The notes beneath the pieces were generated by a model, which did no database searches, had not been told where the DNA came from, and saw only the letters and a list, made by a program, of their open reading frames with translations. The translations under genes and the position numbers were made by a program. Positions 1-54,240 of a stretch of DNA of 54,240 bases are shown here, piece after piece (positions within the stretch are counted from its first letter, which is position 1; every line of letters starts with the position of its first letter). Origin of the DNA: Candidatus Kaiserbacteria bacterium (GTDB taxonomy: Bacteria > Patescibacteriota > Minisyncoccia > Phycocordibacterales > UBA2100); the NCBI GenBank assembly GCA_016217965.1, contig JACRFI010000006.1:1-54240 (forward strand), written 5' to 3'.

Positions 1-168
1 GTATCATCACCACAGGTCGGAGAACCTTGCCGACTATGTGAGGGAATTCTGCTTCCGATTTTCCTCACCCGAATTATTCAAAAACCCCAGCTTTTACTTA
101 ACAAAATCATTAACCCTTGTGACAACTGCTTTCTAATACCTTCCGACCCAAAGTGCTATAGTACCTCG
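1..168. other. Leading stretch without a recognised gene
   Basis: I see no supportable coding region here. The last bases hold the promoter of the helicase gene that follows. The rest could be the edge of a neighbouring intergenic region. Confidence 0.4.
154..162 (+). promoter_or_regulatory. Extended -10 promoter of the helicase gene
   Basis: TGC followed by TATAGT forms an extended -10 element. Only six bases separate it from the GTG start at 169, so the predicted transcript begins at or within a base or two of the start codon. This supports GTG 169 as the start. Confidence 0.6.
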
Positions 169-2049
169 GTGCCACCCTACCTTATTGGTCTCAACCCCGG
201 TCAAAAGGAAGCTGTACTCTACCAGAGCGGCCCCTTACTTATCATCGCCGGGGCGGGAGCCGGGAAAACCAAGACCATAACGCACCGGCTCGCCCATCTT
301 GCACATAGCGGTGTCCCCGCGCACCGCCTGCTGGCTGTAACGTTCACGAACAAGGCAGCAGGTGAGATGCGGGAACGGGTGGAAAAACTCATGAAGGGAG
401 GCGACATGCCCTTCGTATCCACCTTCCACTCTCTTTCAGTGCGCCTCCTGCGGGAATTTGCAGAAAGCGCGGGGCTTTCACGACATTTCGCCATTTGGGA
501 CAGGGATGACAGCATCCGTGCAATAAAAACGCTCCTCAAAGAAGGTGGCTACGAGAACAGGTACAACCCTCGTGCCATCCTCAGCGCGATATCAAAAGCA
601 AAGTCAAAAGGTACCGATCGAGAGGGCTATGAGGCAAGTGCTCATACTTCGTTCGACAGTGCCGTCCTACACATCTGGGAGAGATATGAAGGCAAGGAAA
701 AAGATGAGGACGCGCTCGATTTTGACGACCTTCTTATCCGAACCCTGGAACTGCTCCAAAATAACGACGATATCCTACAGAAACTTAGAGCACGCTGGAC
801 ACACATCACCATAGATGAATACCAGGACACCAATAGCGCACAGTATGAGATCGCGCGGCTGCTTGCGGGAGATGAGAAGAACATCTGCGCGGTCGGAGAC
901 ATAGACCAAAACATCTATAGCTGGCGGGGAGCAGATATAACACACCTTCTCACGTTCGAAAAAACATACCCGGGAACCAAAGTGGTCCTCTTGGAGCAGA
1001 ATTATCGGTCCACAAAGACCATCCTCACCGCGGCAAATTCGGTGATAGCACTAAACAAACGTAGATACGCCAAGAACTTGTTTACAGAAAACGAGACAGG
1101 AGAGGCAATAACGCTCTTTAGCGCACTTGATGAAAAGCAAGAGGCACGATTTGTCGCCGAGCGCGCGAGGGAACTCATTGCGAGTGGCACGCCCCCACCA
1201 GAAATAGCAGTGCTCTACCGAGAGAACTTCCAGTCTCGCGCCCTCGAAGAGGCGTGCATCGAGATGGGGCTGCCGTACCGAGTGTTGGGAACACGCTTCT
1301 TCGAGCGAGCCGAGATAAAAGACCTGCTTTCGTACCTCCGCGCAGCACTGAATCCGCGCTCGAAGAACGATCTCGCCCGCATCGTCTCCTCGCCGCCACG
1401 CGGCATAGGCAAACAGACATTGGAAAAGATGTTAGGAGGAGACGAGATATCACTTTCGCCTGCCGCTAAGGGAAAAATATCTGCATTTCGCACGAGCCTT
1501 GCACGCATGAGAGAAAAAATACAGACCACAAAGGCCTCCGACGCCGTGCACTTCGCCCTCACTGAAAGCGGCATGGAAACTTTCTTCCAAAAAGGCGACG
1601 AAGAAGACCTTGAGAGGCTTGCAAACGTGCGCGAGCTCGTGTCACTCGCGACAAAATACGATGCCCTGCCACCGCCAGAAGGCATTGAACGCCTTCTCGA
1701 AGACGCCGCGCTTATGAGCGAACAAGACTCGCTCGAAACATCAGGGAACGCCATCTCTCTCATGACAGCGCACGCATCAAAAGGCCTTGAATTCGATGTG
1801 GTTTTCGTGACAGGGCTCGAGCAGGGCCTCTTTCCTTCGGTGCGTGAATCTAATGATCGCGACGAAGAAGAAGAGCGGCGCCTTTTTTATGTCGCGATGA
1901 CTCGTGCGCGCAAGCAACTCTTTCTCACCTATGCGCTCACGCGCCTCAAGTACGGCAGCCGTGAATACACTGCCCCTTCCGAATTTTTTGATGACATTGA
2001 TGAGCGGCTTGTCACGGCAGGAGCGGAGCACGAATACGTGATACGGTAA
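169..2049 (+). CDS. UvrD/PcrA-type superfamily 1A DNA helicase
   Basis: ATP-dependent 3'-5' DNA helicase of the UvrD/PcrA/Rep group, expected to act in DNA repair and replication-fork maintenance in the cytoplasm. The 626-residue protein shows the SF1A motifs in order: Q motif near residue 12, Walker A GAGAGKT with K33, motif II DEYQD, motif III with QNIYSWRGAD, motif IV LEQNYRS, motif V with TAHASKGLEFD, and motif VI with FYVAMTRAR. It is somewhat shorter than typical PcrA (about 720 residues) and has no obvious C-terminal RNA-polymerase-binding tail. GTG is chosen as start because it lies six bases after an extended -10. The stop is four bases before ksgA, so the two are probably one transcript. 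UvrD and PcrA cannot be told apart by eye. Confidence 0.95.
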   Translation: MPPYLIGLNPGQKEAVLYQSGPLLIIAGAGAGKTKTITHRLAHLAHSGVPAHRLLAVTFTNKAAGEMRERVEKLMKGGDMPFVSTFHSLSVRLLREFAESAGLSRHFAIWDRDDSIRAIKTLLKEGGYENRYNPRAILSAISKAKSKGTDREGYEASAHTSFDSAVLHIWERYEGKEKDEDALDFDDLLIRTLELLQNNDDILQKLRARWTHITIDEYQDTNSAQYEIARLLAGDEKNICAVGDIDQNIYSWRGADITHLLTFEKTYPGTKVVLLEQNYRSTKTILTAANSVIALNKRRYAKNLFTENETGEAITLFSALDEKQEARFVAERARELIASGTPPPEIAVLYRENFQSRALEEACIEMGLPYRVLGTRFFERAEIKDLLSYLRAALNPRSKNDLARIVSSPPRGIGKQTLEKMLGGDEISLSPAAKGKISAFRTSLARMREKIQTTKASDAVHFALTESGMETFFQKGDEEDLERLANVRELVSLATKYDALPPPEGIERLLEDAALMSEQDSLETSGNAISLMTAHASKGLEFDVVFVTGLEQGLFPSVRESNDRDEEEERRLFYVAMTRARKQLFLTYALTRLKYGSREYTAPSEFFDDIDERLVTAGAEHEYVIR

Positions 2050-2053
2050 GCGT

Positions 2054-2836
2054 GTGAGACAGAGGCTTGGACAACATTTCTTAAAAGCATCGTGGGCTGC
2101 TGCAGCACTCGCCGACGCCGCGAAGATAAAAAAGACTGACACGATCCTCGAGATAGGGCCGGGGAGAGGGGCGCTAACGGATGAGCTCTTGAAACGCGCA
2201 GGTCGCGTCATCGCGATTGAAAAAGACGCAGCACTAGTAGGGACGATGCGCGAGAAATACAGGGACTCTATTGCGAACGGGACACTCGATGTGATCGAGG
2301 GCGACATCCGCGACGCGTCGCCCCAAAAACTGGGGCTTGCCGCGGGATCGTACATGCTCGCAGCAAATATCCCGTACTACATCACTGGTGACATACTACG
2401 GCAATTTCTGTCCACACAAGAGCAACCGAGAACAATCGTGCTACTCGTGCAGAAGGAAGTCGCACAAAGGATAGCGAGAGATACAAAAGAGAGCATCTTG
2501 TCGCTTTCCGTAAAAGCATATGGCACACCTCGGTATGTAAAGACCGTTACTGCAGGAAATTTCTCGCCTCCGCCCTCTGTGGATTCAGCGATACTCTCTA
2601 TAGAGCACATTTCACGGGACGCGTTCCAAGCCATACGTGAGGACGCTTTTTTCCGAATCGTAAAAATGGGTTTCTCGTCAAAAAGAAAAGTGTTGCGCTC
2701 AAATTTAGCGCGTATCGCACAGAAAGAAACAATTGCGCGCGCTTTCGAGAAATGCGGAATTCCTCTTGATACTCGCGCAGAAGACGTTCCGCTTGAGAGG
2801 TGGCTCTATCTTACAAAAGAATTATCAATGGCGTAA
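2054..2836 (+). CDS. ksgA: 16S rRNA (adenine1518/1519-N6)-dimethyltransferase KsgA
   Basis: Dimethylates two adjacent adenines in the 3' terminal helix of 16S rRNA, using S-adenosylmethionine, late in small-subunit assembly. The 260-residue protein begins with the family-typical RLGQHFL, followed by SAM motif I EIGPGRGALT (about residues 31-40), acidic motif EGDIRD, and the catalytic NIPYY loop. FSPPPSVDSA and the C-terminal helical domain are also as in the family. Length is normal. The start is GTG, four bases after the helicase stop, with no Shine-Dalgarno sequence, which suggests translation coupled to the upstream gene. Two hairpins follow the stop. Confidence 0.96.
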   Translation: MRQRLGQHFLKASWAAAALADAAKIKKTDTILEIGPGRGALTDELLKRAGRVIAIEKDAALVGTMREKYRDSIANGTLDVIEGDIRDASPQKLGLAAGSYMLAANIPYYITGDILRQFLSTQEQPRTIVLLVQKEVAQRIARDTKESILSLSVKAYGTPRYVKTVTAGNFSPPPSVDSAILSIEHISRDAFQAIREDAFFRIVKMGFSSKRKVLRSNLARIAQKETIARAFEKCGIPLDTRAEDVPLERWLYLTKELSMA

Positions 2837-2842
2837 AGAGAG

Positions 2843-2903
2843 GTGAGAGAGTGTCTCTCTCACTTGGAGAGAGTGGGTGATAAAAGATTTAAAATCTTTT
2901 ATC
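2843..2903. terminator. Tandem hairpins between convergent genes
   Basis: Two inverted repeats lie between ksgA and the convergent LTD gene. One has 8-bp arms (2843-2850 with 2856-2863). The other has 11-bp arms (2879-2889 with 2893-2903) that read almost identically on both strands. A bidirectional terminator is the likely role, although the T-run is short. The second hairpin ends just before the LTD gene's stop codon. Confidence 0.55.
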
Positions 2904-3870
2904 TTCCGGGGGTAGGAACTGAACGGCTGACCCAATCCGAGGCCGAATTAGTATCACGCGTCACTGATGAGCGCGCCATCGAGTATCCTTTTTGTACCGT
3001 TCTCACCGCCGGAGAGAATCCATTCGTGTTCGAACCCCACGACACCGCGTCAATGATGGTACCCTCGCTGTTCCGCATCCGAACCACGTCGCCAGTATTC
3101 GAAAGGCCGCTTCCTATGAGACTCCCGATGGATATTCCTGTCGCGCCTGGCCAGTACGTAAGAATGGCGGAGGATGAGACGATGAGAATATACGCCTTCG
3201 AAGGCAGTGTGACGCCTGACGGAATAGTGTCGCTTGCTCCTGCATTTTGAATGCTCCAGCCAGAGAGGTCTACGCTCGATGCGGTACCATTGTATATCTC
3301 TACCCATTCATGCGCTGGATCCGTGCCGTGGGATTCATCCACGTTGTAAAAAACTTCGCTGATAAGCACACGATTCACTGCTTGCTCACCCTGATTGATA
3401 ATGTACGGATCCTGCATTTTGGCTGTTTCAGCAAGCGCCGCAGAGGGCGCCTTTGATGCAGAGGGCGCTTTCACGGATTTCGAAGCCACTACCTGCATTG
3501 AACTTGATGGTGGTTCTGCAGCAGGAGGAGGAACGTATGTCGGTGCTGCTTCACCACTTGAACCCATCATCATGATTGCGATGGCCGGCTGCACATAAAT
3601 AGGGCTCACTGACCACAAGCAATCGTACGGAATGCTGGTGAGGCCGAGGAGCCACTGCCCTACATTGCGTGGCGGCCCGAATTGGTACGTTTTTGTCGAA
3701 CGCGTCCACACATAATCGCCGGGAACGGGCGCGCTAAGCCGCGCAAAAATGGTTTCGTTATAGCAGACATGGTGGACAGTGATCCTGCCGCCAAACGGAA
3801 ACGCGTGCGCGAAGATCGGCACAAACACAGAGAACAACACAGCCGCGATTATTCCGCGCTTGAAATTCAT
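2899..3870 (-). CDS. Secreted lamin-tail-domain protein
   Basis: A 323-residue exported protein of unknown role. It has an N-terminal signal peptide (MNFKRGI plus a hydrophobic stretch ending AHA-FPFGG), a Cys-containing middle, a Pro/Ala/Ser-rich linker, and a C-terminal lamin tail domain (LTD). The LTD is recognised by LISEVFYN, HEWVEIYNG, VDLSGWSI, and VVRMRNSEGTIIDAVSWG. In bacteria this Ig-like fold is found on surface or secreted proteins and is thought to mediate binding. The start at 3870 is preferred over an upstream in-frame codon because an extended -10 lies seven bases before it. A second LTD-like protein is encoded at 36322-37314. Confidence 0.8.
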   Translation of the reverse strand: MNFKRGIIAAVLFSVFVPIFAHAFPFGGRITVHHVCYNETIFARLSAPVPGDYVWTRSTKTYQFGPPRNVGQWLLGLTSIPYDCLWSVSPIYVQPAIAIMMMGSSGEAAPTYVPPPAAEPPSSSMQVVASKSVKAPSASKAPSAALAETAKMQDPYIINQGEQAVNRVLISEVFYNVDESHGTDPAHEWVEIYNGTASSVDLSGWSIQNAGASDTIPSGVTLPSKAYILIVSSSAILTYWPGATGISIGSLIGSGLSNTGDVVRMRNSEGTIIDAVSWGSNTNGFSPAVRTVQKGYSMARSSVTRDTNSASDWVSRSVPTPGR

Positions 3871-3877
3871 TTTAACA

Positions 3878-3886
3878 ATCGTACCA
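3878..3886 (-). promoter_or_regulatory. Extended -10 promoter of the LTD gene
   Basis: On the minus strand TGG precedes TACGAT, and seven bases then separate it from ATG 3870. The upstream candidate start would lie upstream of this promoter, so the -10 decides the start. Confidence 0.5.
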
Positions 3887-3949
3887 CAGCCCACCTTAGG
3901 ATATTCGCATTTCTCACTTGATACTTGATACCTATACTTGCCTGCCCCG

Positions 3950-3978
3950 TTGCAAGCTTGCTTTGCTTCGGGGATACT
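3950..3978 (+). promoter_or_regulatory. Promoter of the T4SS-like cluster
   Basis: TTGCAA (3950-3955) and GATACT (3973-3978) are separated by 17 bases, a standard sigma70 layout. Transcription would begin near 3985, only a few bases before ATG 3989. This rules out the longer in-frame start at 3938. Confidence 0.55.
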
Positions 3979-3988
3979 TATCTCTACA

Positions 3989-4867
3989 ATGCATTGGTTC
4001 GCCGCTCATGCGTACATTACCGGACTTATCGTCGCCGGATTTCTTTTATTGTCAGGCACCGTGCTCGTGTCACAACGAGCGCCACTCTCCGGAGTAGATT
4101 CGAATACAACCTGGAGTGGCGCTGGCATTTCCCTTTTTAGCGGGCTCCAGCGCGGCAGCGCACCTCAAGAGACGCGAATACGGACCGAAGACCTCCTTGG
4201 AGGGCAATTGAAAAACAGCCCGTACACGATATTGCCTGTCGGCGGAGCAGCCTTCGAGCAGACGCCTGGAACAGAATTCAATTGGGAAGCGCTCATGGCG
4301 GAGCTCATTAGGCAGCCAGGATCGGGCACCCAATCGACTGAGGCGACAAACCTTGGGGTGTACGCCTTCATTCCTCAAGGCCTCATTGCAGTGAAAGAGG
4401 CGAGCCAAGAGAGAAATGAGACTCAAGACATCCTCTTCGAGTACGGAAATACAATTGGTTCATTTATCCTCGCGTTCGACGATTCTCATGGAAATATGCT
4501 CCAAGTCCTCAAGGACGCGTACCAGGATCGCGGAAATGCGCAAAAAGTAGCTGCTGCGGCTCAGATCGGGCGGGATTACGCGCAACTAGGAGCAGAATTG
4601 GAGAGTATCAGCGCACCATCAGAGGTCGGTGGGCTCCACCAGAGGCTTGCGGATGCATATAAAAAAGTGGGTCAACTGATGATAGCGAAAGTGCAATCAA
4701 AAAATGATGATGACTTCCTCGCCGCGGTACATGCATACAATGCCGGCGTCGACCAGTTCCAAAAAGACTACCTTGCGCTCGTCAACTTATTCGCTGTCGC
4801 GGAAGTCGAGTTCAGTGACTACGATCCGGGACGCGTCTTCATGTTTCAGTCAACATCCGGCTTCTAA
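3989..4867 (+). CDS. Membrane-anchored helical protein of the T4SS-like cluster, unknown
   Basis: I do not recognise this 292-residue protein. One N-terminal membrane helix (about residues 10-29) is followed by a long extracytoplasmic region with a Ser/Gly-rich start and a mainly helical, Ala/Gln/Glu-rich C-terminal half. The next gene has the same plan: an N-terminal anchor and a helical C-terminal half with similarly spaced LH, Tyr and Ala residues. The pair may be distant paralogues. As the first gene of the secretion cluster it may be a surface or periplasmic component. The ATG at 3989 is chosen because the promoter overlaps the upstream candidate. Confidence 0.7.
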   Translation: MHWFAAHAYITGLIVAGFLLLSGTVLVSQRAPLSGVDSNTTWSGAGISLFSGLQRGSAPQETRIRTEDLLGGQLKNSPYTILPVGGAAFEQTPGTEFNWEALMAELIRQPGSGTQSTEATNLGVYAFIPQGLIAVKEASQERNETQDILFEYGNTIGSFILAFDDSHGNMLQVLKDAYQDRGNAQKVAAAAQIGRDYAQLGAELESISAPSEVGGLHQRLADAYKKVGQLMIAKVQSKNDDDFLAAVHAYNAGVDQFQKDYLALVNLFAVAEVEFSDYDPGRVFMFQSTSGF

Positions 4868-4881
4868 TTTCTAAATCACGG

Positions 4882-4887
4882 TATACT
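4882..4887 (+). promoter_or_regulatory. -10 element before the second cluster gene
   Basis: TATACT is followed by seven bases and then GTG 4895. A leaderless transcript starting at this gene is predicted, so the cluster may have internal promoters. Confidence 0.5.
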
Positions 4888-4894
4888 TAACGCC

Positions 4895-5725
4895 GTGAGA
4901 GATAGCGCCTCGCATATCATCGCAACAGCCGGGCTAGCAGCGGCAACACTTCTCGCCGCCCTAGGTTGGCAGCTTGGAGAATACTGGCCTCATGAGCGGG
5001 CAAGTGCCGAGAGGCTCCAATATGTGCGAAATGAACCAAAAGAAACGCGGATTTCAGGAGAAAAAAACACTGCGTGGCGTGATGAACTCATGCGCCTGGG
5101 GCTTATCGCATCATCAACAGCGTTGAGCGCAACATCGAGTGACCCACTTTCGGCATTTGGCAATGCCGTAGCGGAAGAATTCGCGCACAGATACTTTTCA
5201 CTTAAGGAATCTGGCACGTATTCACCAGAAAAAGGCGCTGAACTTGGCGCTGCGCTTGGTGCAAACATCCGCACCCCCTCTGACTATTCACTGCACGGTG
5301 TAGACGAACTCGTTCTGGATACCGACACCTCCATGACGCGCGTGCTCGAGTACCGGAGCGATATGCGTGATGCGCTCGCAATGCTCATTACACAAGATCC
5401 ACCCGAATTCGAAACATATGCCCTCTATGTGGAGACTCAAAATCCCGAACGATTGCGCGAGCTGGAACAGGCGCAACGTCGTTACCAAAGCGCAGAAACT
5501 TCTGCACTAGCGGTAGTGGTTCCGCAGGATGCGGCTGAATTGCATATCAGAGCCGTGAATGCGCTCGGCTCATACGCCCATACTCTGGAGCAACTTATCC
5601 GCTATAGTAGCTCGCCATTCACCTCTCTTGCCATTTTAAGGACATATAATGAAGCAGAGCGCGAAATGCTCTACGCATTTGACGCGCTGTCTGGTTATTA
5701 TGTACGAAAGAGCACGGAGAAATAA
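4895..5725 (+). CDS. Membrane-anchored helical protein of the T4SS-like cluster, unknown
   Basis: An unrecognised 276-residue protein with one N-terminal hydrophobic segment (about residues 8-25) and a mostly helical, charged remainder rich in Ala, Glu and Arg. Its arrangement resembles that of the preceding gene, suggesting a duplicated component. The start is GTG, seven bases after TATACT. The end overlaps the next gene by 26 bases, so the two are translated from the same message. Confidence 0.7.
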   Translation: MRDSASHIIATAGLAAATLLAALGWQLGEYWPHERASAERLQYVRNEPKETRISGEKNTAWRDELMRLGLIASSTALSATSSDPLSAFGNAVAEEFAHRYFSLKESGTYSPEKGAELGAALGANIRTPSDYSLHGVDELVLDTDTSMTRVLEYRSDMRDALAMLITQDPPEFETYALYVETQNPERLRELEQAQRRYQSAETSALAVVVPQDAAELHIRAVNALGSYAHTLEQLIRYSSSPFTSLAILRTYNEAEREMLYAFDALSGYYVRKSTEK

Positions 5726-7361
5726 CGCCCTAAATATACTAAGCATTGCAGCGCTCGCTTCTGCGCTGTTGATTCCAATGTTCTCAGAAGCAGCGCCCCA
5801 GTGTAGGGACGGCATTCTGTACGACACAGCGAATGGGCAAGAGATACAAGTCGGTACATGCGCGAACGGCCAAGCAACAGCGTCAGCGAATAATTCACTT
5901 CTACGTGACGGCATCTTTGGATGCAATGCCTCGAAGTACGCGAACATTGGAACATTGACCGCAGTCGGCGGTATCTATGTCCCAGTGAACGATGCGGCGG
6001 TCACCATTAACACAGGGTATCTCGTGTACAAAGAATGCATTCTTGATGGTGTCGTAACCAAAATAAGCGAAGCTGCGCGAACAGAACTGGCAGGAAATAT
6101 TTTGCGGCAACTAACAACGGCACGGCAAGGACGTGCAATGTACGTAGTAAACCAAGAAGAGGAGCTGATGTCTGGCGCCGACCAGATCGTCCTCCTTGGT
6201 GTTGATAACGCAAACATTGGCAGCATGTGTCCCGCATTCAAGAATCAGGTCCGGAGTGCGGTCGTTCGAAACTATCTCATGACGCGCAACGCACCAACTG
6301 CCGATTTGGAGTGCACGGCCCCGCAGTCAGAAGAGACTACGTGGTCGAGTTTTTACGCACTCGCAGACCCCGCCAACACTCCCGTCGGCGCATACTACCT
6401 TCTTGAGAACGCGATTGGTGATTCCATTTCAACATACGCATATAATCAACGAGAGCAGTGGGGATGGGGCAACGGGTTTTATGCAGTAACCGACGATGTG
6501 GAAAATCCGCTCGCGAAAAAAGTCCAGACGCCCAGCTACTTGGTAGCGCAAGGTGCAGGGCAGGCAGTCACGTCTGGATTCCGTTGCCTTGAGGGGGCAG
6601 ATGAGCTCAGCGAGGTGTGCGCGCCAATGTTCAGCGGCTTGTCGACACAAGTAATATCAAGCGCTACTGGGCTCACAGGCCTATCACAGGCACTGAACGG
6701 CATCCCTTCATACATAAGCCAAATGGTTGGAGATGCCAGTACCGCTGTACGGCAGGAAGCAGTGAACGCTGCACTCAATATTCTTGTAACGTCACGGCAG
6801 GTTGAGGCGCTGTATAAACAAGCGAAGGAGGGAATTGTAAATATTCTAACGAACGCAATCAACAAGCTGAGGGGTGCCGAGAAAGCATGCTGGGATCTCA
6901 TTATCGAAAAGGTATGTGTGTCAAAACCCGGGCAGGACAATCGCTGTCCCGCTGTAGGGGGAGGTACGCTGCATGTGCGCACGTCGACAGAATTCTCGCA
7001 AGCAGTTATTGATGCGCAAATTGCGCCAATCGCAACTATTGCAGCAGAGGACTTGAAAAAGGCAGAAGCGGCAGTGAAAAAAATAGAGGAACTCATTACA
7101 GCGGTCACCAACACCTCCTCTGCATCCGGACAACGCGCTGCGCTTGAACTTCTCGATCAACTCGTCGCCAACGGACTTCTTCATACCTCTTCGCAGGCGC
7201 AGAACGCAAACAAACAGTTTGAAGACGTAACAACAAGTGCGAATCAACTGGTCGAAGACACGCTTAAAGCATGGGGCGATTCGACTGACCCGAACGTTGG
7301 TTGGTGCAACGTAAACAACAACTCTGTTCTAAATATGTGGAAGGATAGATGGAAGATATAA
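5700..7361 (+). CDS. Exported Cys-containing protein of the T4SS-like cluster, unknown
   Basis: A 553-residue exported protein that I cannot assign to a family. It has a clear signal peptide (basic MYERARRNN, a hydrophobic core, and likely cleavage after SEA before APQCRDG). The mature part carries scattered cysteines that could form disulfides outside the membrane. A C-terminal third looks helical, with heptad-like KKAEAAVKKIEELI. The start at 5700 is chosen because it begins directly before the signal peptide; an upstream in-frame ATG adds a non-signal extension. It lies directly before a VirB6-like gene, so it may be a periplasmic or surface part of the apparatus. Confidence 0.7.
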   Translation: MYERARRNNALNILSIAALASALLIPMFSEAAPQCRDGILYDTANGQEIQVGTCANGQATASANNSLLRDGIFGCNASKYANIGTLTAVGGIYVPVNDAAVTINTGYLVYKECILDGVVTKISEAARTELAGNILRQLTTARQGRAMYVVNQEEELMSGADQIVLLGVDNANIGSMCPAFKNQVRSAVVRNYLMTRNAPTADLECTAPQSEETTWSSFYALADPANTPVGAYYLLENAIGDSISTYAYNQREQWGWGNGFYAVTDDVENPLAKKVQTPSYLVAQGAGQAVTSGFRCLEGADELSEVCAPMFSGLSTQVISSATGLTGLSQALNGIPSYISQMVGDASTAVRQEAVNAALNILVTSRQVEALYKQAKEGIVNILTNAINKLRGAEKACWDLIIEKVCVSKPGQDNRCPAVGGGTLHVRTSTEFSQAVIDAQIAPIATIAAEDLKKAEAAVKKIEELITAVTNTSSASGQRAALELLDQLVANGLLHTSSQAQNANKQFEDVTTSANQLVEDTLKAWGDSTDPNVGWCNVNNNSVLNMWKDRWKI

Positions 7362-7363
7362 AT

Positions 7364-9832
7364 ATGAACTTGCATATCAATGCTCAGAACAAGAAAAAGA
7401 GGGCGACAAGGCCTCACTTTGCCGCAGTAATACTGCCGATTATTTTCCTGACGATCATAGTAGCGCCTTTGAAATTCTCATTTCATGACGATGCCCAAAA
7501 AATTGTAACTATTACAACAGCCACCGCAATTTGTGGCGACGGGATTGACCAAAACTGTGACGCCGAGGAAGAAGTAGCAAAAACAGAAGAGGGCAATAAA
7601 ACAAGGATCGACAAAGACTCCTGCTGGTACACCACCAAGGACGCCACGTGGGGAGATTATTTCGAATGCATGTGGTACTCATTCATTTCGTTCTTCGGTT
7701 CTATTCCCATAACTCTGGGCGTGTGGTTTGTCACCGCCTTCGGCCAACTTTTCAACTGGACAATTGACATTACAATCACTCGCTTCGCCGAGCAAATCTA
7801 TAAATTCGTTGAGCCAGGCGTCAATACCGCGTGGCAAGTTTTCCGCGACGTTGCAAATATTGTCATCATCGGAATGTTCACATTCATCGCAATTTCGATG
7901 ATATTGGGTATTGAGAGATTCGGCGCAAAAAAGATGGTGGCGCGAGTTCTCATTATCGCGGTTCTGATTAACTTTAGCCTTCTCTTCTCGAAACTCATCA
8001 TTGATACATCCAACTTCACTGCAAAAGTTTTCTATGACGCATCCGACATACGTGCAAGCGTGTCAGATTCGGGATCGTTGCCATCGGTTCCCGGTATCAA
8101 AGCAGGGGCAATTGACGTTGCTCCACTTGGCATTTCTGGCAGATTCTTAAAAGCGATGGGCATAACGAGTTTCAAAAAAACAACTGATATTACATTTGAG
8201 CTTGCAAAAGCACAGAAAAACGCTTGGATTTCCCTCGTATACGGCCTGGTAATTGGTATCATGCTGTTCCTTATCGCCGGAGTATTCCTCTATGCCGTGT
8301 TCTTGCTCGTCGCGCGCGCAGTACTTCTCATCGTTCTCATGATGGTCTCGTCCCTGGCGTTTGCATCGTATTTAATTCCCAAGTATGCCGATGCAGAGTA
8401 TGGATGGAGCGGGTGGTGGCAAGCACTCTTGAAAAATGCGGTATTCGCCCCCATCCTCATGATGTTCCTTTGGGCAACCCTCGCGGTCGCGGAAGCATTC
8501 GCGAGCAACAACTCAGGCGGGACTTTGGGACAACTCATCAGCAACCCAACCAGCGAAAGCCACGTGAAGGCACTCTTCCAGTACCTTCTCGTCCTCGGAC
8601 TGCTTTTTGTGGCAATAAAATTCTCGAGTTCATTTTCAAGCAAAGCGGGCGTAACATTCGCCAAATTCTCGACGGGAACGGCAGCCTCGTTGGCGGCAGG
8701 GGGAGTCGGAATTGCCGGGCGTCAACTCTTTGGGAGGCTTGGGGCTAGCGCCGTGCAATCTATACCGATTCGCCAACGACAGCGCAGAAATGCAGTCGGT
8801 GCGCTAGAGTTTAACGAGGACGGAACCCCCGTTATGGAAAGTAGGCCGGATGGGTGGGTACGTGGCGCATTCCGCGGGATGGCTGGTCGGGCCGCAACAG
8901 CCAGTTTTGATCCGAGAAAAGTGCCGGGCGTCAAATCTGGCGCTCGGCTTGCGGGCCTTGATGTAGGAAAAGAGCAGGGGAAAGGCGGTTTTGTGCAAAC
9001 ACAGGAAGACAAAGAAAAGAAACTGATCGAGCGAGAGACTGCGATGGCAAAATTGATAGGCCGCACAGGTGAGAAAGACAGGCAAGCGCAAGCAGAATAT
9101 GCTCGAAGAAATGAGGAAGATAAGAAGGCCTCGGAAAGCAAAATTGCCGAGATGCGAAAACAGGCGGCAGAGGAAGTCAGTCGCGCAAAAGACATCGCAG
9201 AAGCGCACGACAAGGAGAAAAAGTCGGCATCACAGGGCCAAGCGGGCGCGCGGCAGCCAGACGCCGCCCAAGCGGAACGAGAACGCGCAAAAATCACAAG
9301 AAATGCGGTTGAACAAGGCGTACGAACAGCTGTACAAGAAAGCGGCATTCGAGCAACAGTGGCAACCCCAGAACAGCTAGCCCGCGAACAGGCTAGAGCA
9401 AAGCAAGAAGGAGAATCTACGAGAAGAGAAGAAACAGCAAAGATACAAAAAGTGGCGCAGGCAGTCGGTCGCAGTGATATAGATGACGAATTGGCAAAGA
9501 AGCTGAAAGATACGGCAGAAAGGTTTGATTCATTGAATACTGCAATTGCCGAGGAGGAAACGCGCTTAAAAGGCATCCAAACACGCCCCGCAGCAATGCC
9601 TGGCGGTCCGTCCGCACAAAGAGACGCGTATATTGAAGGGCTTCGCGACAAGCGATACCTCAGTTTCGGCCTTCGTAAAAATACGAAGGTCGCGGGTGAG
9701 GTCGGAGGTGCAGTAAAAATGGGTTCAGAGGAGCGCCGCCTTCTCGAATACCTAAAAGCATCTAAAGCAGCCGCCGATAAGGGATCCTCGGCAAGCCCGC
9801 CTCCTCCGCCACCGGCAACACCTAAAGCATAG
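7364..9832 (+). CDS. VirB6/TrbL-like polytopic membrane protein
   Basis: An 822-residue protein with an N-terminal hydrophobic segment, a small Cys-containing extracytoplasmic loop, and a block of about six membrane helices (roughly residues 90-430). A very long, charged, Ala/Glu/Lys/Gln-rich cytoplasmic tail follows, ending in a run of prolines. This plan fits VirB6/TrbL inner-membrane channel proteins of type IV secretion systems. The assignment rests on topology and neighbours, not on a conserved motif. The start at 7364 is preferred over 7349 because the junction taaatATG is the same as that before the VirB4 gene. The tail is probably a coiled coil. Confidence 0.7.
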   Translation: MNLHINAQNKKKRATRPHFAAVILPIIFLTIIVAPLKFSFHDDAQKIVTITTATAICGDGIDQNCDAEEEVAKTEEGNKTRIDKDSCWYTTKDATWGDYFECMWYSFISFFGSIPITLGVWFVTAFGQLFNWTIDITITRFAEQIYKFVEPGVNTAWQVFRDVANIVIIGMFTFIAISMILGIERFGAKKMVARVLIIAVLINFSLLFSKLIIDTSNFTAKVFYDASDIRASVSDSGSLPSVPGIKAGAIDVAPLGISGRFLKAMGITSFKKTTDITFELAKAQKNAWISLVYGLVIGIMLFLIAGVFLYAVFLLVARAVLLIVLMMVSSLAFASYLIPKYADAEYGWSGWWQALLKNAVFAPILMMFLWATLAVAEAFASNNSGGTLGQLISNPTSESHVKALFQYLLVLGLLFVAIKFSSSFSSKAGVTFAKFSTGTAASLAAGGVGIAGRQLFGRLGASAVQSIPIRQRQRRNAVGALEFNEDGTPVMESRPDGWVRGAFRGMAGRAATASFDPRKVPGVKSGARLAGLDVGKEQGKGGFVQTQEDKEKKLIERETAMAKLIGRTGEKDRQAQAEYARRNEEDKKASESKIAEMRKQAAEEVSRAKDIAEAHDKEKKSASQGQAGARQPDAAQAERERAKITRNAVEQGVRTAVQESGIRATVATPEQLAREQARAKQEGESTRREETAKIQKVAQAVGRSDIDDELAKKLKDTAERFDSLNTAIAEEETRLKGIQTRPAAMPGGPSAQRDAYIEGLRDKRYLSFGLRKNTKVAGEVGGAVKMGSEERRLLEYLKASKAAADKGSSASPPPPPPATPKA

Positions 9833-9840
9833 TAAATAAT

Positions 9841-10425
9841 ATGCAAGACGACACAAAAAAAATACTCGAAGAGCAATTCGCCGCACTGCCGAAGGCAGTG
9901 CAAGACGCCATAACGTCCGGCCATATTGAGGAAAAATTCCAAAAGATGGCAGAGAAATATAAATTGCACCTCGATCAGTGGCAGCAGGTCGAGAATCTCA
10001 TCATGCTTACGGTACTCGGCCTATCTGAACCTGAAAACCTTGTCGAAAAAATTGTTTCAGAAACAAACATCGGCAGAGAACGTGCCGACGATATCGTCAA
10101 CGATGTGGCTGTCACTGTATTCAAACCCATCCGCGAAGAGCTCGAGCGCGAGCTTGGCCACCCGCAGGCAAAAGAGGAACAATTTTCAGATGTGGAGAAA
10201 CTCCGAAATAACGTACTCTCGAGCGAAAAAAAAGACATTACTCCTTCCGCAAAAATACCTCAGGATGCCCCGGTGCCCGCGAATCCGGTTCCTGCCACGC
10301 CTCCGGCACTGAAACCCGATGAAAAAGTAACGCGCGCCCCTGCTTCTGGCGCATACAAACCGGGAGAAGCAAGTTCCATACGTGCAGATGTACACGACGA
10401 TCCGTATCGCGAGCCTCCGAAGTGA
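9841..10425 (+). CDS. Cytoplasmic protein of the T4SS-like cluster, unknown
   Basis: A 194-residue soluble protein that I cannot name. The first 110 residues are predicted helical and acidic. The C-terminal third is Pro/Ala-rich and probably disordered. There is no membrane segment. It lies eight bases after the VirB6-like gene and is probably part of the same transcript. The four-helix-bundle element lies directly behind its stop and separates it from the PrgI gene, so it may originally have been adjacent to that gene. Confidence 0.7.
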   Translation: MQDDTKKILEEQFAALPKAVQDAITSGHIEEKFQKMAEKYKLHLDQWQQVENLIMLTVLGLSEPENLVEKIVSETNIGRERADDIVNDVAVTVFKPIREELERELGHPQAKEEQFSDVEKLRNNVLSSEKKDITPSAKIPQDAPVPANPVPATPPALKPDEKVTRAPASGAYKPGEASSIRADVHDDPYREPPK

Positions 10426-10430
10426 GTTTC

Positions 10431-10454
10431 TAGCTTCTAGCGCGTAGCTTCTAG
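10431..10454 (+). repeat. Left end of the element, 10-4-10 repeat
   Basis: Two copies of the decamer tagcttctag at 10431-10440 and 10445-10454 with a four-base spacer. It is the inverse of the right end and matches 18730-18753 in layout. Confidence 0.8.
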
Positions 10455-10461
10455 AAAAATC

Positions 10462-10833
10462 ATGGGAAATGGCACAAATTCTCACAAAGACCTTATTGTT
10501 TGGCAGAAGTCCATGGATTTGACACTGTTAATTTATAAGTTAACAGAAAAGTTTCCTCAACGAGAAGTCTACGCGCTCTCATCTCAAATGCGCAGGGCCG
10601 CTATTTCTATTGCATCGAATATTGCAGAAGGTAGAAATCGTGGAACTCGTAGGGACTTCTCACATTTTCTGCGTATGGCATATGGATCCGCTTCGGAACT
10701 TGAGACGCAGCTACTAATCTGCAAGCAACTTTCGTTTTGCACGGAGGAAACTTTCATCCTCGCAAACGATCTTCTTACAGAGATCAGCAAAATGCTGCGT
10801 GCTATGATTAAAAAGCTAGAAGCTAGAAGCTAG
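10462..10833 (+). CDS. Four-helix-bundle protein (S23/IVS family)
   Basis: A 123-residue protein of the family first seen encoded in 23S rRNA intervening sequences and related in fold to the Avd accessory protein of diversity-generating retroelements. The molecular role is not established. Family hallmarks visible are LIVWQKSMDL near the start, FPQREVYALSSQMRRAAISI, SNIAEGRNRGT, FLRMAYGSASELETQL, and a final Lys-rich helix. The C-terminal residues LEARS and the stop are encoded by the ctagaag repeat that forms the right end of the surrounding element. No reverse transcriptase or variable repeat is present nearby, so a retroelement link is not supported here. Confidence 0.92.
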   Translation: MGNGTNSHKDLIVWQKSMDLTLLIYKLTEKFPQREVYALSSQMRRAAISIASNIAEGRNRGTRRDFSHFLRMAYGSASELETQLLICKQLSFCTEETFILANDLLTEISKMLRAMIKKLEARS

Positions 10834-10846
10834 CTACTAGAAGCTA
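10823..10846 (-). repeat. Right end of the element, 10-4-10 repeat
   Basis: Two copies of ctagaagcta at 10823-10832 and 10837-10846. A further overlapping copy starts at 10816 within the coding end, giving a seven-base periodicity. Confidence 0.8.
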
Positions 10847-10851
10847 CTCCT

Positions 10852-11355
10852 ATGCAGTTTCAAGTACCACAGTTCATTGAAGTCGAAGATAAGATATTCG
10901 GCCCACTCACGTTTAAACAGTTCGTATACGTGGCTGGTGGTGCGGGTCTCGCATACCTCATGTGGCGAGTATTTCCCATTTATCTCGCAGCGCCGCTTGT
11001 TGGAGGAGCACTCGGGCTGGGAGCGGCGCTTGCTTTTTTCCAGTACAACGGGCGACCATTTATTGTCGCGATAGAACATGCATTCTACTATCTTACGCGC
11101 TCAAAACTGTACCTATGGAAAGACGAGCGCCGGAATAAAAACCTCATAGCGCGAGCCGCGCAGGACGAAAAGAAGCCACTGCCCGTGTTTGTCCCTAAAC
11201 TTTCTGAGAGCAAGTTGCACGAACTTGCTTGGAGCCTCGACATCAAAGAGCGAATCGCCGCTGGGGTCGCGAGTGACGACGAACGCGAAGACTTTACCCC
11301 TCGCTCCCGCATTGTTGCTCCGATCAGAACGGCGCGTGGCGCTCTTGTACAATAA
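10852..11355 (+). CDS. PrgI-family (VirB3-like) membrane protein
   Basis: A small T4SS membrane protein that in Gram-positive systems takes the VirB3 place and works with the VirB4 ATPase. The 167-residue protein opens with the family-typical QFQVPQFIEVEDKIFGPLT, followed by two adjacent membrane helices (about residues 24-63), the FQYNGRPF turn, and a cytoplasmic tail with YYLTRSKLYLW. The order PrgI, TraC/VirB4-N-like, VirB4 is the standard one. The start lies five bases past the right end of the four-helix-bundle element, so the insertion may have altered its expression. Confidence 0.85.
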   Translation: MQFQVPQFIEVEDKIFGPLTFKQFVYVAGGAGLAYLMWRVFPIYLAAPLVGGALGLGAALAFFQYNGRPFIVAIEHAFYYLTRSKLYLWKDERRNKNLIARAAQDEKKPLPVFVPKLSESKLHELAWSLDIKERIAAGVASDDEREDFTPRSRIVAPIRTARGALVQ

Positions 11356-11359
11356 TCAC

Positions 11360-12031
11360 ATGTCTGAAATCACAACTAACACGCCCCGTTCTTCAAGCAA
11401 AGCAACACAGGATTTCGTCCCCATCAAAGAGGTGCGCGATGGTGTGGTTGTTTTAAAAGATGGCGGATTGCGCGCGGTATTGCTCGCATCGTCACTGAAC
11501 TTTGCGCTTAAATCAGAGGATGAACAAACAGCATTCATTGTGCAATTCCAAAATTTCCTCAACTCGCTTGATTTCTCAGTCCAAATATTCGTGCAATCGC
11601 GCATGCTCGATATACGCCCCTACATCGCAACACTAGAAGTACAGTACAAAAAACAGCTCGACGACTTGATGCGCATTCAGATACGCGAATACATTGGATT
11701 CATTAAGAGCTTCACGGAGGCAGCTAACATCATGACAAAAAACTTCTTTCTCGTCGTTCCGTATTCACCTGCGATGATTCAGACGGGGAAGGGCGTGCTT
11801 TCTAAACTACCGTTCGGAAAAAAAGGAAGCAATGCAGAAGAGGAAAACCGCACGTTCGAGGAGCAAGTGTCCCAACTGGAGCAACGCATTTCTATCGTGC
11901 AGCAAGGACTTATCCGGACCGGCGTCAGGACAGTGCAACTCGGAACAGAAGAGGCGATAGAATTGATGTATAAAATGTTCAATCCTGGAGAGGAAGGCAA
12001 GCCTATGGCTATTCCTGAGTCACAAAAATAA
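11360..12031 (+). CDS. TraC/VirB4 N-terminal-like T4SS protein
   Basis: A 223-residue protein with features of the N-terminal domain of VirB4/TraC proteins but no ATPase motifs: FVPIKEVRDGVVVLKDGGLRAVL, EQTAFIVQFQNFLNSLDFSVQI, and FFLVVPYS. It is followed three bases later by the ATPase-bearing VirB4, so the conserved VirB4 unit appears to be split or duplicated across two polypeptides. The longer upstream in-frame extension overlaps the PrgI gene and is rejected; ATG 11360 follows the PrgI stop by four bases. It probably acts at the cytoplasmic face with the PrgI protein. Confidence 0.75.
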   Translation: MSEITTNTPRSSSKATQDFVPIKEVRDGVVVLKDGGLRAVLLASSLNFALKSEDEQTAFIVQFQNFLNSLDFSVQIFVQSRMLDIRPYIATLEVQYKKQLDDLMRIQIREYIGFIKSFTEAANIMTKNFFLVVPYSPAMIQTGKGVLSKLPFGKKGSNAEEENRTFEEQVSQLEQRISIVQQGLIRTGVRTVQLGTEEAIELMYKMFNPGEEGKPMAIPESQK

Positions 12032-12033
12032 AT

Positions 12034-14043
12034 ATGGCTTTATTGGACTTGTTCAAACGAAAAGGCCCGCCACCCGCGACGGTCTTGCCGGTTCTGCCGG
12101 AAGAAATTTATCATACGGGGGTATTGGATCTTCAAGACGTTATCGCTCCGCACGCCCTCCGCATCAGCCCCCGCGAGCTCGACCTCGGCGAAAAAATCGC
12201 ACGTACTTTTTTTGTCATTTCATACCCCCGTTTCTTAACGACGGGTTGGTTCGCCCCTATTATCAACATGGATAAAGTCATCGACATCTCGATCTTCATC
12301 CATCCGATGGATACGAACGAGATGCTCCGCAAATTTCAAAAAAAGGTGGCGGAGGTCCAGAGTCAAATCTCAACGCGAGAAGAGAAGGGCATGGTGCGCG
12401 ATCCGATGCTCGACACGGCATACGCCGACCTCGAGCATTTGCGCGATTCGTTGCAACAAGCGCAGGAAAAAATATTTGAAGTCGGTCTTTACCTCACGCT
12501 CTATGGCTCATCACGCGAAGAAGTCGACAAGATAGAAAGCGAGGTCCGCTCCATATTGGAATCGCGGCTTGTATACATTCGTCCAGCGCTGTTCCAACAG
12601 GAACAAGGGTTTAGGAGTGTCCTCCCAACAGCCACTGACGAACTGAATGTGCACACGAAACTCAATTCTGCCCCCCTGTCATCAGTCTTTCCTTTCATAT
12701 CATTCGATCTCACCTCGGATAGAGGCATCCTATATGGGATCAATCGCCACAATTCGTCCCTCATTTTGTTCGACCGATTTAGTTTGGAAAACTATAACTC
12801 GGTTACGTTCGCGAAATCTGGTGCAGGAAAAAGTTATACAACAAAACTCGAGATATTGCGGAGCCTTATGTTCGATACGGAAGTCATTGTTATAGACCCC
12901 GAACGCGAATACGAATACCTTGCTGAGACGGTCGGCGGGCGCTATTTCAATATTTCTCTCTCATCGGAGCACCACATCAATCCGTTTGACCTGCCAATTG
13001 CTCGAGAGGATGAAAATCCGGGCGATATTCTGCGCAACAACATAATCACTCTGGTCGGGCTATTCCGCATCATGCTTGGAGGCCTCACGCCGGAAGAGGA
13101 CGCAATTATCGATAAGGCAATCACCGAAACATACGCACTCAAAGACATAACGGCTGAATCAAACTTCGCCGCAGTGGAGCCGCCACTCCTTTCAGACTTC
13201 GAGCTTGTGCTCTCAGGCATGGAAGGAAGCGATTCCTTGGTGCAACGCCTCTCGAAATACACGAAAGGTACTTGGTCTGGCTTCATGAATCGTCCGACAA
13301 ACGTCGACATGAAAAAGAAGATGATCGTCTTCTCTGTCCGCGACATGGAAGACGACTTAAAACCCGTTGCGATGTACATCATCACGCACCACATCTGGAA
13401 CACGGTGCGAAAAGAGCTCCGCAAACGCCTCCTTGTGATCGATGAGGCGTGGTGGATGATGCGTAGCCAGGATACGGCTTCGTTCCTTTTCTCTGTCGCA
13501 AAACGTGGCCGCAAATACTATCTCGGCATCTCTACCATTACGCAAGACGTTTCCGACTTCTTGAACTCGCCCTATGGCATTCCGATGATAACAAACTCAT
13601 CCATCCAACTACTCCTCCGCCAATCACCAACGTCTGTCGACTTAGTGCAGCAGACGTTCAAGCTCTCTGATGAAGAAAAGTATCTTCTCCTTGAGTCTGA
13701 CGTCGGCGAGGGAATCTTCTTCGCAGGACTCAAACATGTCGCCATAAAAGTCATTGCCTCGTACACAGAAGACCAAATTATCACCTCAGATCCGTCCCAG
13801 ATCCTCGCTATCCGCAAAGCAAAACAAGATCTCGCGCAATCACGAGAAGACGAGCTCAACGCTTCAGGCGCACCATCGCAAACTGTTGCGCCACAAACAC
13901 GCGAAGCATCTGCGATACTTCAGGACGCTAAGCTTCCAACTGAGAAGGAGCAGCCTCATGCTGCCCCCGGCGCTGATACCGCTCCCCAAGGCGGTTCTCC
14001 CATCCTCAATGCCGCATCAATACTTGAACGCCCGGGCGATTAG
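12034..14043 (+). CDS. virB4: VirB4-type T4SS ATPase
   Basis: Cytoplasmic ATPase that powers assembly and substrate transfer in type IV secretion. The 669-residue protein has an N-terminal domain of about 230 residues, then Walker A AKSGAGKSYTT with K266, VIVIDPEREYEYLAE, Walker B LLVIDEAWWMM with D470-E471, and the downstream STITQDVSDFLNSPYG and NSSIQLLLRQSP motifs. The last about 80 residues are Ala/Pro/Gln-rich and look disordered. It sits three bases behind its TraC-like partner. The absence of a relaxase and a VirD4 coupling protein in the window leaves open whether the machine moves DNA or protein. Confidence 0.93.
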   Translation: MALLDLFKRKGPPPATVLPVLPEEIYHTGVLDLQDVIAPHALRISPRELDLGEKIARTFFVISYPRFLTTGWFAPIINMDKVIDISIFIHPMDTNEMLRKFQKKVAEVQSQISTREEKGMVRDPMLDTAYADLEHLRDSLQQAQEKIFEVGLYLTLYGSSREEVDKIESEVRSILESRLVYIRPALFQQEQGFRSVLPTATDELNVHTKLNSAPLSSVFPFISFDLTSDRGILYGINRHNSSLILFDRFSLENYNSVTFAKSGAGKSYTTKLEILRSLMFDTEVIVIDPEREYEYLAETVGGRYFNISLSSEHHINPFDLPIAREDENPGDILRNNIITLVGLFRIMLGGLTPEEDAIIDKAITETYALKDITAESNFAAVEPPLLSDFELVLSGMEGSDSLVQRLSKYTKGTWSGFMNRPTNVDMKKKMIVFSVRDMEDDLKPVAMYIITHHIWNTVRKELRKRLLVIDEAWWMMRSQDTASFLFSVAKRGRKYYLGISTITQDVSDFLNSPYGIPMITNSSIQLLLRQSPTSVDLVQQTFKLSDEEKYLLLESDVGEGIFFAGLKHVAIKVIASYTEDQIITSDPSQILAIRKAKQDLAQSREDELNASGAPSQTVAPQTREASAILQDAKLPTEKEQPHAAPGADTAPQGGSPILNAASILERPGD

Positions 14044-14078
14044 TGCACTGGGTATACAACTATCTCTTGTGGGGAAGG

Positions 14079-14084
14079 TATAAT
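14079..14084 (+). promoter_or_regulatory. -10 element before the exported Ig-like gene
   Basis: A consensus TATAAT followed by seven bases and then ATG 14092. No clear -35 is seen. A leaderless transcript is predicted, separating this three-gene unit from virB4. Confidence 0.6.
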
Positions 14085-14091
14085 ACCGAGA

Positions 14092-15147
14092 ATGGCGCTT
14101 CGCCCCGTATTGTTTCTTGCGGTGTTTATTGTGGCGCTCGTCACAGCGTCGCCCACTGCAGCACAAAATTCCTTTTCGCTCACGGCATCGCCGCTCCTCT
14201 TGCATTTCAACCCTGCAAATCCGGAACCTGGAGACCTCCTGGACGTATCCGTGACGAGCCTCACGTTTGATGTATCAGAAGAGCTTGTCCTTTGGTACGT
14301 AGACAATGAATTGGTGCAAAGCGGTGTCGGCGTGTCACGAATACCGGTGCAGTTGCCAGCATCGGGTGACTCGACACACATTGCGGCCGTCATAGCAAAA
14401 GACCAGCAAGCGATAGCACGGATAGATACAAACGTTCGTCCTGCGACTGTTGACCTGTTGTGGGAATCTGATTCGCTCACGCCACCTTTCTACAAAGGAA
14501 AACATCTCGCTTCGCCAAGTTCTCGGATCACCGTAGAGGCCCGCGCTCGACTCACAGACACCGAGGGAAATGGGGTTGCCCCAACATCAGCCACATATAC
14601 ATGGTATCGGAACGGAGCACTCTTGAAAGGAGTGTCGGGACGCGGAAAATCCAGCGCCACATTTCCGGCGCCATTGCTTTTTGGGAGTGATACGATACGC
14701 GTTATTGTAACCGCACCGAATGGCGGCAACCAAGCAGAAAAAAGCATTGTCATTCCCGCAGTTGACCCCACCCTCGCTTTGTATAAAGACGATCCCTTGT
14801 TCGGTGTCACGTATCACTCCACCATCGAGAACCCATCGACATTCCCCGAAGGGGAAATAACAGTGATCGGATTTCCTCTGTTTGCTCCACGTGTTTTCTC
14901 GCTCAACAATCCCGCACTCGAATACACATGGCTCGTGAACAGCCGCACTGTCCAGATCGATCCTGAGAATCCATGGCGTCTCACTATCAACGCCGAGAAT
15001 TCTTCAGGACTTGCACGCGTTGAGCTTTCGGTATCGCACCTCTTTGATATCACGATGCACGCCGTTGGCACATGGAATTTGCTCCTCAATGCGGGGCTCG
15101 GTTCCGAGGGTAACAACAGCCTCTTCGCGCCAGACACATCACTATGA
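14092..15147 (+). CDS. Exported beta-rich protein of the T4SS-like cluster, unknown
   Basis: A 351-residue exported protein. It starts with a good signal peptide (MALRPVLFLAVFIVALVTAS, cleavage near TAA-QNSF). The mature part is rich in beta-strand patterns and reads like two or three Ig-like modules, for example ATYTWYRNGALLKG and LEYTWLVNSRTVQ. A final hydrophobic segment near the C terminus may anchor it in the membrane. Its stop overlaps the next start, so translation is coupled. Surface or periplasmic scaffold is a reasonable guess; no family is recognised. Confidence 0.7.
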   Translation: MALRPVLFLAVFIVALVTASPTAAQNSFSLTASPLLLHFNPANPEPGDLLDVSVTSLTFDVSEELVLWYVDNELVQSGVGVSRIPVQLPASGDSTHIAAVIAKDQQAIARIDTNVRPATVDLLWESDSLTPPFYKGKHLASPSSRITVEARARLTDTEGNGVAPTSATYTWYRNGALLKGVSGRGKSSATFPAPLLFGSDTIRVIVTAPNGGNQAEKSIVIPAVDPTLALYKDDPLFGVTYHSTIENPSTFPEGEITVIGFPLFAPRVFSLNNPALEYTWLVNSRTVQIDPENPWRLTINAENSSGLARVELSVSHLFDITMHAVGTWNLLLNAGLGSEGNNSLFAPDTSL

Positions 15148-16523
15148 TCGATTGGGCACGCATGTTCAAATACTCTGCAATTGCTCTTGTCGTCTTGTTG
15201 TTTGTTATCCTTGGCGGATGGTACATATACCTGAAGAAAGAAACGTCGACAATAGAGCGCGTTGACGAGGGACGGGGTGCAGGAGTGGAAGAGCCATCTC
15301 CAGCAAGCACTCTTGGGAGCACGTTCTCTAATATTGTTTCGGGATTCCGAAATACCGAGACCCCAGTGAACACTCCCACTGGCATGGAAATTGATCAATC
15401 GGGCGGTTTCAAGTCGTTCATTGCACGCCTCACAGGAAGCCGCACAAACGGCATTTCTTCTTTCTCTGGGACAGTCAAGAATGCCTTCGGCGAACTAGTA
15501 TCGGACATACTTCCAGAGCGCACACCTCCTGAGCGCCCGAAACCACCTCGCTTATGGCATGCGCATGGCACAGCAATCGCCGGGGCTGCCTTTGTCGCTA
15601 GCACAACAAATCTGCGTTTTATGGAACGGGCCACAGGCCACCTCTTCGACGTCGATGTAGAAACTGGTGAGGTAAAAAGAATCAGTAATACACTCGTGCC
15701 GAAGGCGTACGGTGCCTCATTCGCTCCCGATGGTTCCGTCATCGCTTGGACAGACGTAAATGGTTCTCCCGAAGTTTTCTCAGGCACGCTCGCCACATCG
15801 AGCTCCACCTCATCGCCATCCAGTTTGCAAACAACAGATTTGGGACCGGGCATAACAGCAATCGTGCCCAATGTGTCGACAAAACAGTTCCTGTCCATCG
15901 TCGAGGATGGAAACAGTTTTGCGCTTATGAGTTCAGGATGGAAAGGAGAAGATCCGGTGCGAGTAGCGGCAACCGCTCTCAGGGATTGGCATATATTCTG
16001 GGGGGAACGTATCGTCCTCTCTCAGGCGCCGGCAACAGGAATCGACGGATACGCATACGAGGTATCATTAAACGGTATCTTTACGCCCCTGGTTCGTGCA
16101 GTGCCGGGTCTCACCGTTTTGCCCCATCCACGGGAAAGCGCACTCTTAATTTCATCTGACAATGGCTCTCTCAACCTCTCCGTAAGCACGAGTTCTGCCA
16201 TGCGAGTAGGATTGTCTGTCCGCACCATCGCTGATAAGTGTGTGTGGGTGCCCGACAAGAGCCTTATCGCATATTGCGCTGTGCCAGAGTCACTTTCTTC
16301 TTCTCGATTTCTCGACGAGTGGTACGCAGGAGCGCTCCACACAGAGGACGCGTGGTGGAAAGTCGATGCAAAAGCGGGTAGCGCCGAGCTTCTTTTCTCT
16401 CCACACAGCGATATGGGTGTTTCCCTTGACGTGACGGCCCCTGCAATTGACGATGGAGGAGCGTATCTCTCTTTCATAAACGCGCGCGACCAATCATTGT
16501 GGATTCTCAGAATACAGAATTAA
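15144..16523 (+). CDS. Membrane-anchored beta-propeller-like protein
   Basis: A 459-residue protein with one N-terminal membrane helix (about residues 10-29), a Ser/Thr/Pro-rich stalk of about 100 residues, and a large extracytoplasmic domain. That domain shows repeated strand patterns typical of a TolB/WD40-like propeller: LFDVDVETGEVKRIS, ASFAPDGSVIAWTD, GSPEVFSG, and GAYLSFINARDQSLWIL. The exact fold is an inference. The four-base overlap with the gene before and the three-base gap to the pilin-like gene after show that the three are one unit. Confidence 0.7.
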   Translation: MIDWARMFKYSAIALVVLLFVILGGWYIYLKKETSTIERVDEGRGAGVEEPSPASTLGSTFSNIVSGFRNTETPVNTPTGMEIDQSGGFKSFIARLTGSRTNGISSFSGTVKNAFGELVSDILPERTPPERPKPPRLWHAHGTAIAGAAFVASTTNLRFMERATGHLFDVDVETGEVKRISNTLVPKAYGASFAPDGSVIAWTDVNGSPEVFSGTLATSSSTSSPSSLQTTDLGPGITAIVPNVSTKQFLSIVEDGNSFALMSSGWKGEDPVRVAATALRDWHIFWGERIVLSQAPATGIDGYAYEVSLNGIFTPLVRAVPGLTVLPHPRESALLISSDNGSLNLSVSTSSAMRVGLSVRTIADKCVWVPDKSLIAYCAVPESLSSSRFLDEWYAGALHTEDAWWKVDAKAGSAELLFSPHSDMGVSLDVTAPAIDDGGAYLSFINARDQSLWILRIQN

Positions 16524-16526
16524 GTC

Positions 16527-16895
16527 ATGAAAAAAATACTCCACTACATGCGCAAGTTTCCGTCTCTCTTTCAGGGATTTGTTTCCTTGTCGGGGTTACA
16601 AGGACAGAATTTTGCCCCATTTCTGACTCAGGCGTTCGGCAGCCAAAATTTTCCGCAATTCATCAACGCTGTGTTTAAGGCTTCAATTGCCGTGGGCGCG
16701 ATACTTGCGGTCCTTCAATTCGCGCGAGCTGGATTCATGTATATGGGCGGAGACTCATGGGGCACAAAGGAAAAGGCGAAGCAAATACTGCGTGAAGCGA
16801 CGATGGGATTACTGCTTCTCATCAGCATTTGGCTTATTTTGAAGCAAATCAATCCACAAATTCTGGACCTTAACATCGTGCAAAGTGTAAAGTGA
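16527..16895 (+). CDS. VirB2/TrbC-like pilin-type membrane protein
   Basis: A 122-residue protein with two hydrophobic segments (about residues 47-70 and 90-108) separated by a short polar turn containing MGGDSWGTKEKAKQI. Two-helix proteins with this loop are typical of VirB2/TrbC-like pilins in Patescibacteria, where they could form the pilus or a membrane subunit. Pilin identity is inferred from size, topology and position at the end of the cluster. It is the last plus-strand gene before the convergent khpB gene. Confidence 0.7.
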   Translation: MKKILHYMRKFPSLFQGFVSLSGLQGQNFAPFLTQAFGSQNFPQFINAVFKASIAVGAILAVLQFARAGFMYMGGDSWGTKEKAKQILREATMGLLLLISIWLILKQINPQILDLNIVQSVK

Positions 16896-16928
16896 CGGGC
16901 ATCGGCCACTCTCTCCTAAAAAAGGCTG

Positions 16929-17426
16929 CTATACAGCGTTCGTGTACCGAATCACAACTCTTCGGCTCCGGCCCTCACCATGGGACTCTGTTTTAACGTT
17001 CGGAGAATCTGCGAGCGTTGTGTGAACAATGAGGCGCTCGTATGCACTCATCGGCGATAGCTCGACATCATATTGAAACGAACGCGCCCTCTCTGCCATC
17101 ATGAGGGCCTTGGCCTGCAAATCTCTTATCTGCTTGGACCGATAGTCATTGACGTCCACCAAAAAATGCCAGCTCTGAGGTTCGGATTCTTGCGCAGCAT
17201 TCTCTTCCGGGGCAAGCCGCTTCTCCACAATTTTTTTTACAAGGTAGTCTATGGCGTGCACTGTATCTCCGTGCATACCGATGAGCGGCCGCGCATCATC
17301 TGCTTGTATGGCGAAAATAGATTGCCCCGCTATTTCTTCGTGCTTTATCCCGGTCCAGGTTGCACCCATCGCTTTCAATACTTCTGTAAGAGCAGTTTCA
17401 ATTGTGCCATGGAGATCGGACTTCAT
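16929..17426 (-). CDS. khpB: KH-R3H RNA-binding protein KhpB (Jag)
   Basis: RNA-binding protein of the Jag/EloR/KhpB family, commonly encoded next to yidC and linked to cell-envelope synthesis and division control. The 165-residue protein carries a KH domain with GMHG (residues 50-53) and an R3H domain with R131 and H135 in ERLIVHTTL, plus the family-typical DVNDYRSKQ. The N-terminal Jag domain of longer homologues is missing, so this is the short form. The start ATG has an AAAGGA sequence just upstream, one of few Shine-Dalgarno-like sites here. Last gene of the rpmH-rnpA-yidC-khpB group. Confidence 0.9.
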   Translation of the reverse strand: MKSDLHGTIETALTEVLKAMGATWTGIKHEEIAGQSIFAIQADDARPLIGMHGDTVHAIDYLVKKIVEKRLAPEENAAQESEPQSWHFLVDVNDYRSKQIRDLQAKALMMAERARSFQYDVELSPMSAYERLIVHTTLADSPNVKTESHGEGRSRRVVIRYTNAV

Positions 17427-17467
17427 CGTCCTTTCTTATCATGAAAAGAGTGCTGAGCCAAATCGAC

Positions 17468-18226
17468 CTATACGCCGGGAACGCCAGGGGATCCTCCCGT
17501 TGTTTTATCGCTGAACCTCCGTCCCATCGCAAGCTCTTGCAATATCATGAACGTGTTGCTTGCTATCCAGTAGAGAGGAACCGCCGCAGAAACCGTATAG
17601 GCAATGCCGCCGATCATTATGGGAAGCACGTAGCGCGCCTGAAGGTCAAAACTACGCGCCATATCTGAAGAAAAAGATCCGTCTGATGCCGTGGCGGGCT
17701 TTCGTGGCCCCATGCTGAGCCTTGCATACACAAGCTGAGTTGCGCCCGCAAAAAATGCAAGGACGATGCTGCGTGCGCCCATATCAACAAGCCCCAAGAA
17801 TTCCATGTTCACCGCCTGAGGCACGGGGACAAACGAGTACAAAAGGCTGGCATCAACAGCTGGAAGCCCACCTTTCCAAAAAACAAAGTAGAGCCCGAAG
17901 AGAATGGGGAGTTGCAGCAACACAAGAAAAAAGGACGCGAACGGTCGAATGCCGCGCTCACGATACAGCGCGAAGATGGCGCGCGCCTGCTCCTCTTGCT
18001 TGTCTTTGAATTTTTTCTTCAGCTCCTCTATCTGGGGAGCAACTTCGCGCATCGCAGCCTGCGTGCGCACCGCCTGCCTTGAGAGGGGGAAGAGGATGAC
18101 GCGCACAAGAATGGTAAGTGCGATAACCGCAAGGCCCACGTCGTGCAAAGGAACGATGTCAACAAAAAAAATGAGCCCGTTGTATAACGGGTCGTATACG
18201 AGAAGATTGAAGGCGGCGGATATCAT
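17468..18226 (-). CDS. yidC: Membrane protein insertase YidC
   Basis: Inserts and folds inner-membrane proteins, alone or with the Sec translocon. The 252-residue protein is the short Gram-positive-like form without a large periplasmic domain. It shows the 60KD_IMP core: the first membrane helix, the LTILVRVILFPLSRQ segment with the conserved Arg, the charged cytoplasmic coil QIEELKKKFKD, and later helices including FASFFLVLLQLPILFGLYFVF and a final WIASNTFMILQE. The start ATG lies six bases after a TACAAT, so yidC may also have its own promoter within the operon. Confidence 0.95.
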   Translation of the reverse strand: MISAAFNLLVYDPLYNGLIFFVDIVPLHDVGLAVIALTILVRVILFPLSRQAVRTQAAMREVAPQIEELKKKFKDKQEEQARAIFALYRERGIRPFASFFLVLLQLPILFGLYFVFWKGGLPAVDASLLYSFVPVPQAVNMEFLGLVDMGARSIVLAFFAGATQLVYARLSMGPRKPATASDGSFSSDMARSFDLQARYVLPIMIGGIAYTVSAAVPLYWIASNTFMILQELAMGRRFSDKTTGGSPGVPGV

Positions 18227-18232
18227 CGTGGG

Positions 18233-18238
18233 ATTGTA
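18233..18238 (-). promoter_or_regulatory. -10 element before yidC
   Basis: TACAAT on the minus strand, six bases before ATG 18226, in the 24-base gap between rnpA and yidC. A leaderless yidC transcript is possible. Confidence 0.4.
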
Positions 18239-18250
18239 GCCTGTATTTTC

Positions 18251-18595
18251 CTAACCGAGAAGCCGAAGGAGTGATGTCGAGATGTCTCTCTCCAGCTCTC
18301 TGTATGGAGCCTTGAGTGCTGAGTGCTTGATTCGAAGGACGAGGGCGGCGTGAGTGAGAGGAGCCTGTTCTTTCAGAACCTTGCGGAGTGCTGCTCGGCA
18401 TTGTCGCTTCGCGCGGACCCTGTCCACCGCACGCGGCGCGATTTTTTTCGAAATAACGCACGCAAACGCTGTACGTTCACTTTTGGGGAGGGGCGTGGCA
18501 GAAAAAAGATAATGTGCCCCACCAAGCTTGCGCGCCGGAGCACCCTTCATTGCTACGAAATCCTGACGGCCAAGCCTTATTGAAGCCTTCTTCAC
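18251..18595 (-). CDS. rnpA: Ribonuclease P protein component
   Basis: Protein subunit of RNase P, which helps the catalytic RNA remove 5' leaders from tRNA precursors. The 114-residue protein has the family layout with the RNR-type basic helix as [15 protein letters not shown], and an upstream [14 protein letters not shown] strand-helix. Overall divergence from model sequences is high, as usual for this family. It starts at GTG, overlapping the rpmH stop by four bases, the standard rpmH-rnpA junction. Confidence 0.9.
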
Positions 18596-18726
18596 ACCGC
18601 AAGCTTTGTGCGCCCCTTTCGGCGGCGGCGCGTGAGAATGCGCCTGCCATTCTTCGTCTTTAGCCGCGCACGAAACCCGTGTGTCCGTGCACGCTTCTTC
18701 TTTTTTGGCTGGTATGTTCGTTTCAT
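18592..18726 (-). CDS. rpmH: Large ribosomal subunit protein bL34
   Basis: A 44-residue, extremely basic ribosomal protein that was found by translating the gap upstream of rnpA. It begins [18 protein letters not shown], continues with [13 protein letters not shown], and ends [12 protein letters not shown], all as in bL34. It ends in TGA, showing that TGA is a stop in this organism. The start ATG lies three bases from a copy of the tagcttctag repeat, and its promoter lies inside the repeat-bounded element. Confidence 0.95.
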
Positions 18727-18729
18727 AAA

Positions 18730-18845
18730 TAGCTTCTAGGGACTAGCTTCTAGCTTAAAATACCAATGCGCGCAGTATACATAGCAGACACTAAAAAACA
18801 ATCTCATGAGTTTCCTAGAAGCTAAAGACTAGAAACTCGAAGCTA
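18730..18845. mobile_element. Short non-coding inverted-repeat element between rpmH and dnaA
   Basis: The left end (18730-18753) is tagcttctag, ggac, tagcttctag, the same 10-4-10 layout as the four-helix-bundle element. The right end begins with ctagaagcta (18815-18824), then a four-base spacer, then a degenerate second copy ending at 18845. The interior of about 60 bases has no gene but holds the rpmH promoter. It looks like a MITE-like derivative of the 10431-10846 unit. Confidence 0.6.
18774..18801 (-). promoter_or_regulatory. Promoter of rpmH inside the repeat element
   Basis: On the minus strand TTGTTT and TATACT are spaced by 16 bases, about 50 bases before the rpmH start. The resulting leader would include the left-end repeat of the element. 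Confidence 0.5.
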
Positions 18846-18952
18846 TTCAATATCCCCACCCTATCCACAGCTTGTGAACACCCCCTCAGGAACCTCCTAA
18901 AACTTCACGCGAGAAGATATGCGCGTATAATGTGCAAACCTCGTCGTGCGCT
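18846..18952 (+). promoter_or_regulatory. dnaA upstream region with promoter and DnaA-box-like site
   Basis: A one-mismatch DnaA box CTATCCACA lies at 18861-18869. A consensus TATAAT lies at 18926-18931, with a weak TTCACG 16 bases before it. The predicted transcript starts near 18938, giving dnaA a short leader without a Shine-Dalgarno site. The box suggests autoregulation by DnaA. Confidence 0.55.
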
Positions 18953-20305
18953 ATGATGTCTAACCGTGAACTCTGGCAGAATGCACTCGTGCAAATCGAG
19001 TTAGGCACATCAGAAGCAAGTTTTCGTACCTGGTTCCGCGGAACCGATGTTATTGGGCGAGAAGGGGGGACCGTGAACATCGCAGTTCCTTCGAAAATCG
19101 TCAAAGAATGGCTCTCGGATAAGCATCACAAATTCATCCTCGGTATCCTACGCACGCTCGACAGCACCATCCGGGCTGTCGAATACACTGTGCACCGAAA
19201 TACAGCGCCAGTAGAGCGAAAGAGCGAAAAAGCACCGACCCCTTCACAAAATGCCTCGCTCGACCTCCAGTCGCTCTATATTGATAAACGAGACAACCTG
19301 AATCCCCGGTACACCTTCGAAACGTTCGTTGTCGGGCCCTTCAACCAACTCGCGCATGCAGCGGCAAAGGCGGTCCTGGAACGCCCCGGGCTCGCGTACA
19401 ACCCATTTTTCGTGTACGGCTCGACTGGACACGGAAAAACGCATCTCATACAGGCAATAGGAAACTATTTCAAAAAAACACATACCAATAAAAAGGTCTT
19501 CTATGTCACATCAGAGAGGTTCACGACAGATTTTTTGACCGCAGTGAGGGCGGGAAAGGCATCGGGCTTTAAAGACCAGTACCAACAATATGACGTCCTC
19601 ATCATGGACGATGTGCAATTCATCGCGAATACGGAAAAGACGCAGGAAGAATTGTTCCACGTATTCAATCGCCTCCACGACGATAATAAACAGATCGTCT
19701 TTTCGTCCGACAAACATCCGAACTTGATGCCTGGCTTCGAAGATAGGCTGAAAGGGCGCTTTAGCGCAGGCATGATAGCGGAGATACCGGAGCCGGATGT
19801 CGAATCCCGCATCGCCATTATTAGAGCCAAGATCGAACAGCTAGGCTTCAATATTCCTGACGACATTGTCGCGTATATTGCAGAAAGCGTACGTGGAAAT
19901 ATCCGCGAGCTTGAAGGTATCCTCAACATGATCGTCTGCAAGTCACAACTGAAGGGCAAGGCCGTATCTCAAGCCGATGTTCGAACACTCATTAAGCATA
20001 ATGTGCGTCCGAATAAGGGCGTGTCTATGGACGAAGTCGTGCGCCGTATTGCGCAGTATTACGAAGTTGCGGAGAAGAGTATTTACGAAAAGACCAGGAA
20101 AAAGGAGGTTGTGAAGCCGCGGCAGGTCATCATGTATATACTTCGTGAGGAATTCAGTGTCTCGTATCCGTCAATCGGCGAGAAACTTGGGGGAAGAGAC
20201 CATACGACAGTTATCCACTCTTGTGAAAAGATAAAAGAGGAGGCGAAACGAAATCCCTCTCTCGAACAAGAACTCGAACATGTGCGCTCATTAGTACACG
20301 CATAA
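18953..20305 (+). CDS. dnaA: Chromosomal replication initiator DnaA
   Basis: Binds DnaA boxes at the origin, opens the duplex and loads the helicase. The 450-residue protein has an N-terminal domain I beginning NRELWQNALVQIE, a short linker, an AAA+ core with Walker A GSTGHGKTH (K162) and Walker B VLIMDDVQF (D219-D220), and a C-terminal DNA-binding domain with the signature GGRDHTTVIHS (D416-H417-T418-T419). All key residues are present. A GTG at 18932 opens the same frame but directly follows the -10 hexamer, so ATG 18953 (or 18956) is the start. Confidence 0.96.
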   Translation: MMSNRELWQNALVQIELGTSEASFRTWFRGTDVIGREGGTVNIAVPSKIVKEWLSDKHHKFILGILRTLDSTIRAVEYTVHRNTAPVERKSEKAPTPSQNASLDLQSLYIDKRDNLNPRYTFETFVVGPFNQLAHAAAKAVLERPGLAYNPFFVYGSTGHGKTHLIQAIGNYFKKTHTNKKVFYVTSERFTTDFLTAVRAGKASGFKDQYQQYDVLIMDDVQFIANTEKTQEELFHVFNRLHDDNKQIVFSSDKHPNLMPGFEDRLKGRFSAGMIAEIPEPDVESRIAIIRAKIEQLGFNIPDDIVAYIAESVRGNIRELEGILNMIVCKSQLKGKAVSQADVRTLIKHNVRPNKGVSMDEVVRRIAQYYEVAEKSIYEKTRKKEVVKPRQVIMYILREEFSVSYPSIGEKLGGRDHTTVIHSCEKIKEEAKRNPSLEQELEHVRSLVHA

Positions 20306-20515
20306 ATAATAGCGAGTGGATAACTAGTGATTGAAAATGTTGATAAGAAAATAAAAAGTAATACACACATCTCTCAATATCTTTTCCAATCAATAATCCA
20401 CAATTTCCATCATGAAAATATCAAGTAAAGCCTTAAAAAAATCACTTATGCACACTATACACACCACCAACAACAGCAACAGTATTTAATTACTTAATTA
20501 TTATAAGAATTCCTT
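20306..20515. other. oriC: Probable replication origin between dnaA and dnaN
   Basis: This AT-rich gap has three nine-base sequences each one mismatch from a DnaA box: AGTGGATAA (20315-20323, inverted), TGTTGATAA (20338-20346, inverted) and TAATCCACA (20394-20402). A very AT-rich stretch up to 20515 could be the unwinding element. Position between dnaA and dnaN is typical of bacterial origins. No cumulative GC-skew calculation was possible. Confidence 0.6.
20502..20507 (+). promoter_or_regulatory. -10 element before dnaN
   Basis: TATAAG eight bases before ATG 20516, in the AT-rich gap. No Shine-Dalgarno sequence is present, so a near-leaderless dnaN transcript is possible. Confidence 0.4.
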
Positions 20516-21613
20516 ATGCACTTCTCTGCACTGAAAGAAAAACTCCTACATGCAATCCTTCTTGCAGAGCGCATTGTTGGGAAAAAAGAATCACTCCCTG
20601 TCTTGTCCTGTGTTTTACTGACCGCGGCAAAGAATTTTTCGATACGATCCACAAACTTGGAGGCAGGTGTTGAGGTTATCGTTCCCGGGGAAGTGAGTGA
20701 AAAAGGAGTTGTCGCGGTTCCTGCCAATGTATTTTCCCAGACGCTACGCTCTATCGCTGCTGAAAAGGTTAGCTTGAAAGTCGAAAGCGGTAATCTTCTT
20801 ATTGAATCGAAGGGAACAAAGACCCTTATTAAGGCAATTCCTCATGGAGAATTTCCTACGTTGATAGGAAATGAAAAAAAGGAACTGGGAACAAAAGTAT
20901 TGCGCACGACACTACTCCAATCACTCCAAGCCGTTTCTTATGCGGCATCCCCATCAATGATCCGCCCGGAATTGGGGAGTGTGTACGTTTCAATGCAAGA
21001 TGAGAAATTAATTACTGTTGCAACAGACTCGTTCAGGCTTGCGGAAAAGACTGCGCAAAAAGCAGTGCAAGGGAAAGGGGATGTTCTTATTCCCCTCAAA
21101 CACGCGATCGAGCTGTCTCACATACTTGAGCGCATCTCGGATGAGTTTGTGGAACTTGGGGTTGATGATGCTCAGCTCATTATGAAGGCGAGTGGAGTCG
21201 TGTACACGTCGCGTGTCGTGGACGCTCCATTTCCAAACTACAAGGAAATTATCCCAAAGAATTTTCTCACCGAAGCGACTGTTCTTAAAGGTGATCTTAC
21301 AGAAACGTTACGGAAGGCGCGCGTATTCGCCGGCTCCGAGCAAAAGGTTGGCTTTCATGTGTATCCAAAGAAGAAAGTATTTGATGCAACTGCGCAGAGC
21401 GCGGCGATAGGTGAGATGTCTGATTCGATGGACGCTGCGCTCTCAGGCGAGGATATAGATATTAATTTCAACATTGCCTACGTTTCAGATTGTCTGCCTC
21501 TCATAAGCTCAGATAGCGTCACACTTGGTTTTTCAGGGGCCGGAAAGCCACTCGTCATCCGAGGTACCGCAGATTCAAGCTTCATGTATCTCGTAATGCC
21601 ACTGAACAGATAA
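20516..21613 (+). CDS. dnaN: DNA polymerase III beta sliding clamp
   Basis: Ring-shaped clamp that tethers replicative polymerase and repair enzymes to DNA. The 365-residue protein has the three-domain clamp pattern, with LPVLSCVLLTA in domain 1, FRLAEKTA after ATDS in domain 2, and the C-terminal FMYLVMPLNR, close to the conserved YVVMPMRL ending. Length is normal. It follows the probable origin and ends in a hairpin that overlaps its stop codon. Confidence 0.95.
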   Translation: MHFSALKEKLLHAILLAERIVGKKESLPVLSCVLLTAAKNFSIRSTNLEAGVEVIVPGEVSEKGVVAVPANVFSQTLRSIAAEKVSLKVESGNLLIESKGTKTLIKAIPHGEFPTLIGNEKKELGTKVLRTTLLQSLQAVSYAASPSMIRPELGSVYVSMQDEKLITVATDSFRLAEKTAQKAVQGKGDVLIPLKHAIELSHILERISDEFVELGVDDAQLIMKASGVVYTSRVVDAPFPNYKEIIPKNFLTEATVLKGDLTETLRKARVFAGSEQKVGFHVYPKKKVFDATAQSAAIGEMSDSMDAALSGEDIDINFNIAYVSDCLPLISSDSVTLGFSGAGKPLVIRGTADSSFMYLVMPLNR

Positions 21614-21634
21614 GATTTGGATACAAATCTTATC
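21609..21634. terminator. Hairpin overlapping the dnaN stop
   Basis: Arms gataagattt (21609-21618) and aaatcttatc (21625-21634) pair perfectly around a six-base loop, followed by ttt. The left arm includes the dnaN stop codon. Confidence 0.6.
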
Positions 21635-21703
21635 TTTAAGAACCCACGGTTCTCAACGCTCACCTTCTGCCTACGGCAGGACAAGGTTCGCTGCTCTCCG
21701 CGA

Positions 21704-21725
21704 CGGGAAAACTGCAGTTTTCCCG
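21704..21725. terminator. Perfect 22-bp palindrome between dnaN and the PBP gene
   Basis: The 11-bp half-site cgggaaaactg is followed directly by its reverse complement, with no loop bases. It lies between convergent genes and most simply acts as a terminator, but a protein-binding site is also possible. Confidence 0.45.
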
Positions 21726-21763
21726 ACCCCTTTCGTACCCACACGAATACGTGTGGTTGATAG

Positions 21764-24166
21764 TTATTGCACGGTGAACGTAACAGAGTTTTCACGAGCC
21801 CCGAGAACCGATTCAGCGACTGCGCGAAGCGTCATGGTTCCTGATTGGCTCGGCGTAAATTCTATTTCGAACGGCGATACTGTGCTCGAACCAACTGCAA
21901 CACCGTTTGCATAGTAGGTGACCTTTGTAATCCCGAGCGATGAGAGATATTCGACAGCAGCCTTCAACTTCGAACCGTTCGCATATGATTGCCCGCTAGA
22001 GGGGAATACGATGGCAAAATCATCTCCTCCCGAAATCGGTGTTGAACTTCCGGTTGCTTGGTTTGCCCAAAGGGCGACAGGATATTCCCATAGCGGGAAT
22101 TGCGGGTCAGCTTGCGCATTCGAAGGTGCTCCTGCGCGCGGGTTTCCTTTTTGTACCCAGTAGAGTATTTCGTGGACGCCAACTGTTGGATTTGTGTTCC
22201 AGACGCCGCGGAGGACAGGCGGAAGCGAGTCAAGGTTTGATTCGGGGGCCGGTGGGATAAAACTTTCCGCAGGATATTTTGTAAGCGCATATTCCATGAA
22301 CTCACGCCACATTGGTGCCACGATGAACCCGGCAACCCTTTTTTCCATCGGCGAGTTGTCGTTGTTGCCCGCCCACGCACCAGCAGCTATTCCTGTTGTG
22401 TATCCGAGTATCCATGCGTCCCGATAATCATTCGTTGTACCGGTTTTTGCGGCTACATCATATCCAGGGATGTACAGTGCCGAGTCGGAGCCGAATGCGG
22501 GAGATCTTGCGACATTATCCGAGAGTACGTCACTGAGCGTGCGGGCAATTTGGGGCTCGACGGCACGCGTTCCATTATCTTCGTACTTCTCGAGTGTCTC
22601 GTCTCCATCCTCGACTTCAAGAATTCCAGTCGGAGGATTCAAGACGCCATCGTTCGCATATCCAGCGTACGCACCCGTCATCTCAAGGAGCGTTACCTCG
22701 CCGCCGCCAAGGACAAGTGTGAGGCCGTAGCGGCTTTTATCTCCAAGCGTTGTAAGCCCCATGCGCTGCGCCATATTGAGAGAGTCATCGATCCCGACAA
22801 GATAGAGAAGTTTCACTGCAACGACGTTTATGGACTGTGCGAGCGCCTCGCGCAGCGACATTGGTCCGCGGTATGTGTTGTCGTAATTCCCTGGAGAGTA
22901 GCAGTTGTCGTGAGTCTCGAAATCATTTGGTGCGCAGTATCCAGTGAACTGGGTCTTGAGGTCGAAAAGAATGGTTTCCGGCGTGTATCCTTTTTCAAAT
23001 GCTGCCGCGTAGACGAACGGTTTAAATGACGAGCCAGGCTGGCGCTTTGCTACTGCGATGTTGACCTTGCCGTCTATTTCCTCGTCGAAATAGCCGCGCG
23101 AGCCGACCATTGCGAGTATCTGTCCTGTCTTTGGATCTATCGCAACTAATCCCGCGTTTTCTGCATTGAAATTCTTCGCGTTTGCGAGTGCGCGTGCCTC
23201 CACGATCTCTTCAGCTTTTTTCTGCAGGTCGTAGTCGAGTGTTGTTATTATCCTAAGGCCTCCATTTGAGACGACGTCAGCGCCGTATTTTTCTTCGAGG
23301 TATTCTCGGATGTAGAAAACAAAGTGTGCCGCCTTGATGCCGGATTCTGCTTGTTCGCTGAACTCGACTGTTTCCGCAAGGGCCGCCTTGTACTCTTCAT
23401 CATTGATGAATCCGCTGTCTTTCATGCGCGAGAGCACAAGATTCTTTCGGTCCTCCAGCTCATCACGATGGTTTCCATACGGAGAGTAGCGCGTGGGCGC
23501 CTGGGGGAGAGCGGCAAGATATGCCGCTTCTGCGAGCGTCACGTCCTTTGCGGGAACTCCAAAGAAATAGTTCGCCGCCTCCTCGACTCCGTAGATGGTT
23601 CCGCCGTAACTTGTCTCGTTAAGATAGATGTTGAGGATCTCGTCTTTTGTCGCTATGCGCTCAAGTTTGAGCGCCAGCACGATTTCTTTTGCCTTTCGTA
23701 TGAGGGTTTTGTCTTTCGTAAGAAGGGTGTTCTTCACGACTTGTTGCGTGATGGTAGAACCTCCTTGTCCACGGATACCTGGGATCAAACGAAGATTCAC
23801 AAGGACCGCACGAAGGAACGAAAGGGGGCGGAAGCCGTGGTGCTGGTAGAAGGTAGCGTCTTCGATAGCCACCGTTGCATTGCGAACAAAGGGCGATATA
23901 TCTTCGAGCGGCACGTCAGTGCGGCGCATCGAGCCGTGAACATCATACAGGAGCACATTCCCGGTCCGGTCATATATTTTTGTGGACTCAGCGACTTTTC
24001 GGTTCTCGAAACTATCGACCGAGGGAAGCGAGACGAGAAGCGCCCACGCGACGAAAATACCCAGGGCTCCCGCGAGGGAGAAACCGACTATCTTCAGTGA
24101 TCTCCGCACTTCCGGATGCAGTTTTCTTGGTGCGTGTGGCGGTGTGCGAAATATTCGAGGCAACAT
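21764..24166 (-). CDS. Class A penicillin-binding protein (glycosyltransferase/transpeptidase)
   Basis: Bifunctional peptidoglycan synthase that polymerises glycan chains and cross-links peptides outside the membrane. The 800-residue protein has an N-terminal anchor (about residues 27-48) and a GT51 domain with catalytic E102 in VAIEDATFYQHHG and QGGSTITQQ (134-142). The transpeptidase domain has SxxK at S379-K382, SIN at 445-447 and KTGTT at 574-578. A C-terminal Ig-like module (about the last 100 residues) follows. All catalytic motifs are intact, so the cell makes its own wall. ATG 24166 is chosen because it directly precedes the basic cytoplasmic tail; the upstream extension of 19 residues has no family features. 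Confidence 0.94.
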   Translation of the reverse strand: MLPRIFRTPPHAPRKLHPEVRRSLKIVGFSLAGALGIFVAWALLVSLPSVDSFENRKVAESTKIYDRTGNVLLYDVHGSMRRTDVPLEDISPFVRNATVAIEDATFYQHHGFRPLSFLRAVLVNLRLIPGIRGQGGSTITQQVVKNTLLTKDKTLIRKAKEIVLALKLERIATKDEILNIYLNETSYGGTIYGVEEAANYFFGVPAKDVTLAEAAYLAALPQAPTRYSPYGNHRDELEDRKNLVLSRMKDSGFINDEEYKAALAETVEFSEQAESGIKAAHFVFYIREYLEEKYGADVVSNGGLRIITTLDYDLQKKAEEIVEARALANAKNFNAENAGLVAIDPKTGQILAMVGSRGYFDEEIDGKVNIAVAKRQPGSSFKPFVYAAAFEKGYTPETILFDLKTQFTGYCAPNDFETHDNCYSPGNYDNTYRGPMSLREALAQSINVVAVKLLYLVGIDDSLNMAQRMGLTTLGDKSRYGLTLVLGGGEVTLLEMTGAYAGYANDGVLNPPTGILEVEDGDETLEKYEDNGTRAVEPQIARTLSDVLSDNVARSPAFGSDSALYIPGYDVAAKTGTTNDYRDAWILGYTTGIAAGAWAGNNDNSPMEKRVAGFIVAPMWREFMEYALTKYPAESFIPPAPESNLDSLPPVLRGVWNTNPTVGVHEILYWVQKGNPRAGAPSNAQADPQFPLWEYPVALWANQATGSSTPISGGDDFAIVFPSSGQSYANGSKLKAAVEYLSSLGITKVTYYANGVAVGSSTVSPFEIEFTPSQSGTMTLRAVAESVLGARENSVTFTVQ

Positions 24167-24224
24167 AGCAACTTCTGTGTACAGACGGTGTTTTAGGCCG
24201 AACGTTACTGGATATAGTAACAAT

Positions 24225-24695
24225 TCAACGCGCGTGAGCCAAATGGGTCAGTCCTATCGCTATTGCATCATATTCATCGTCGTGCAAAATCTTCTTCTCT
24301 ATTCGTACAAGCGCATGCAGCATCTGAGCGACACTTGTCTTGTCGGCGTTGCCCCACCCTGCTACTGCTGATTTCACTTGTCCCGGCGTGTATTCTGAAA
24401 CGGGCAATTTCGCTCCTGCAGCCGTCGCAATGAGAGCGCCGCGCACTTCCGCGACATGCATTGCCGTCTTTTGGTTCTTGGTGAAATACAGTTTTTCTAT
24501 TGCAACCGCATTAGGATGGTGTTTTTCAATAAGCCTCGTGCACGCGGCAACAACAGTTGCCAATCTTTCTGGAAAATCTTGCGTTTTTGGAGTCTCAACG
24601 CATTCAGAATAAAGCAGCGTTTCTTTGCCTTTTTCTTTTTCGACTATGGCAAAGCCGCACCGTCCGTACCCGGGGTCGATAGCGAGGACTTTCAT
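24225..24695 (-). CDS. ruvC: Crossover junction endodeoxyribonuclease RuvC
   Basis: Resolves Holliday junctions together with RuvAB. The 156-residue protein has the four acidic catalytic residues in place: D7 in AIDPGYGRCG, E67 in VAIEKLYF, and the pair D140 and D143 near the C terminus in DDEYDAIAIGLTH. Length is normal to slightly short. It lies nine bases behind the unknown gene at 24705 and is the last gene of a yebC-led operon. RuvC next to yebC is a common bacterial arrangement; ruvA and ruvB lie elsewhere in this window. Confidence 0.95.
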   Translation of the reverse strand: MKVLAIDPGYGRCGFAIVEKEKGKETLLYSECVETPKTQDFPERLATVVAACTRLIEKHHPNAVAIEKLYFTKNQKTAMHVAEVRGALIATAAGAKLPVSEYTPGQVKSAVAGWGNADKTSVAQMLHALVRIEKKILHDDEYDAIAIGLTHLAHAR

Positions 24696-24704
24696 GGCGA
24701 ACTA

Positions 24705-25292
24705 TCAGAGCGAGATGTAGCGCATTTTTACCTCCTTCTCGTTTTCCCCTTCTCCCACAATTTCGACACCGAGCATGCTGCTATCTGAGGTTTTTCCGAT
24801 TCTGCTGAGCACTTTCTCTCCTATGCTTCCCTCGGTAATCGGTAATGCAAGATATTTTATAGTGTTGGGGTGTTCTTTTCTGTATTCTCGCGCCCAAAGT
24901 CGTATTCTTTGTATCGTTTCAACCGCATACTTCACCTCATTTCCGGGCGCATCAAACCAAAGGTCGATGCGGTATTCGCCGTTATCCTTCTCTCTATTCC
25001 GAAAAATGCCGCATCGTCCGACGATGTTCGATTGGTTCTTTGGAGTAATGGCGAGATCCAGCCAGGTCTTACCTTTGGCAATCATGTCTCGAGAATTGCC
25101 GATACCGCTTTCAACTTCACTCATTGTTTGCTCCTCTACTGCCCATCTCTCAAAAAGTTGCTGGTCGTAGTGTGAAAAAATACGAGGCCCGTCATTTCGG
25201 CGCAAGAATCTCATTGAAAGGCTTTCTGTCTCAAGATTTTCCTTTGCTGAAGGCTGCAGACCCTCTCCTGTTTTTGCGGCTTGTGTGCTCAT
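24705..25292 (-). CDS. Hypothetical protein between yebC and ruvC, possibly GNAT-like
   Basis: A 195-residue soluble protein I do not recognise with certainty. The segment NIVGRCGIFRN, followed by YRIDLWFDAPGNEVKYAVE and IRLWAREYRKE, has the strand-turn-helix rhythm of GNAT acetyltransferases, but no clear acetyl-CoA loop can be identified. Its start overlaps the yebC stop by four bases, so it is translated with yebC and probably belongs to the yebC-ruvC unit. Confidence 0.65.
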   Translation of the reverse strand: MSTQAAKTGEGLQPSAKENLETESLSMRFLRRNDGPRIFSHYDQQLFERWAVEEQTMSEVESGIGNSRDMIAKGKTWLDLAITPKNQSNIVGRCGIFRNREKDNGEYRIDLWFDAPGNEVKYAVETIQRIRLWAREYRKEHPNTIKYLALPITEGSIGEKVLSRIGKTSDSSMLGVEIVGEGENEKEVKMRYISL

Positions 25293-25822
25293 TGAGCATT
25301 AGTATACACCTCCTGTACGTCATCGTGGGAATCAATTTGTTCAAGAATGTTCATTAACGACGCGTTGTCAGCCTCGGAAAGGGGAACTGTGGTTTTTGGC
25401 GCATATCCGCCCTCCGGCGCCTTCTCGAATGCCCACAAAGCGCTTCCGGGAGCGGCAAGCACGAGCCCATTCTTAGACAATAGATGCTTTATCTCCTGCG
25501 CGGTGCGATTCCTGTTGTCTGTGAGCGCGTCAATAACGATAGCCGAGCCACCGGGCCCATATGTCTCATAGGTGATTGATTCAAGTTCCCCTGCATCTGC
25601 AGATGTGCCTTTGGTGATCGCCCTTTCGATGGCGTCCTTCGGCATGTTTTCCTTTTTTGCCGTTTCTACGACAGCGCGCACGTTCGCTGCATTCGCGTCT
25701 CCGCCGGCTCTCTTGCTTTCAATCGTGATGCGGCGCGAGAGTTTTCCCCATACGTTGCTTTTTGCAGCGTCATTCGCTCCTTTCTGCCGTTTTATCTGTG
25801 ACCACTTATTGTGACCGCCCAT
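25289..25822 (-). CDS. yebC: YebC/PmpR-family regulatory protein, shortened
   Basis: Member of the YebC/TACO1 family, described as a transcription regulator and, more recently, as a factor that helps ribosomes through proline-rich stretches. The N-terminal signature is GGHNKWSQIKRQKGANDAAK, followed by MPKDAIERAITKG, YETYGPGG, and TDNRNRTAQEIKHLLSKNG. At 177 residues it is about 70 short of typical members. The sequence goes from GSALWAFEK almost directly to the C-terminal LMNILEQIDSHDDVQEVYTN, so much of the third domain is missing. An internal deletion preserved in frame is more likely than truncation. Confidence 0.93.
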   Translation of the reverse strand: MGGHNKWSQIKRQKGANDAAKSNVWGKLSRRITIESKRAGGDANAANVRAVVETAKKENMPKDAIERAITKGTSADAGELESITYETYGPGGSAIVIDALTDNRNRTAQEIKHLLSKNGLVLAAPGSALWAFEKAPEGGYAPKTTVPLSEADNASLMNILEQIDSHDDVQEVYTNAQ

Positions 25823-25827
25823 GGTGG

Positions 25828-25835
25828 ACTATACT
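25828..25835. promoter_or_regulatory. Overlapping divergent -10 elements of yebC and the DUF2585 gene
   Basis: The bases actatact give TATAGT on the minus strand, five bases before the yebC start, and TATACT on the plus strand, 18 bases before ATG 25854. The two polymerases could not bind both at once, so the two genes may be expressed in alternation. Confidence 0.45.
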
Positions 25836-25853
25836 AGGGGCATCTTCCTTCTC

Positions 25854-26414
25854 ATGCAAATTCGCACATGGATATTTATAGGGGGCATGCTAATCGGTAT
25901 ACAGGCGATAGTGCTCTATGTGATGGGGCAGCCGCTCATCAGCGCGAGCGGGATGGTGAAGCTTTGGCACGGAGTTGTTCTCAGTTCTGAGAATTCTCAG
26001 CAGATATCCGATTGGTACACATTCTCGCACGTGTTACACGGCTTTCTTTTCTTCGCAGCTCTTTCATTCCTTTTTCCGCGAATGTCGGTGTGGTTTCGAT
26101 TGGCGATAGCGGTCGGAGTTGAGGTTTCGTGGGAGCTATTTGAGAACACAGACACGATAATCAACAGGTATCGCGAACAAGCGCTCGCGCAAGGATATGT
26201 CGGCGATAGCGTCATCAATTCCGTCTGTGACACGATCGCGATGGTCATCGGGTTCGTGTTTGCCTGGCGCGTCCCCGTTTGGGTTTCTGTGGTCGCGCTG
26301 GTCGCTATCGAAGCCCTGATGCTCTACTTCATTCGCGACAGTCTCACGCTGAACATTACTCAGCTTCTTCATCCTGTGGACTGGGTTTCAGATTGGCAGG
26401 GGGGTCGTATCTAG
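25854..26414 (+). CDS. DUF2585-family (UPF0314) integral membrane protein
   Basis: A 186-residue membrane protein with about five hydrophobic segments. The family pattern is clear: KLWHGVVLSSENSQQISDWY, FSHVLHGFLFF, EVSWELFENTDTIINRYRE, LAQGYVGDSVINSVCDT, and IRDSLTLNITQLLHP. Conserved Trp, His, Glu and Asp residues near the membrane hint at an enzyme, but none is established. The ATG at 25821 in the same frame lies upstream of the promoter, so 25854 is used. The 3' end overlaps the convergent gene by 59 bases. Confidence 0.85.
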   Translation: MQIRTWIFIGGMLIGIQAIVLYVMGQPLISASGMVKLWHGVVLSSENSQQISDWYTFSHVLHGFLFFAALSFLFPRMSVWFRLAIAVGVEVSWELFENTDTIINRYREQALAQGYVGDSVINSVCDTIAMVIGFVFAWRVPVWVSVVALVAIEALMLYFIRDSLTLNITQLLHPVDWVSDWQGGRI

Positions 26415-26931
26415 TGCGCCGAACGGCTTTTTTCCGATCAAATCTATATAGAGGCAGGTGTTTTTCGACGAACATAAGTTCTCGCACGGCGATCAGTAGT
26501 GAGCGGAATGGATCTTGTCCGATTTTGTTTGTCGCATTTTCTCTCCGTTCTTTATTCGTTTCCCATATCGCCTCTAGGTCGCGAGCCTCTTTTTCTAAGA
26601 CACTATCCATAGCTACAGCGCGGGGATCGGGCAACACATGCTCGATCGTATCCGGCGGCCACCACAATTCACCGATACGAATTGTCCCTCTAGCAATCTT
26701 TTTTGCTCTTACTTCATCGCCGCGCATATATTTTGACATCAATTGATTTACAAGTTTATTCAGTGGGCCGACACCTACACCTTCGCGTACCATTCGATAC
26801 GCTCTTTCTAACTCGATGGTGAGATCTCTAGCGATTCGATTTTCTTTGAGTTCTGATGCGTCTCGCACTGTTAGGTTTCCGCGAAAAGACCGCGAGAGCC
26901 TTCCCTCCCGTTTACTTTCAAAATCACTCAT
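26356..26931 (-). CDS. Hypothetical protein translated with ruvB
   Basis: An unrecognised 191-residue, highly charged soluble protein. Arg and Glu are abundant, the middle is helical (LTIELERAYRMVREG, NKLVNQLMSKYMRGDEV), and WWPPD is notable. The C terminus is Pro/Asp/Glu-rich. Its start overlaps the ruvB stop by four bases, so it is made with RuvB. No catalytic motif is apparent. Confidence 0.65.
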   Translation of the reverse strand: MSDFESKREGRLSRSFRGNLTVRDASELKENRIARDLTIELERAYRMVREGVGVGPLNKLVNQLMSKYMRGDEVRAKKIARGTIRIGELWWPPDTIEHVLPDPRAVAMDSVLEKEARDLEAIWETNKERRENATNKIGQDPFRSLLIAVRELMFVEKHLPLYRFDRKKAVRRTRYDPPANLKPSPQDEEAE

Positions 26932-27941
26932 ATCCCCAGCGAAGGTTTCTTTGGCGTATCGAAACCCAGATGAGCGTGTCCTTTTTCGGTAACCGTGCGG
27001 CCGCGGGGGGTGCGCTCGAGAAGACCGAGCTGCATCAAGTACGGTTCGTTCACTTCTTCTAGCGTCGCTTCTTCTTCTGATAGCGCGGCAGCAAGCGTTT
27101 TCAAACCGACAGGACCTCCTTTGAATTTGTCGATGAGCACGGTGAGGAGGTCGCGGTCAGTTTGGTTGAGGCCTATTTCATCAATCTCAAGAAGCGCGAG
27201 GGCTTTCTTTACGGTCTTCATATTCAGCGGCTCACCAGATACTTCAGCAAAATCACGCGCGCGTTTCAAAAGGTAGTTTGCAGTTCTTGGCGTTGCGCGT
27301 GACCGGCGAGAAATCTCTTTCAGAGATTCCGCGTCTATCTCGATGCCAAGTATCTTTGCAGATCGCCGCAACACTTCTGCTATCTCGTCCTCCGTGTAGT
27401 ACGCAAGGCGGAAGGTGCCGCCGGAGAATCGCGAGCGGAGCGGCGCAGAGAGCATCGAGATACGCGTCGTCGCAGCGATGAGCGTGAATGGCGGAAGTTC
27501 AAGTTGCACAGTACGCGCCGACGGACCTTTGCCGATGACGATATCGAGGACCCCTGCTTCCATTGCGGGGTAGAGAACCTCTTCGATGGTGCGATTGAGC
27601 CGATGCACTTCGTCTATAAAAAGAACGTCGCCTGGGGAGAGGTTCGTGAGTATGGCAGCAAGGTCTCCGACGCGCTCTATTGCGGGACCAGACGTTGCGC
27701 GAAGCGATGCACCAATCTCTCGCGACATCAAGTGAGCAAGTGTTGTCTTTCCTAAGCCAGGCGGGCCATACAACAGCACGTGTTCCGGTTGTTGTTTTCG
27801 TCCCTTCGCGGCCGTGAGAAGGATGCGGAGGTTCTCTTTTATCGTCGCTTGGCCAACATACTCCTTCCAGTCGCTCGGCCGTAGCGCTTGGTCGAGTGTT
27901 CGAACGCTTCTTTCATTAGGATTCGGGTCTGTTTTATTCAT
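26928..27941 (-). CDS. ruvB: Holliday junction branch-migration ATPase RuvB
   Basis: Hexameric AAA+ motor that drives branch migration with RuvA. The 337-residue protein starts with the RuvB-typical RTLDQALRPSDWKEYVGQ, then Walker A GPPGLGKTT (K65), Walker B VLFIDEVHRL (D110-E111), sensor 1 IAATTR, and the C-terminal winged helix ending in LMQLGLLERTPRGR and the GHAHLG segment. Full length. It overlaps a downstream unknown gene by four bases and is apart from ruvA and ruvC. Confidence 0.96.
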   Translation of the reverse strand: MNKTDPNPNERSVRTLDQALRPSDWKEYVGQATIKENLRILLTAAKGRKQQPEHVLLYGPPGLGKTTLAHLMSREIGASLRATSGPAIERVGDLAAILTNLSPGDVLFIDEVHRLNRTIEEVLYPAMEAGVLDIVIGKGPSARTVQLELPPFTLIAATTRISMLSAPLRSRFSGGTFRLAYYTEDEIAEVLRRSAKILGIEIDAESLKEISRRSRATPRTANYLLKRARDFAEVSGEPLNMKTVKKALALLEIDEIGLNQTDRDLLTVLIDKFKGGPVGLKTLAAALSEEEATLEEVNEPYLMQLGLLERTPRGRTVTEKGHAHLGFDTPKKPSLGI

Positions 27942-28240
27942 ATTTCAAGCCCGCTAGCGAACATATTGTGTTCGGCAGCGGGGGTTGACAAAAACCTCTT
28001 TCGTGATAGAGTGCCGCCCGGCTTATTTGTACGCGCCTGAAGCGCGAATTTCGCAACGATATAGGACTTTGCCGAGGATGTAGGCGGTTCCAATCCTTTA
28101 CGGATCGGAGTGCTACCTCTCTCCTTAGGTCTCGCTCCACTTTTGATGCATTTCGAAAGCATCGTTGCGAAATTCGCGCTTTTGCGTCTCACAGAACTGT
28201 ACCACCCGGACCAAGCCGTGCAACTTGCTCTCAACAACCA
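27942..28240. other. Gene-free stretch with a large inverted repeat
   Basis: I see no convincing gene in these 299 bases. A 99-codon minus-strand open frame is present, but its composition is unlike its neighbours and it runs through an inverted repeat. The region holds the 142-bp repeat-bounded unit listed separately. Confidence 0.5.
28040..28181. repeat. 142-bp unit with perfect 21-bp inverted ends
   Basis: The 21 bases at 28040-28060 are the exact reverse complement of those at 28161-28181 (core gcgaatttcgcaacgat). The 100-base interior includes a smaller hairpin near 28092-28112. It could be a MITE-like insertion or encode a structured RNA. Confidence 0.6.
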
Positions 28241-29101
28241 TCACAGTGCGAGTAATACGAGCCCTAGTATGAGCCCGCACAGCGCCGCCGCTTTGACCAA
28301 AATGTGGCGCTCTTTGAAATATACAGCTCCCGCGCCAAGCGCCCACAGGCTTGAGAGGGCGCGTTTTCCGGCCGTTGCTATCGACGGCGGCATATAGAGG
28401 AACGCGAAACTAAAGGCGATGGTTGCAATGCTTCCGGATACAAATTGCAAGAGAAGAGATGGGTGAAGCATGTGCCGAGACAAGCGTTCTTTTTTTGCTA
28501 TTGCCAGAACGAAGAAGTAGAGAGTGAGAACGACAAGCGTGATGCCTGCTTCTGCCTCTACCGAATTAAAGTGCGCGATATTGTATTTGAACAGAGATAT
28601 TGTGAGTACTGCGTTTACAGCGGTGAATAGCACTAAGCCTGCACCGCGTTTCTCTATGCCATGATTTCGAAATAGAAAGACAAGTGCAAGAATAATGAGC
28701 GTGATTCCAACCACCTGAGCATATCCAAGCGCGTATCCAAGCACGAAATCAACCGCAAGGAGGAGCGGTATCGTCAGGATACGTATGAAAGAGAATGTGC
28801 TGCGGCTAGCAAGAACTACCGCAAAGATAGCGACGTGCGCTTGCGCCATTTCTAGAACGATGCGCGGAATGAGCGTCGGCAATGATGCTGATGAGAATGT
28901 GAAGCCGCTGGGAAAATTAGGCGCAAAAAAGTGTGCGGGAAGCAGTGTGCCTATCGTCACGATGCCGATAAGGCCTGCAAGATGTGCGACGAACGCCATC
29001 GAGTAGGGGCGTTCTTTATGGTGTGCGATCGTATATTTGCTAACTGAGCTTCCGATTTCTTCGGCAAGTGTCGCGAAACCGATCAGGAATGCGCCAAACA
29101 T
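28241..29101 (-). CDS. EamA/DMT-superfamily-like transporter
   Basis: A 286-residue integral membrane protein with about nine or ten hydrophobic helices in two halves, ending PPSIATAGKRALSSLWALGAGAVYFKE and a last hydrophobic helix. This ending resembles the second half of drug/metabolite transporters. The substrate cannot be told. It begins five bases after the pilB end, so the two genes are probably cotranscribed. Confidence 0.75.
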   Translation of the reverse strand: MFGAFLIGFATLAEEIGSSVSKYTIAHHKERPYSMAFVAHLAGLIGIVTIGTLLPAHFFAPNFPSGFTFSSASLPTLIPRIVLEMAQAHVAIFAVVLASRSTFSFIRILTIPLLLAVDFVLGYALGYAQVVGITLIILALVFLFRNHGIEKRGAGLVLFTAVNAVLTISLFKYNIAHFNSVEAEAGITLVVLTLYFFVLAIAKKERLSRHMLHPSLLLQFVSGSIATIAFSFAFLYMPPSIATAGKRALSSLWALGAGAVYFKERHILVKAAALCGLILGLVLLAL

Positions 29102-29105
29102 TGTA

Positions 29106-30800
29106 TTAGACGACGTTCAAAGCGAGTGTGTCGTCATTGACGTCCACCATGCGTGTCAGCTCATCGAGAGAAGTTACACCCTGCAATACCTTTATCGCAC
29201 CGTCTTGTGCCATGCGGCGTATCTGTTGGTGCGCCGAGGCGACCCACAAGTCGCGCTCGCTTGAAGATTTTCGCACTGCTTGTTCCATATCGCGGTCCAT
29301 CAGTATGACTTCGACGACGGCGATGCGCCCTTTGTAGCCGATGCCGCCGCACTTGAGGCATCCTTTTGGAACCCACATCGTATTCTGTCCCGGAGGGATA
29401 TCCTCTGGGTGTGGAATATTCTTCAGGAGTTTGTCCATTATTTCTTTATCTTTTCCTTCAATGATGCGCGATTCCCGGCAATCTGGGCACAGCCGGCGGA
29501 CGAGACGCTGTGCCATTGATACCGTGACGGACGCGCCGATAATGTCCGCATTCACGCCCATATCAATGAGGCGTGGGAATGTACCTGCAGCATCGTTGGT
29601 GTGCAGCGTTGAGAAGACGAGGTGCCCTGTGAGGGATGCGTGGACCGCAGTCGAAGCGACCTCGGCGTCTCGTATCTCGCCGACCATGATGACATCGGGG
29701 TCCTGGCGGAGTGTCGAGCGTAGGCCAGAGGCGAACGTATAATCACGTGACACTTGCGTCTGCACGATGCCTGGAAGGTGGTATTCGATAGGGTCTTCGA
29801 TGGTGACTATCTTGATGCCGGAGTTATGCACTCTCCGAAGGAATGCGTAGAGCGTTGTCGTTTTACCGCTGCCTGTGGGGCCAGTGTTGAGGATAAGGCC
29901 GTTCGGCTTTGCTATTTCTTTATCGAATATTTCCATCAAGTATTTATCAAAGCCCAATTTTTCCATCGGGAGTGCAATGGTTGATGGGTCGAGAAGACGC
30001 ATGACGATGGTTTCGGCGTATGCGCCGGGAAGAATCGAAGTACGTATTTCTATTTCTTTCTCGTTAACGACGATGGAGAATCTACCGTCTTGCGCGGCAT
30101 TCTTGATGTTGAGCTTGAGGCCCGAGAGAAGTTTGATGCGAGATGAAACGAGGGCGTATGTAGCGGCATCGAATACGGTGACTTCAGTCAAGACGCCGTC
30201 GAGACGGAAGCGCATGCGGACGCCCGTATCTTCCGGCTCCAAGTGCACGTCTGATGCGCCGAGGGAAAGTGCGCCGCCCATGATTATTTCGAGTACGCGC
30301 GAGATGCGGTGGATATCCTTTGAGCCCATGTGTCCCTTTATCTCGACACTCACGTCCTCGAGGGTTTTCAAGGTCTCAAGCATCTGCTGGATGGTTTCGT
30401 TCGAAAGAGTGAGAACGCCCGCTTCTGTTTCTGTAGCGAATGAGAGGTCGTGGTATCTGTCCCACGCATGCTCGAGCGATGCGCGCGAGACAATGAAGCG
30501 GCGAGTCTCATAGCCGAGCCGCTCAAGTGCGAGGGCCGCACGCAGCGAATCTTCGCGCTCCGGCGCACGCATCGCAACGAAGAGTTTCTTGTTCACTTTG
30601 CGAAATGCGGCGACCTCTGCTGCGCGTGCGTCCGCTTCCGGCACGAGAGCAAGCGCATCGGTATCAACTGATTTATTTGTAAGGTCGACGTACTCAACTC
30701 CGTATTTAGGTGCGAGCATTTCCGCCAGTTGCTCCTCTTCTTTTCGGTGCAACTCTTCCAGGCGCTCGTCGCGCTTCTTATCATCGGTGAACTGGACCAT
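29106..30800 (-). CDS. pilB: Type IV pilus assembly ATPase (PilB/GspE family)
   Basis: Hexameric ATPase that powers pilus extension or secretion. The 564-residue protein has an N-terminal GspE_N-type domain, then SLGASDVHLEPEDTGVRMRF, Walker A GPTGSGKTTT (K313), the Asp box TIEDPIEYHLPG, Walker B GEIRDAEVAS, the His box LTGHLVFSTLHTND, and a zinc-binding tetracysteine pair (CPDC and CLKC). A 26-residue upstream extension reaches into the divergent polA gene and contains the promoter, so ATG 30800 is the start. PilB is preferred over GspE because pilM, pilN and pilO relatives occur at 44871-47042. Confidence 0.9.
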   Translation of the reverse strand: MVQFTDDKKRDERLEELHRKEEEQLAEMLAPKYGVEYVDLTNKSVDTDALALVPEADARAAEVAAFRKVNKKLFVAMRAPEREDSLRAALALERLGYETRRFIVSRASLEHAWDRYHDLSFATETEAGVLTLSNETIQQMLETLKTLEDVSVEIKGHMGSKDIHRISRVLEIIMGGALSLGASDVHLEPEDTGVRMRFRLDGVLTEVTVFDAATYALVSSRIKLLSGLKLNIKNAAQDGRFSIVVNEKEIEIRTSILPGAYAETIVMRLLDPSTIALPMEKLGFDKYLMEIFDKEIAKPNGLILNTGPTGSGKTTTLYAFLRRVHNSGIKIVTIEDPIEYHLPGIVQTQVSRDYTFASGLRSTLRQDPDVIMVGEIRDAEVASTAVHASLTGHLVFSTLHTNDAAGTFPRLIDMGVNADIIGASVTVSMAQRLVRRLCPDCRESRIIEGKDKEIMDKLLKNIPHPEDIPPGQNTMWVPKGCLKCGGIGYKGRIAVVEVILMDRDMEQAVRKSSSERDLWVASAHQQIRRMAQDGAIKVLQGVTSLDELTRMVDVNDDTLALNVV

Positions 30801-30807
30801 TCGCTTT

Positions 30808-30813
30808 ATTCTA
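30808..30813 (-). promoter_or_regulatory. -10 element of pilB
   Basis: TAGAAT on the minus strand, seven bases before ATG 30800. A leaderless pilB transcript is predicted. Confidence 0.5.
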
Positions 30814-30834
30814 CCGCATATTATGTGGGCACTC

Positions 30835-30843
30835 TGGTAGTAT
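30835..30843 (+). promoter_or_regulatory. Extended -10 promoter of polA
   Basis: TGG TAGTAT, six bases before ATG 30850. It stands only about 25 bases from the divergent pilB -10, so the two promoters share one short control region. Confidence 0.55.
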
Positions 30844-30849
30844 GGCGCC

Positions 30850-33252
30850 ATGGGCTCGAAAGAAAAAAAGAAACGCATCGTTCTTCTCGACTCGCACGCA
30901 ATACTCCACCGCGCGTACCACGCAATACCGGATTTTTCATCATCAAAAGGCGAGCCGACGGGAGCGCTCTATGGCCTTGTCACGATGCTTCTAAAAATGG
31001 TCGGCGACCTCAAGCCGGACTACGTTGTTGCCGCGCGAGACCTTCCCGGAGGAACATTCCGAGACAAGATGTACGATGCGTACAAAGCAACACGAAAAGA
31101 TACGGAACTCGAACTAATCGATCAGCTCAAAAAGGCCCCCAGTGTCTTTGAAGCGTTCGGTATCCCCGTATATAGCGCGCCAGGATTTGAAGCGGATGAT
31201 GTGATCGGAACCATAGTGAAGCAACTCCAAACAAAGGATGACGTTGATGTCGTCATCGTTACAGGGGATATGGATACGCTTCAACTTGTGAATGGAAAGC
31301 GCGTGCAGGTATACACGCTCCGGCAAGGCATCACCGACACCATCCTTTACGATGAAGACAGGGTGCGTGAGCGGTACGGCTTCGGGCCGAAGAACCTCAT
31401 TGACTACAAAGGTCTCCGAGGTGACCCATCAGACAATATAAAAGGTATCGCTGGTGTCGGCGAGAAAACAGCGACCGATCTCATTACCGCGTTCGGGACC
31501 ATTGAAGATATGTATAATGTCGCGCATAAGGATCCCGACGAATTCAAGAAGCAGGGGATAAAGCCGCGCATATTGCAATTGCTCCTTGGCGGAGAAAAAG
31601 AAGCCAGGCTCTCGAAGGAGCTCGCGACAATTCATAGCGAGGCGCCAATTGCATACCATATCCCGAAGGAGGGATGGCGGCTTTCGGACCACGTTGGATC
31701 CGTGAGTGCGCTTTGTGACAGATTAGAATTTCGTTCGCTCAAGGAGCGTGTGGAGACGGCTGCGAAAAGGAGTGCAGAGAAAGTTGAAACCGGGACACTG
31801 GATTTCGATGGCGAAGAAGAAAAGCGCGAAGAAGACGTTGATTCGGAGAAACTCAAAGAGGCAGCTGTTGCGGTGTGGCTACTCAATTCTGACCTTACGT
31901 CCCCGACGCTCGCAGATGTCCTAACCTATGCAGAGACTCGGGATTTCGAAAAAGCGTGTGAGGTAGTCTTTGAGAAGCTTCGAAAGACCGGAACATTGTG
32001 GGATGTGTACGAGAAGATAGAAAAGCCCCTGATCCCCATTGTGGATCGCATGAACAAAGACGGTATCGCAATTGATTCTACATATCTCGCAAAACTCGAG
32101 AAAGAATACGCGGGGGAGCTCGCAAAAATCGCAACGAGAATATACAAACACGCAGGCCGTGAATTCAACATCTCGTCACCCAAGCAGCTTGGCACAGTTC
32201 TCTTCGACGAGCTGAAGCTTGCGGCAAAGGTGAAAAAAACGGCAACTGGCGCTCGCTCGACGCGAGAAGAAGAGCTCTCGAAATTGAAAGACCTGCACCC
32301 AATAATCGGTGACATCCTTCAGTTCCGCGAGTTGCAGAAACTGCTCTCAACGTATGTCGAGAAAATGCCGAAGATGGTTGGGGAGGACAGGCGGCTCCAC
32401 GCCACGTTTCTTCAGGCTGGCACGACGACTGGCCGTATGGCGAGCACGGACCCGAATATGCAAAATATCCCGATTCGTTCGGAGTATGGGCAGCGAATTC
32501 GGAACGCGTTTGTCGGCAGTGAGGGATGTGTCCTCGTTGCGATTGATTATTCGCAGATAGAATTGCGGGTAGCGGCGGGGCTCTCCGGCGATGCGAAATT
32601 GGTCGATGTCTTTAAGCGAGGCGGTGACATTCATACAGCAGTTGCGTCGCAAGTGTTCGCGGTTCCGCCGGAGCATGTTGATAAAGAGATGCGGCGGCGC
32701 GCCAAAGTCATTAACTTCGGCATTTTGTATGGCATGGGCGTGAATGCGCTGCGTGTCGCGCTAGGTGAAGGCGTCACTCGCGAAGAAGCATCAAAATTTC
32801 TTGCAGAATATTTCGCAAGTTACCCTGACCTTTCTCGTTTTGTGGAGAAAACAAAACAGACTGCCGAGCGAATAGGGTATACCGAGACGCTCTTTGGCAG
32901 ACGGCGCTATTTCCCTGGTTTCAAATCGCGTATGCCGGCTCTGAAGGCGCAGGCGGAGCGCATGGCAGTGAATGCGCCGATACAAGGTACGCAATCTGAC
33001 ATCATTAAGCTTGCGATGGTAGAAGCGGACCACATGATAGAAAAAAAAGGTTGGCGCCAATCTGCGAAGCTCGTGTTACAGGTTCATGACGAGCTTGTGT
33101 ATGAAGTCGAGGAGAAAAAAGCAGAGGAAATTGGGCGTGCGATCAAAGAGATAATGGAGTCATCGAGTGCGGAAGATGGATTAAGCGGCGTTCCAATCGT
33201 TGCTGAAATGTCCATCGGACAAAACTGGGGTGAGATGAGAAGAGTACAATGA
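30850..33252 (+). CDS. polA: DNA polymerase I, proofreading domain reduced
   Basis: Repair and Okazaki-fragment-processing polymerase. The 800-residue protein has an N-terminal 5'-nuclease domain (about residues 1-290, with LLDSHAILHRAYHA, GFEADDVIGT, VTGDMDTLQL, GLRGDPSDNI). A linker of only about 90 residues replaces the 3'-5' exonuclease domain. The family A polymerase domain follows, with DYSQIELRVAA (D566), RRRAKVINFGILYGMG, and VHDELVYEV (D747-E748). Polymerase and flap-nuclease residues are intact. No proofreading motifs (DxE, Exo II, Exo III) are visible in the linker. It is followed four bases later by the holA-like gene. Confidence 0.95.
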   Translation: MGSKEKKKRIVLLDSHAILHRAYHAIPDFSSSKGEPTGALYGLVTMLLKMVGDLKPDYVVAARDLPGGTFRDKMYDAYKATRKDTELELIDQLKKAPSVFEAFGIPVYSAPGFEADDVIGTIVKQLQTKDDVDVVIVTGDMDTLQLVNGKRVQVYTLRQGITDTILYDEDRVRERYGFGPKNLIDYKGLRGDPSDNIKGIAGVGEKTATDLITAFGTIEDMYNVAHKDPDEFKKQGIKPRILQLLLGGEKEARLSKELATIHSEAPIAYHIPKEGWRLSDHVGSVSALCDRLEFRSLKERVETAAKRSAEKVETGTLDFDGEEEKREEDVDSEKLKEAAVAVWLLNSDLTSPTLADVLTYAETRDFEKACEVVFEKLRKTGTLWDVYEKIEKPLIPIVDRMNKDGIAIDSTYLAKLEKEYAGELAKIATRIYKHAGREFNISSPKQLGTVLFDELKLAAKVKKTATGARSTREEELSKLKDLHPIIGDILQFRELQKLLSTYVEKMPKMVGEDRRLHATFLQAGTTTGRMASTDPNMQNIPIRSEYGQRIRNAFVGSEGCVLVAIDYSQIELRVAAGLSGDAKLVDVFKRGGDIHTAVASQVFAVPPEHVDKEMRRRAKVINFGILYGMGVNALRVALGEGVTREEASKFLAEYFASYPDLSRFVEKTKQTAERIGYTETLFGRRRYFPGFKSRMPALKAQAERMAVNAPIQGTQSDIIKLAMVEADHMIEKKGWRQSAKLVLQVHDELVYEVEEKKAEEIGRAIKEIMESSSAEDGLSGVPIVAEMSIGQNWGEMRRVQ
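33245..33250 (+). promoter_or_regulatory. -10 element before the holA-like gene
   Basis: TACAAT in the last codons of polA, six bases before ATG 33257. It could give a separate leaderless transcript for the downstream gene. Confidence 0.35.
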
Positions 33253-33256
33253 CGAC

Positions 33257-33940
33257 ATGCTCTATTTCTACACTGGAGGCGATAGAGAAAAAGCGCGCGC
33301 TGCGATACAAAAGGAGGTAGAACGCGCCGTGAAGAAGGGAAAAGCGTCTGTCGTGCGCATTACAGATGCGAACAGCGTTGAAGACCTTAGAACTGTCCTA
33401 CGAGGGCCTGGGATGTTTACCCCGTTAGAGGCCGGAGGCTCTCTAATGGGGTTCGGGGGAAAACGAGTCCTGGTGTTCGAAGGCGTGTGCGTAAATCCGG
33501 AGCTGATCGATATTTTCATGCAATCTCTCGACGCACTATCAGCATCCGATGAGAATGTTTTTGTCTACGAAGAAAAACCACTTGCGGACCTGCGCAAAAA
33601 GATCGAGAAGTACGCTTCAGGTGTTGAGAAATTTGACTCTCCCAAAAAAGAGCGCGATTCGAGCGTGTTTCAACTGGCGAATGCCTTGAAGAAGGGGGAT
33701 AAGAAAGCATTGTGGGTCGGGTATTTGCGCGAAATCGAGAAGGGGAATGCCCCAGAGATGCTTCATGGCATTCTTTTTTGGGCGGCAAAGGATATGCTGC
33801 TTCGCTCAAGAGCGGACAGTCCCGATCGAAGTCGAGGGATTGTGCTTGTCTCTACGCTTGCCGAGCTTCCGCATGCGTCGCGACGGAACGGTTTCGATCT
33901 TGAATATGCACTAGAAAAATTTGCGTTGTCGCTAACGTGA
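33257..33940 (+). CDS. holA: DNA polymerase III delta subunit-like protein
   Basis: Clamp-loader delta subunit relative that helps open the sliding clamp. The 227-residue protein shows the HolA pattern: FYTGGDREKARAAI at the start (in place of the family's nucleotide-fold strand), VLVFEGV, FVYEEKPLADLRKKIEKYA, and the C-terminal VFQLANALKKGDKKALWVG followed by APEMLHGILFWAAKDM. It is over 100 residues shorter than E. coli HolA (343), with reductions across the protein. A role in replication fits its position behind polA. Confidence 0.75.
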   Translation: MLYFYTGGDREKARAAIQKEVERAVKKGKASVVRITDANSVEDLRTVLRGPGMFTPLEAGGSLMGFGGKRVLVFEGVCVNPELIDIFMQSLDALSASDENVFVYEEKPLADLRKKIEKYASGVEKFDSPKKERDSSVFQLANALKKGDKKALWVGYLREIEKGNAPEMLHGILFWAAKDMLLRSRADSPDRSRGIVLVSTLAELPHASRRNGFDLEYALEKFALSLT

Positions 33941-33946
33941 TAAACT
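33938..33946 (+). promoter_or_regulatory. Extended -10 promoter before the Cys-rich secreted gene
   Basis: TGA TAAACT overlaps the holA-like stop codon and lies ten bases before ATG 33957. A very short leader is predicted. Confidence 0.4.
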
Positions 33947-33956
33947 GAGGGCACGT

Positions 33957-35303
33957 ATGGGTGTCGCTTCGCGCGCAGGTCTTGTGTTTGTAGCAATTTT
34001 AATTTTCTGTTCAGTTTTTATTATTTCGACCACCGTAACTCTTGCTTCATTTGCTGAGGGTGATGCGGAATGTGTCCCCGCGTTCGATCCATGCGGGTGC
34101 AATAAAGTTACAGGCCCAGACGGGTGTATAGGCGGTTTGAACAAATTATTTTGTCCATGTAAGGATGTCTCCGGAGGTGGCAAGACCCCGGGGATCTGTG
34201 TCGGCAATTTTAATTGCAAAGCTACAGCGACCAATAAAGGAGAAGCAACAATGGACCCTTCGAAATTGCTTGAGGCTCTGAAAGGCCTGATGGAGAAATT
34301 GAAAGGCAAAGGCGGAGGAGGAGGTGGAAGTCCGGATAACAAGCCGCCTGAGCAAAAAACGCCCGACCAGTATCCAAACTGTGTCTACAATGAGGCGACC
34401 AAAACGTATTCGCCGATTCCTTGCAAGAATCCAGACGGTACCGTGAATTTCGGAACCTTCGCGACCGACGGGCTCTCGCTCACGTCCGGACAAGGTTCGA
34501 GTCTCGCAGCATCTTTGCTCGATGCGTTGGACGGGGGTGATGAAGGGGAGTTCGACTACGGAGAGTATTTTGACTCTTTGAGTGAAGAAGAAAAAGAAAC
34601 AATTGGGGATGCTCTCATCAACACGATTACTGGTGAAGACGCAAGCAATGAAGAAGAAGAGGAAGTGCCTGCAACGACAACGCAACCAGTTGTTCCGCAG
34701 GGGACGATAGAACGATTGAGATCGAGTCTTTTTGGAGATATTTCTGTCGGAGAAGCGGGAGCGACATTTTTCGTCCGCTCGCGTGATGCCGAAAGCAACA
34801 CCGAAGTTGCTGGATTTTATGGTGGCGGAGCGTCTGGAATAGGGGCATCACAAAGCCTCGTGGGGCGCATGTGCGCAACGCGACCGTGGTCCGGCGGGTT
34901 TTTCTCAAAAATAATCCCAGAAGGATTCTTCGACGGACTTTGCACGCGAGCCGGCTACATCGTTGGCGCTGCGCCTGTACAAACAGGTGGTGCTCCGAAG
35001 CGCCCTCCTGCAAAAACCTCTCCGCCTGCGTCTGTGCCGAAAAAAACCGTTACGCCCGCGGCTGCCGAAGTAGATATCTGGGCAGAACCAGCAAGCGTGC
35101 GCCTCGGGACGCGCACATACATTTTCTGGACGTCTGAAAATGTGGCTTCATGCAAGGCAACAGGTCCAAGTTTTGAACAGAACTCCGTCTCGGGCGGAGC
35201 GTCCACCGTTCCGCTTGTTGATACGAGCACCTACAAGATAGTGTGCCTCACCGCAGCCTCAACGACTGTGGAGGATAGTGTGACAGTGCGCCTTGCTTTG
35301 TAA
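33957..35303 (+). CDS. Secreted Cys-rich protein with Ig-like C terminus, unknown
   Basis: A 448-residue exported protein. A signal peptide (about residues 1-30) is followed by a Cys-rich module with nine cysteines in about 60 residues (CVPAFDPCGCNK, LFCPCKD, GICVGNFNCK). Then come a glycine run, an acidic linker, and a C-terminal beta module with LGTRTYIFWTSENVASCKA that resembles an Ig-like fold. The gene at 40431 has a similar plan, with Cys pairs, low-complexity linker and beta-rich C-terminal end. Likely surface-exposed; function unknown. Confidence 0.7.
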   Translation: MGVASRAGLVFVAILIFCSVFIISTTVTLASFAEGDAECVPAFDPCGCNKVTGPDGCIGGLNKLFCPCKDVSGGGKTPGICVGNFNCKATATNKGEATMDPSKLLEALKGLMEKLKGKGGGGGGSPDNKPPEQKTPDQYPNCVYNEATKTYSPIPCKNPDGTVNFGTFATDGLSLTSGQGSSLAASLLDALDGGDEGEFDYGEYFDSLSEEEKETIGDALINTITGEDASNEEEEEVPATTTQPVVPQGTIERLRSSLFGDISVGEAGATFFVRSRDAESNTEVAGFYGGGASGIGASQSLVGRMCATRPWSGGFFSKIIPEGFFDGLCTRAGYIVGAAPVQTGGAPKRPPAKTSPPASVPKKTVTPAAAEVDIWAEPASVRLGTRTYIFWTSENVASCKATGPSFEQNSVSGGASTVPLVDTSTYKIVCLTAASTTVEDSVTVRLAL

Positions 35304-35318
35304 AATCCCGAACAAAAA

Positions 35319-35389
35319 TCCCCCGGGGAGGAATCGGACCTCCGTCAACTGCTTAAAAGGCAGCTGCTCTACCATTGAGCTACCAGGGG
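35319..35389 (-). tRNA. tRNA-Lys (UUU)
   Basis: A full cloverleaf folds by hand on the minus strand: acceptor CCCCTGG with CCGGGGG, D-arm GCTC/GAGC, anticodon arm GCTGC/GCAGT with loop CTTTTAA, and T-arm GGAGG/CCTCC. Anticodon TTT. CCA is not encoded, and a T-run after the discriminator base probably ends transcription. Unlike the other tRNA loci of the window, it has no endonuclease-like neighbour. Confidence 0.95.
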
Positions 35390-35442
35390 TTCTAGCTACT
35401 TATAGCAAACGTCGCTGGGATTCGCCATCTGCACGCGAGTGT

Positions 35443-35787
35443 TTACAGCGGCAAATCGTACGCGAAAGGTCCGGCGCCCATGACGAGAAGCGAGAGTGCC
35501 ATCACGAGCGCAAGTGCTGCAGTGCTTGTGGGCACGGGGCGCATCGAAGGCATGGCAAGCCAGGCTACTGTGCAGATGATACCAACGATCGCTGCGAGTT
35601 GGGTGAACGCACCAGCAAGAAAAAGGAGCGCGAGCACAGCATCTACGGCGCCGAAGAGCTTTAAAAGGGACCCAGCACTTTTCAGGCGGCTCCATGCGCT
35701 ATATGCGAATACTATTGAAAGTGATACGCGTATCAACAGCGCGGCGAAGGGAGAGAGGAAAAGGAGTTCGGGGAAGAAAGAAAGCAT
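35443..35787 (-). CDS. DoxX-family membrane protein
   Basis: A 114-residue protein with four hydrophobic helices and the DoxX-like ending MGAGPFAYDLPL. Related proteins act in respiratory or redox membrane complexes, but the role in such a reduced organism is unknown. ATG 35787 is chosen because an upstream TTG is weak. It lies between tRNA-Lys and the divergent methyltransferase gene. Confidence 0.8.
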   Translation of the reverse strand: MLSFFPELLFLSPFAALLIRVSLSIVFAYSAWSRLKSAGSLLKLFGAVDAVLALLFLAGAFTQLAAIVGIICTVAWLAMPSMRPVPTSTAALALVMALSLLVMGAGPFAYDLPL

Positions 35788-35830
35788 ATGCTTTACTTCC
35801 AAGGTACATGTTCCTGCTTTAAATTCAAGA

Positions 35831-35839
35831 TGCTATGGT
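35831..35839 (+). promoter_or_regulatory. Extended -10 promoter of the TrmH-type gene
   Basis: TGC TATGGT, six bases before ATG 35846. It decides the start over a longer open frame that begins at 35480. Confidence 0.5.
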
Positions 35840-35845
35840 GCGCGC

Positions 35846-36325
35846 ATGAAAGGATTCCCTCGTATCGCAGTCATGTTGCACAACGTTCGAAGTTCGCACA
35901 ACGTCGGCTCCATATTCCGCACCGCGGACGCGGCGGGAGTCGAGAAGATATTTCTCTCCGGCTATACGCCGACTCCTCGCGACCGATTTGAGAGGGTTCA
36001 GAAAAACATCGCAAAAACTGCTCTGGGAGCAGAAACACACGTGCTGTGGGAATTTCGGAAGAGTGCCGTTCCGCTTATTCGACAGCTCCGCAAAGATGGT
36101 CGGCTTATTGTCGCGGTCGAGCAAGACAAGCGTGCACATAATTATCGGACGTATTCAATCGAAAGGCCCACTGTTTTCGTATTTGGCAATGAGGTACGTG
36201 GGCTCTCGAAACAAATCCTCGATGTGTGTGACGACATTGTTGAGATACCCATGCATGGGAAAAAAGAGTCTCTCAATGTTTCCGTCGCCGCCGGAATCAT
36301 TTTGTTTGCACATCCTAGAAGCTAG
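35846..36325 (+). CDS. TrmH/SpoU-family RNA 2'-O-methyltransferase
   Basis: SAM-dependent RNA ribose methyltransferase with the SPOUT trefoil-knot fold. The 159-residue protein contains motif 1 NVRSSHNVGSIFRTADA, motif 2 VFVFGNEVRGLS, and motif 3 IPMHGKKESLNVSVAAGI, with the catalytic Arg and Ser/Asn residues in place. It lacks an extra N-terminal RNA-binding domain. The RNA target (tRNA or rRNA) cannot be assigned. Its last codons and stop are formed by a copy of ctagaagcta (36315-36324). Confidence 0.92.
   Translation: MKGFPRIAVMLHNVRSSHNVGSIFRTADAAGVEKIFLSGYTPTPRDRFERVQKNIAKTALGAETHVLWEFRKSAVPLIRQLRKDGRLIVAVEQDKRAHNYRTYSIERPTVFVFGNEVRGLSKQILDVCDDIVEIPMHGKKESLNVSVAAGIILFAHPRS
36315..36324. 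repeat. Single copy of the ctagaagcta decamer
   Basis: This decamer supplies the stop codons of both convergent genes: TAG of the methyltransferase on the plus strand and TAG of the LTD gene on the minus strand, through its palindromic ctag. Confidence 0.6.
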
Positions 36326-37314
36326 TAGACATACGCATCCACAGTCCTGCCTTCTGCATCCAAGAGCCTGATAGCATCGTGAGAATCGCGCCACAGCGGT
36401 CGGTCGCTTCGTAGAAAGAGCCGCCAAGTATTTGTACCGAATGAGAGGGAATTGCCATGCAGCGCCGCGCATCCCGTGTACGAAAGTGTGTTTTGAAGAA
36501 AAGAACGGCACTCTGCAGAGAGTTCTGTTGGCACGTTTGTGGGGAATGTACACGACGGCAGGCGCTCGATGTAGTCAAAGCATGCATCGCCGTAGCGTTT
36601 TAAGTTATCAGCAGTGAGTGGGAGTTCCGAAGCAGGCGTTGGGCACTGAAGAGAAAGCGGGGGATAAAAATCTTGGAAATCAGAAAGGTAGCCTGCGCAA
36701 ATGTTTTCTCGGAACGAGGCTCCGACAGGGGACGGCCCAGTCGCAACGAGCGCTACGCTCCCGGGATCAAGTGTCGCGGCGACGAGCGAGTTCACGTTTC
36801 CCTGGCGCAGCGGGGACGCAGCGCCTGGAATCGATACACGGACGCCGGTAAGTGCGCTTTGCAGCGACCAGCCAGCGAGCGATGTTGGGGCAGTATTGGA
36901 AAGAGATGCTTCGAGAACCAGGAATTCGCTATCCGCAGTATTGCCGGCTGTGTTGGAGTATGCGGGCGCAATGCGCACCGAGCCAAATATGGGTGACGGA
37001 TCACCAAATGTTGTGACATCGTTCACGCCTTGTATTATGTCCTCGTATTGCCGTTCGATATCCGAAAGTTGCTTTGAAACGTCTCTGGTTTCCACCTCCT
37101 CGGTTCCGCCAGCAAAAAGGTCCTCTTCTTCAACAAGTGGGACGAGTGTCGTCGGTTGCCAGGGAAGGGCAAAGCCAGTCGTCGTTCCGGAACCGATGAA
37201 CGAGAAATTTCGTACGCTCGCGAAGATGCGTTGCGGGCCGCGGTTCAAGATCCAGAAAATGATTCCGGCGATAACGACGAATGCAAAAAGCCCTAAGAGG
37301 ATGTTCCGAATCAT
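36322..37314 (-). CDS. Membrane-anchored LTD-like protein
   Basis: A 330-residue protein with one N-terminal membrane helix (about residues 4-24), an acidic coiled stalk (RDVSKQLSDIERQYEDIIQ), and a long extracytoplasmic region. That region contains an LTD-like module: SEFLVLEASLSNTAPTSLAGW, VRVSIPGA, GSVALVATG, and WRLFLRSDRPLWRDSHDAIR, then VDAYVY. Five or more cysteines may form disulfides. It is translated with murE through an ATGA overlap, which suggests an envelope role. Confidence 0.72.
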   Translation of the reverse strand: MIRNILLGLFAFVVIAGIIFWILNRGPQRIFASVRNFSFIGSGTTTGFALPWQPTTLVPLVEEEDLFAGGTEEVETRDVSKQLSDIERQYEDIIQGVNDVTTFGDPSPIFGSVRIAPAYSNTAGNTADSEFLVLEASLSNTAPTSLAGWSLQSALTGVRVSIPGAASPLRQGNVNSLVAATLDPGSVALVATGPSPVGASFRENICAGYLSDFQDFYPPLSLQCPTPASELPLTADNLKRYGDACFDYIERLPSCTFPTNVPTELSAECRSFLQNTLSYTGCAALHGNSLSFGTNTWRLFLRSDRPLWRDSHDAIRLLDAEGRTVDAYVY

Positions 37315-38579
37315 GCGCGTATAGTACCGCGATTTTTCACGAGCGCTTCCAGCTCCTCCCGCGCAACGCCAGAGTCACTCCATGGGAGCTTCGTTCCGCG
37401 TGGCCCGCAAATGCAAGGGTCTGTTCCTTTTCCGGTTATGAGGACGACATCAGACGCACGGGCGAGTGATATCGCCTTTTGTATGGCTTCACGCCTATCC
37501 ATCAGTATTTCGGGGGAATGTTTTGTGATGCCTCGTGCCAACCCCTCCACTATTGAACGCGGGTCTTCATCGTACGGATCTTCGTTCGTGAGGATGATAT
37601 GATCGCACATCTCGTCTGCGATGGAGCCCATGACGGGCCTTTTCCACATATCTCTGCCACCGCCTGTCGAACCGAGTACGCAAATTCTTCTCCTGTTGTA
37701 TGCGCCATAGATGGCACGAAGGGAATCGGGCGTGTGCGCATAGTCAACAATGACAGGAAAATCCTGGCCTGCCTCCACTCGCTCGGCGCGCCCTGGAATA
37801 GAGGTTACGTTCAGGATCCCGCGCGCAATAACGGGCGCTTTTATTTCCATCCACCGCGCGAGTGTCGCGGCAGCAAGCGCATTCAGAAGTGAGAATTTTC
37901 CGGGAAAATTGACATGGATGTCTGTTCCTTCAAATGCGAACGTGCCGCCTCTCTCGTTCGTTTCCCACGTGCCATCCTGCAGGGAGAATCCAATGGTGTG
38001 CTCGACTGGTAGTTGGAGGAACCGTGCGCTTTGAGGGTCTTCTACGTTTGCAAGCATGTAGCGTGGGCGTTTTTTTGAGCGCGCGAGCTGATGGCCCAAC
38101 TCGAATTTCGCGTCGGCGTACGCCTGCAAAGAGCCGTGTGACTCGATATGTTCTGGTGCAAGATTGAGGAAAATAAGCGCGTCCATTTCAAGGCCCCGGT
38201 GGCGATGTTGCCTCGCGCCTTCAGATGTCATTTCGACGAACGCGACAGTGCATCCGTCGCGGACAGCGTGCGAGAGGAATTTTTGCAAGAAAAATCTTCC
38301 CGCCATTGTCATGCGCATCAAATTTCGCTCACCCGCATCTCCAATCTTTATGCGGATGGTGCTGGCAAGCGCGGTCTTGTGCCCCGCCTCCTCGAATATC
38401 GCGTTCAAATATTCAATGGTCGAAGACTTTCCTTTCGTCCCTGTGACCCCGATGACTATCAGCTGCCGAGAGGGGAATCCATATAGAAATGCAGCGATCC
38501 ACGCGAGGACCAAATGATAGAAAGAGAAAATAGGCTTTGGGACGAGATGATGCAGAATGTTTTTTAGGCTCATATTCAC
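37311..38579 (-). CDS. murE: MurE-like Mur ligase without the N-terminal domain
   Basis: ATP-dependent ligase of the Mur family, expected to add the third amino acid to the peptidoglycan precursor. The 422-residue protein has an N-terminal membrane-like helix in place of the usual UDP-binding domain. It then has the central ATPase with GVTGTKGKSST, the substrate loop MTSEGARQHRHRG, FNLAPEHIE-type sequence (LNLAPEHIESHG), and the C-terminal domain with VDYAHTPDSL, GSTGGGRDMWKRPVMG, and NEDPYDEDP. NEDPYDEDP differs from the meso-DAP loop DNPR, so the added amino acid is uncertain. It overlaps ruvA and the LTD gene by four bases each. Confidence 0.88.
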   Translation of the reverse strand: MNMSLKNILHHLVPKPIFSFYHLVLAWIAAFLYGFPSRQLIVIGVTGTKGKSSTIEYLNAIFEEAGHKTALASTIRIKIGDAGERNLMRMTMAGRFFLQKFLSHAVRDGCTVAFVEMTSEGARQHRHRGLEMDALIFLNLAPEHIESHGSLQAYADAKFELGHQLARSKKRPRYMLANVEDPQSARFLQLPVEHTIGFSLQDGTWETNERGGTFAFEGTDIHVNFPGKFSLLNALAAATLARWMEIKAPVIARGILNVTSIPGRAERVEAGQDFPVIVDYAHTPDSLRAIYGAYNRRRICVLGSTGGGRDMWKRPVMGSIADEMCDHIILTNEDPYDEDPRSIVEGLARGITKHSPEILMDRREAIQKAISLARASDVVLITGKGTDPCICGPRGTKLPWSDSGVAREELEALVKNRGTIRA

Positions 38580-39148
38580 GCGCCGCCCAAAATTTTCAGC
38601 GCCTCACGCAAGCGCTCATTGCTTTTTTCAAGGCTAGCAGGCACTTTGCGCAGCGCATCGCGCGCCTCCTGCTGCGAATACCCGAGGCTCTTTAGCGCCT
38701 CGAGCGCTTCATGGTCGCCCTTAAGTGCTGCGTCCGCGCCCTCGCTAGATGCTCCCACCTTGTCCCGCAATTCTACGACGATCTTCTCCGCAGTTTTTCT
38801 TCCGATGCCGGATACTTTCGTGAGATATTCGGATTTTCCATGCCCTATAGCCGAGCGAAGCGTTTCGACGCTTGCGATATCGAGAATACCAAGCGCAGAC
38901 TTGGGGCCGATGCCGGATACAGTGAGAAGCATCTCGAAAAATCGCAGTTCTTCTTCAGTTACGAATCCATATAAGTCTTGTGCGTCCTCCTTGACGGCAA
39001 GATGCGTCCAGAATGAAGCGGGCAATTGAGGGGAGAGAGGCGCGAGGGATTGTTTCGTGGCGAAAATCTTATATCCGACTCCGGATACCAAAAGGATGCA
39101 GTACGTTAGGCGCTTCGAGTGGATGATACCCTCTAAAAACCCGATCAT
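38576..39148 (-). CDS. ruvA: Holliday junction DNA-binding protein RuvA
   Basis: Tetrameric protein that grips Holliday junctions and positions RuvB. The 190-residue protein has the N-terminal OB fold beginning MIGFLEGII, two helix-hairpin-helix motifs (LLTVSGIGPKSALGIL and LTKVSGIGRKTAEKIV), and the C-terminal RuvB-binding domain with EALKSLGYSQQEA. ATG 39148 matches the family start; an ATG two codons upstream (39154) is possible. Its leader abuts the tagcttctag repeats. It leads a ruvA-murE-LTD operon in which all three genes overlap. Confidence 0.95.
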   Translation of the reverse strand: MIGFLEGIIHSKRLTYCILLVSGVGYKIFATKQSLAPLSPQLPASFWTHLAVKEDAQDLYGFVTEEELRFFEMLLTVSGIGPKSALGILDIASVETLRSAIGHGKSEYLTKVSGIGRKTAEKIVVELRDKVGASSEGADAALKGDHEALEALKSLGYSQQEARDALRKVPASLEKSNERLREALKILGGA

Positions 39149-39153
39149 ACACA

Positions 39154-39188
39154 TAGCTTACAGCTTCTAGCTTCTAGCTTCTAGCTTT
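39154..39188. repeat. Heptad repeat cluster cttctag between ruvA and rpsT
   Basis: Three to four units of cttctag in tandem, containing one full tagcttctag decamer at 39168-39177. It fills the gap between the divergent ruvA and rpsT genes and may influence both promoters. Confidence 0.6.
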
Positions 39189-39213
39189 GATTGCGCATAG
39201 CCACGAAATCATG

Positions 39214-39219
39214 TAGTAT
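39214..39219 (+). promoter_or_regulatory. -10 element of rpsT
   Basis: TAGTAT, eight bases before ATG 39228, with TG directly in front. A near-leaderless transcript is predicted. Confidence 0.45.
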
Positions 39220-39227
39220 CGTGCGCG

Positions 39228-39494
39228 ATGGCAATAACAAGTTCAGCAAAGAAGGCTCAGCGCGTTTCCGAAAGGCGGACTGTTTTCAATACGCGAACAA
39301 AACGAGCCATGAAAGGCCTCATCAAAGAAGCGGGGAGCATGGTAACGGGAAAGAAAGCGAAAGAAGCGCTCGCGCTACTTCCCAAGGTCTACCAGGCAGT
39401 CGATAAGGCAATGAAAAGCGGCGTCATTAAACAAGGAGCGGCTGCCCGCATCAAATCGCGGCTCTCCAAGCGCATCCGCGCCATCTCTGCGTAA
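39228..39494 (+). CDS. rpsT: Small ribosomal subunit protein bS20
   Basis: Primary 16S rRNA-binding protein of the small subunit. The 88-residue protein is rich in Lys, Arg and Ala, and starts MAITSSAKKAQRVSERRTVF, continues NTRTKRAMKGLIKEA, and ends with VIKQGAAARIKSRLSKRI, as expected for the three-helix bS20 fold. Length is normal. Confidence 0.95.
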   Translation: MAITSSAKKAQRVSERRTVFNTRTKRAMKGLIKEAGSMVTGKKAKEALALLPKVYQAVDKAMKSGVIKQGAAARIKSRLSKRIRAISA

Positions 39495-39535
39495 TTTGTT
39501 TACTTAGAGCACGAATTCGACTATCCTGGCCCTAC

Positions 39536-39610
39536 GCTCTCGTCGTTCAACGGATAGGACATTTCCTTGCGGAGGAAAAAATCGAGGTTCGATTCCTCGC
39601 GAGGGCACCA
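39536..39610 (+). tRNA. tRNA-Arg (GCG) with encoded CCA
   Basis: Cloverleaf by hand: acceptor GCTCTCG with CGAGGGC, D-arm GTTC/GGAC, anticodon arm TTTCC/GGAAA with loop TTGCGGA, and T-arm CGAGG/CCTCG with TTCGATT. The anticodon reads GCG, which would decode CGC and CGU. Most bacteria use ACG (edited to inosine) for these codons. This is the only tRNA here whose CCA end is encoded (39608-39610). The stop of the HTH endonuclease-like gene is three bases away. Confidence 0.93.
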
Positions 39611-39612
39611 TC

Positions 39613-40308
39613 TTACGAAGCATTTGCAGAGACAATTCGATCACAAATCGCTTCGCCAAGGGCGAGGACTTCTTTTAGTAGGGCAACACCGCCATATTTA
39701 ACAATGCAAATGCCTTTGAAATTTTGCCTGAATTTTTTCGTTTTGCTGCGCGGTTTAATCCATAGTTTTCCAAATTGAGTTTCCGGTACATCGAGAAGTT
39801 TTGACCAGTATCGTCGAGTTTCTTTCTTCCTGTGATAATAATGTAGGTGCAAGCGGACACGGATTTTCTTTTCATCAATATCAAAACAGTTTCTGAGCAT
39901 CGTTAAATACAATGTAATGAGGCGGGGATCGGTATTCGCAAATATGAGAGCGCACGTCGCTTTGTGCTTTGTCCCCTCTGCCCAATAAAGCATTGAGAGT
40001 AATGCTTTTTGAAATTCCTCGTTTTCTATAGGCAGTTTTTGTGCGGTTGTAACTCCGCGTGAAGCGTGTACCGCGTCGCGTGCCATCTTGTCGCGTCGCA
40101 ATTTCGCGGCGGACAAACCCCTGATACTCTTTAAGTGCTCAAGCCGTGCGTTTTCGTCAAAAAATGCGGGATACTTTTCACCAAGCCAAATTGATAGCGT
40201 GCTTTTTGGTATTGGATGGATTGCGCGAATTTCCGCGTAGGTCATTCCTTTCTTGCGAAGTTTTTCAACTGCATTTTTCTCTGTCTGGGAATATCTATTT
40301 CCGCTCAC
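39613..40308 (-). CDS. HTH protein with LAGLIDADG-like motif, convergent with tRNA-Arg
   Basis: A 231-residue protein of a family I cannot name. An N-terminal helix-turn-helix (about residues 10-45, KLRKKGMTYAEIRAIHPIPK followed by STLSIWLG) is joined to a domain with LYWAEGTK (107-114) and FANTDPRLITLYL. These two motifs also occur in the protein at 47632, as LYLGEGSK and SNTDPRIIQIFI. The LYxxEG motif resembles the core of LAGLIDADG-type endonucleases or WhiA-like domains. GTG 40308 is chosen because TACAAT lies six bases before it, and because the protein then aligns at its start with the paralogue. The longer form from 40422 is rejected. Confidence 0.72.
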   Translation of the reverse strand: MSGNRYSQTEKNAVEKLRKKGMTYAEIRAIHPIPKSTLSIWLGEKYPAFFDENARLEHLKSIRGLSAAKLRRDKMARDAVHASRGVTTAQKLPIENEEFQKALLSMLYWAEGTKHKATCALIFANTDPRLITLYLTMLRNCFDIDEKKIRVRLHLHYYHRKKETRRYWSKLLDVPETQFGKLWIKPRSKTKKFRQNFKGICIVKYGGVALLKEVLALGEAICDRIVSANAS

Positions 40309-40314
40309 AGTGTA

Positions 40315-40320
40315 ATTGTA
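40315..40320 (-). promoter_or_regulatory. -10 element that decides the start of the HTH gene
   Basis: TACAAT on the minus strand, six bases before GTG 40308. Predicts a leaderless transcript. Confidence 0.5.
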
Positions 40321-40393
40321 CAGCTTACTAGTATTGGTATATAGACATCCGGGTTCGATAGTGTGGATATCTGCAACTTTCCACATGTATCCA

Positions 40394-40422
40394 TTGCGTT
40401 CGATGGCTTGAGGGAGCATCAT
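40394..40422 (+). promoter_or_regulatory. Weak promoter before the large Gly/Pro-repeat gene
   Basis: TTGCGT and CATCAT separated by 17 bases, with ATG 40431 eight bases further on. Weak at the -10 but correctly spaced. Confidence 0.35.
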
Positions 40423-40430
40423 TGGGACAC

Positions 40431-42509
40431 ATGTCCCGCGGGAACTCTCTTATTGCCGGCGTTGTTTTGATTGGGATGCTCTCGACGCTCGCAATTGCGC
40501 TCCAATCCGCGAATCCGCAGGTTGAATCGGATGCGCAAGTTGCATCTGCGAAATTTGCTGCCGACACTACGAAAAAAAAGACGGAAGAGAGTGGAGGTAC
40601 CGAGATAGACTGTGCGCCGGGATATGACTTCAAAGCATTTACGGATAAAGGCGATGTTAAAGTTGAGTGCACTAGAAAAATACAGTGCGGTACGCCACCA
40701 TCTGAACGAGATCCGAAGTCAGGGAAAACAGTGTCGAGTAAGACATTGCAGAAATGTAAAGATGACCTAGTGCTTCCAGGAGAATCGGCGGATAGTAAGA
40801 TTGTAAAAGATTCATGCAGCGCTTGGAAGTCAGAAGTGGAAATTTGTCTAAAGGCTGATCAAACTGCTGGAAAAAAGGAGAAGTGCTTCCATAAGCAACC
40901 CTGTGACAGTGGGAAGAAAATGAATTACAAAGACTTATTGAAGGAAAATGGTACAGGTTTCAAAAAGGCGATGCAGCAAGAACTTGCGGAGGCTGTAGGC
41001 CAGGGGAAAGAAGAAGATGTGCAAAGAATTCGAGGCGAGATAGGTAAGCTGCCGGAAGGAAAAGATATTCTGGATCGATTCAATAAAGAAGAGGGAGCGG
41101 AATTACAAAAAGGTATAGATGAAAGGCTTGAATCGAGGCAAAAAGCACTTGAAGAGTTGAACAAAAAGATTACTGAAGAAACAGATCAAACAAAGAAAGA
41201 GCAGTTAATAAAGGACCGAGAGTTCACGAAGGAAGAAATAAAAGATCTTGAGGAAACAAAAAAACGCCTTGCGCTCGCGCAAAAGGCGTTAACTCCGGCG
41301 GACAGTAAGACGGGCGGTGACCCAAAGTATGATCCAACGACGGGAAAGTGTGTTGCTAATTGTGACAAGGCGGGCAAGGGAGACCCTGGAGGAAACCCAG
41401 GAGGTAATCCAGGGGGAAACCCAGGGGGCAGTCCTGGTGGAAGTCCAAGTGGTGGCTCACCAAGCGGTGGATCACCGAGTGGCGGACAGCCGACGTTCCC
41501 CAACCTGGGACAAAACCAGCAGGGTCAGTGTTCATTCTTTGGTTCTCTCTTTGGGACCTGTGAAGAACTTTCGTGCACAATCACGCTCACGCCGTCGGGA
41601 CAAGCGCAACAAGGACAGCCGCAACCGGGGAATTTACAGTGGCGCACGAGCGGTGGTAACGCACAGTCCGCACAGATAACAAATCTTGGCACCGTTCCTG
41701 CAACAGGACAGGCGCAAGTGCAGAACGCTCAGATGACATACTTCATGCAGGTGCAGGGACAGAACAACCAGAGAGCCTCGTGCCAAACGCAAGCAGGGCA
41801 GAATCCGCAGCAACAGTGCAGCAATCCTTCGTACTTCTGTCGCGAAGGAACGCTCTACTATGGCGTACAAGGCAACAATTTCTGCCAGCCGCAAACGGTG
41901 CAGAAGTGCCAGTTTGGTTGCCAGACGAGCCAGAGCGGCGCCTCGACCGCATGTGCGTCGAGTGGTGCCACGGGAGACGGGCCGACGGCCGAGATATCAT
42001 GTTCACCCACAACTGCAGATGTCGGCATGACGGTTGGTATCACGTATTCCTGCGGGAATTCGATCAAAGGCACAGGTGTTGGTTTTGATACCGGGGACAA
42101 AACAGCAGGGAGCGCGGAAGTAAAAATTGAAAAGCCGCCTACCGGAACTGATACGGTGAGCTATGGCCTCACGTGCACAGCTGAGAATGGGAAGTCCGTG
42201 AACGCTTCGCCTGTGTGCAAAGTAAAAATAAATAAGCCATCGCTCCTTCTTGTCGCAAACCCGAAAAAGATAGACGACGATGACGAAAAGCCTGATACGA
42301 CAACACTCGGGTGGGTGACGAAGGGAATGAAATCCTGCGTTATCTCAAGCCCGGACGATGCTGAATTCACGGAGGAGAACAAAGATAAAAAGAATACCTC
42401 TGGGAGCCTAAAGACAGATGAGCTCGACGAAGACACGGAATATGTCCTTACGTGCATTACGCTTGCAGACCAGGAGAAGGTAACAAAAGTGGAGGTGGAT
42501 GTAATTTAG
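40431..42509 (+). CDS. Large exported Cys-containing protein with Gly/Pro repeats, unknown
   Basis: A 692-residue exported protein. A hydrophobic N-terminal segment (about residues 6-24) acts as signal or anchor. It is followed by a Cys-containing region (CAPGYDFKAF, CTRKIQCG, KCFHKQPCDSG), a long charged coiled coil (about residues 165-300), a low-complexity run of GNPGG, GSPGG and SGGSP units (about 316-355), a Gln-rich Cys-containing domain, and a C-terminal pair of Ig-like modules. Similar in plan to the gene at 33957. Likely a surface fibre or adhesin, but this is inference. It ends by overlapping the convergent gene by four bases. Confidence 0.7.
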   Translation: MSRGNSLIAGVVLIGMLSTLAIALQSANPQVESDAQVASAKFAADTTKKKTEESGGTEIDCAPGYDFKAFTDKGDVKVECTRKIQCGTPPSERDPKSGKTVSSKTLQKCKDDLVLPGESADSKIVKDSCSAWKSEVEICLKADQTAGKKEKCFHKQPCDSGKKMNYKDLLKENGTGFKKAMQQELAEAVGQGKEEDVQRIRGEIGKLPEGKDILDRFNKEEGAELQKGIDERLESRQKALEELNKKITEETDQTKKEQLIKDREFTKEEIKDLEETKKRLALAQKALTPADSKTGGDPKYDPTTGKCVANCDKAGKGDPGGNPGGNPGGNPGGSPGGSPSGGSPSGGSPSGGQPTFPNLGQNQQGQCSFFGSLFGTCEELSCTITLTPSGQAQQGQPQPGNLQWRTSGGNAQSAQITNLGTVPATGQAQVQNAQMTYFMQVQGQNNQRASCQTQAGQNPQQQCSNPSYFCREGTLYYGVQGNNFCQPQTVQKCQFGCQTSQSGASTACASSGATGDGPTAEISCSPTTADVGMTVGITYSCGNSIKGTGVGFDTGDKTAGSAEVKIEKPPTGTDTVSYGLTCTAENGKSVNASPVCKVKINKPSLLLVANPKKIDDDDEKPDTTTLGWVTKGMKSCVISSPDDAEFTEENKDKKNTSGSLKTDELDEDTEYVLTCITLADQEKVTKVEVDVI
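41380..41492 (+). repeat. Gly/Pro/Ser coding repeat
   Basis: Imperfect tandem units encoding GNPGG, then GSPGG and GGSPS. Such flexible linkers vary readily in unit number between strains. Confidence 0.7.
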
Positions 42510-42979
42510 AGACCAAAAAACTCGAGGATTTTGTGCGCCATGGGTTCTTTCATCGGGACTTCGTCTACACGCTCGCGCAAATAGGCGCGCACATGCTCCG
42601 GGTCTATTCCCCCCAGCGGTATCACGAGGTTTGGTGCCATGAATTTCGTCGTATCAACGAGGAGAAGCGGGTCGTCTTCTGCTTCTGTCTCGACCCAGAA
42701 AGAGATTATGTCGCTGTAGGTGTGGAGTGCATCGCCCGCTCTGATGCCGCGCTCGGATATTTCGAAATCATGCAGATCCGGTGGAGTCCTGGCGATAAGC
42801 GCGATGACGCTTGCCGCGACGACAATGAGAAGCGCGAACAGAATATTACCGAAAAGAACGCTCGTGAGAGCTGCGCACACGGCAATAATACCGAGCGCCC
42901 AGAACCAATCACTCGTGCGCTCTATGTGCTCGTGTTCATATGCGCTCCACCTTAGAGGAGCCGAAGGCGATTCGGGCAT
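42506..42979 (-). CDS. Small membrane protein, unknown
   Basis: A 157-residue protein with a short polar N terminus containing RWSAYEHEHIERTSDWFWALG, two close hydrophobic helices (about residues 31-72), and a C-terminal cytoplasmic domain with beta pattern (DLHDFEISERGIRAGDALH, then YSDIISFWVE). The layout resembles two-helix proteins with a PH-like domain. ATG 42979 is chosen because TACAAT lies six bases upstream. Confidence 0.65.
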   Translation of the reverse strand: MPESPSAPLRWSAYEHEHIERTSDWFWALGIIAVCAALTSVLFGNILFALLIVVAASVIALIARTPPDLHDFEISERGIRAGDALHTYSDIISFWVETEAEDDPLLLVDTTKFMAPNLVIPLGGIDPEHVRAYLRERVDEVPMKEPMAHKILEFFGL

Positions 42980-42985
42980 GCCGAT

Positions 42986-42991
42986 ATTGTA
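42986..42991 (-). promoter_or_regulatory. -10 element deciding the start of the small membrane protein
   Basis: TACAAT on the minus strand, six bases before ATG 42979. Confidence 0.45.
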
Positions 42992-43046
42992 ACTTGTTTT
43001 CAACACGATTCATTGAATTAAGTCACAGTTTGTGCGAATCATGCGG

Positions 43047-43052
43047 TAGACT
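43047..43052 (+). promoter_or_regulatory. -10 element of the HNH gene that precedes tRNA-Ser
   Basis: TAGACT, six bases before ATG 43059. Because the HNH gene runs into tRNA-Ser, this may also be the tRNA promoter. Confidence 0.45.
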
Positions 43053-43058
43053 GGATGG

Positions 43059-43580
43059 ATGGGTGAGAAATATATCCGGACTCCAAATGTGAAGTGTGCC
43101 GTCTGCGAGAAGCTCGTCTACAGGAGACCTGTGGAACTTCAGATCAGCAACGGAAAAGCATATTGCGGCCAAATTTGTTATGGGCTTTCGCAGCGGAAAG
43201 AAACACCATGTGCCGTGTGCAAAATTCCTATCCTTGCAAGTAAACACGCAAAAACTTGTAGTCGGGCATGCGCGAATAAATACAGAACCGGTATCAAATA
43301 CAAACTTGGCAGACCCAAAAAAGACAAGGTTCAAAATCAGAGAGCGTTGAAATTGCGTCTGATTCAAGAAAGAGGGACAAAATGTGAGCGTTGCGGATAT
43401 TCGAAGATCGAGATTCTGCAGGTGCATCATTGCGATCGAGACAGAAACAACAACGAGTTGAAGAATCTTGAATTAATATGTCCGAATTGTCACTACGAGG
43501 AACATTATTTAGAAAAAAGCTGGCTTAATGCTAGTCTAGTTTCGGAGGCGTCGGATAGTGGTTCATTCCAGCGCACTTGA
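43059..43580 (+). CDS. HNH endonuclease whose stop codon is the tRNA-Ser anticodon
   Basis: A 173-residue Cys-rich protein. Two treble-clef-like Cys clusters (CAVC with C36/C40, and CAVC with C67/C71) are followed by a basic linker and an HNH domain: CERC (109-112), HH at 123-124, NNNELKNLELICPNCH with C141, C144 and H145. The metal and catalytic residues are present, so it should be an active nuclease. The last 37 bases of the gene lie inside tRNA-Ser, and the TGA stop at 43578-43580 is exactly the anticodon. It is probably a freestanding homing-type endonuclease. Confidence 0.88.
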   Translation: MGEKYIRTPNVKCAVCEKLVYRRPVELQISNGKAYCGQICYGLSQRKETPCAVCKIPILASKHAKTCSRACANKYRTGIKYKLGRPKKDKVQNQRALKLRLIQERGTKCERCGYSKIEILQVHHCDRDRNNNELKNLELICPNCHYEEHYLEKSWLNASLVSEASDSGSFQRT

Positions 43581-43628
43581 AATGCGCCAGGCTGAAAGGC
43601 CTCGTGAGTTCGAATCTCACCGCCTCCG
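43544..43628 (+). tRNA. tRNA-Ser (UGA), overlapping the HNH gene
   Basis: Class II tRNA with acceptor GGAGGCG/CGCCTCC, anticodon arm GCGCA/TGCGC with loop CTTGAAA (anticodon 43578-43580), a long variable arm (CAGGCTGAAAGGCCT), and T-arm GTGAG/CTCAC with TTCGAAT. CCA is not encoded. Its 5' half is also coding sequence of the HNH gene, so processing of the tRNA must cut that mRNA. Confidence 0.95.
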
Positions 43629-43637
43629 AAAATTTCT

Positions 43638-44048
43638 ATGGCACGCGTAATGGTATTTGGCACGTTCGACAAAATTCATCCAGGGCATGAGGATATGTTT
43701 CGGCAGGCGCGAGTGCTCGTGACCGATCCATTTCTCATCGTCTCTGTGGCGAGAGACAGTATTGTAGAGCGCATCAAGGGGTTCCTTCCCAAGAATTCTG
43801 AAACAGTCCGCCGCGATAAAGTCGCGGCGCATCCTCTGGTGGACGAAGCGGTCATGGGAGATGCGGAGGGGTATATTGAGCATATCCGTAACGCGAGGCC
43901 GGATATTATTGCGCTCGGGTACGATCAGCGTGGGGAATATGTCGACAATTTGGAAAAAGATCTGAAAGATGCAGGGCTTGATGCACAAATTGTTCGCCTT
44001 CAATCATTTCATCCGGAAAAATACAAAACTTCCAAAATGCCTGAGTGA
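43638..44048 (+). CDS. Cytidylyltransferase-like nucleotidyltransferase
   Basis: A 136-residue protein of the HxGH nucleotidyltransferase superfamily (related to glycerol-3-phosphate cytidylyltransferase and FAD synthetase). It shows [19 protein letters not shown] with the HPGH active-site motif, followed by VSVARDS and the substrate loop ALGYDQ. Substrate is not assignable by eye; archaeal-type FAD synthase-like and lipid-headgroup roles are both possible. It begins ten bases after tRNA-Ser and is probably cotranscribed with it. Confidence 0.88.
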
Positions 44049-44075
44049 ATACGCTATACGCAATACTGAATACCA

Positions 44076-44081
44076 TATACT
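44076..44081 (+). promoter_or_regulatory. -10 element of ruvX
   Basis: TATACT, eight bases before ATG 44090. It rules out the longer open frame starting at 44045. Confidence 0.45.
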
Positions 44082-44089
44082 CTATATTC

Positions 44090-44479
44090 ATGCGCATCTT
44101 AGGAATTGATTACGGGACATCGGGCGTCGGGCTCGCGATCTCTGATGAGAACGCGTCATTCGCTTTTCCTCTTGAAACATTGCATAACGATGCGTTCTTG
44201 CTCGAAAATATCGTGCACGTGGCTACAGAGAAGAAAGTCTCAGCGATTGCGATAGGGGACACGCGAGCAGAAGGCGGCGGGGCGAACAGAGTAACTGCAC
44301 AGGCAGATGCATTTATGGAAAAACTTCGCGCGCGCGTCGGTGTTCCAGTGCATGCTGTGCGTGAAGCCTGGAGTTCGCTCGAAGCATCACGCTTTGCTCC
44401 GAAAGGCAAAGAAAGGGATGATGCCGCGTCAGCCGCGATAATTTTGCAGAGATTCCTCGACTCAGGCGCGAAGAGATAA
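44090..44479 (+). CDS. ruvX: YqgF/RuvX-family nuclease
   Basis: A 129-residue RNase H-fold protein. It begins MRILGIDYGTSGVGLAIS, the YqgF signature with the first catalytic Asp. It continues AIAIGDTRAEGG and ends with ERDDAASAAIILQRFLD, supplying the last acidic residues. Family members process 16S rRNA 3' ends or act on junction DNA; in this reduced genome rRNA processing is the better guess. The start matches the family and lies behind a TATACT. Confidence 0.87.
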   Translation: MRILGIDYGTSGVGLAISDENASFAFPLETLHNDAFLLENIVHVATEKKVSAIAIGDTRAEGGGANRVTAQADAFMEKLRARVGVPVHAVREAWSSLEASRFAPKGKERDDAASAAIILQRFLDSGAKR

Positions 44480-44485
44480 TAAAAT
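44480..44485 (+). promoter_or_regulatory. -10-like element before the tRNA-binding-domain gene
   Basis: TAAAAT, five bases before ATG 44491 and just past the ruvX stop. It may give a separate transcript, or the gene may be read through from ruvX. Confidence 0.3.
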
Positions 44486-44490
44486 CAGGC

Positions 44491-44820
44491 ATGGAATTCA
44501 TTTCATACGAAGATTTTGCAAAGCTCGACATACGTATCGGCACCATCCTCGCCGTTGAAAGGGTGCCGGAAACAGACAAGCTTTTGAAATGCACTATTGA
44601 TTTTGGTGAATTAGGGCAACGAACTATCGTGTCGGGCATCGCACAGTTTCGCGAACCAGAGACGTTGGTGGGCAAGCAATGCCCATACATCGTGAACCTC
44701 GAGCCAAAAATGCTTCGTGGCGTAGAGAGTCAGGGCATGCTGATAGCAGCATCAACACCTGATGGGCTCGCACTTCTCCATCCCGACGTTGCTGCCCCTC
44801 CGGGGACAAAATTGAAATGA
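44491..44820 (+). CDS. tRNA-binding domain protein (CsaA / MetG C-terminal type)
   Basis: A 109-residue stand-alone OB-fold domain like that at the C terminus of methionyl-tRNA synthetase and in CsaA. Family motifs are YEDFAKLDIRIGTILAVERV, ETDKLLKCTIDFGELG, RTIVSGIAQF, and EPKMLRGVESQGMLIAAS. It probably acts as a tRNA-binding cofactor of a separate synthetase. The full-length single domain is intact. Confidence 0.9.
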   Translation: MEFISYEDFAKLDIRIGTILAVERVPETDKLLKCTIDFGELGQRTIVSGIAQFREPETLVGKQCPYIVNLEPKMLRGVESQGMLIAASTPDGLALLHPDVAAPPGTKLK

Positions 44821-44855
44821 CCTCTGTATATCTTTAGTTTTTAGTTTGTAGTTTT

Positions 44856-44864
44856 TGATATACT
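44856..44864 (+). promoter_or_regulatory. Extended -10 promoter of the pilM operon
   Basis: TGA TATACT, six bases before ATG 44871, preceded by a run of imperfect tagttt repeats. A leaderless pilM transcript is predicted. Confidence 0.6.
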
Positions 44865-44870
44865 TTCCCT

Positions 44871-45962
44871 ATGCATCTCTCGCGCATGTTAGCGCGGTGG
44901 TTTCCGACGCCACGGATTCTCGCTCCCCATGCGGCGGGAATAGACATCAGCGATGCATCAATAAAATGGGTGACACTCGCATCGGCGGGAAAGGGTGCGC
45001 GCGTCGCGGCCTTTGGGTACCAATCCTTAGCGCCGGGCATTGTGGTGAATGGCTCGGTCAAGGACGCGCGCGCGTTGGCGAGCGCACTAAGTGGCATCAA
45101 GAAAAAACTTGGCGCGCGGTCTGCGCATGTTGCGCTTCCTGAAGAAAGCGCATTTGTGTTCAACATGCATGCGCCTGCAGGATCAAAGCGGCACGAGATA
45201 CTGAGCATGGTTGAATTTGAGCTTGAGGGACGCGTTCCGATCCCCATAGCGCAGGCAGTATATGATTTTGAAGCGATAGAAACCCACCGCGACGGGAGTG
45301 GTTCGGAAGTCGCGGTGGTTGTATTTCCAAGAGAAGTGGCAGAAGGATACACCACGGCATTCGCACAAAGCGGCATCCATCTTGCCTCGCTCGAAATAGA
45401 AGCGCGTTCGATAGCGCGAGCAGTTTCAGACCCAACACAGGACGCCGTTACTCTACTTGTGGATTCGGGGAACGCGCGCACAGGATTTGCGATATTGAAG
45501 CGCGGAGTCCCCATCTTCACTTCTACTGTAGAAGTGGGGGGTGGGCAGATGTCTGACGTTCTCATGCAAACACTCTCGCTGTCCGCAGAGGATGCCGAGA
45601 AGTTCAAGAATGAACAGGGGCTTATTCCCGCGAACAAAGATAACGCTAAAGGCGCTGAAGCGCTCGAAAAAGTCGCGGCAGCGCTTGCGGCAGAGATAGT
45701 GCGCCATTACCATTTCTGGGATACACGCAGGAATGAACATGGAGAGCGAGTTACGCCCGTCGGGCGCGTCTTTCTCGTTGGGGGCTCGTCGAACCTGAAA
45801 GGAATTACCGATTATGTTGCGGGCAAAGTCCACGCAGAAACGGAGCGTCCAAACGTATGGCGCAATGTATGTGATTTTGACGACTACATTCCACCCATCG
45901 ACAGGCGCTCGTCACTCCAATTCGTTACAGCCGTGGGGCTCGCCCTTCGCTCTCTTTCATGA
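44871..45962 (+). CDS. pilM: Type IV pilus assembly protein PilM
   Basis: Actin-fold cytoplasmic protein that links the inner-membrane PilNO platform to the pilus motor. The 363-residue protein shows AGIDISDASIKWV at the start of the ATPase fold, VALPEESAFVFNM, SMVEFELEGRVPIP, LLVDSGNARTGFAI (phosphate loop 2), GGGQMSDVLM, and VFLVGGSSNLKGI near the end. Length is typical. It overlaps the pilN-like gene by four bases. It shares its pathway with pilB at 29106, though they are 14 kb apart. Confidence 0.92.
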   Translation: MHLSRMLARWFPTPRILAPHAAGIDISDASIKWVTLASAGKGARVAAFGYQSLAPGIVVNGSVKDARALASALSGIKKKLGARSAHVALPEESAFVFNMHAPAGSKRHEILSMVEFELEGRVPIPIAQAVYDFEAIETHRDGSGSEVAVVVFPREVAEGYTTAFAQSGIHLASLEIEARSIARAVSDPTQDAVTLLVDSGNARTGFAILKRGVPIFTSTVEVGGGQMSDVLMQTLSLSAEDAEKFKNEQGLIPANKDNAKGAEALEKVAAALAAEIVRHYHFWDTRRNEHGERVTPVGRVFLVGGSSNLKGITDYVAGKVHAETERPNVWRNVCDFDDYIPPIDRRSSLQFVTAVGLALRSLS

Positions 45963-46486
45963 CAAATCTTTTGCCGCCAGAAGATACGAAGCAGCTTGTG
46001 CGCACCGCGAAAGCGAAGTTCCTATATACAGGTTCATTCGTGATTGCGGCAGCGGCAATAGCAGGCATCGTTGCTCTCAGCCCATCATTCTTTCTCGCGT
46101 ATTTTTCTAAGGCGGATTCAGGCGCAGAAACAGTGCCTTCCGGAGAAGAAGCGCAGCGGCGCCAAGACCAAGAAGCGTCGTCGCGCGTGCGCGCCCTTCT
46201 TGCTGAGATATCTTCGGTAACGGAAGAGAAAATGCCCATCAGCGAGGCAATTGAGAGCGCGTACGTACTGCGCCCGCCTGGCGTCACTATCGGCGCTGTT
46301 GCATATGCAGGTGGAAAACCCGGGACTATCACGCTCGCGGGTTCTGCCAAGAGCCGAGAGAATGTGAGCGCGTTCCGCGACGCGCTCGCGAAAAGTGGGA
46401 GTTTTGAGAATGTCTCAGTACCAGTCGGGGCATTGGTAGGTGCGCTAGAGGGCGGGTTTACAATCACGCTCACGGGTAATTTTTGA
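45959..46486 (+). CDS. pilN: PilN-like pilus assembly membrane protein
   Basis: A 175-residue protein with an N-terminal cytoplasmic segment starting MTNLLPPEDTKQL (similar to the PilN INLLP motif that binds PilM), one membrane helix (about residues 25-47), a coiled segment, and a periplasmic fold with SAKSRENVSAFRDALAKSG followed by SFENVSVP, like PilN. The NLLP motif right after the start and the position between pilM and a PilO-like gene support the name. Confidence 0.82.
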   Translation: MTNLLPPEDTKQLVRTAKAKFLYTGSFVIAAAAIAGIVALSPSFFLAYFSKADSGAETVPSGEEAQRRQDQEASSRVRALLAEISSVTEEKMPISEAIESAYVLRPPGVTIGAVAYAGGKPGTITLAGSAKSRENVSAFRDALAKSGSFENVSVPVGALVGALEGGFTITLTGNF

Positions 46487-46487
46487 T

Positions 46488-47042
46488 ATGAAACGGACGT
46501 TCATGTTGGTTGCAGTCGGAACGTTGCTCCTAGCACTGTCGTTGTGGGCGGCATATGGGTACCTTGTGCTTGAGGCAACTGATGCGCGGACACTCTACAC
46601 CGCAGAAAAGCTGGATGCGTCACAAAAAGAAGAACGTGCGCGCGCCACACAGAGGCTCCACGCGCTCGTCCGCGATTCTGAGTCTGAGCGCGCCGTCCTC
46701 GAGGAGCTTGCCCGTACGGATGCCCTCACAGCAGCCGAAGCAATTGAGGCTGCGGGAAAGGCCGCCGGGACACGGACCGTCGTGCGGGGCGCCACCGCGT
46801 CCGCACTCGGCGGCGTATCCAAATCTCCGATCGCCAAGGACCTTCGCGCTGTTGAGATGCTCGTCGATTCCGAAGGAAGATTGCAATCGATCCTCAATGC
46901 AATAAAGCTTTTCGAGGCGCTTCCTTTTCTCTCATCCATTAGAAGCATAGAGATGGATCAAGCATCCGGAGGAAATCAAAGCGACCTGTGGCGTGCGGTA
47001 ATACGCATACGGATCATTACAACTTCAGCAGTGGGCATATGA
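46488..47042 (+). CDS. pilO: PilO-like pilus assembly membrane protein
   Basis: A 184-residue protein with one N-terminal membrane helix (about residues 5-25), a coiled-coil stalk of about 50 residues rich in Arg, Glu and Ala, and a small periplasmic domain ending LWRAVIRIRIITT. Architecture and position match PilO, which dimerises with PilN. Sequence conservation in this family is low, so the name rests on layout. It begins one base past the pilN stop. Confidence 0.72.
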   Translation: MKRTFMLVAVGTLLLALSLWAAYGYLVLEATDARTLYTAEKLDASQKEERARATQRLHALVRDSESERAVLEELARTDALTAAEAIEAAGKAAGTRTVVRGATASALGGVSKSPIAKDLRAVEMLVDSEGRLQSILNAIKLFEALPFLSSIRSIEMDQASGGNQSDLWRAVIRIRIITTSAVGI

Positions 47043-47335
47043 TAAAAGAATACACGGAGAGGCTGCGCCTACGTGATGCATACGCATCAATGCATGAGCC
47101 AGAGAGTTTGCGCCGCCTCGCAGATTTCTACTGGCACGTGGTTGTTATCGTTGGCACGCTCTTGATGCTCGGCTCTGTCGGGTACGGCATGTGGCTTTTC
47201 TTCGTCGAGCCGACGAGGGCAGAATCATCCGTGACCGTAGGCGCGCGAAGTGAAGTATTCGACAGGGCAGAATTGCAGAAAGCAGTACAGGCACTTGAGA
47301 AACGCCAGGAGAATTTTGATGCGCTCCTCAAATAG
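47039..47335 (+). CDS. Small single-pass membrane protein of the pilus operon
   Basis: A 98-residue protein with a charged N terminus, one membrane helix (about residues 34-56), and a short extracytoplasmic coil ending in EKRQENFDALLK. Its start overlaps the pilO-like stop by four bases, so it belongs to the pilus operon. It could stand in the place of PilP, but it lacks recognisable PilP features. Confidence 0.68.
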   Translation: MIKEYTERLRLRDAYASMHEPESLRRLADFYWHVVVIVGTLLMLGSVGYGMWLFFVEPTRAESSVTVGARSEVFDRAELQKAVQALEKRQENFDALLK

Positions 47336-47360
47336 CGAGGTATCTTCGGCGCGGTTTTTT

Positions 47361-47369
47361 TGGTAAAAC
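47361..47369 (+). promoter_or_regulatory. Extended -10 promoter of tRNA-Arg (UCU)
   Basis: TGG TAAAAC behind a T-run, nine bases before the mature tRNA 5' end. Confidence 0.4.
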
Positions 47370-47378
47370 TATCTTGCT

Positions 47379-47450
47379 GCCTTCGTAGCACAATGGATAG
47401 TGCAGGACTCTTCTAAGGTCTTGATGTAGGTTCGATTCCTACCGAAGGCA
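47379..47450 (+). tRNA. tRNA-Arg (UCU)
   Basis: Acceptor GCCTTCG/CGAAGGC, D-arm GCAC/GTGC, anticodon arm GGACT/GGTCT with two wobble pairs and loop CTTCTAA, T-arm GTAGG/CCTAC with TTCGATT. Anticodon TCT reads AGA and AGG. No encoded CCA. It is tail to tail with tRNA-Val, 12 bases apart. Confidence 0.93.
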
Positions 47451-47462
47451 TAAACAAAAAAT

Positions 47463-47535
47463 TGCGCGGTGAGGGATTCGAACCCCCGACCCTTCGAATG
47501 TAAATCGAGCGCTCTACCAACTGAGCTAACCGCGC
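47463..47535 (-). tRNA. tRNA-Val (UAC)
   Basis: On the minus strand: acceptor GCGCGGT/ACCGCGC, D-arm GCTC/GAGC, anticodon arm CTCGA/TCGAA with a C-A mismatch at its base, loop TTTACAT, T-arm GGGGG/CCCTC with TTCGAAT. Anticodon TAC. No encoded CCA. Confidence 0.92.
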
Positions 47536-47617
47536 TTCGCTGCACTCTAGCGCGTTTGTAGAAATGGTACAAACAAAACCTGTGGATAAGGAGACTAGCG
47601 TTCGTCGTACACAGGTA

Positions 47618-47623
47618 CTACAA
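47618..47623 (+). promoter_or_regulatory. -10 element of the second HTH endonuclease-like gene
   Basis: TACAAT, eight bases before ATG 47632. Confidence 0.45.
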
Positions 47624-47631
47624 TTCGAGTA

Positions 47632-48336
47632 ATGAGAAGACGAGAAAAAGAGCAAGCTCGATTATTGCGGCAGAGTGGGAAATCCGTAAAAGAGATAGAA
47701 CGATTACTTAACGTGCCCCGATCCAGTGTGAGTGTCTGGGTTCGAGACATTCCGTTGACAGCGATGCAGAAAAAGAGACTTTCGGAGCGTGGACATTCTC
47801 TTGAGGTGCTTGAGAAGCGAAGAAGTACTCGATTGGCGAACGAAAGTAGACGTCGCACAATTTTCCTTGAAAAGGGACACTCAGATATTAAGGAATTTCC
47901 TGATATAGATGTATTTATGCTTGGAATCGGTCTCTATTTGGGCGAAGGATCAAAAACTGATCGAGGAAAAATTGAGTTATCAAACACAGACCCAAGAATT
48001 ATCCAAATTTTCATCAGATTTCTTATGCAATCTTGCGGTTACCCTTTGTCAAGAATACACGCGACCATCGGCATACATTCACATTTGTCGATCGATAAAG
48101 CAGAAAAATACTGGTCTACAATTTCGGGTATTCCGCTTAGACAATTTTCAAAAACGTTTATTCAGATAAGTAGGGCTGGCAAGGGCGAACGCGACAAATT
48201 ACCATTTGGCACGTTCAGCGTTGGCGTGTATGACACCGCGGCCAGAGTGCGGTTGGAGGGGTGGATCCAGGGAATTTATAAAAGACTGTTTCCAACGGAA
48301 TACGTTCTCCACAGTATGACTAAATTGCGTATATGA
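47632..48336 (+). CDS. HTH protein with LAGLIDADG-like motif, next to tRNA-Val/tRNA-Arg
   Basis: A 234-residue basic protein and paralogue of the one at 39613. A helix-turn-helix (about residues 7-38, LLRQSGKSVKEIERLLNVPR followed by SSVSVWV) is followed by a basic helix, then LYLGEGSKTD (101-110) and SNTDPRIIQIFIRF (117-130), the two motifs shared with the paralogue. A C-terminal domain ends with YKRLFPTEY. The acidic LYLGEG motif is compatible with a metal-dependent nuclease related to LAGLIDADG proteins, but this is inference. Its start is about 100 bases from the 5' end of tRNA-Val. Confidence 0.75.
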   Translation: MRRREKEQARLLRQSGKSVKEIERLLNVPRSSVSVWVRDIPLTAMQKKRLSERGHSLEVLEKRRSTRLANESRRRTIFLEKGHSDIKEFPDIDVFMLGIGLYLGEGSKTDRGKIELSNTDPRIIQIFIRFLMQSCGYPLSRIHATIGIHSHLSIDKAEKYWSTISGIPLRQFSKTFIQISRAGKGERDKLPFGTFSVGVYDTAARVRLEGWIQGIYKRLFPTEYVLHSMTKLRI

Positions 48337-48355
48337 TTCGAACAGGACTGTCGGT

Positions 48356-48384
48356 TTGATATTGCCCACTCTTCGTGTTAAAGT
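48356..48384 (+). promoter_or_regulatory. Promoter of rplS
   Basis: TTGATA and TAAAGT with a 17-base spacer; ATG 48394 follows nine bases later. Confidence 0.5.
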
Positions 48385-48393
48385 CTTGCCCGT

Positions 48394-48843
48394 ATGAACT
48401 CGAATAAGGTCACAACTTCACCAGTCGACATGGCAGCTCGGAAAGCGCTTGATGTGCGCCCGGGCGACACTGTGCGCGTGTGGCAGAAGATAGAAGAGTC
48501 GAAAGGGAAGTTCCGTCTGCAAGCATTCGAAGGGCTTGTTCTTGCCCGCAAACACGGCACGGAGGCGGGGGCCACCTTTACAGTTCGAAAAGTCTCAAGC
48601 GGAGTGGGCGTCGAGAAAATCTACCCCCTCTATTCTCCAATGATAGATCGTGTAGAAGTTTTGAAGCGCGCTCGTGTGCGCCGCGCAAAGTTGTACTACA
48701 TTCGTGATAAAGTTGCGCGCGAAGCGCGCAGGCAGCTCCGACGCTCTCGTGTCATCCGTAGCGATAGCGGTGTCACAACAGTCGAAGCGGCTCCTGAACC
48801 GGAGGTCGTGGCAGAAGCTGGAACTCCTTCGAAAAGCGAGTAA
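48394..48843 (+). CDS. rplS: Large ribosomal subunit protein bL19
   Basis: Ribosomal protein at the subunit interface. The 149-residue protein has the bL19 core with VRPGDTVRVWQKIEE, RLQAFEGLVLARK, TFTVRKVSSGVGVEKIYPLY, SPMIDRVEV, and RRAKLYYIRD. The C-terminal extension of about 35 residues (Arg-rich, then acidic and Ala/Pro-rich) is longer than in most bacteria, which have about 115 residues. Confidence 0.95.
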   Translation: MNSNKVTTSPVDMAARKALDVRPGDTVRVWQKIEESKGKFRLQAFEGLVLARKHGTEAGATFTVRKVSSGVGVEKIYPLYSPMIDRVEVLKRARVRRAKLYYIRDKVAREARRQLRRSRVIRSDSGVTTVEAAPEPEVVAEAGTPSKSE

Positions 48844-48905
48844 TCAATTTTCTTTGGGAATTTTTTATTTGTCCACAACTAGTAGACGCTACTTACTTGA
48901 GATTA

Positions 48906-48914
48906 TGATATTCT
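48906..48914 (+). promoter_or_regulatory. Extended -10 promoter of the LAGLIDADG gene
   Basis: TGA TATTCT, six bases before ATG 48921. Confidence 0.5.
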
Positions 48915-48920
48915 GGGAGG

Positions 48921-49592
48921 ATGGGGAAGCGGGGCCCAAAGCCCAAACGGATCGTTTCTGAGAAATGGTCGTCAAATCTAGCGTATGCAGTCGGTCTTTT
49001 GGCGACTGATGGGTGCATGTCCCCAAGAGTGCATTTAATTGACCTCACTTCGAAGGATCTGGAGCAGCTTGAGAATTTTTGCAAATGCATAGGCGTTCAA
49101 TTGAATATTGGCCGCAAATCATCTGGCTTCGGGGAGAAAAATATTCTACGAGTCCAAATGAAAAACGTATTCTTTTATAATTTTCTATTGTCTATCGGGC
49201 TTACTCCAGCTAAATCAAGAACATTGGGGCCGCTCAAAGTTCCGAAGAAATATTTCTTTGATTTTCTTCGCGGTGTCTTTGATGGAGATGGATGCACCTA
49301 TTCGTATTGGGACCCGCGCTGGCGATCCAGCTTTATGTATTATCTTTGCTTCGCATCAGCCAGTACCCTGTTCGTTACGTGGATTAGAAAGGAGATTCAG
49401 GCGCGATTAGGTGTCACAGGTCACGTGACGTCCGCAACAAAGAAGAATACTTATTACAATTTGAAGTACGCAAAACACGACAGTCTCAAAATATTGCGAA
49501 AAATGTACAGCACAAGTCCTTCACCCATCTATTTATCGCGCAAAAGATTGAAAATAGAGCAAATGTTACGTATAGTTGGGCAGCGTCTTTAG
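48921..49592 (+). CDS. LAGLIDADG homing endonuclease upstream of tRNA-Leu
   Basis: A 223-residue monomeric LAGLIDADG protein with two motifs, LAYAVGLLATDG (residues 20-31) and FDFLRGVFDGDG (113-124), each ending in the acidic metal-binding residue. This spacing is normal for single-chain enzymes. It is not inside an intron or intein: the nearby tRNA-Leu and rplS genes are continuous. It ends 34 bases before tRNA-Leu in the same direction, so the site it cuts may lie in or near that tRNA gene. Confidence 0.92.
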   Translation: MGKRGPKPKRIVSEKWSSNLAYAVGLLATDGCMSPRVHLIDLTSKDLEQLENFCKCIGVQLNIGRKSSGFGEKNILRVQMKNVFFYNFLLSIGLTPAKSRTLGPLKVPKKYFFDFLRGVFDGDGCTYSYWDPRWRSSFMYYLCFASASTLFVTWIRKEIQARLGVTGHVTSATKKNTYYNLKYAKHDSLKILRKMYSTSPSPIYLSRKRLKIEQMLRIVGQRL

Positions 49593-49626
49593 CCTCCATA
49601 TACAGGCGGCTACTTGACAAAACGTC

Positions 49627-49710
49627 GCCCGGGTGTTGAAACTGGTAGACATTATTCCTTGAGGTGGAATAGCTCGCAAGGGCGTGCAGGTTCGAGTCCT
49701 GTCCCGGGCA
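49627..49710 (+). tRNA. tRNA-Leu (GAG)
   Basis: Class II tRNA: acceptor GCCCGGG/CCCGGGC, anticodon arm ATTCC/GGAAT with loop TTGAGGT, a long variable arm (AGCTCGCAAGGGCGT), and T-arm GCAGG/CCTGT with TTCGAGT. Anticodon GAG. No encoded CCA. It may be cotranscribed with the LAGLIDADG gene. Confidence 0.93.
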
Positions 49711-49904
49711 CAGAATTGAACGTTGTATACGGAATCAAGGTAAAAATCTGTCTGTTGATGGATTTTTCGGCGTTTCCAAAATCGCGGATTCGCACAACCA
49801 GAGAAAGCGACAGCATAGTGTTACACAAATCAAGTAAAGAAACGAGCGGCAATGATTTTCTAGTGTTTCAGAGGCGGTTCTAGCCAAATAGTTGATTTTC
49901 AGCA
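49711..49904. other. Intergenic stretch without a recognised feature
   Basis: These 194 AT-rich bases between tRNA-Leu and the convergent methyltransferase gene show no supportable gene. A minus-strand open frame here is made partly of the reverse of tRNA-Leu. Confidence 0.4.
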
Positions 49905-50675
49905 TCATCGTTTGCGCAATATCAAAACTTTACTTGTACCGGTTCCTATTGAAATTCGTTCAAAATCTTTATCGATTTCTGGCCAGACAGGAGAGTAATC
50001 ATGTTGTTTGAGGTTGTTTATTTGTTGTACCGTTGATGACTCATGTTGCGTCGCCAGCTCCTCTGGTCTTTTGCGTTTGAAGGGGTTAACGTGCGCAATA
50101 ATTTTTGGAATGAGTTGCTTGGGCACTTTTGAAACAGTCTCGTAGTATCCTTCAATATCATCGATCACTACACAGCCTCCTGGTTTGAGAATGCTATGGA
50201 ATCTCTTTAGATCTTGCAGAAAGCCTCTTGCGGAACCATCACTTGCTGAAAACCAGAGCAATCCTTTTCTATCCCATATCATATCCACTTGTCCGTGAGT
50301 ATTTTTCTCTGTATCGTCAACCTGAAACGGCAATTGTTTAGCATCCCATCTGAAATACCGCAGGTCATTATTTCTGATCTTTATCTTCTTACGATTTTCG
50401 GGAATAGTAAGTCTTGCTTTATCGCCGATAAAGAATAGGCCATGTCCGTGGCGAGTTTTGGCATCCTCGTTGAAAATAATCTCCTCATGAGTTGCTGTAT
50501 TTGCCGTGGGGCTCACAAATATGAAATCCTTTTCAGGAGAAGGCACGGTATTTGAACTGGAGACCAACAACGACCAAATGTTTCGTATTACCTCGGGCGA
50601 TATTATTGCGTCTGCTTTATCTTTCCAGACAGGATCTCTTTCATATGATGCGATGGTAAATTCTTCACGTGACAT
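49905..50675 (-). CDS. SAM-dependent methyltransferase-like protein
   Basis: A 256-residue protein with the second half of a Rossmann methyltransferase: VDMIWDRKGLLWF (motif IV position), then FLQDLKRFHSILKPGGCVVI followed by DDIEGYYE, the typical strand that ends in KPGG. The motif I glycine loop (ExGxGxG) is not clear; IFVSPTANTATHEEI occupies its place. It may therefore be a degenerate or specialised member. ATG 50675 is chosen because an extended -10 lies six bases upstream. Possible horizontal acquisition is suggested by lower GC than its neighbours, judged by eye. Confidence 0.65.
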   Translation of the reverse strand: MSREEFTIASYERDPVWKDKADAIISPEVIRNIWSLLVSSSNTVPSPEKDFIFVSPTANTATHEEIIFNEDAKTRHGHGLFFIGDKARLTIPENRKKIKIRNNDLRYFRWDAKQLPFQVDDTEKNTHGQVDMIWDRKGLLWFSASDGSARGFLQDLKRFHSILKPGGCVVIDDIEGYYETVSKVPKQLIPKIIAHVNPFKRKRPEELATQHESSTVQQINNLKQHDYSPVWPEIDKDFERISIGTGTSKVLILRKR

Positions 50676-50681
50676 AGCAAA

Positions 50682-50690
50682 AGTGTAGCA
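50682..50690 (-). promoter_or_regulatory. Extended -10 promoter of the methyltransferase-like gene
   Basis: On the minus strand TGC TACACT, six bases before ATG 50675. This decides against the start at 50696, which would lie upstream of the promoter. Confidence 0.55.
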
Positions 50691-50801
50691 TTGCATTTGA
50701 AGAAGATTATTTGATGCTAAGATTAATATAGTTCATTGTTTTCAACTCACTCAAGAATCTACAAGCTGTTGAATACGCACTATCAACTACCGACGGCAGA
50801 C

Positions 50802-50807
50802 TATAAA
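50802..50807 (+). promoter_or_regulatory. -10 element of the DUF2914 gene
   Basis: TATAAA, eight bases before ATG 50816. Confidence 0.4.
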
Positions 50808-50815
50808 CTGTTGGA

Positions 50816-51913
50816 ATGATCCGCAAATATCTTCCGAGATCCACAGAAGAACTCATCTCTTGGTACGAGCGGTATGTTTCGCCGCTCTCGCTCCTCGTCG
50901 GGTTTACGGTAGATGCGATATTCATACGCCACATTGATCTCGCGTATTCGAGCTTGCTGTTGGTTGGGTATCTCACTATTGCAGCTCTTGGGATCGCTTT
51001 CATTAATCTCATACAAACCGGCACGCTGCGCCACCAGTACTATCTAGCGGTCGCACCGTTCATCCCCGTCGTCGTGCAATTCGGGTTTGGAGGCCTGTTC
51101 AGTGGTTTCGTCATTTTGTATTCCCGCAGCGCAGCGATCTCAGTCAGTTGGATATTTGTCGTTCTCCTCGCGGCACTTCTCGTGGGCAACGAGCGCTTTA
51201 GACAATTTTATACCCGCTTTCCATTTCAGATAGGCGTGCTGTTCTTTGGCGTATTCTCGTTCTCCATTTTTTACATCCCGTTTATCACGAAAGTCATCGG
51301 TCCTTGGATGTTCGTAGTAAGTGGCGCCACCTCAATTGGCGTCATTGCTCTCTATCTCTATATCTACTCGCGGTATCTGCCCGCACTTGTCCGGGAGACG
51401 CGCACGGCAACTGCGCGAGTGGTAGCCGGTATCTTTTTCTCTATCACCATCCTTTATTTTTTAGGCGCGATTCCGCCGCTTCCTCTCGCCCTTCGGGACG
51501 TGGGAGTTTTGCACTCAATAAAAAAAGTCGGAGATACGTACGCCGTCACGTACGAGCCGCTGTCTTGGTATCAACTGTACTTCCGCTATAACCAAGTGTT
51601 CCACCATGCGCCGTCTGAGGCAGTATATGTGTACACGGCAATATTTGCTCCCGCCGGTATCTCGACCGACATAACTCATGAGTGGCAGCGCTATGATGTG
51701 GCGGCGCAAGAGTGGAAGACCAAAAGTGTCGTCACGTTTCCTATCAATGGTGGGCGAGAAGGAGGATACCGTGGGTATTCCCGCAAGGCGGATGTGGAGA
51801 GCGGAGAGTGGCGCGTTAACGTCCTCACAAACTATGGACAACTCATCGGACGTGTGGTGTTCCAGGCCGAATTAGTCGAAAACACTGCGTTTCTCCAGGT
51901 AGGGCAGAAATAG
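50816..51913 (+). CDS. Polytopic membrane protein with C-terminal DUF2914 domain
   Basis: A 365-residue protein with about seven membrane helices (roughly residues 20-230) and a C-terminal extracytoplasmic domain of about 110 residues. That domain carries the DUF2914 pattern: THEWQRYDVAAQEWKTKSVV, GGREGGYRGYSRKADVESGEW, and RVNVLTNYGQLIGRVVFQ. The function of the family is unknown; the domain may bind a ligand outside the cell. No operon partner is evident. Confidence 0.8.
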   Translation: MIRKYLPRSTEELISWYERYVSPLSLLVGFTVDAIFIRHIDLAYSSLLLVGYLTIAALGIAFINLIQTGTLRHQYYLAVAPFIPVVVQFGFGGLFSGFVILYSRSAAISVSWIFVVLLAALLVGNERFRQFYTRFPFQIGVLFFGVFSFSIFYIPFITKVIGPWMFVVSGATSIGVIALYLYIYSRYLPALVRETRTATARVVAGIFFSITILYFLGAIPPLPLALRDVGVLHSIKKVGDTYAVTYEPLSWYQLYFRYNQVFHHAPSEAVYVYTAIFAPAGISTDITHEWQRYDVAAQEWKTKSVVTFPINGGREGGYRGYSRKADVESGEWRVNVLTNYGQLIGRVVFQAELVENTAFLQVGQK

Positions 51914-51983
51914 ACTGGTCTATATACACTCCCGCTTCTTGACGGAGAGGAGGGGGGCTTCACAATTATTGTACAGGTCGAGG

Positions 51984-52011
51984 TATTGGAAGGGATTAAT
52001 CCCAGCCAATA
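51984..52011. promoter_or_regulatory. Candidate operator dyad upstream of the DUF4383 gene
   Basis: A 28-bp near-perfect dyad: TATTGG, two bases, GGGATTAATCCC, two bases, CCAATA. Its centre is about 40 bases before ATG 52037, and it ends just before a TTTAAT that may be the -10 (52014-52019). A dimeric regulator is the simplest reader; no T-run makes it a terminator. Confidence 0.5.
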
Positions 52012-52036
52012 ATTTTAATAGCCAATTTGAAACAAT

Positions 52037-52423
52037 ATGATTCAAACACTTGCATGGGTTTTCGGAGGAGTGTTCACGCTTGTCGGTATCCTCGGCTTTG
52101 TTCCTGGTATCACGACGGACGGGCATCTTCTGGGCATTTTTGGGGTTGATACGCTTCACAATATGATCCACCTCGTTTCTGGTCTTGCTGCGCTCGCAGC
52201 AGCGTGGGGTATGTGGAGTGCTCGCTTGTACTTCCAGGTGTTCGGCGTTGTCTATGGGCTCGTGACTGTCGTTGGGTTCTTGCAGGGAGATACGGTTCTC
52301 GGCCTTATCGGCGTCAACATGGCGGATAATGTGTTGCACCTTGTCATTGCTGCGGTTGCGCTCTACGCGGGCTTCGGCATGAAGGATGAGAAAATGAGCA
52401 TGAGTGCACAGCCGGCGATGTGA
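52037..52423 (+). CDS. DUF4383-family membrane protein
   Basis: A 128-residue protein with four membrane helices. The family motifs are GVFTLVGILGFVPGI, FGVDTLHNMIHLVSGLAALA, FQVFGVVYGLVTVVGF, and LIGVNMADNVLHLVIAAVAL, two HNxxH/DNxxH-containing repeats. The function is unknown. A rho-independent terminator follows, and a palindromic site lies in front of it, so it appears to be a separately regulated single gene. Confidence 0.9.
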   Translation: MIQTLAWVFGGVFTLVGILGFVPGITTDGHLLGIFGVDTLHNMIHLVSGLAALAAAWGMWSARLYFQVFGVVYGLVTVVGFLQGDTVLGLIGVNMADNVLHLVIAAVALYAGFGMKDEKMSMSAQPAM

Positions 52424-52447
52424 TTTTTGTTGATAGTGTTTGCAAAC

Positions 52448-52470
52448 ACACCGCCCCTTGTGGGCGGTGT
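52448..52470 (+). terminator. Rho-independent-type terminator of the DUF4383 gene
   Basis: Perfect 9-bp arms acaccgccc (52448-52456) and gggcggtgt (52462-52470), with a five-base loop and a short T-containing tail. Confidence 0.7.
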
Positions 52471-52540
52471 TGTCGTGGGGGCAGCGAACAGGTTCTCCAC
52501 ATTTTTTTGCAACCACAACCCGTATTTCAGACGCTTGCTC

Positions 52541-52546
52541 TATAAT
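52541..52546 (+). promoter_or_regulatory. -10 element of the HNH gene before tRNA-His
   Basis: Consensus TATAAT, seven bases before ATG 52554. It rules out the longer open frame from 52440. It may also drive tRNA-His. Confidence 0.6.
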
Positions 52547-52553
52547 TAGAGCC

Positions 52554-53042
52554 ATGGTTTACGTAATGTGCAAGAGTTGTGGTAAGGAATTTTCCGCTAA
52601 ACCCTCGCATATTGCAAACGGTTACGCAAAGTACTGTTCATCAAAGTGTCAACATGATGCGGCGCGAACGGGAGTCTGGCTAAAATGCGAGGGCTGCGGC
52701 AAGAGTGTTTATAGAACTCCGAAATATGTTAATGCTTCAAAAAGCAAAAAGTATTTTTGCAGCAAATCTTGCCAAACAGTTTGGAGAAATAAGGAATTCA
52801 GTGGAATGCGACACGCACATTGGAAGCATGGAATGGGATCTTATAGGAATATTATGAAGCGAGCGGGCAAAGATGTCTCTTGCGAACTTTGCAAATCAAC
52901 AGATGAGCGTGTGATCGTTGTTCACCACAAAGATCAAAATCGAATGAATAACGCCTTGAGCAACTTAGTATGGTTGTGTCGCAATTGTCACTACATTGTC
53001 CATCAGTATCCTGATGGACGTGTTCACGGCTTGATTGTATAG
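52554..53042 (+). CDS. HNH endonuclease upstream of tRNA-His
   Basis: A 162-residue protein organised like the HNH protein at 43059. Two Cys-cluster fingers (CKSC with C28/C32, and CEGC with C69/C73) precede an HNH domain with CELC (110-113), HH at 124-125, MNNALSNLVWLCRNCH (C142, C145, H146). The two proteins share the NNxLxNLxxLCxNCH-type ending, so they are paralogues. It stops 11 bases before tRNA-His in the same direction. Confidence 0.88.
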   Translation: MVYVMCKSCGKEFSAKPSHIANGYAKYCSSKCQHDAARTGVWLKCEGCGKSVYRTPKYVNASKSKKYFCSKSCQTVWRNKEFSGMRHAHWKHGMGSYRNIMKRAGKDVSCELCKSTDERVIVVHHKDQNRMNNALSNLVWLCRNCHYIVHQYPDGRVHGLIV

Positions 53043-53052
53043 TCAGCGAAAT

Positions 53053-53126
53053 GGTGGTTGTAGCTCAGTTGGTAGAGCTCCGGTTTGTGGTACCGGCGGT
53101 CGTGGGTTCGAGCCCCATCAACCACC
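53053..53126 (+). tRNA. tRNA-His (GUG)
   Basis: Acceptor GTGGTTG/CAACCAC with the extra G-1 opposite C73 that marks tRNA-His, D-arm GCTC/GAGC, anticodon arm CCGGT/ACCGG with loop TTGTGGT, T-arm GTGGG/CCCAT with one wobble, TTCGAGC loop. Anticodon GTG. CCA is not encoded. Probably transcribed with the HNH gene. Confidence 0.94.
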
Positions 53127-53156
53127 CCGAAATAGTGTGAAAGAAAGATGAACGTG

Positions 53157-53179
53157 GCGCGTCCTTTAAAGAGACGCGC
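53157..53179 (+). terminator. Possible hairpin after tRNA-His
   Basis: Arms gcgcgtc (53157-53163) and gacgcgc (53173-53179) with a nine-base loop. No T-run follows, so termination is uncertain. Confidence 0.35.
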
Positions 53180-53187
53180 TATAGGTC

Positions 53188-53196
53188 TGTTACAAT
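53188..53196 (+). promoter_or_regulatory. Extended -10 promoter of the SIMPL gene
   Basis: TGT TACAAT, giving a predicted leader of about 35 bases, longer than for most genes in the window. Confidence 0.45.
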
Positions 53197-53237
53197 AGTC
53201 TTGCAGCGCGATTTATATTTAATAGTTTTCTATATTC

Positions 53238-54056
53238 ATGGAACCAGATAAAAAAGAGATCCGCATAATGCCGCCGGATCTTATCGTGAAAGTGGGCGCA
53301 GCAGCGCTCGGCATGTTGGCGCTCTTTCTTTTAATAATGACTCTCTCAGAACTTAAGGAGTTCCGTTACATCGGGACAGGAGTGGCCGCGACTAACACCA
53401 TCTCTGTAACCGGTGAGGGTGAAGTGTTCGCCGTTCCGGATCGCGCCACGTTTACTGTCACTGTGCGGGAAGATGCAGAGGAAGTAGCGGATGCACAGGA
53501 CGAGGCTACCAAGAAGATGAATGCCATAATTGAGTACGTGAAAGCTGCGGGTGTTGAAGAAAAGAACATAAAGACAGTCAGTTACTACGTTAACCCGAAG
53601 TACGAGTACACGCAGGCCGTATGCACGAATTTCTCGTGCCCCCCTTCGAACCAAGTGCTTGTTGGGTTTGAAGTGTCACAAACACTTGAAATAAAAGTAG
53701 AGGACCCAAAGAAAGCGGGCGAGCTTCTCTCGGGTGTTGGTGGAAAAGGTGCCTCAGAAGTCTCGGGCCTCTCATTCACTATCGAGGATGAGGATGCACT
53801 TCGTGCGGAAGCGCGCACGCAAGCGATAACGGAAGCAAAAGAAAAAGCGGACGCTCTCGCAAAGGAGCTTGGTGTCAAAGTAGTGCGTGTCGTTGGATTC
53901 TACGAGGATGCTGGCGGCTATCCGCCGATGCCGTACTACGGGAAGGGAGGCGTTGCGATGGACATGGCAGCAACCAGGGAGTCTGTTGCGCCGGAACTGC
54001 CAGCTGGCGAGAACAAGATAGTGTCAAGTGTCAGCGTAACATACGAGATACGCTAA
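53238..54056 (+). CDS. SIMPL-domain (DUF541) membrane-anchored protein
   Basis: A 272-residue protein with one N-terminal membrane helix (about residues 16-38) and an extracytoplasmic SIMPL domain. Family features are ISVTGEGEVFAVPDRATFTV, GVEEKNIKTVSYYVNPKYEY, VGFEVSQTLEIKV, ARTQAITEAKEKADALAKEL, and the C-terminal VSVTYEI strand. A Cys pair in a loop (TNFSCPP region) may form a disulfide. The role of the family is unclear; many are outer-surface or periplasmic oligomers. A strong terminator follows. Confidence 0.9.
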   Translation: MEPDKKEIRIMPPDLIVKVGAAALGMLALFLLIMTLSELKEFRYIGTGVAATNTISVTGEGEVFAVPDRATFTVTVREDAEEVADAQDEATKKMNAIIEYVKAAGVEEKNIKTVSYYVNPKYEYTQAVCTNFSCPPSNQVLVGFEVSQTLEIKVEDPKKAGELLSGVGGKGASEVSGLSFTIEDEDALRAEARTQAITEAKEKADALAKELGVKVVRVVGFYEDAGGYPPMPYYGKGGVAMDMAATRESVAPELPAGENKIVSSVSVTYEIR

Positions 54057-54064
54057 AAAGAAAT

Positions 54065-54097
54065 GGGCCGCCGCGCCGTTGCGGGGCGCGGCGGCCC
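54065..54097 (+). terminator. Strong GC-rich terminator after the SIMPL gene
   Basis: Perfect 13-bp arms (54065-54077 with 54085-54097), almost all G and C, with a seven-base loop and a TCTCT tail. Confidence 0.75.
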
Positions 54098-54110
54098 TCT
54101 CTGCATAAGT

Positions 54111-54224
54111 TCAGATACATTTGGCACTCGGGTAACTGCTAGGATGTGCGGCAGATATACATGCGAGACATGGTCCCTGGAGCGCGAAAGTTCCAGCGGG
54201 ACACGGTACGCTGGCTCCATATGG
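54111..54224 (-). pseudogene. 3' end of a Cys-rich secreted-type gene, possibly broken
   Basis: On the minus strand a 37-codon frame reads PYGASVPCPAGTFALQGPCL and then ACISAAHPSSYPSAKCI before TGA. The CPAGTF and CxxC spacing is typical of extracellular Cys-rich repeats. An in-frame TAG (54225-54227) lies immediately upstream, so the gene is either interrupted or frameshifted here. The window edge prevents checking further. Confidence 0.35.
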
Positions 54225-54240
54225 CTACCGAGCGGGCGAA

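Follow-up and report, generated by a model that had tools for sequence, protein, structure and literature searches.

A small unit in Candidatus Kaiserbacteria, probably mobile, that carries an S23 gene between inverted arrays of heptad repeats

INTRODUCTION

Proteins of the S23/IVS family go by the annotations "four helix bundle protein" and "S23 ribosomal protein." Their structure has been available since 2006 and, to our knowledge, no function has been assigned to them. Avd, the protein of diversity-generating retroelements (DGRs), is the accessory of a nucleic-acid copying machine. In Coxiella, an S23p open reading frame (ORF) is carried by an intervening sequence (IVS) of the 23S rRNA, which is 428 nt long, has a 28-bp stem, and is suspected of mobility (PMC4990558). 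Arrays of heptameric repeats have been described separately: GGGAATC, the Xanthomonas heptameric repeat (PMC4692102), GGGGAYT in Nostoc, and TAACTGA in Beggiatoaceae and others, all intergenic and often arranged as convergent pairs (PMC4692102, PMC4679880). No mechanism of transmission was evident for the TAACTGA heptamers, and a post-transcriptional role was proposed for those just upstream of starts (PMC4679880). Neither of these two papers mentions S23 or a four-helix protein, and no earlier link between S23 and heptads was found in the literature covered, which excludes preprints and most subscription papers.

RESULTS

Structure of the unit

The window, the whole 54,240-nt stretch analyzed here, contains a unit of ~0.42 kb in which an S23 gene is enclosed by inverted arrays of 7-base repeats. 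It lies between an operon gene without a Pfam match (positions 9841 to 10425, plus strand) and a PrgI family gene of the type IV secretion system (T4SS; 10852 to 11355, plus strand), which are both outside the unit and the second of which marks the insertion site in relatives. The left array (10431 to 10454, plus strand) follows the stop of the upstream gene and reads, in the YAG sense, TAGCTTC TAGcgcg TAGCTTC TAG. The right array is inverted (10816 to 10846, minus strand), and its letters are CTAGAAG CTAGAAG CTAGCTA CTAGAAG CTA. Between them, the S23 (23S_rRNA_IVP, four-helix-bundle) gene (10462 to 10833, plus strand) encodes 123 aa with an Avd-like fold. As had been predicted, the repeat encodes the end of the protein: the right array overlaps the last codons of S23 and supplies its final residues (..IKKLEARS*) together with the stop codon.

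The original prediction described each end as two decamers with a four-base spacer. The positions were exact, but the letters of both flanks show that decamers and spacer are TAG-N4 heptads in register; the "spacer" is one degenerate heptad, and the repeat unit, as a period scan also indicates, is TAGNNNN. Exact decamers are found at 10431-10440 and 10445-10454 on the plus strand and at 10816-10825, 10823-10832, and 10837-10846 on the minus strand, which places the start of the right end at 10816 and not at 10823 as first thought. There are 11 exact decamers in the window, where about nine had been claimed, and 14 with at most one mismatch, compared to a mean of 2.0 and a maximum of 9 in shuffled sequences for the latter count. 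The same family includes a gene-less convergent pair, a miniature unit of 116 nt (18730 to 18845), a single decamer (36315 to 36324, minus strand), and a solo array of about 4 heptads (39161 to 39184, plus strand). The predicted dispersal holds for the 982-kb genome, with 52 exact decamers compared to 5 for the reversed control. Among short-period arrays in the 699 kb scanned, 36 had period 7, compared to 12 for the remaining periods between 5 and 11 combined; these are tandem, intergenic 7-mers, as in heptameric simple-sequence repeats (SSRs) or STRRs, and period 7 alone stands above background. In the minimum-energy RNA fold of the unit, the right array pairs with the left one (23 pairs), and the energy is -132 kcal/mol compared to -105 for shuffles (z, -4.5).

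The protein belongs to PF05635 (E value of 2.6e-39; 134 bits, with a curated cutoff of 33.8), so that a small inverted-repeat unit carrying a four-helix-bundle gene stands as predicted. It also matches Pfam bAvd, below the bAvd cutoff (E value, 4.8e-6), and PDB entry 2gsc (E value, 4.3e-23), which is XCC0516, an S23 protein of known structure from Xanthomonas campestris that forms a pentamer. The predicted model (pLDDT of 94) had a Foldseek TM score of 0.89 to 2gsc and about 0.77 to Avd; among the Avd structures matched are those of Avd in complex with reverse transcriptase. The highly conserved polar residues Q42, R45, S49, N53, E56, and R60 share one face of helix 2, and E79 lies on helix 3; the motif GxxRxxxSxxxNxxE has been noted previously (PMC3936711). 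S23 has none of the catalytic motifs of known recombinases, and no Y1 (HUH) domain was found inside the unit, where PF05635 and bAvd are the sole profile matches.

Comparison with described systems

The unit resembles the 23S rRNA IVS in its S23 gene, its length near 0.42 kb, and its terminal inverted repeats, which pair into a stem. Unlike the IVS, it lies between protein-coding genes, no rRNA gene being matched in the window, and it ends in heptad arrays of which copies are scattered elsewhere. With REP/RAYT elements it shares a single gene flanked by inverted repeats of a dispersed, mostly intergenic family, and in relatives both kinds occur at the same T4SS site; however, the window protein has an Avd fold without Y1/HUH, and its repeats are tandem heptads, not palindromes. 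The arrays are like the heptameric repeats or STRRs in period and intergenic location, and GGGAATC genomes have S23 genes with such ends, whereas the reports on those repeats name no partner gene. Finally, the fold is that of DGR Avd, but no reverse transcriptase is present among the ORFs adjoining the window S23 gene, and no template/variable repeat was seen there.

Generality across S23 genes

The genome contains three S23 genes. The other two are without TAGCTTC ends but are flanked by inverted heptads of their own, TAGGGTA/TAGCCAC and AGTCATA. The original prediction asked whether other four-helix-bundle genes carry the same ends and took their absence as refuting; because these two genes have their own inverted heptads, a refutation framed on one sequence is misleading. 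The analysis was extended to 112 S23 loci, 32 from the window's genus, a patescibacterial genus in which PF05635 is present in 35 of 52 genomes, and 80 named loci from about ten phyla. When one flank was compared with the inverse of the other, 94% of these loci attained a score of 14, a figure valid for the breadth of family sampled, since the 80 named loci are the top-ranking relatives of a single query. The corresponding values were 7% for 382 other ORFs at these loci, 13% for mispaired flanks of S23 genes, and 14% for direct orientation, and the control ORFs, which share genomes with the S23 loci, already contain dispersed arrays. Strong period 7 was found at 75% of S23 loci compared to 16% of controls, with every other lag at 3% or less. 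At 104 loci, the left heptad was read along the coding strand: 70% include a YAG triplet, compared to 15% for the complementary triplet, CTR. Viral contigs contributed only 4 S23 loci. That nearly all tested S23 genes share the inverted-heptad build, some of them with empty counterparts on near-identical plasmids, suggests a widespread, unnoticed mobile element as the origin of the heptamer repeats of bacterial genomes, for which an explanation has long been lacking. One contig of an "Acidobacteria" metagenome-assembled genome has an S23 gene and a TAGCCAC-type end that group with the window's genus, through recent transfer or a binning error.

Cognate heptads and their dispersal

Every S23 gene is paired with its own heptad. 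For 74 loci, the array 10-mers gave 539 matches in their own neighborhoods, compared to a mean of 55 and a maximum of 173 when the sets were exchanged among loci; dispersed repeats thus match the gene's flanks, as in REP/RAYT. At nonhomologous sites, heptad similarity grows with S23 identity, from 0.56 (below 35%) to 0.68 (60 to 70%) and 0.84 (at least 70%, n = 9), in a statistic that ignores kinship. The gene had originally been called cargo, or else a participant; the ends track the S23 protein, and the gene looks like a cognate partner and not like neutral cargo. Within the window's genus, lag-7 arrays away from the S23 gene number 4.0 per 100 kb in S23-positive genomes compared to 0.8 in S23-negative ones (per-genome Mann-Whitney P = 0.03, in a small sample), and some S23-positive genomes have no dispersed arrays in the part sampled. 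Gene-less inverted pairs are convergent in 9 of 10 cases, the orientation seen in the S23 unit. Orientation is strict for solo arrays located at most 40 nt from a gene end, which are in the CTR sense before starts (7 of 7) and in the YAG sense after stops (5 of 5). An AAGTATC heptad array is still there in one genome of the genus in which no S23 match was found, and the window's genome has this heptad too, again without an S23 gene to match.

A triple GGGAATC, the heptamer described from Xanthomonas, is present in 3 of 399 Pseudomonadota genomes. In two of these (209 and 8 matches), what reads as the accB-accC interval is the location of an S23 gene with GGGATTC/GGGAATC-type heptad ends. The third has one long array and no S23 gene, which means that arrays can outlive or lack the gene. 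Examples of arrays at cyanobacterial S23 genes are AAGCTAA, CAGGTGA, GGGAACA, and GGGAGTA. Given that a heptad of its own accompanies each S23 gene, S23 without a function and heptamer repeats for which no mechanism was reported (PMC4679880, PMC4692102) appear to be two sides of one system.

Filled and empty sites

Empty sites, which the original prediction proposed to look for in relatives, were found in near-identical form for related units on plasmids. On Trichormus variabilis plasmid C and a Scytonema plasmid, a unit lies between two genes and adjoins a VirB10-family gene, whereas the counterparts on Tolypothrix PCC 7601, Nostoc carneum, and N. linckia plasmids (97 to 98% identity) are empty. 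The empty site reads AAAAAGTAATTAACAAATAA, and the filled site reads AAAAAGTAAT-[AAATCAGAATTCAG...S23...CTGAGTTCTTCTTT]-GTAATTAACAAATAA, with a clean 5-bp direct repeat, GTAAT. At a second site, filled on the plasmids of Nostoc C052 and ATCC 53789 and empty in three relatives, the repeat is TTCTA or TTCT, and TTCTA is a probable target duplication. No clean duplication was found at a Picosynechococcus plasmid site or at a Nostoc site, and a miniature of the same family as the second site's comparison has 0 to 1 bp. A target duplication, for which the original prediction suggested a check, is evident at one of the sites, probable at another, and absent or unclear elsewhere, and its length may not be constant. 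The Trichormus/Scytonema family is found at further plasmid sites, including one copy with an internally deleted gene and one decayed copy, and gene-less copies of roughly 190 bp are among its 53 matching places. In five sequences from Nostocales plasmids, this ~190-bp repeat has S23-type heptad ends and internal palindromes; in the three copies read, GATAA follows the right junction, and 0 to 1 bp is duplicated.

A different arrangement was found in Nostoc G470, where an S23/bAvd-like gene and a 395-aa transposase-like ORF are part of a 1,764-bp insertion sequence (IS). Its seven near-identical copies have the terminal inverted repeat CTCACAAGTGTAGG and a target duplication of about 9 bp, and they are inserted in repeats rich in C or G. 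They had the look of a burst of the simple unit, but because the IS is larger and encodes a transposase-like ORF itself, these copies were set aside as evidence of self-mobility.

The T4SS site and RAYT genes

In relatives, the window's own T4SS site may be empty or may contain either S23 units with other heptads or a gene whose sequence reads as the C-terminus of a RAYT. The S23 units there do not form one clade. A single ancestral insertion was rejected, as the tree needs 4 changes, at least 3 of them forced by well-supported branches; judging from the tree, the site appears to have been colonized more than once. The RAYT-like gene end is found at this intergenic site at three loci from other species of the genus, as would be expected of a landing site used by both kinds. 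The original prediction had also stated that no transposase is present. This is true of the unit, but the genome has three Y1_Tnp (RAYT-like) genes, located away from the S23 unit. Each is flanked by its own perfect or near-perfect palindrome of 22 to 27 nt, all different. RAYT was considered as the mover of the heptad repeats and rejected, the palindromes being unrelated to the heptads.

DISCUSSION

The feature in the window is probably a mobile unit of ~0.42 kb, in which an S23/Avd-fold gene between inverted YAGNNNN arrays encodes the cognate trans-acting factor. This reading builds on the architecture of the unit and its generality, the S23-heptad pairing, the dispersed copies, and the presence or absence of units at near-identical sites. 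S23 is most likely the cognate factor of its unit, which is akin to the 23S rRNA IVS and has the organization of REP/RAYT, though with an Avd-fold protein and without a known recombinase. The unit would insert between genes, usually co-oriented within operons, and would leave behind copies with deletions, miniature pairs without a gene, and solo arrays. An S23 pentamer, as in XCC0516, may recognize its own heptad, with one heptad per subunit as a natural reading, and S23 would drive the movement of the unit. How it might do so is a more tentative matter. Possibly, though with the balance tilting against it, S23 is not a classical transposase but, like Avd with its reverse transcriptase, an end-binding scaffold, which would serve copying or insertion by other enzymes on a folded strand with paired ends. 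Alternatively, the conserved face of helix 2 could have a direct nuclease role.

Other explanations have to be weighed against this. Regulation is one: a ring-shaped (TRAP-like) S23 would bind heptads in mRNA or DNA, the arrays ahead of starts and behind stops would be operators, the unit's own ends would be autoregulatory, and mobility would be incidental. The pentameric homologue 2gsc, the strict orientation of solo arrays near gene ends, and the post-transcriptional role proposed for TAACTGA repeats just upstream of starts (PMC4679880) agree with it. However, the gain or lack of a unit between near-identical sites, the derivatives with deletions, and the numerous copies without a gene are the behavior of a mobile element, the units adjoin unrelated genes, and the same orientation rule is expected if the arrays are remnants of units in operons, so that regulation as the primary role is unlikely. 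Since the solo arrays are strictly oriented at gene ends (12 of 12), S23 could still regulate alongside mobility.

Movement could also come from an IS or RAYT transposase in trans, with S23 as a passenger that brings some other benefit. Such an arrangement is rather unlikely, because RAYT palindromes are unrelated to heptads and, across ten phyla, the ends track the S23 protein and not any transposase; the three RAYT genes of the genome, the RAYT genes at the same T4SS site in relatives, the S23-family gene beside a transposase-like ORF in the Nostoc G470 IS, and the miniature inserts next to GATAA, with 0 to 1 bp duplicated unlike full units, speak for it. It is scarcely credible that the arrays are ordinary SSRs formed by slippage and close to S23 by coincidence. 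Heptad arrays do grow and shrink (beside the same Nostoc S23 gene, about 1.5 units compared to about 15), but inverted, locus-specific matching ends are found at 94% of S23 loci, and neighboring ORFs, mispaired flanks, and direct orientation are without this signal.

If S23 is the cognate mobility factor, its link to the heptads gives a direct route to its function, the binding and moving of cognate heptads, and S23 units would add a class of mobile element without a known recombinase. A broader reading, to which we give slightly less than an even chance, is that S23/Avd-fold proteins are the mobility factors of pan-bacterial minimal elements with lineage-specific tandem-heptad ends, the source of the bacterial heptameric repeats. 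Movement would then follow a new recombinase-free or novel-nuclease mechanism, with the Q42-R45-S49-N53-E56-R60 face as a candidate site, and the rRNA IVS and the S23 genes of cas loci would be special insertions. Already as insertions of a mobile unit, without this broader reading, the S23 genes that are oddly present in operons and cas loci would be explained. S23 has previously been listed as a cas-associated family (PMC3936711), an association that may reflect insertion. At three loci on cyanobacterial plasmids, S23 units lie within cas operons whose relatives are without S23 there, in the orders cas6-S23-cas4 and cas10-S23-cmr3.
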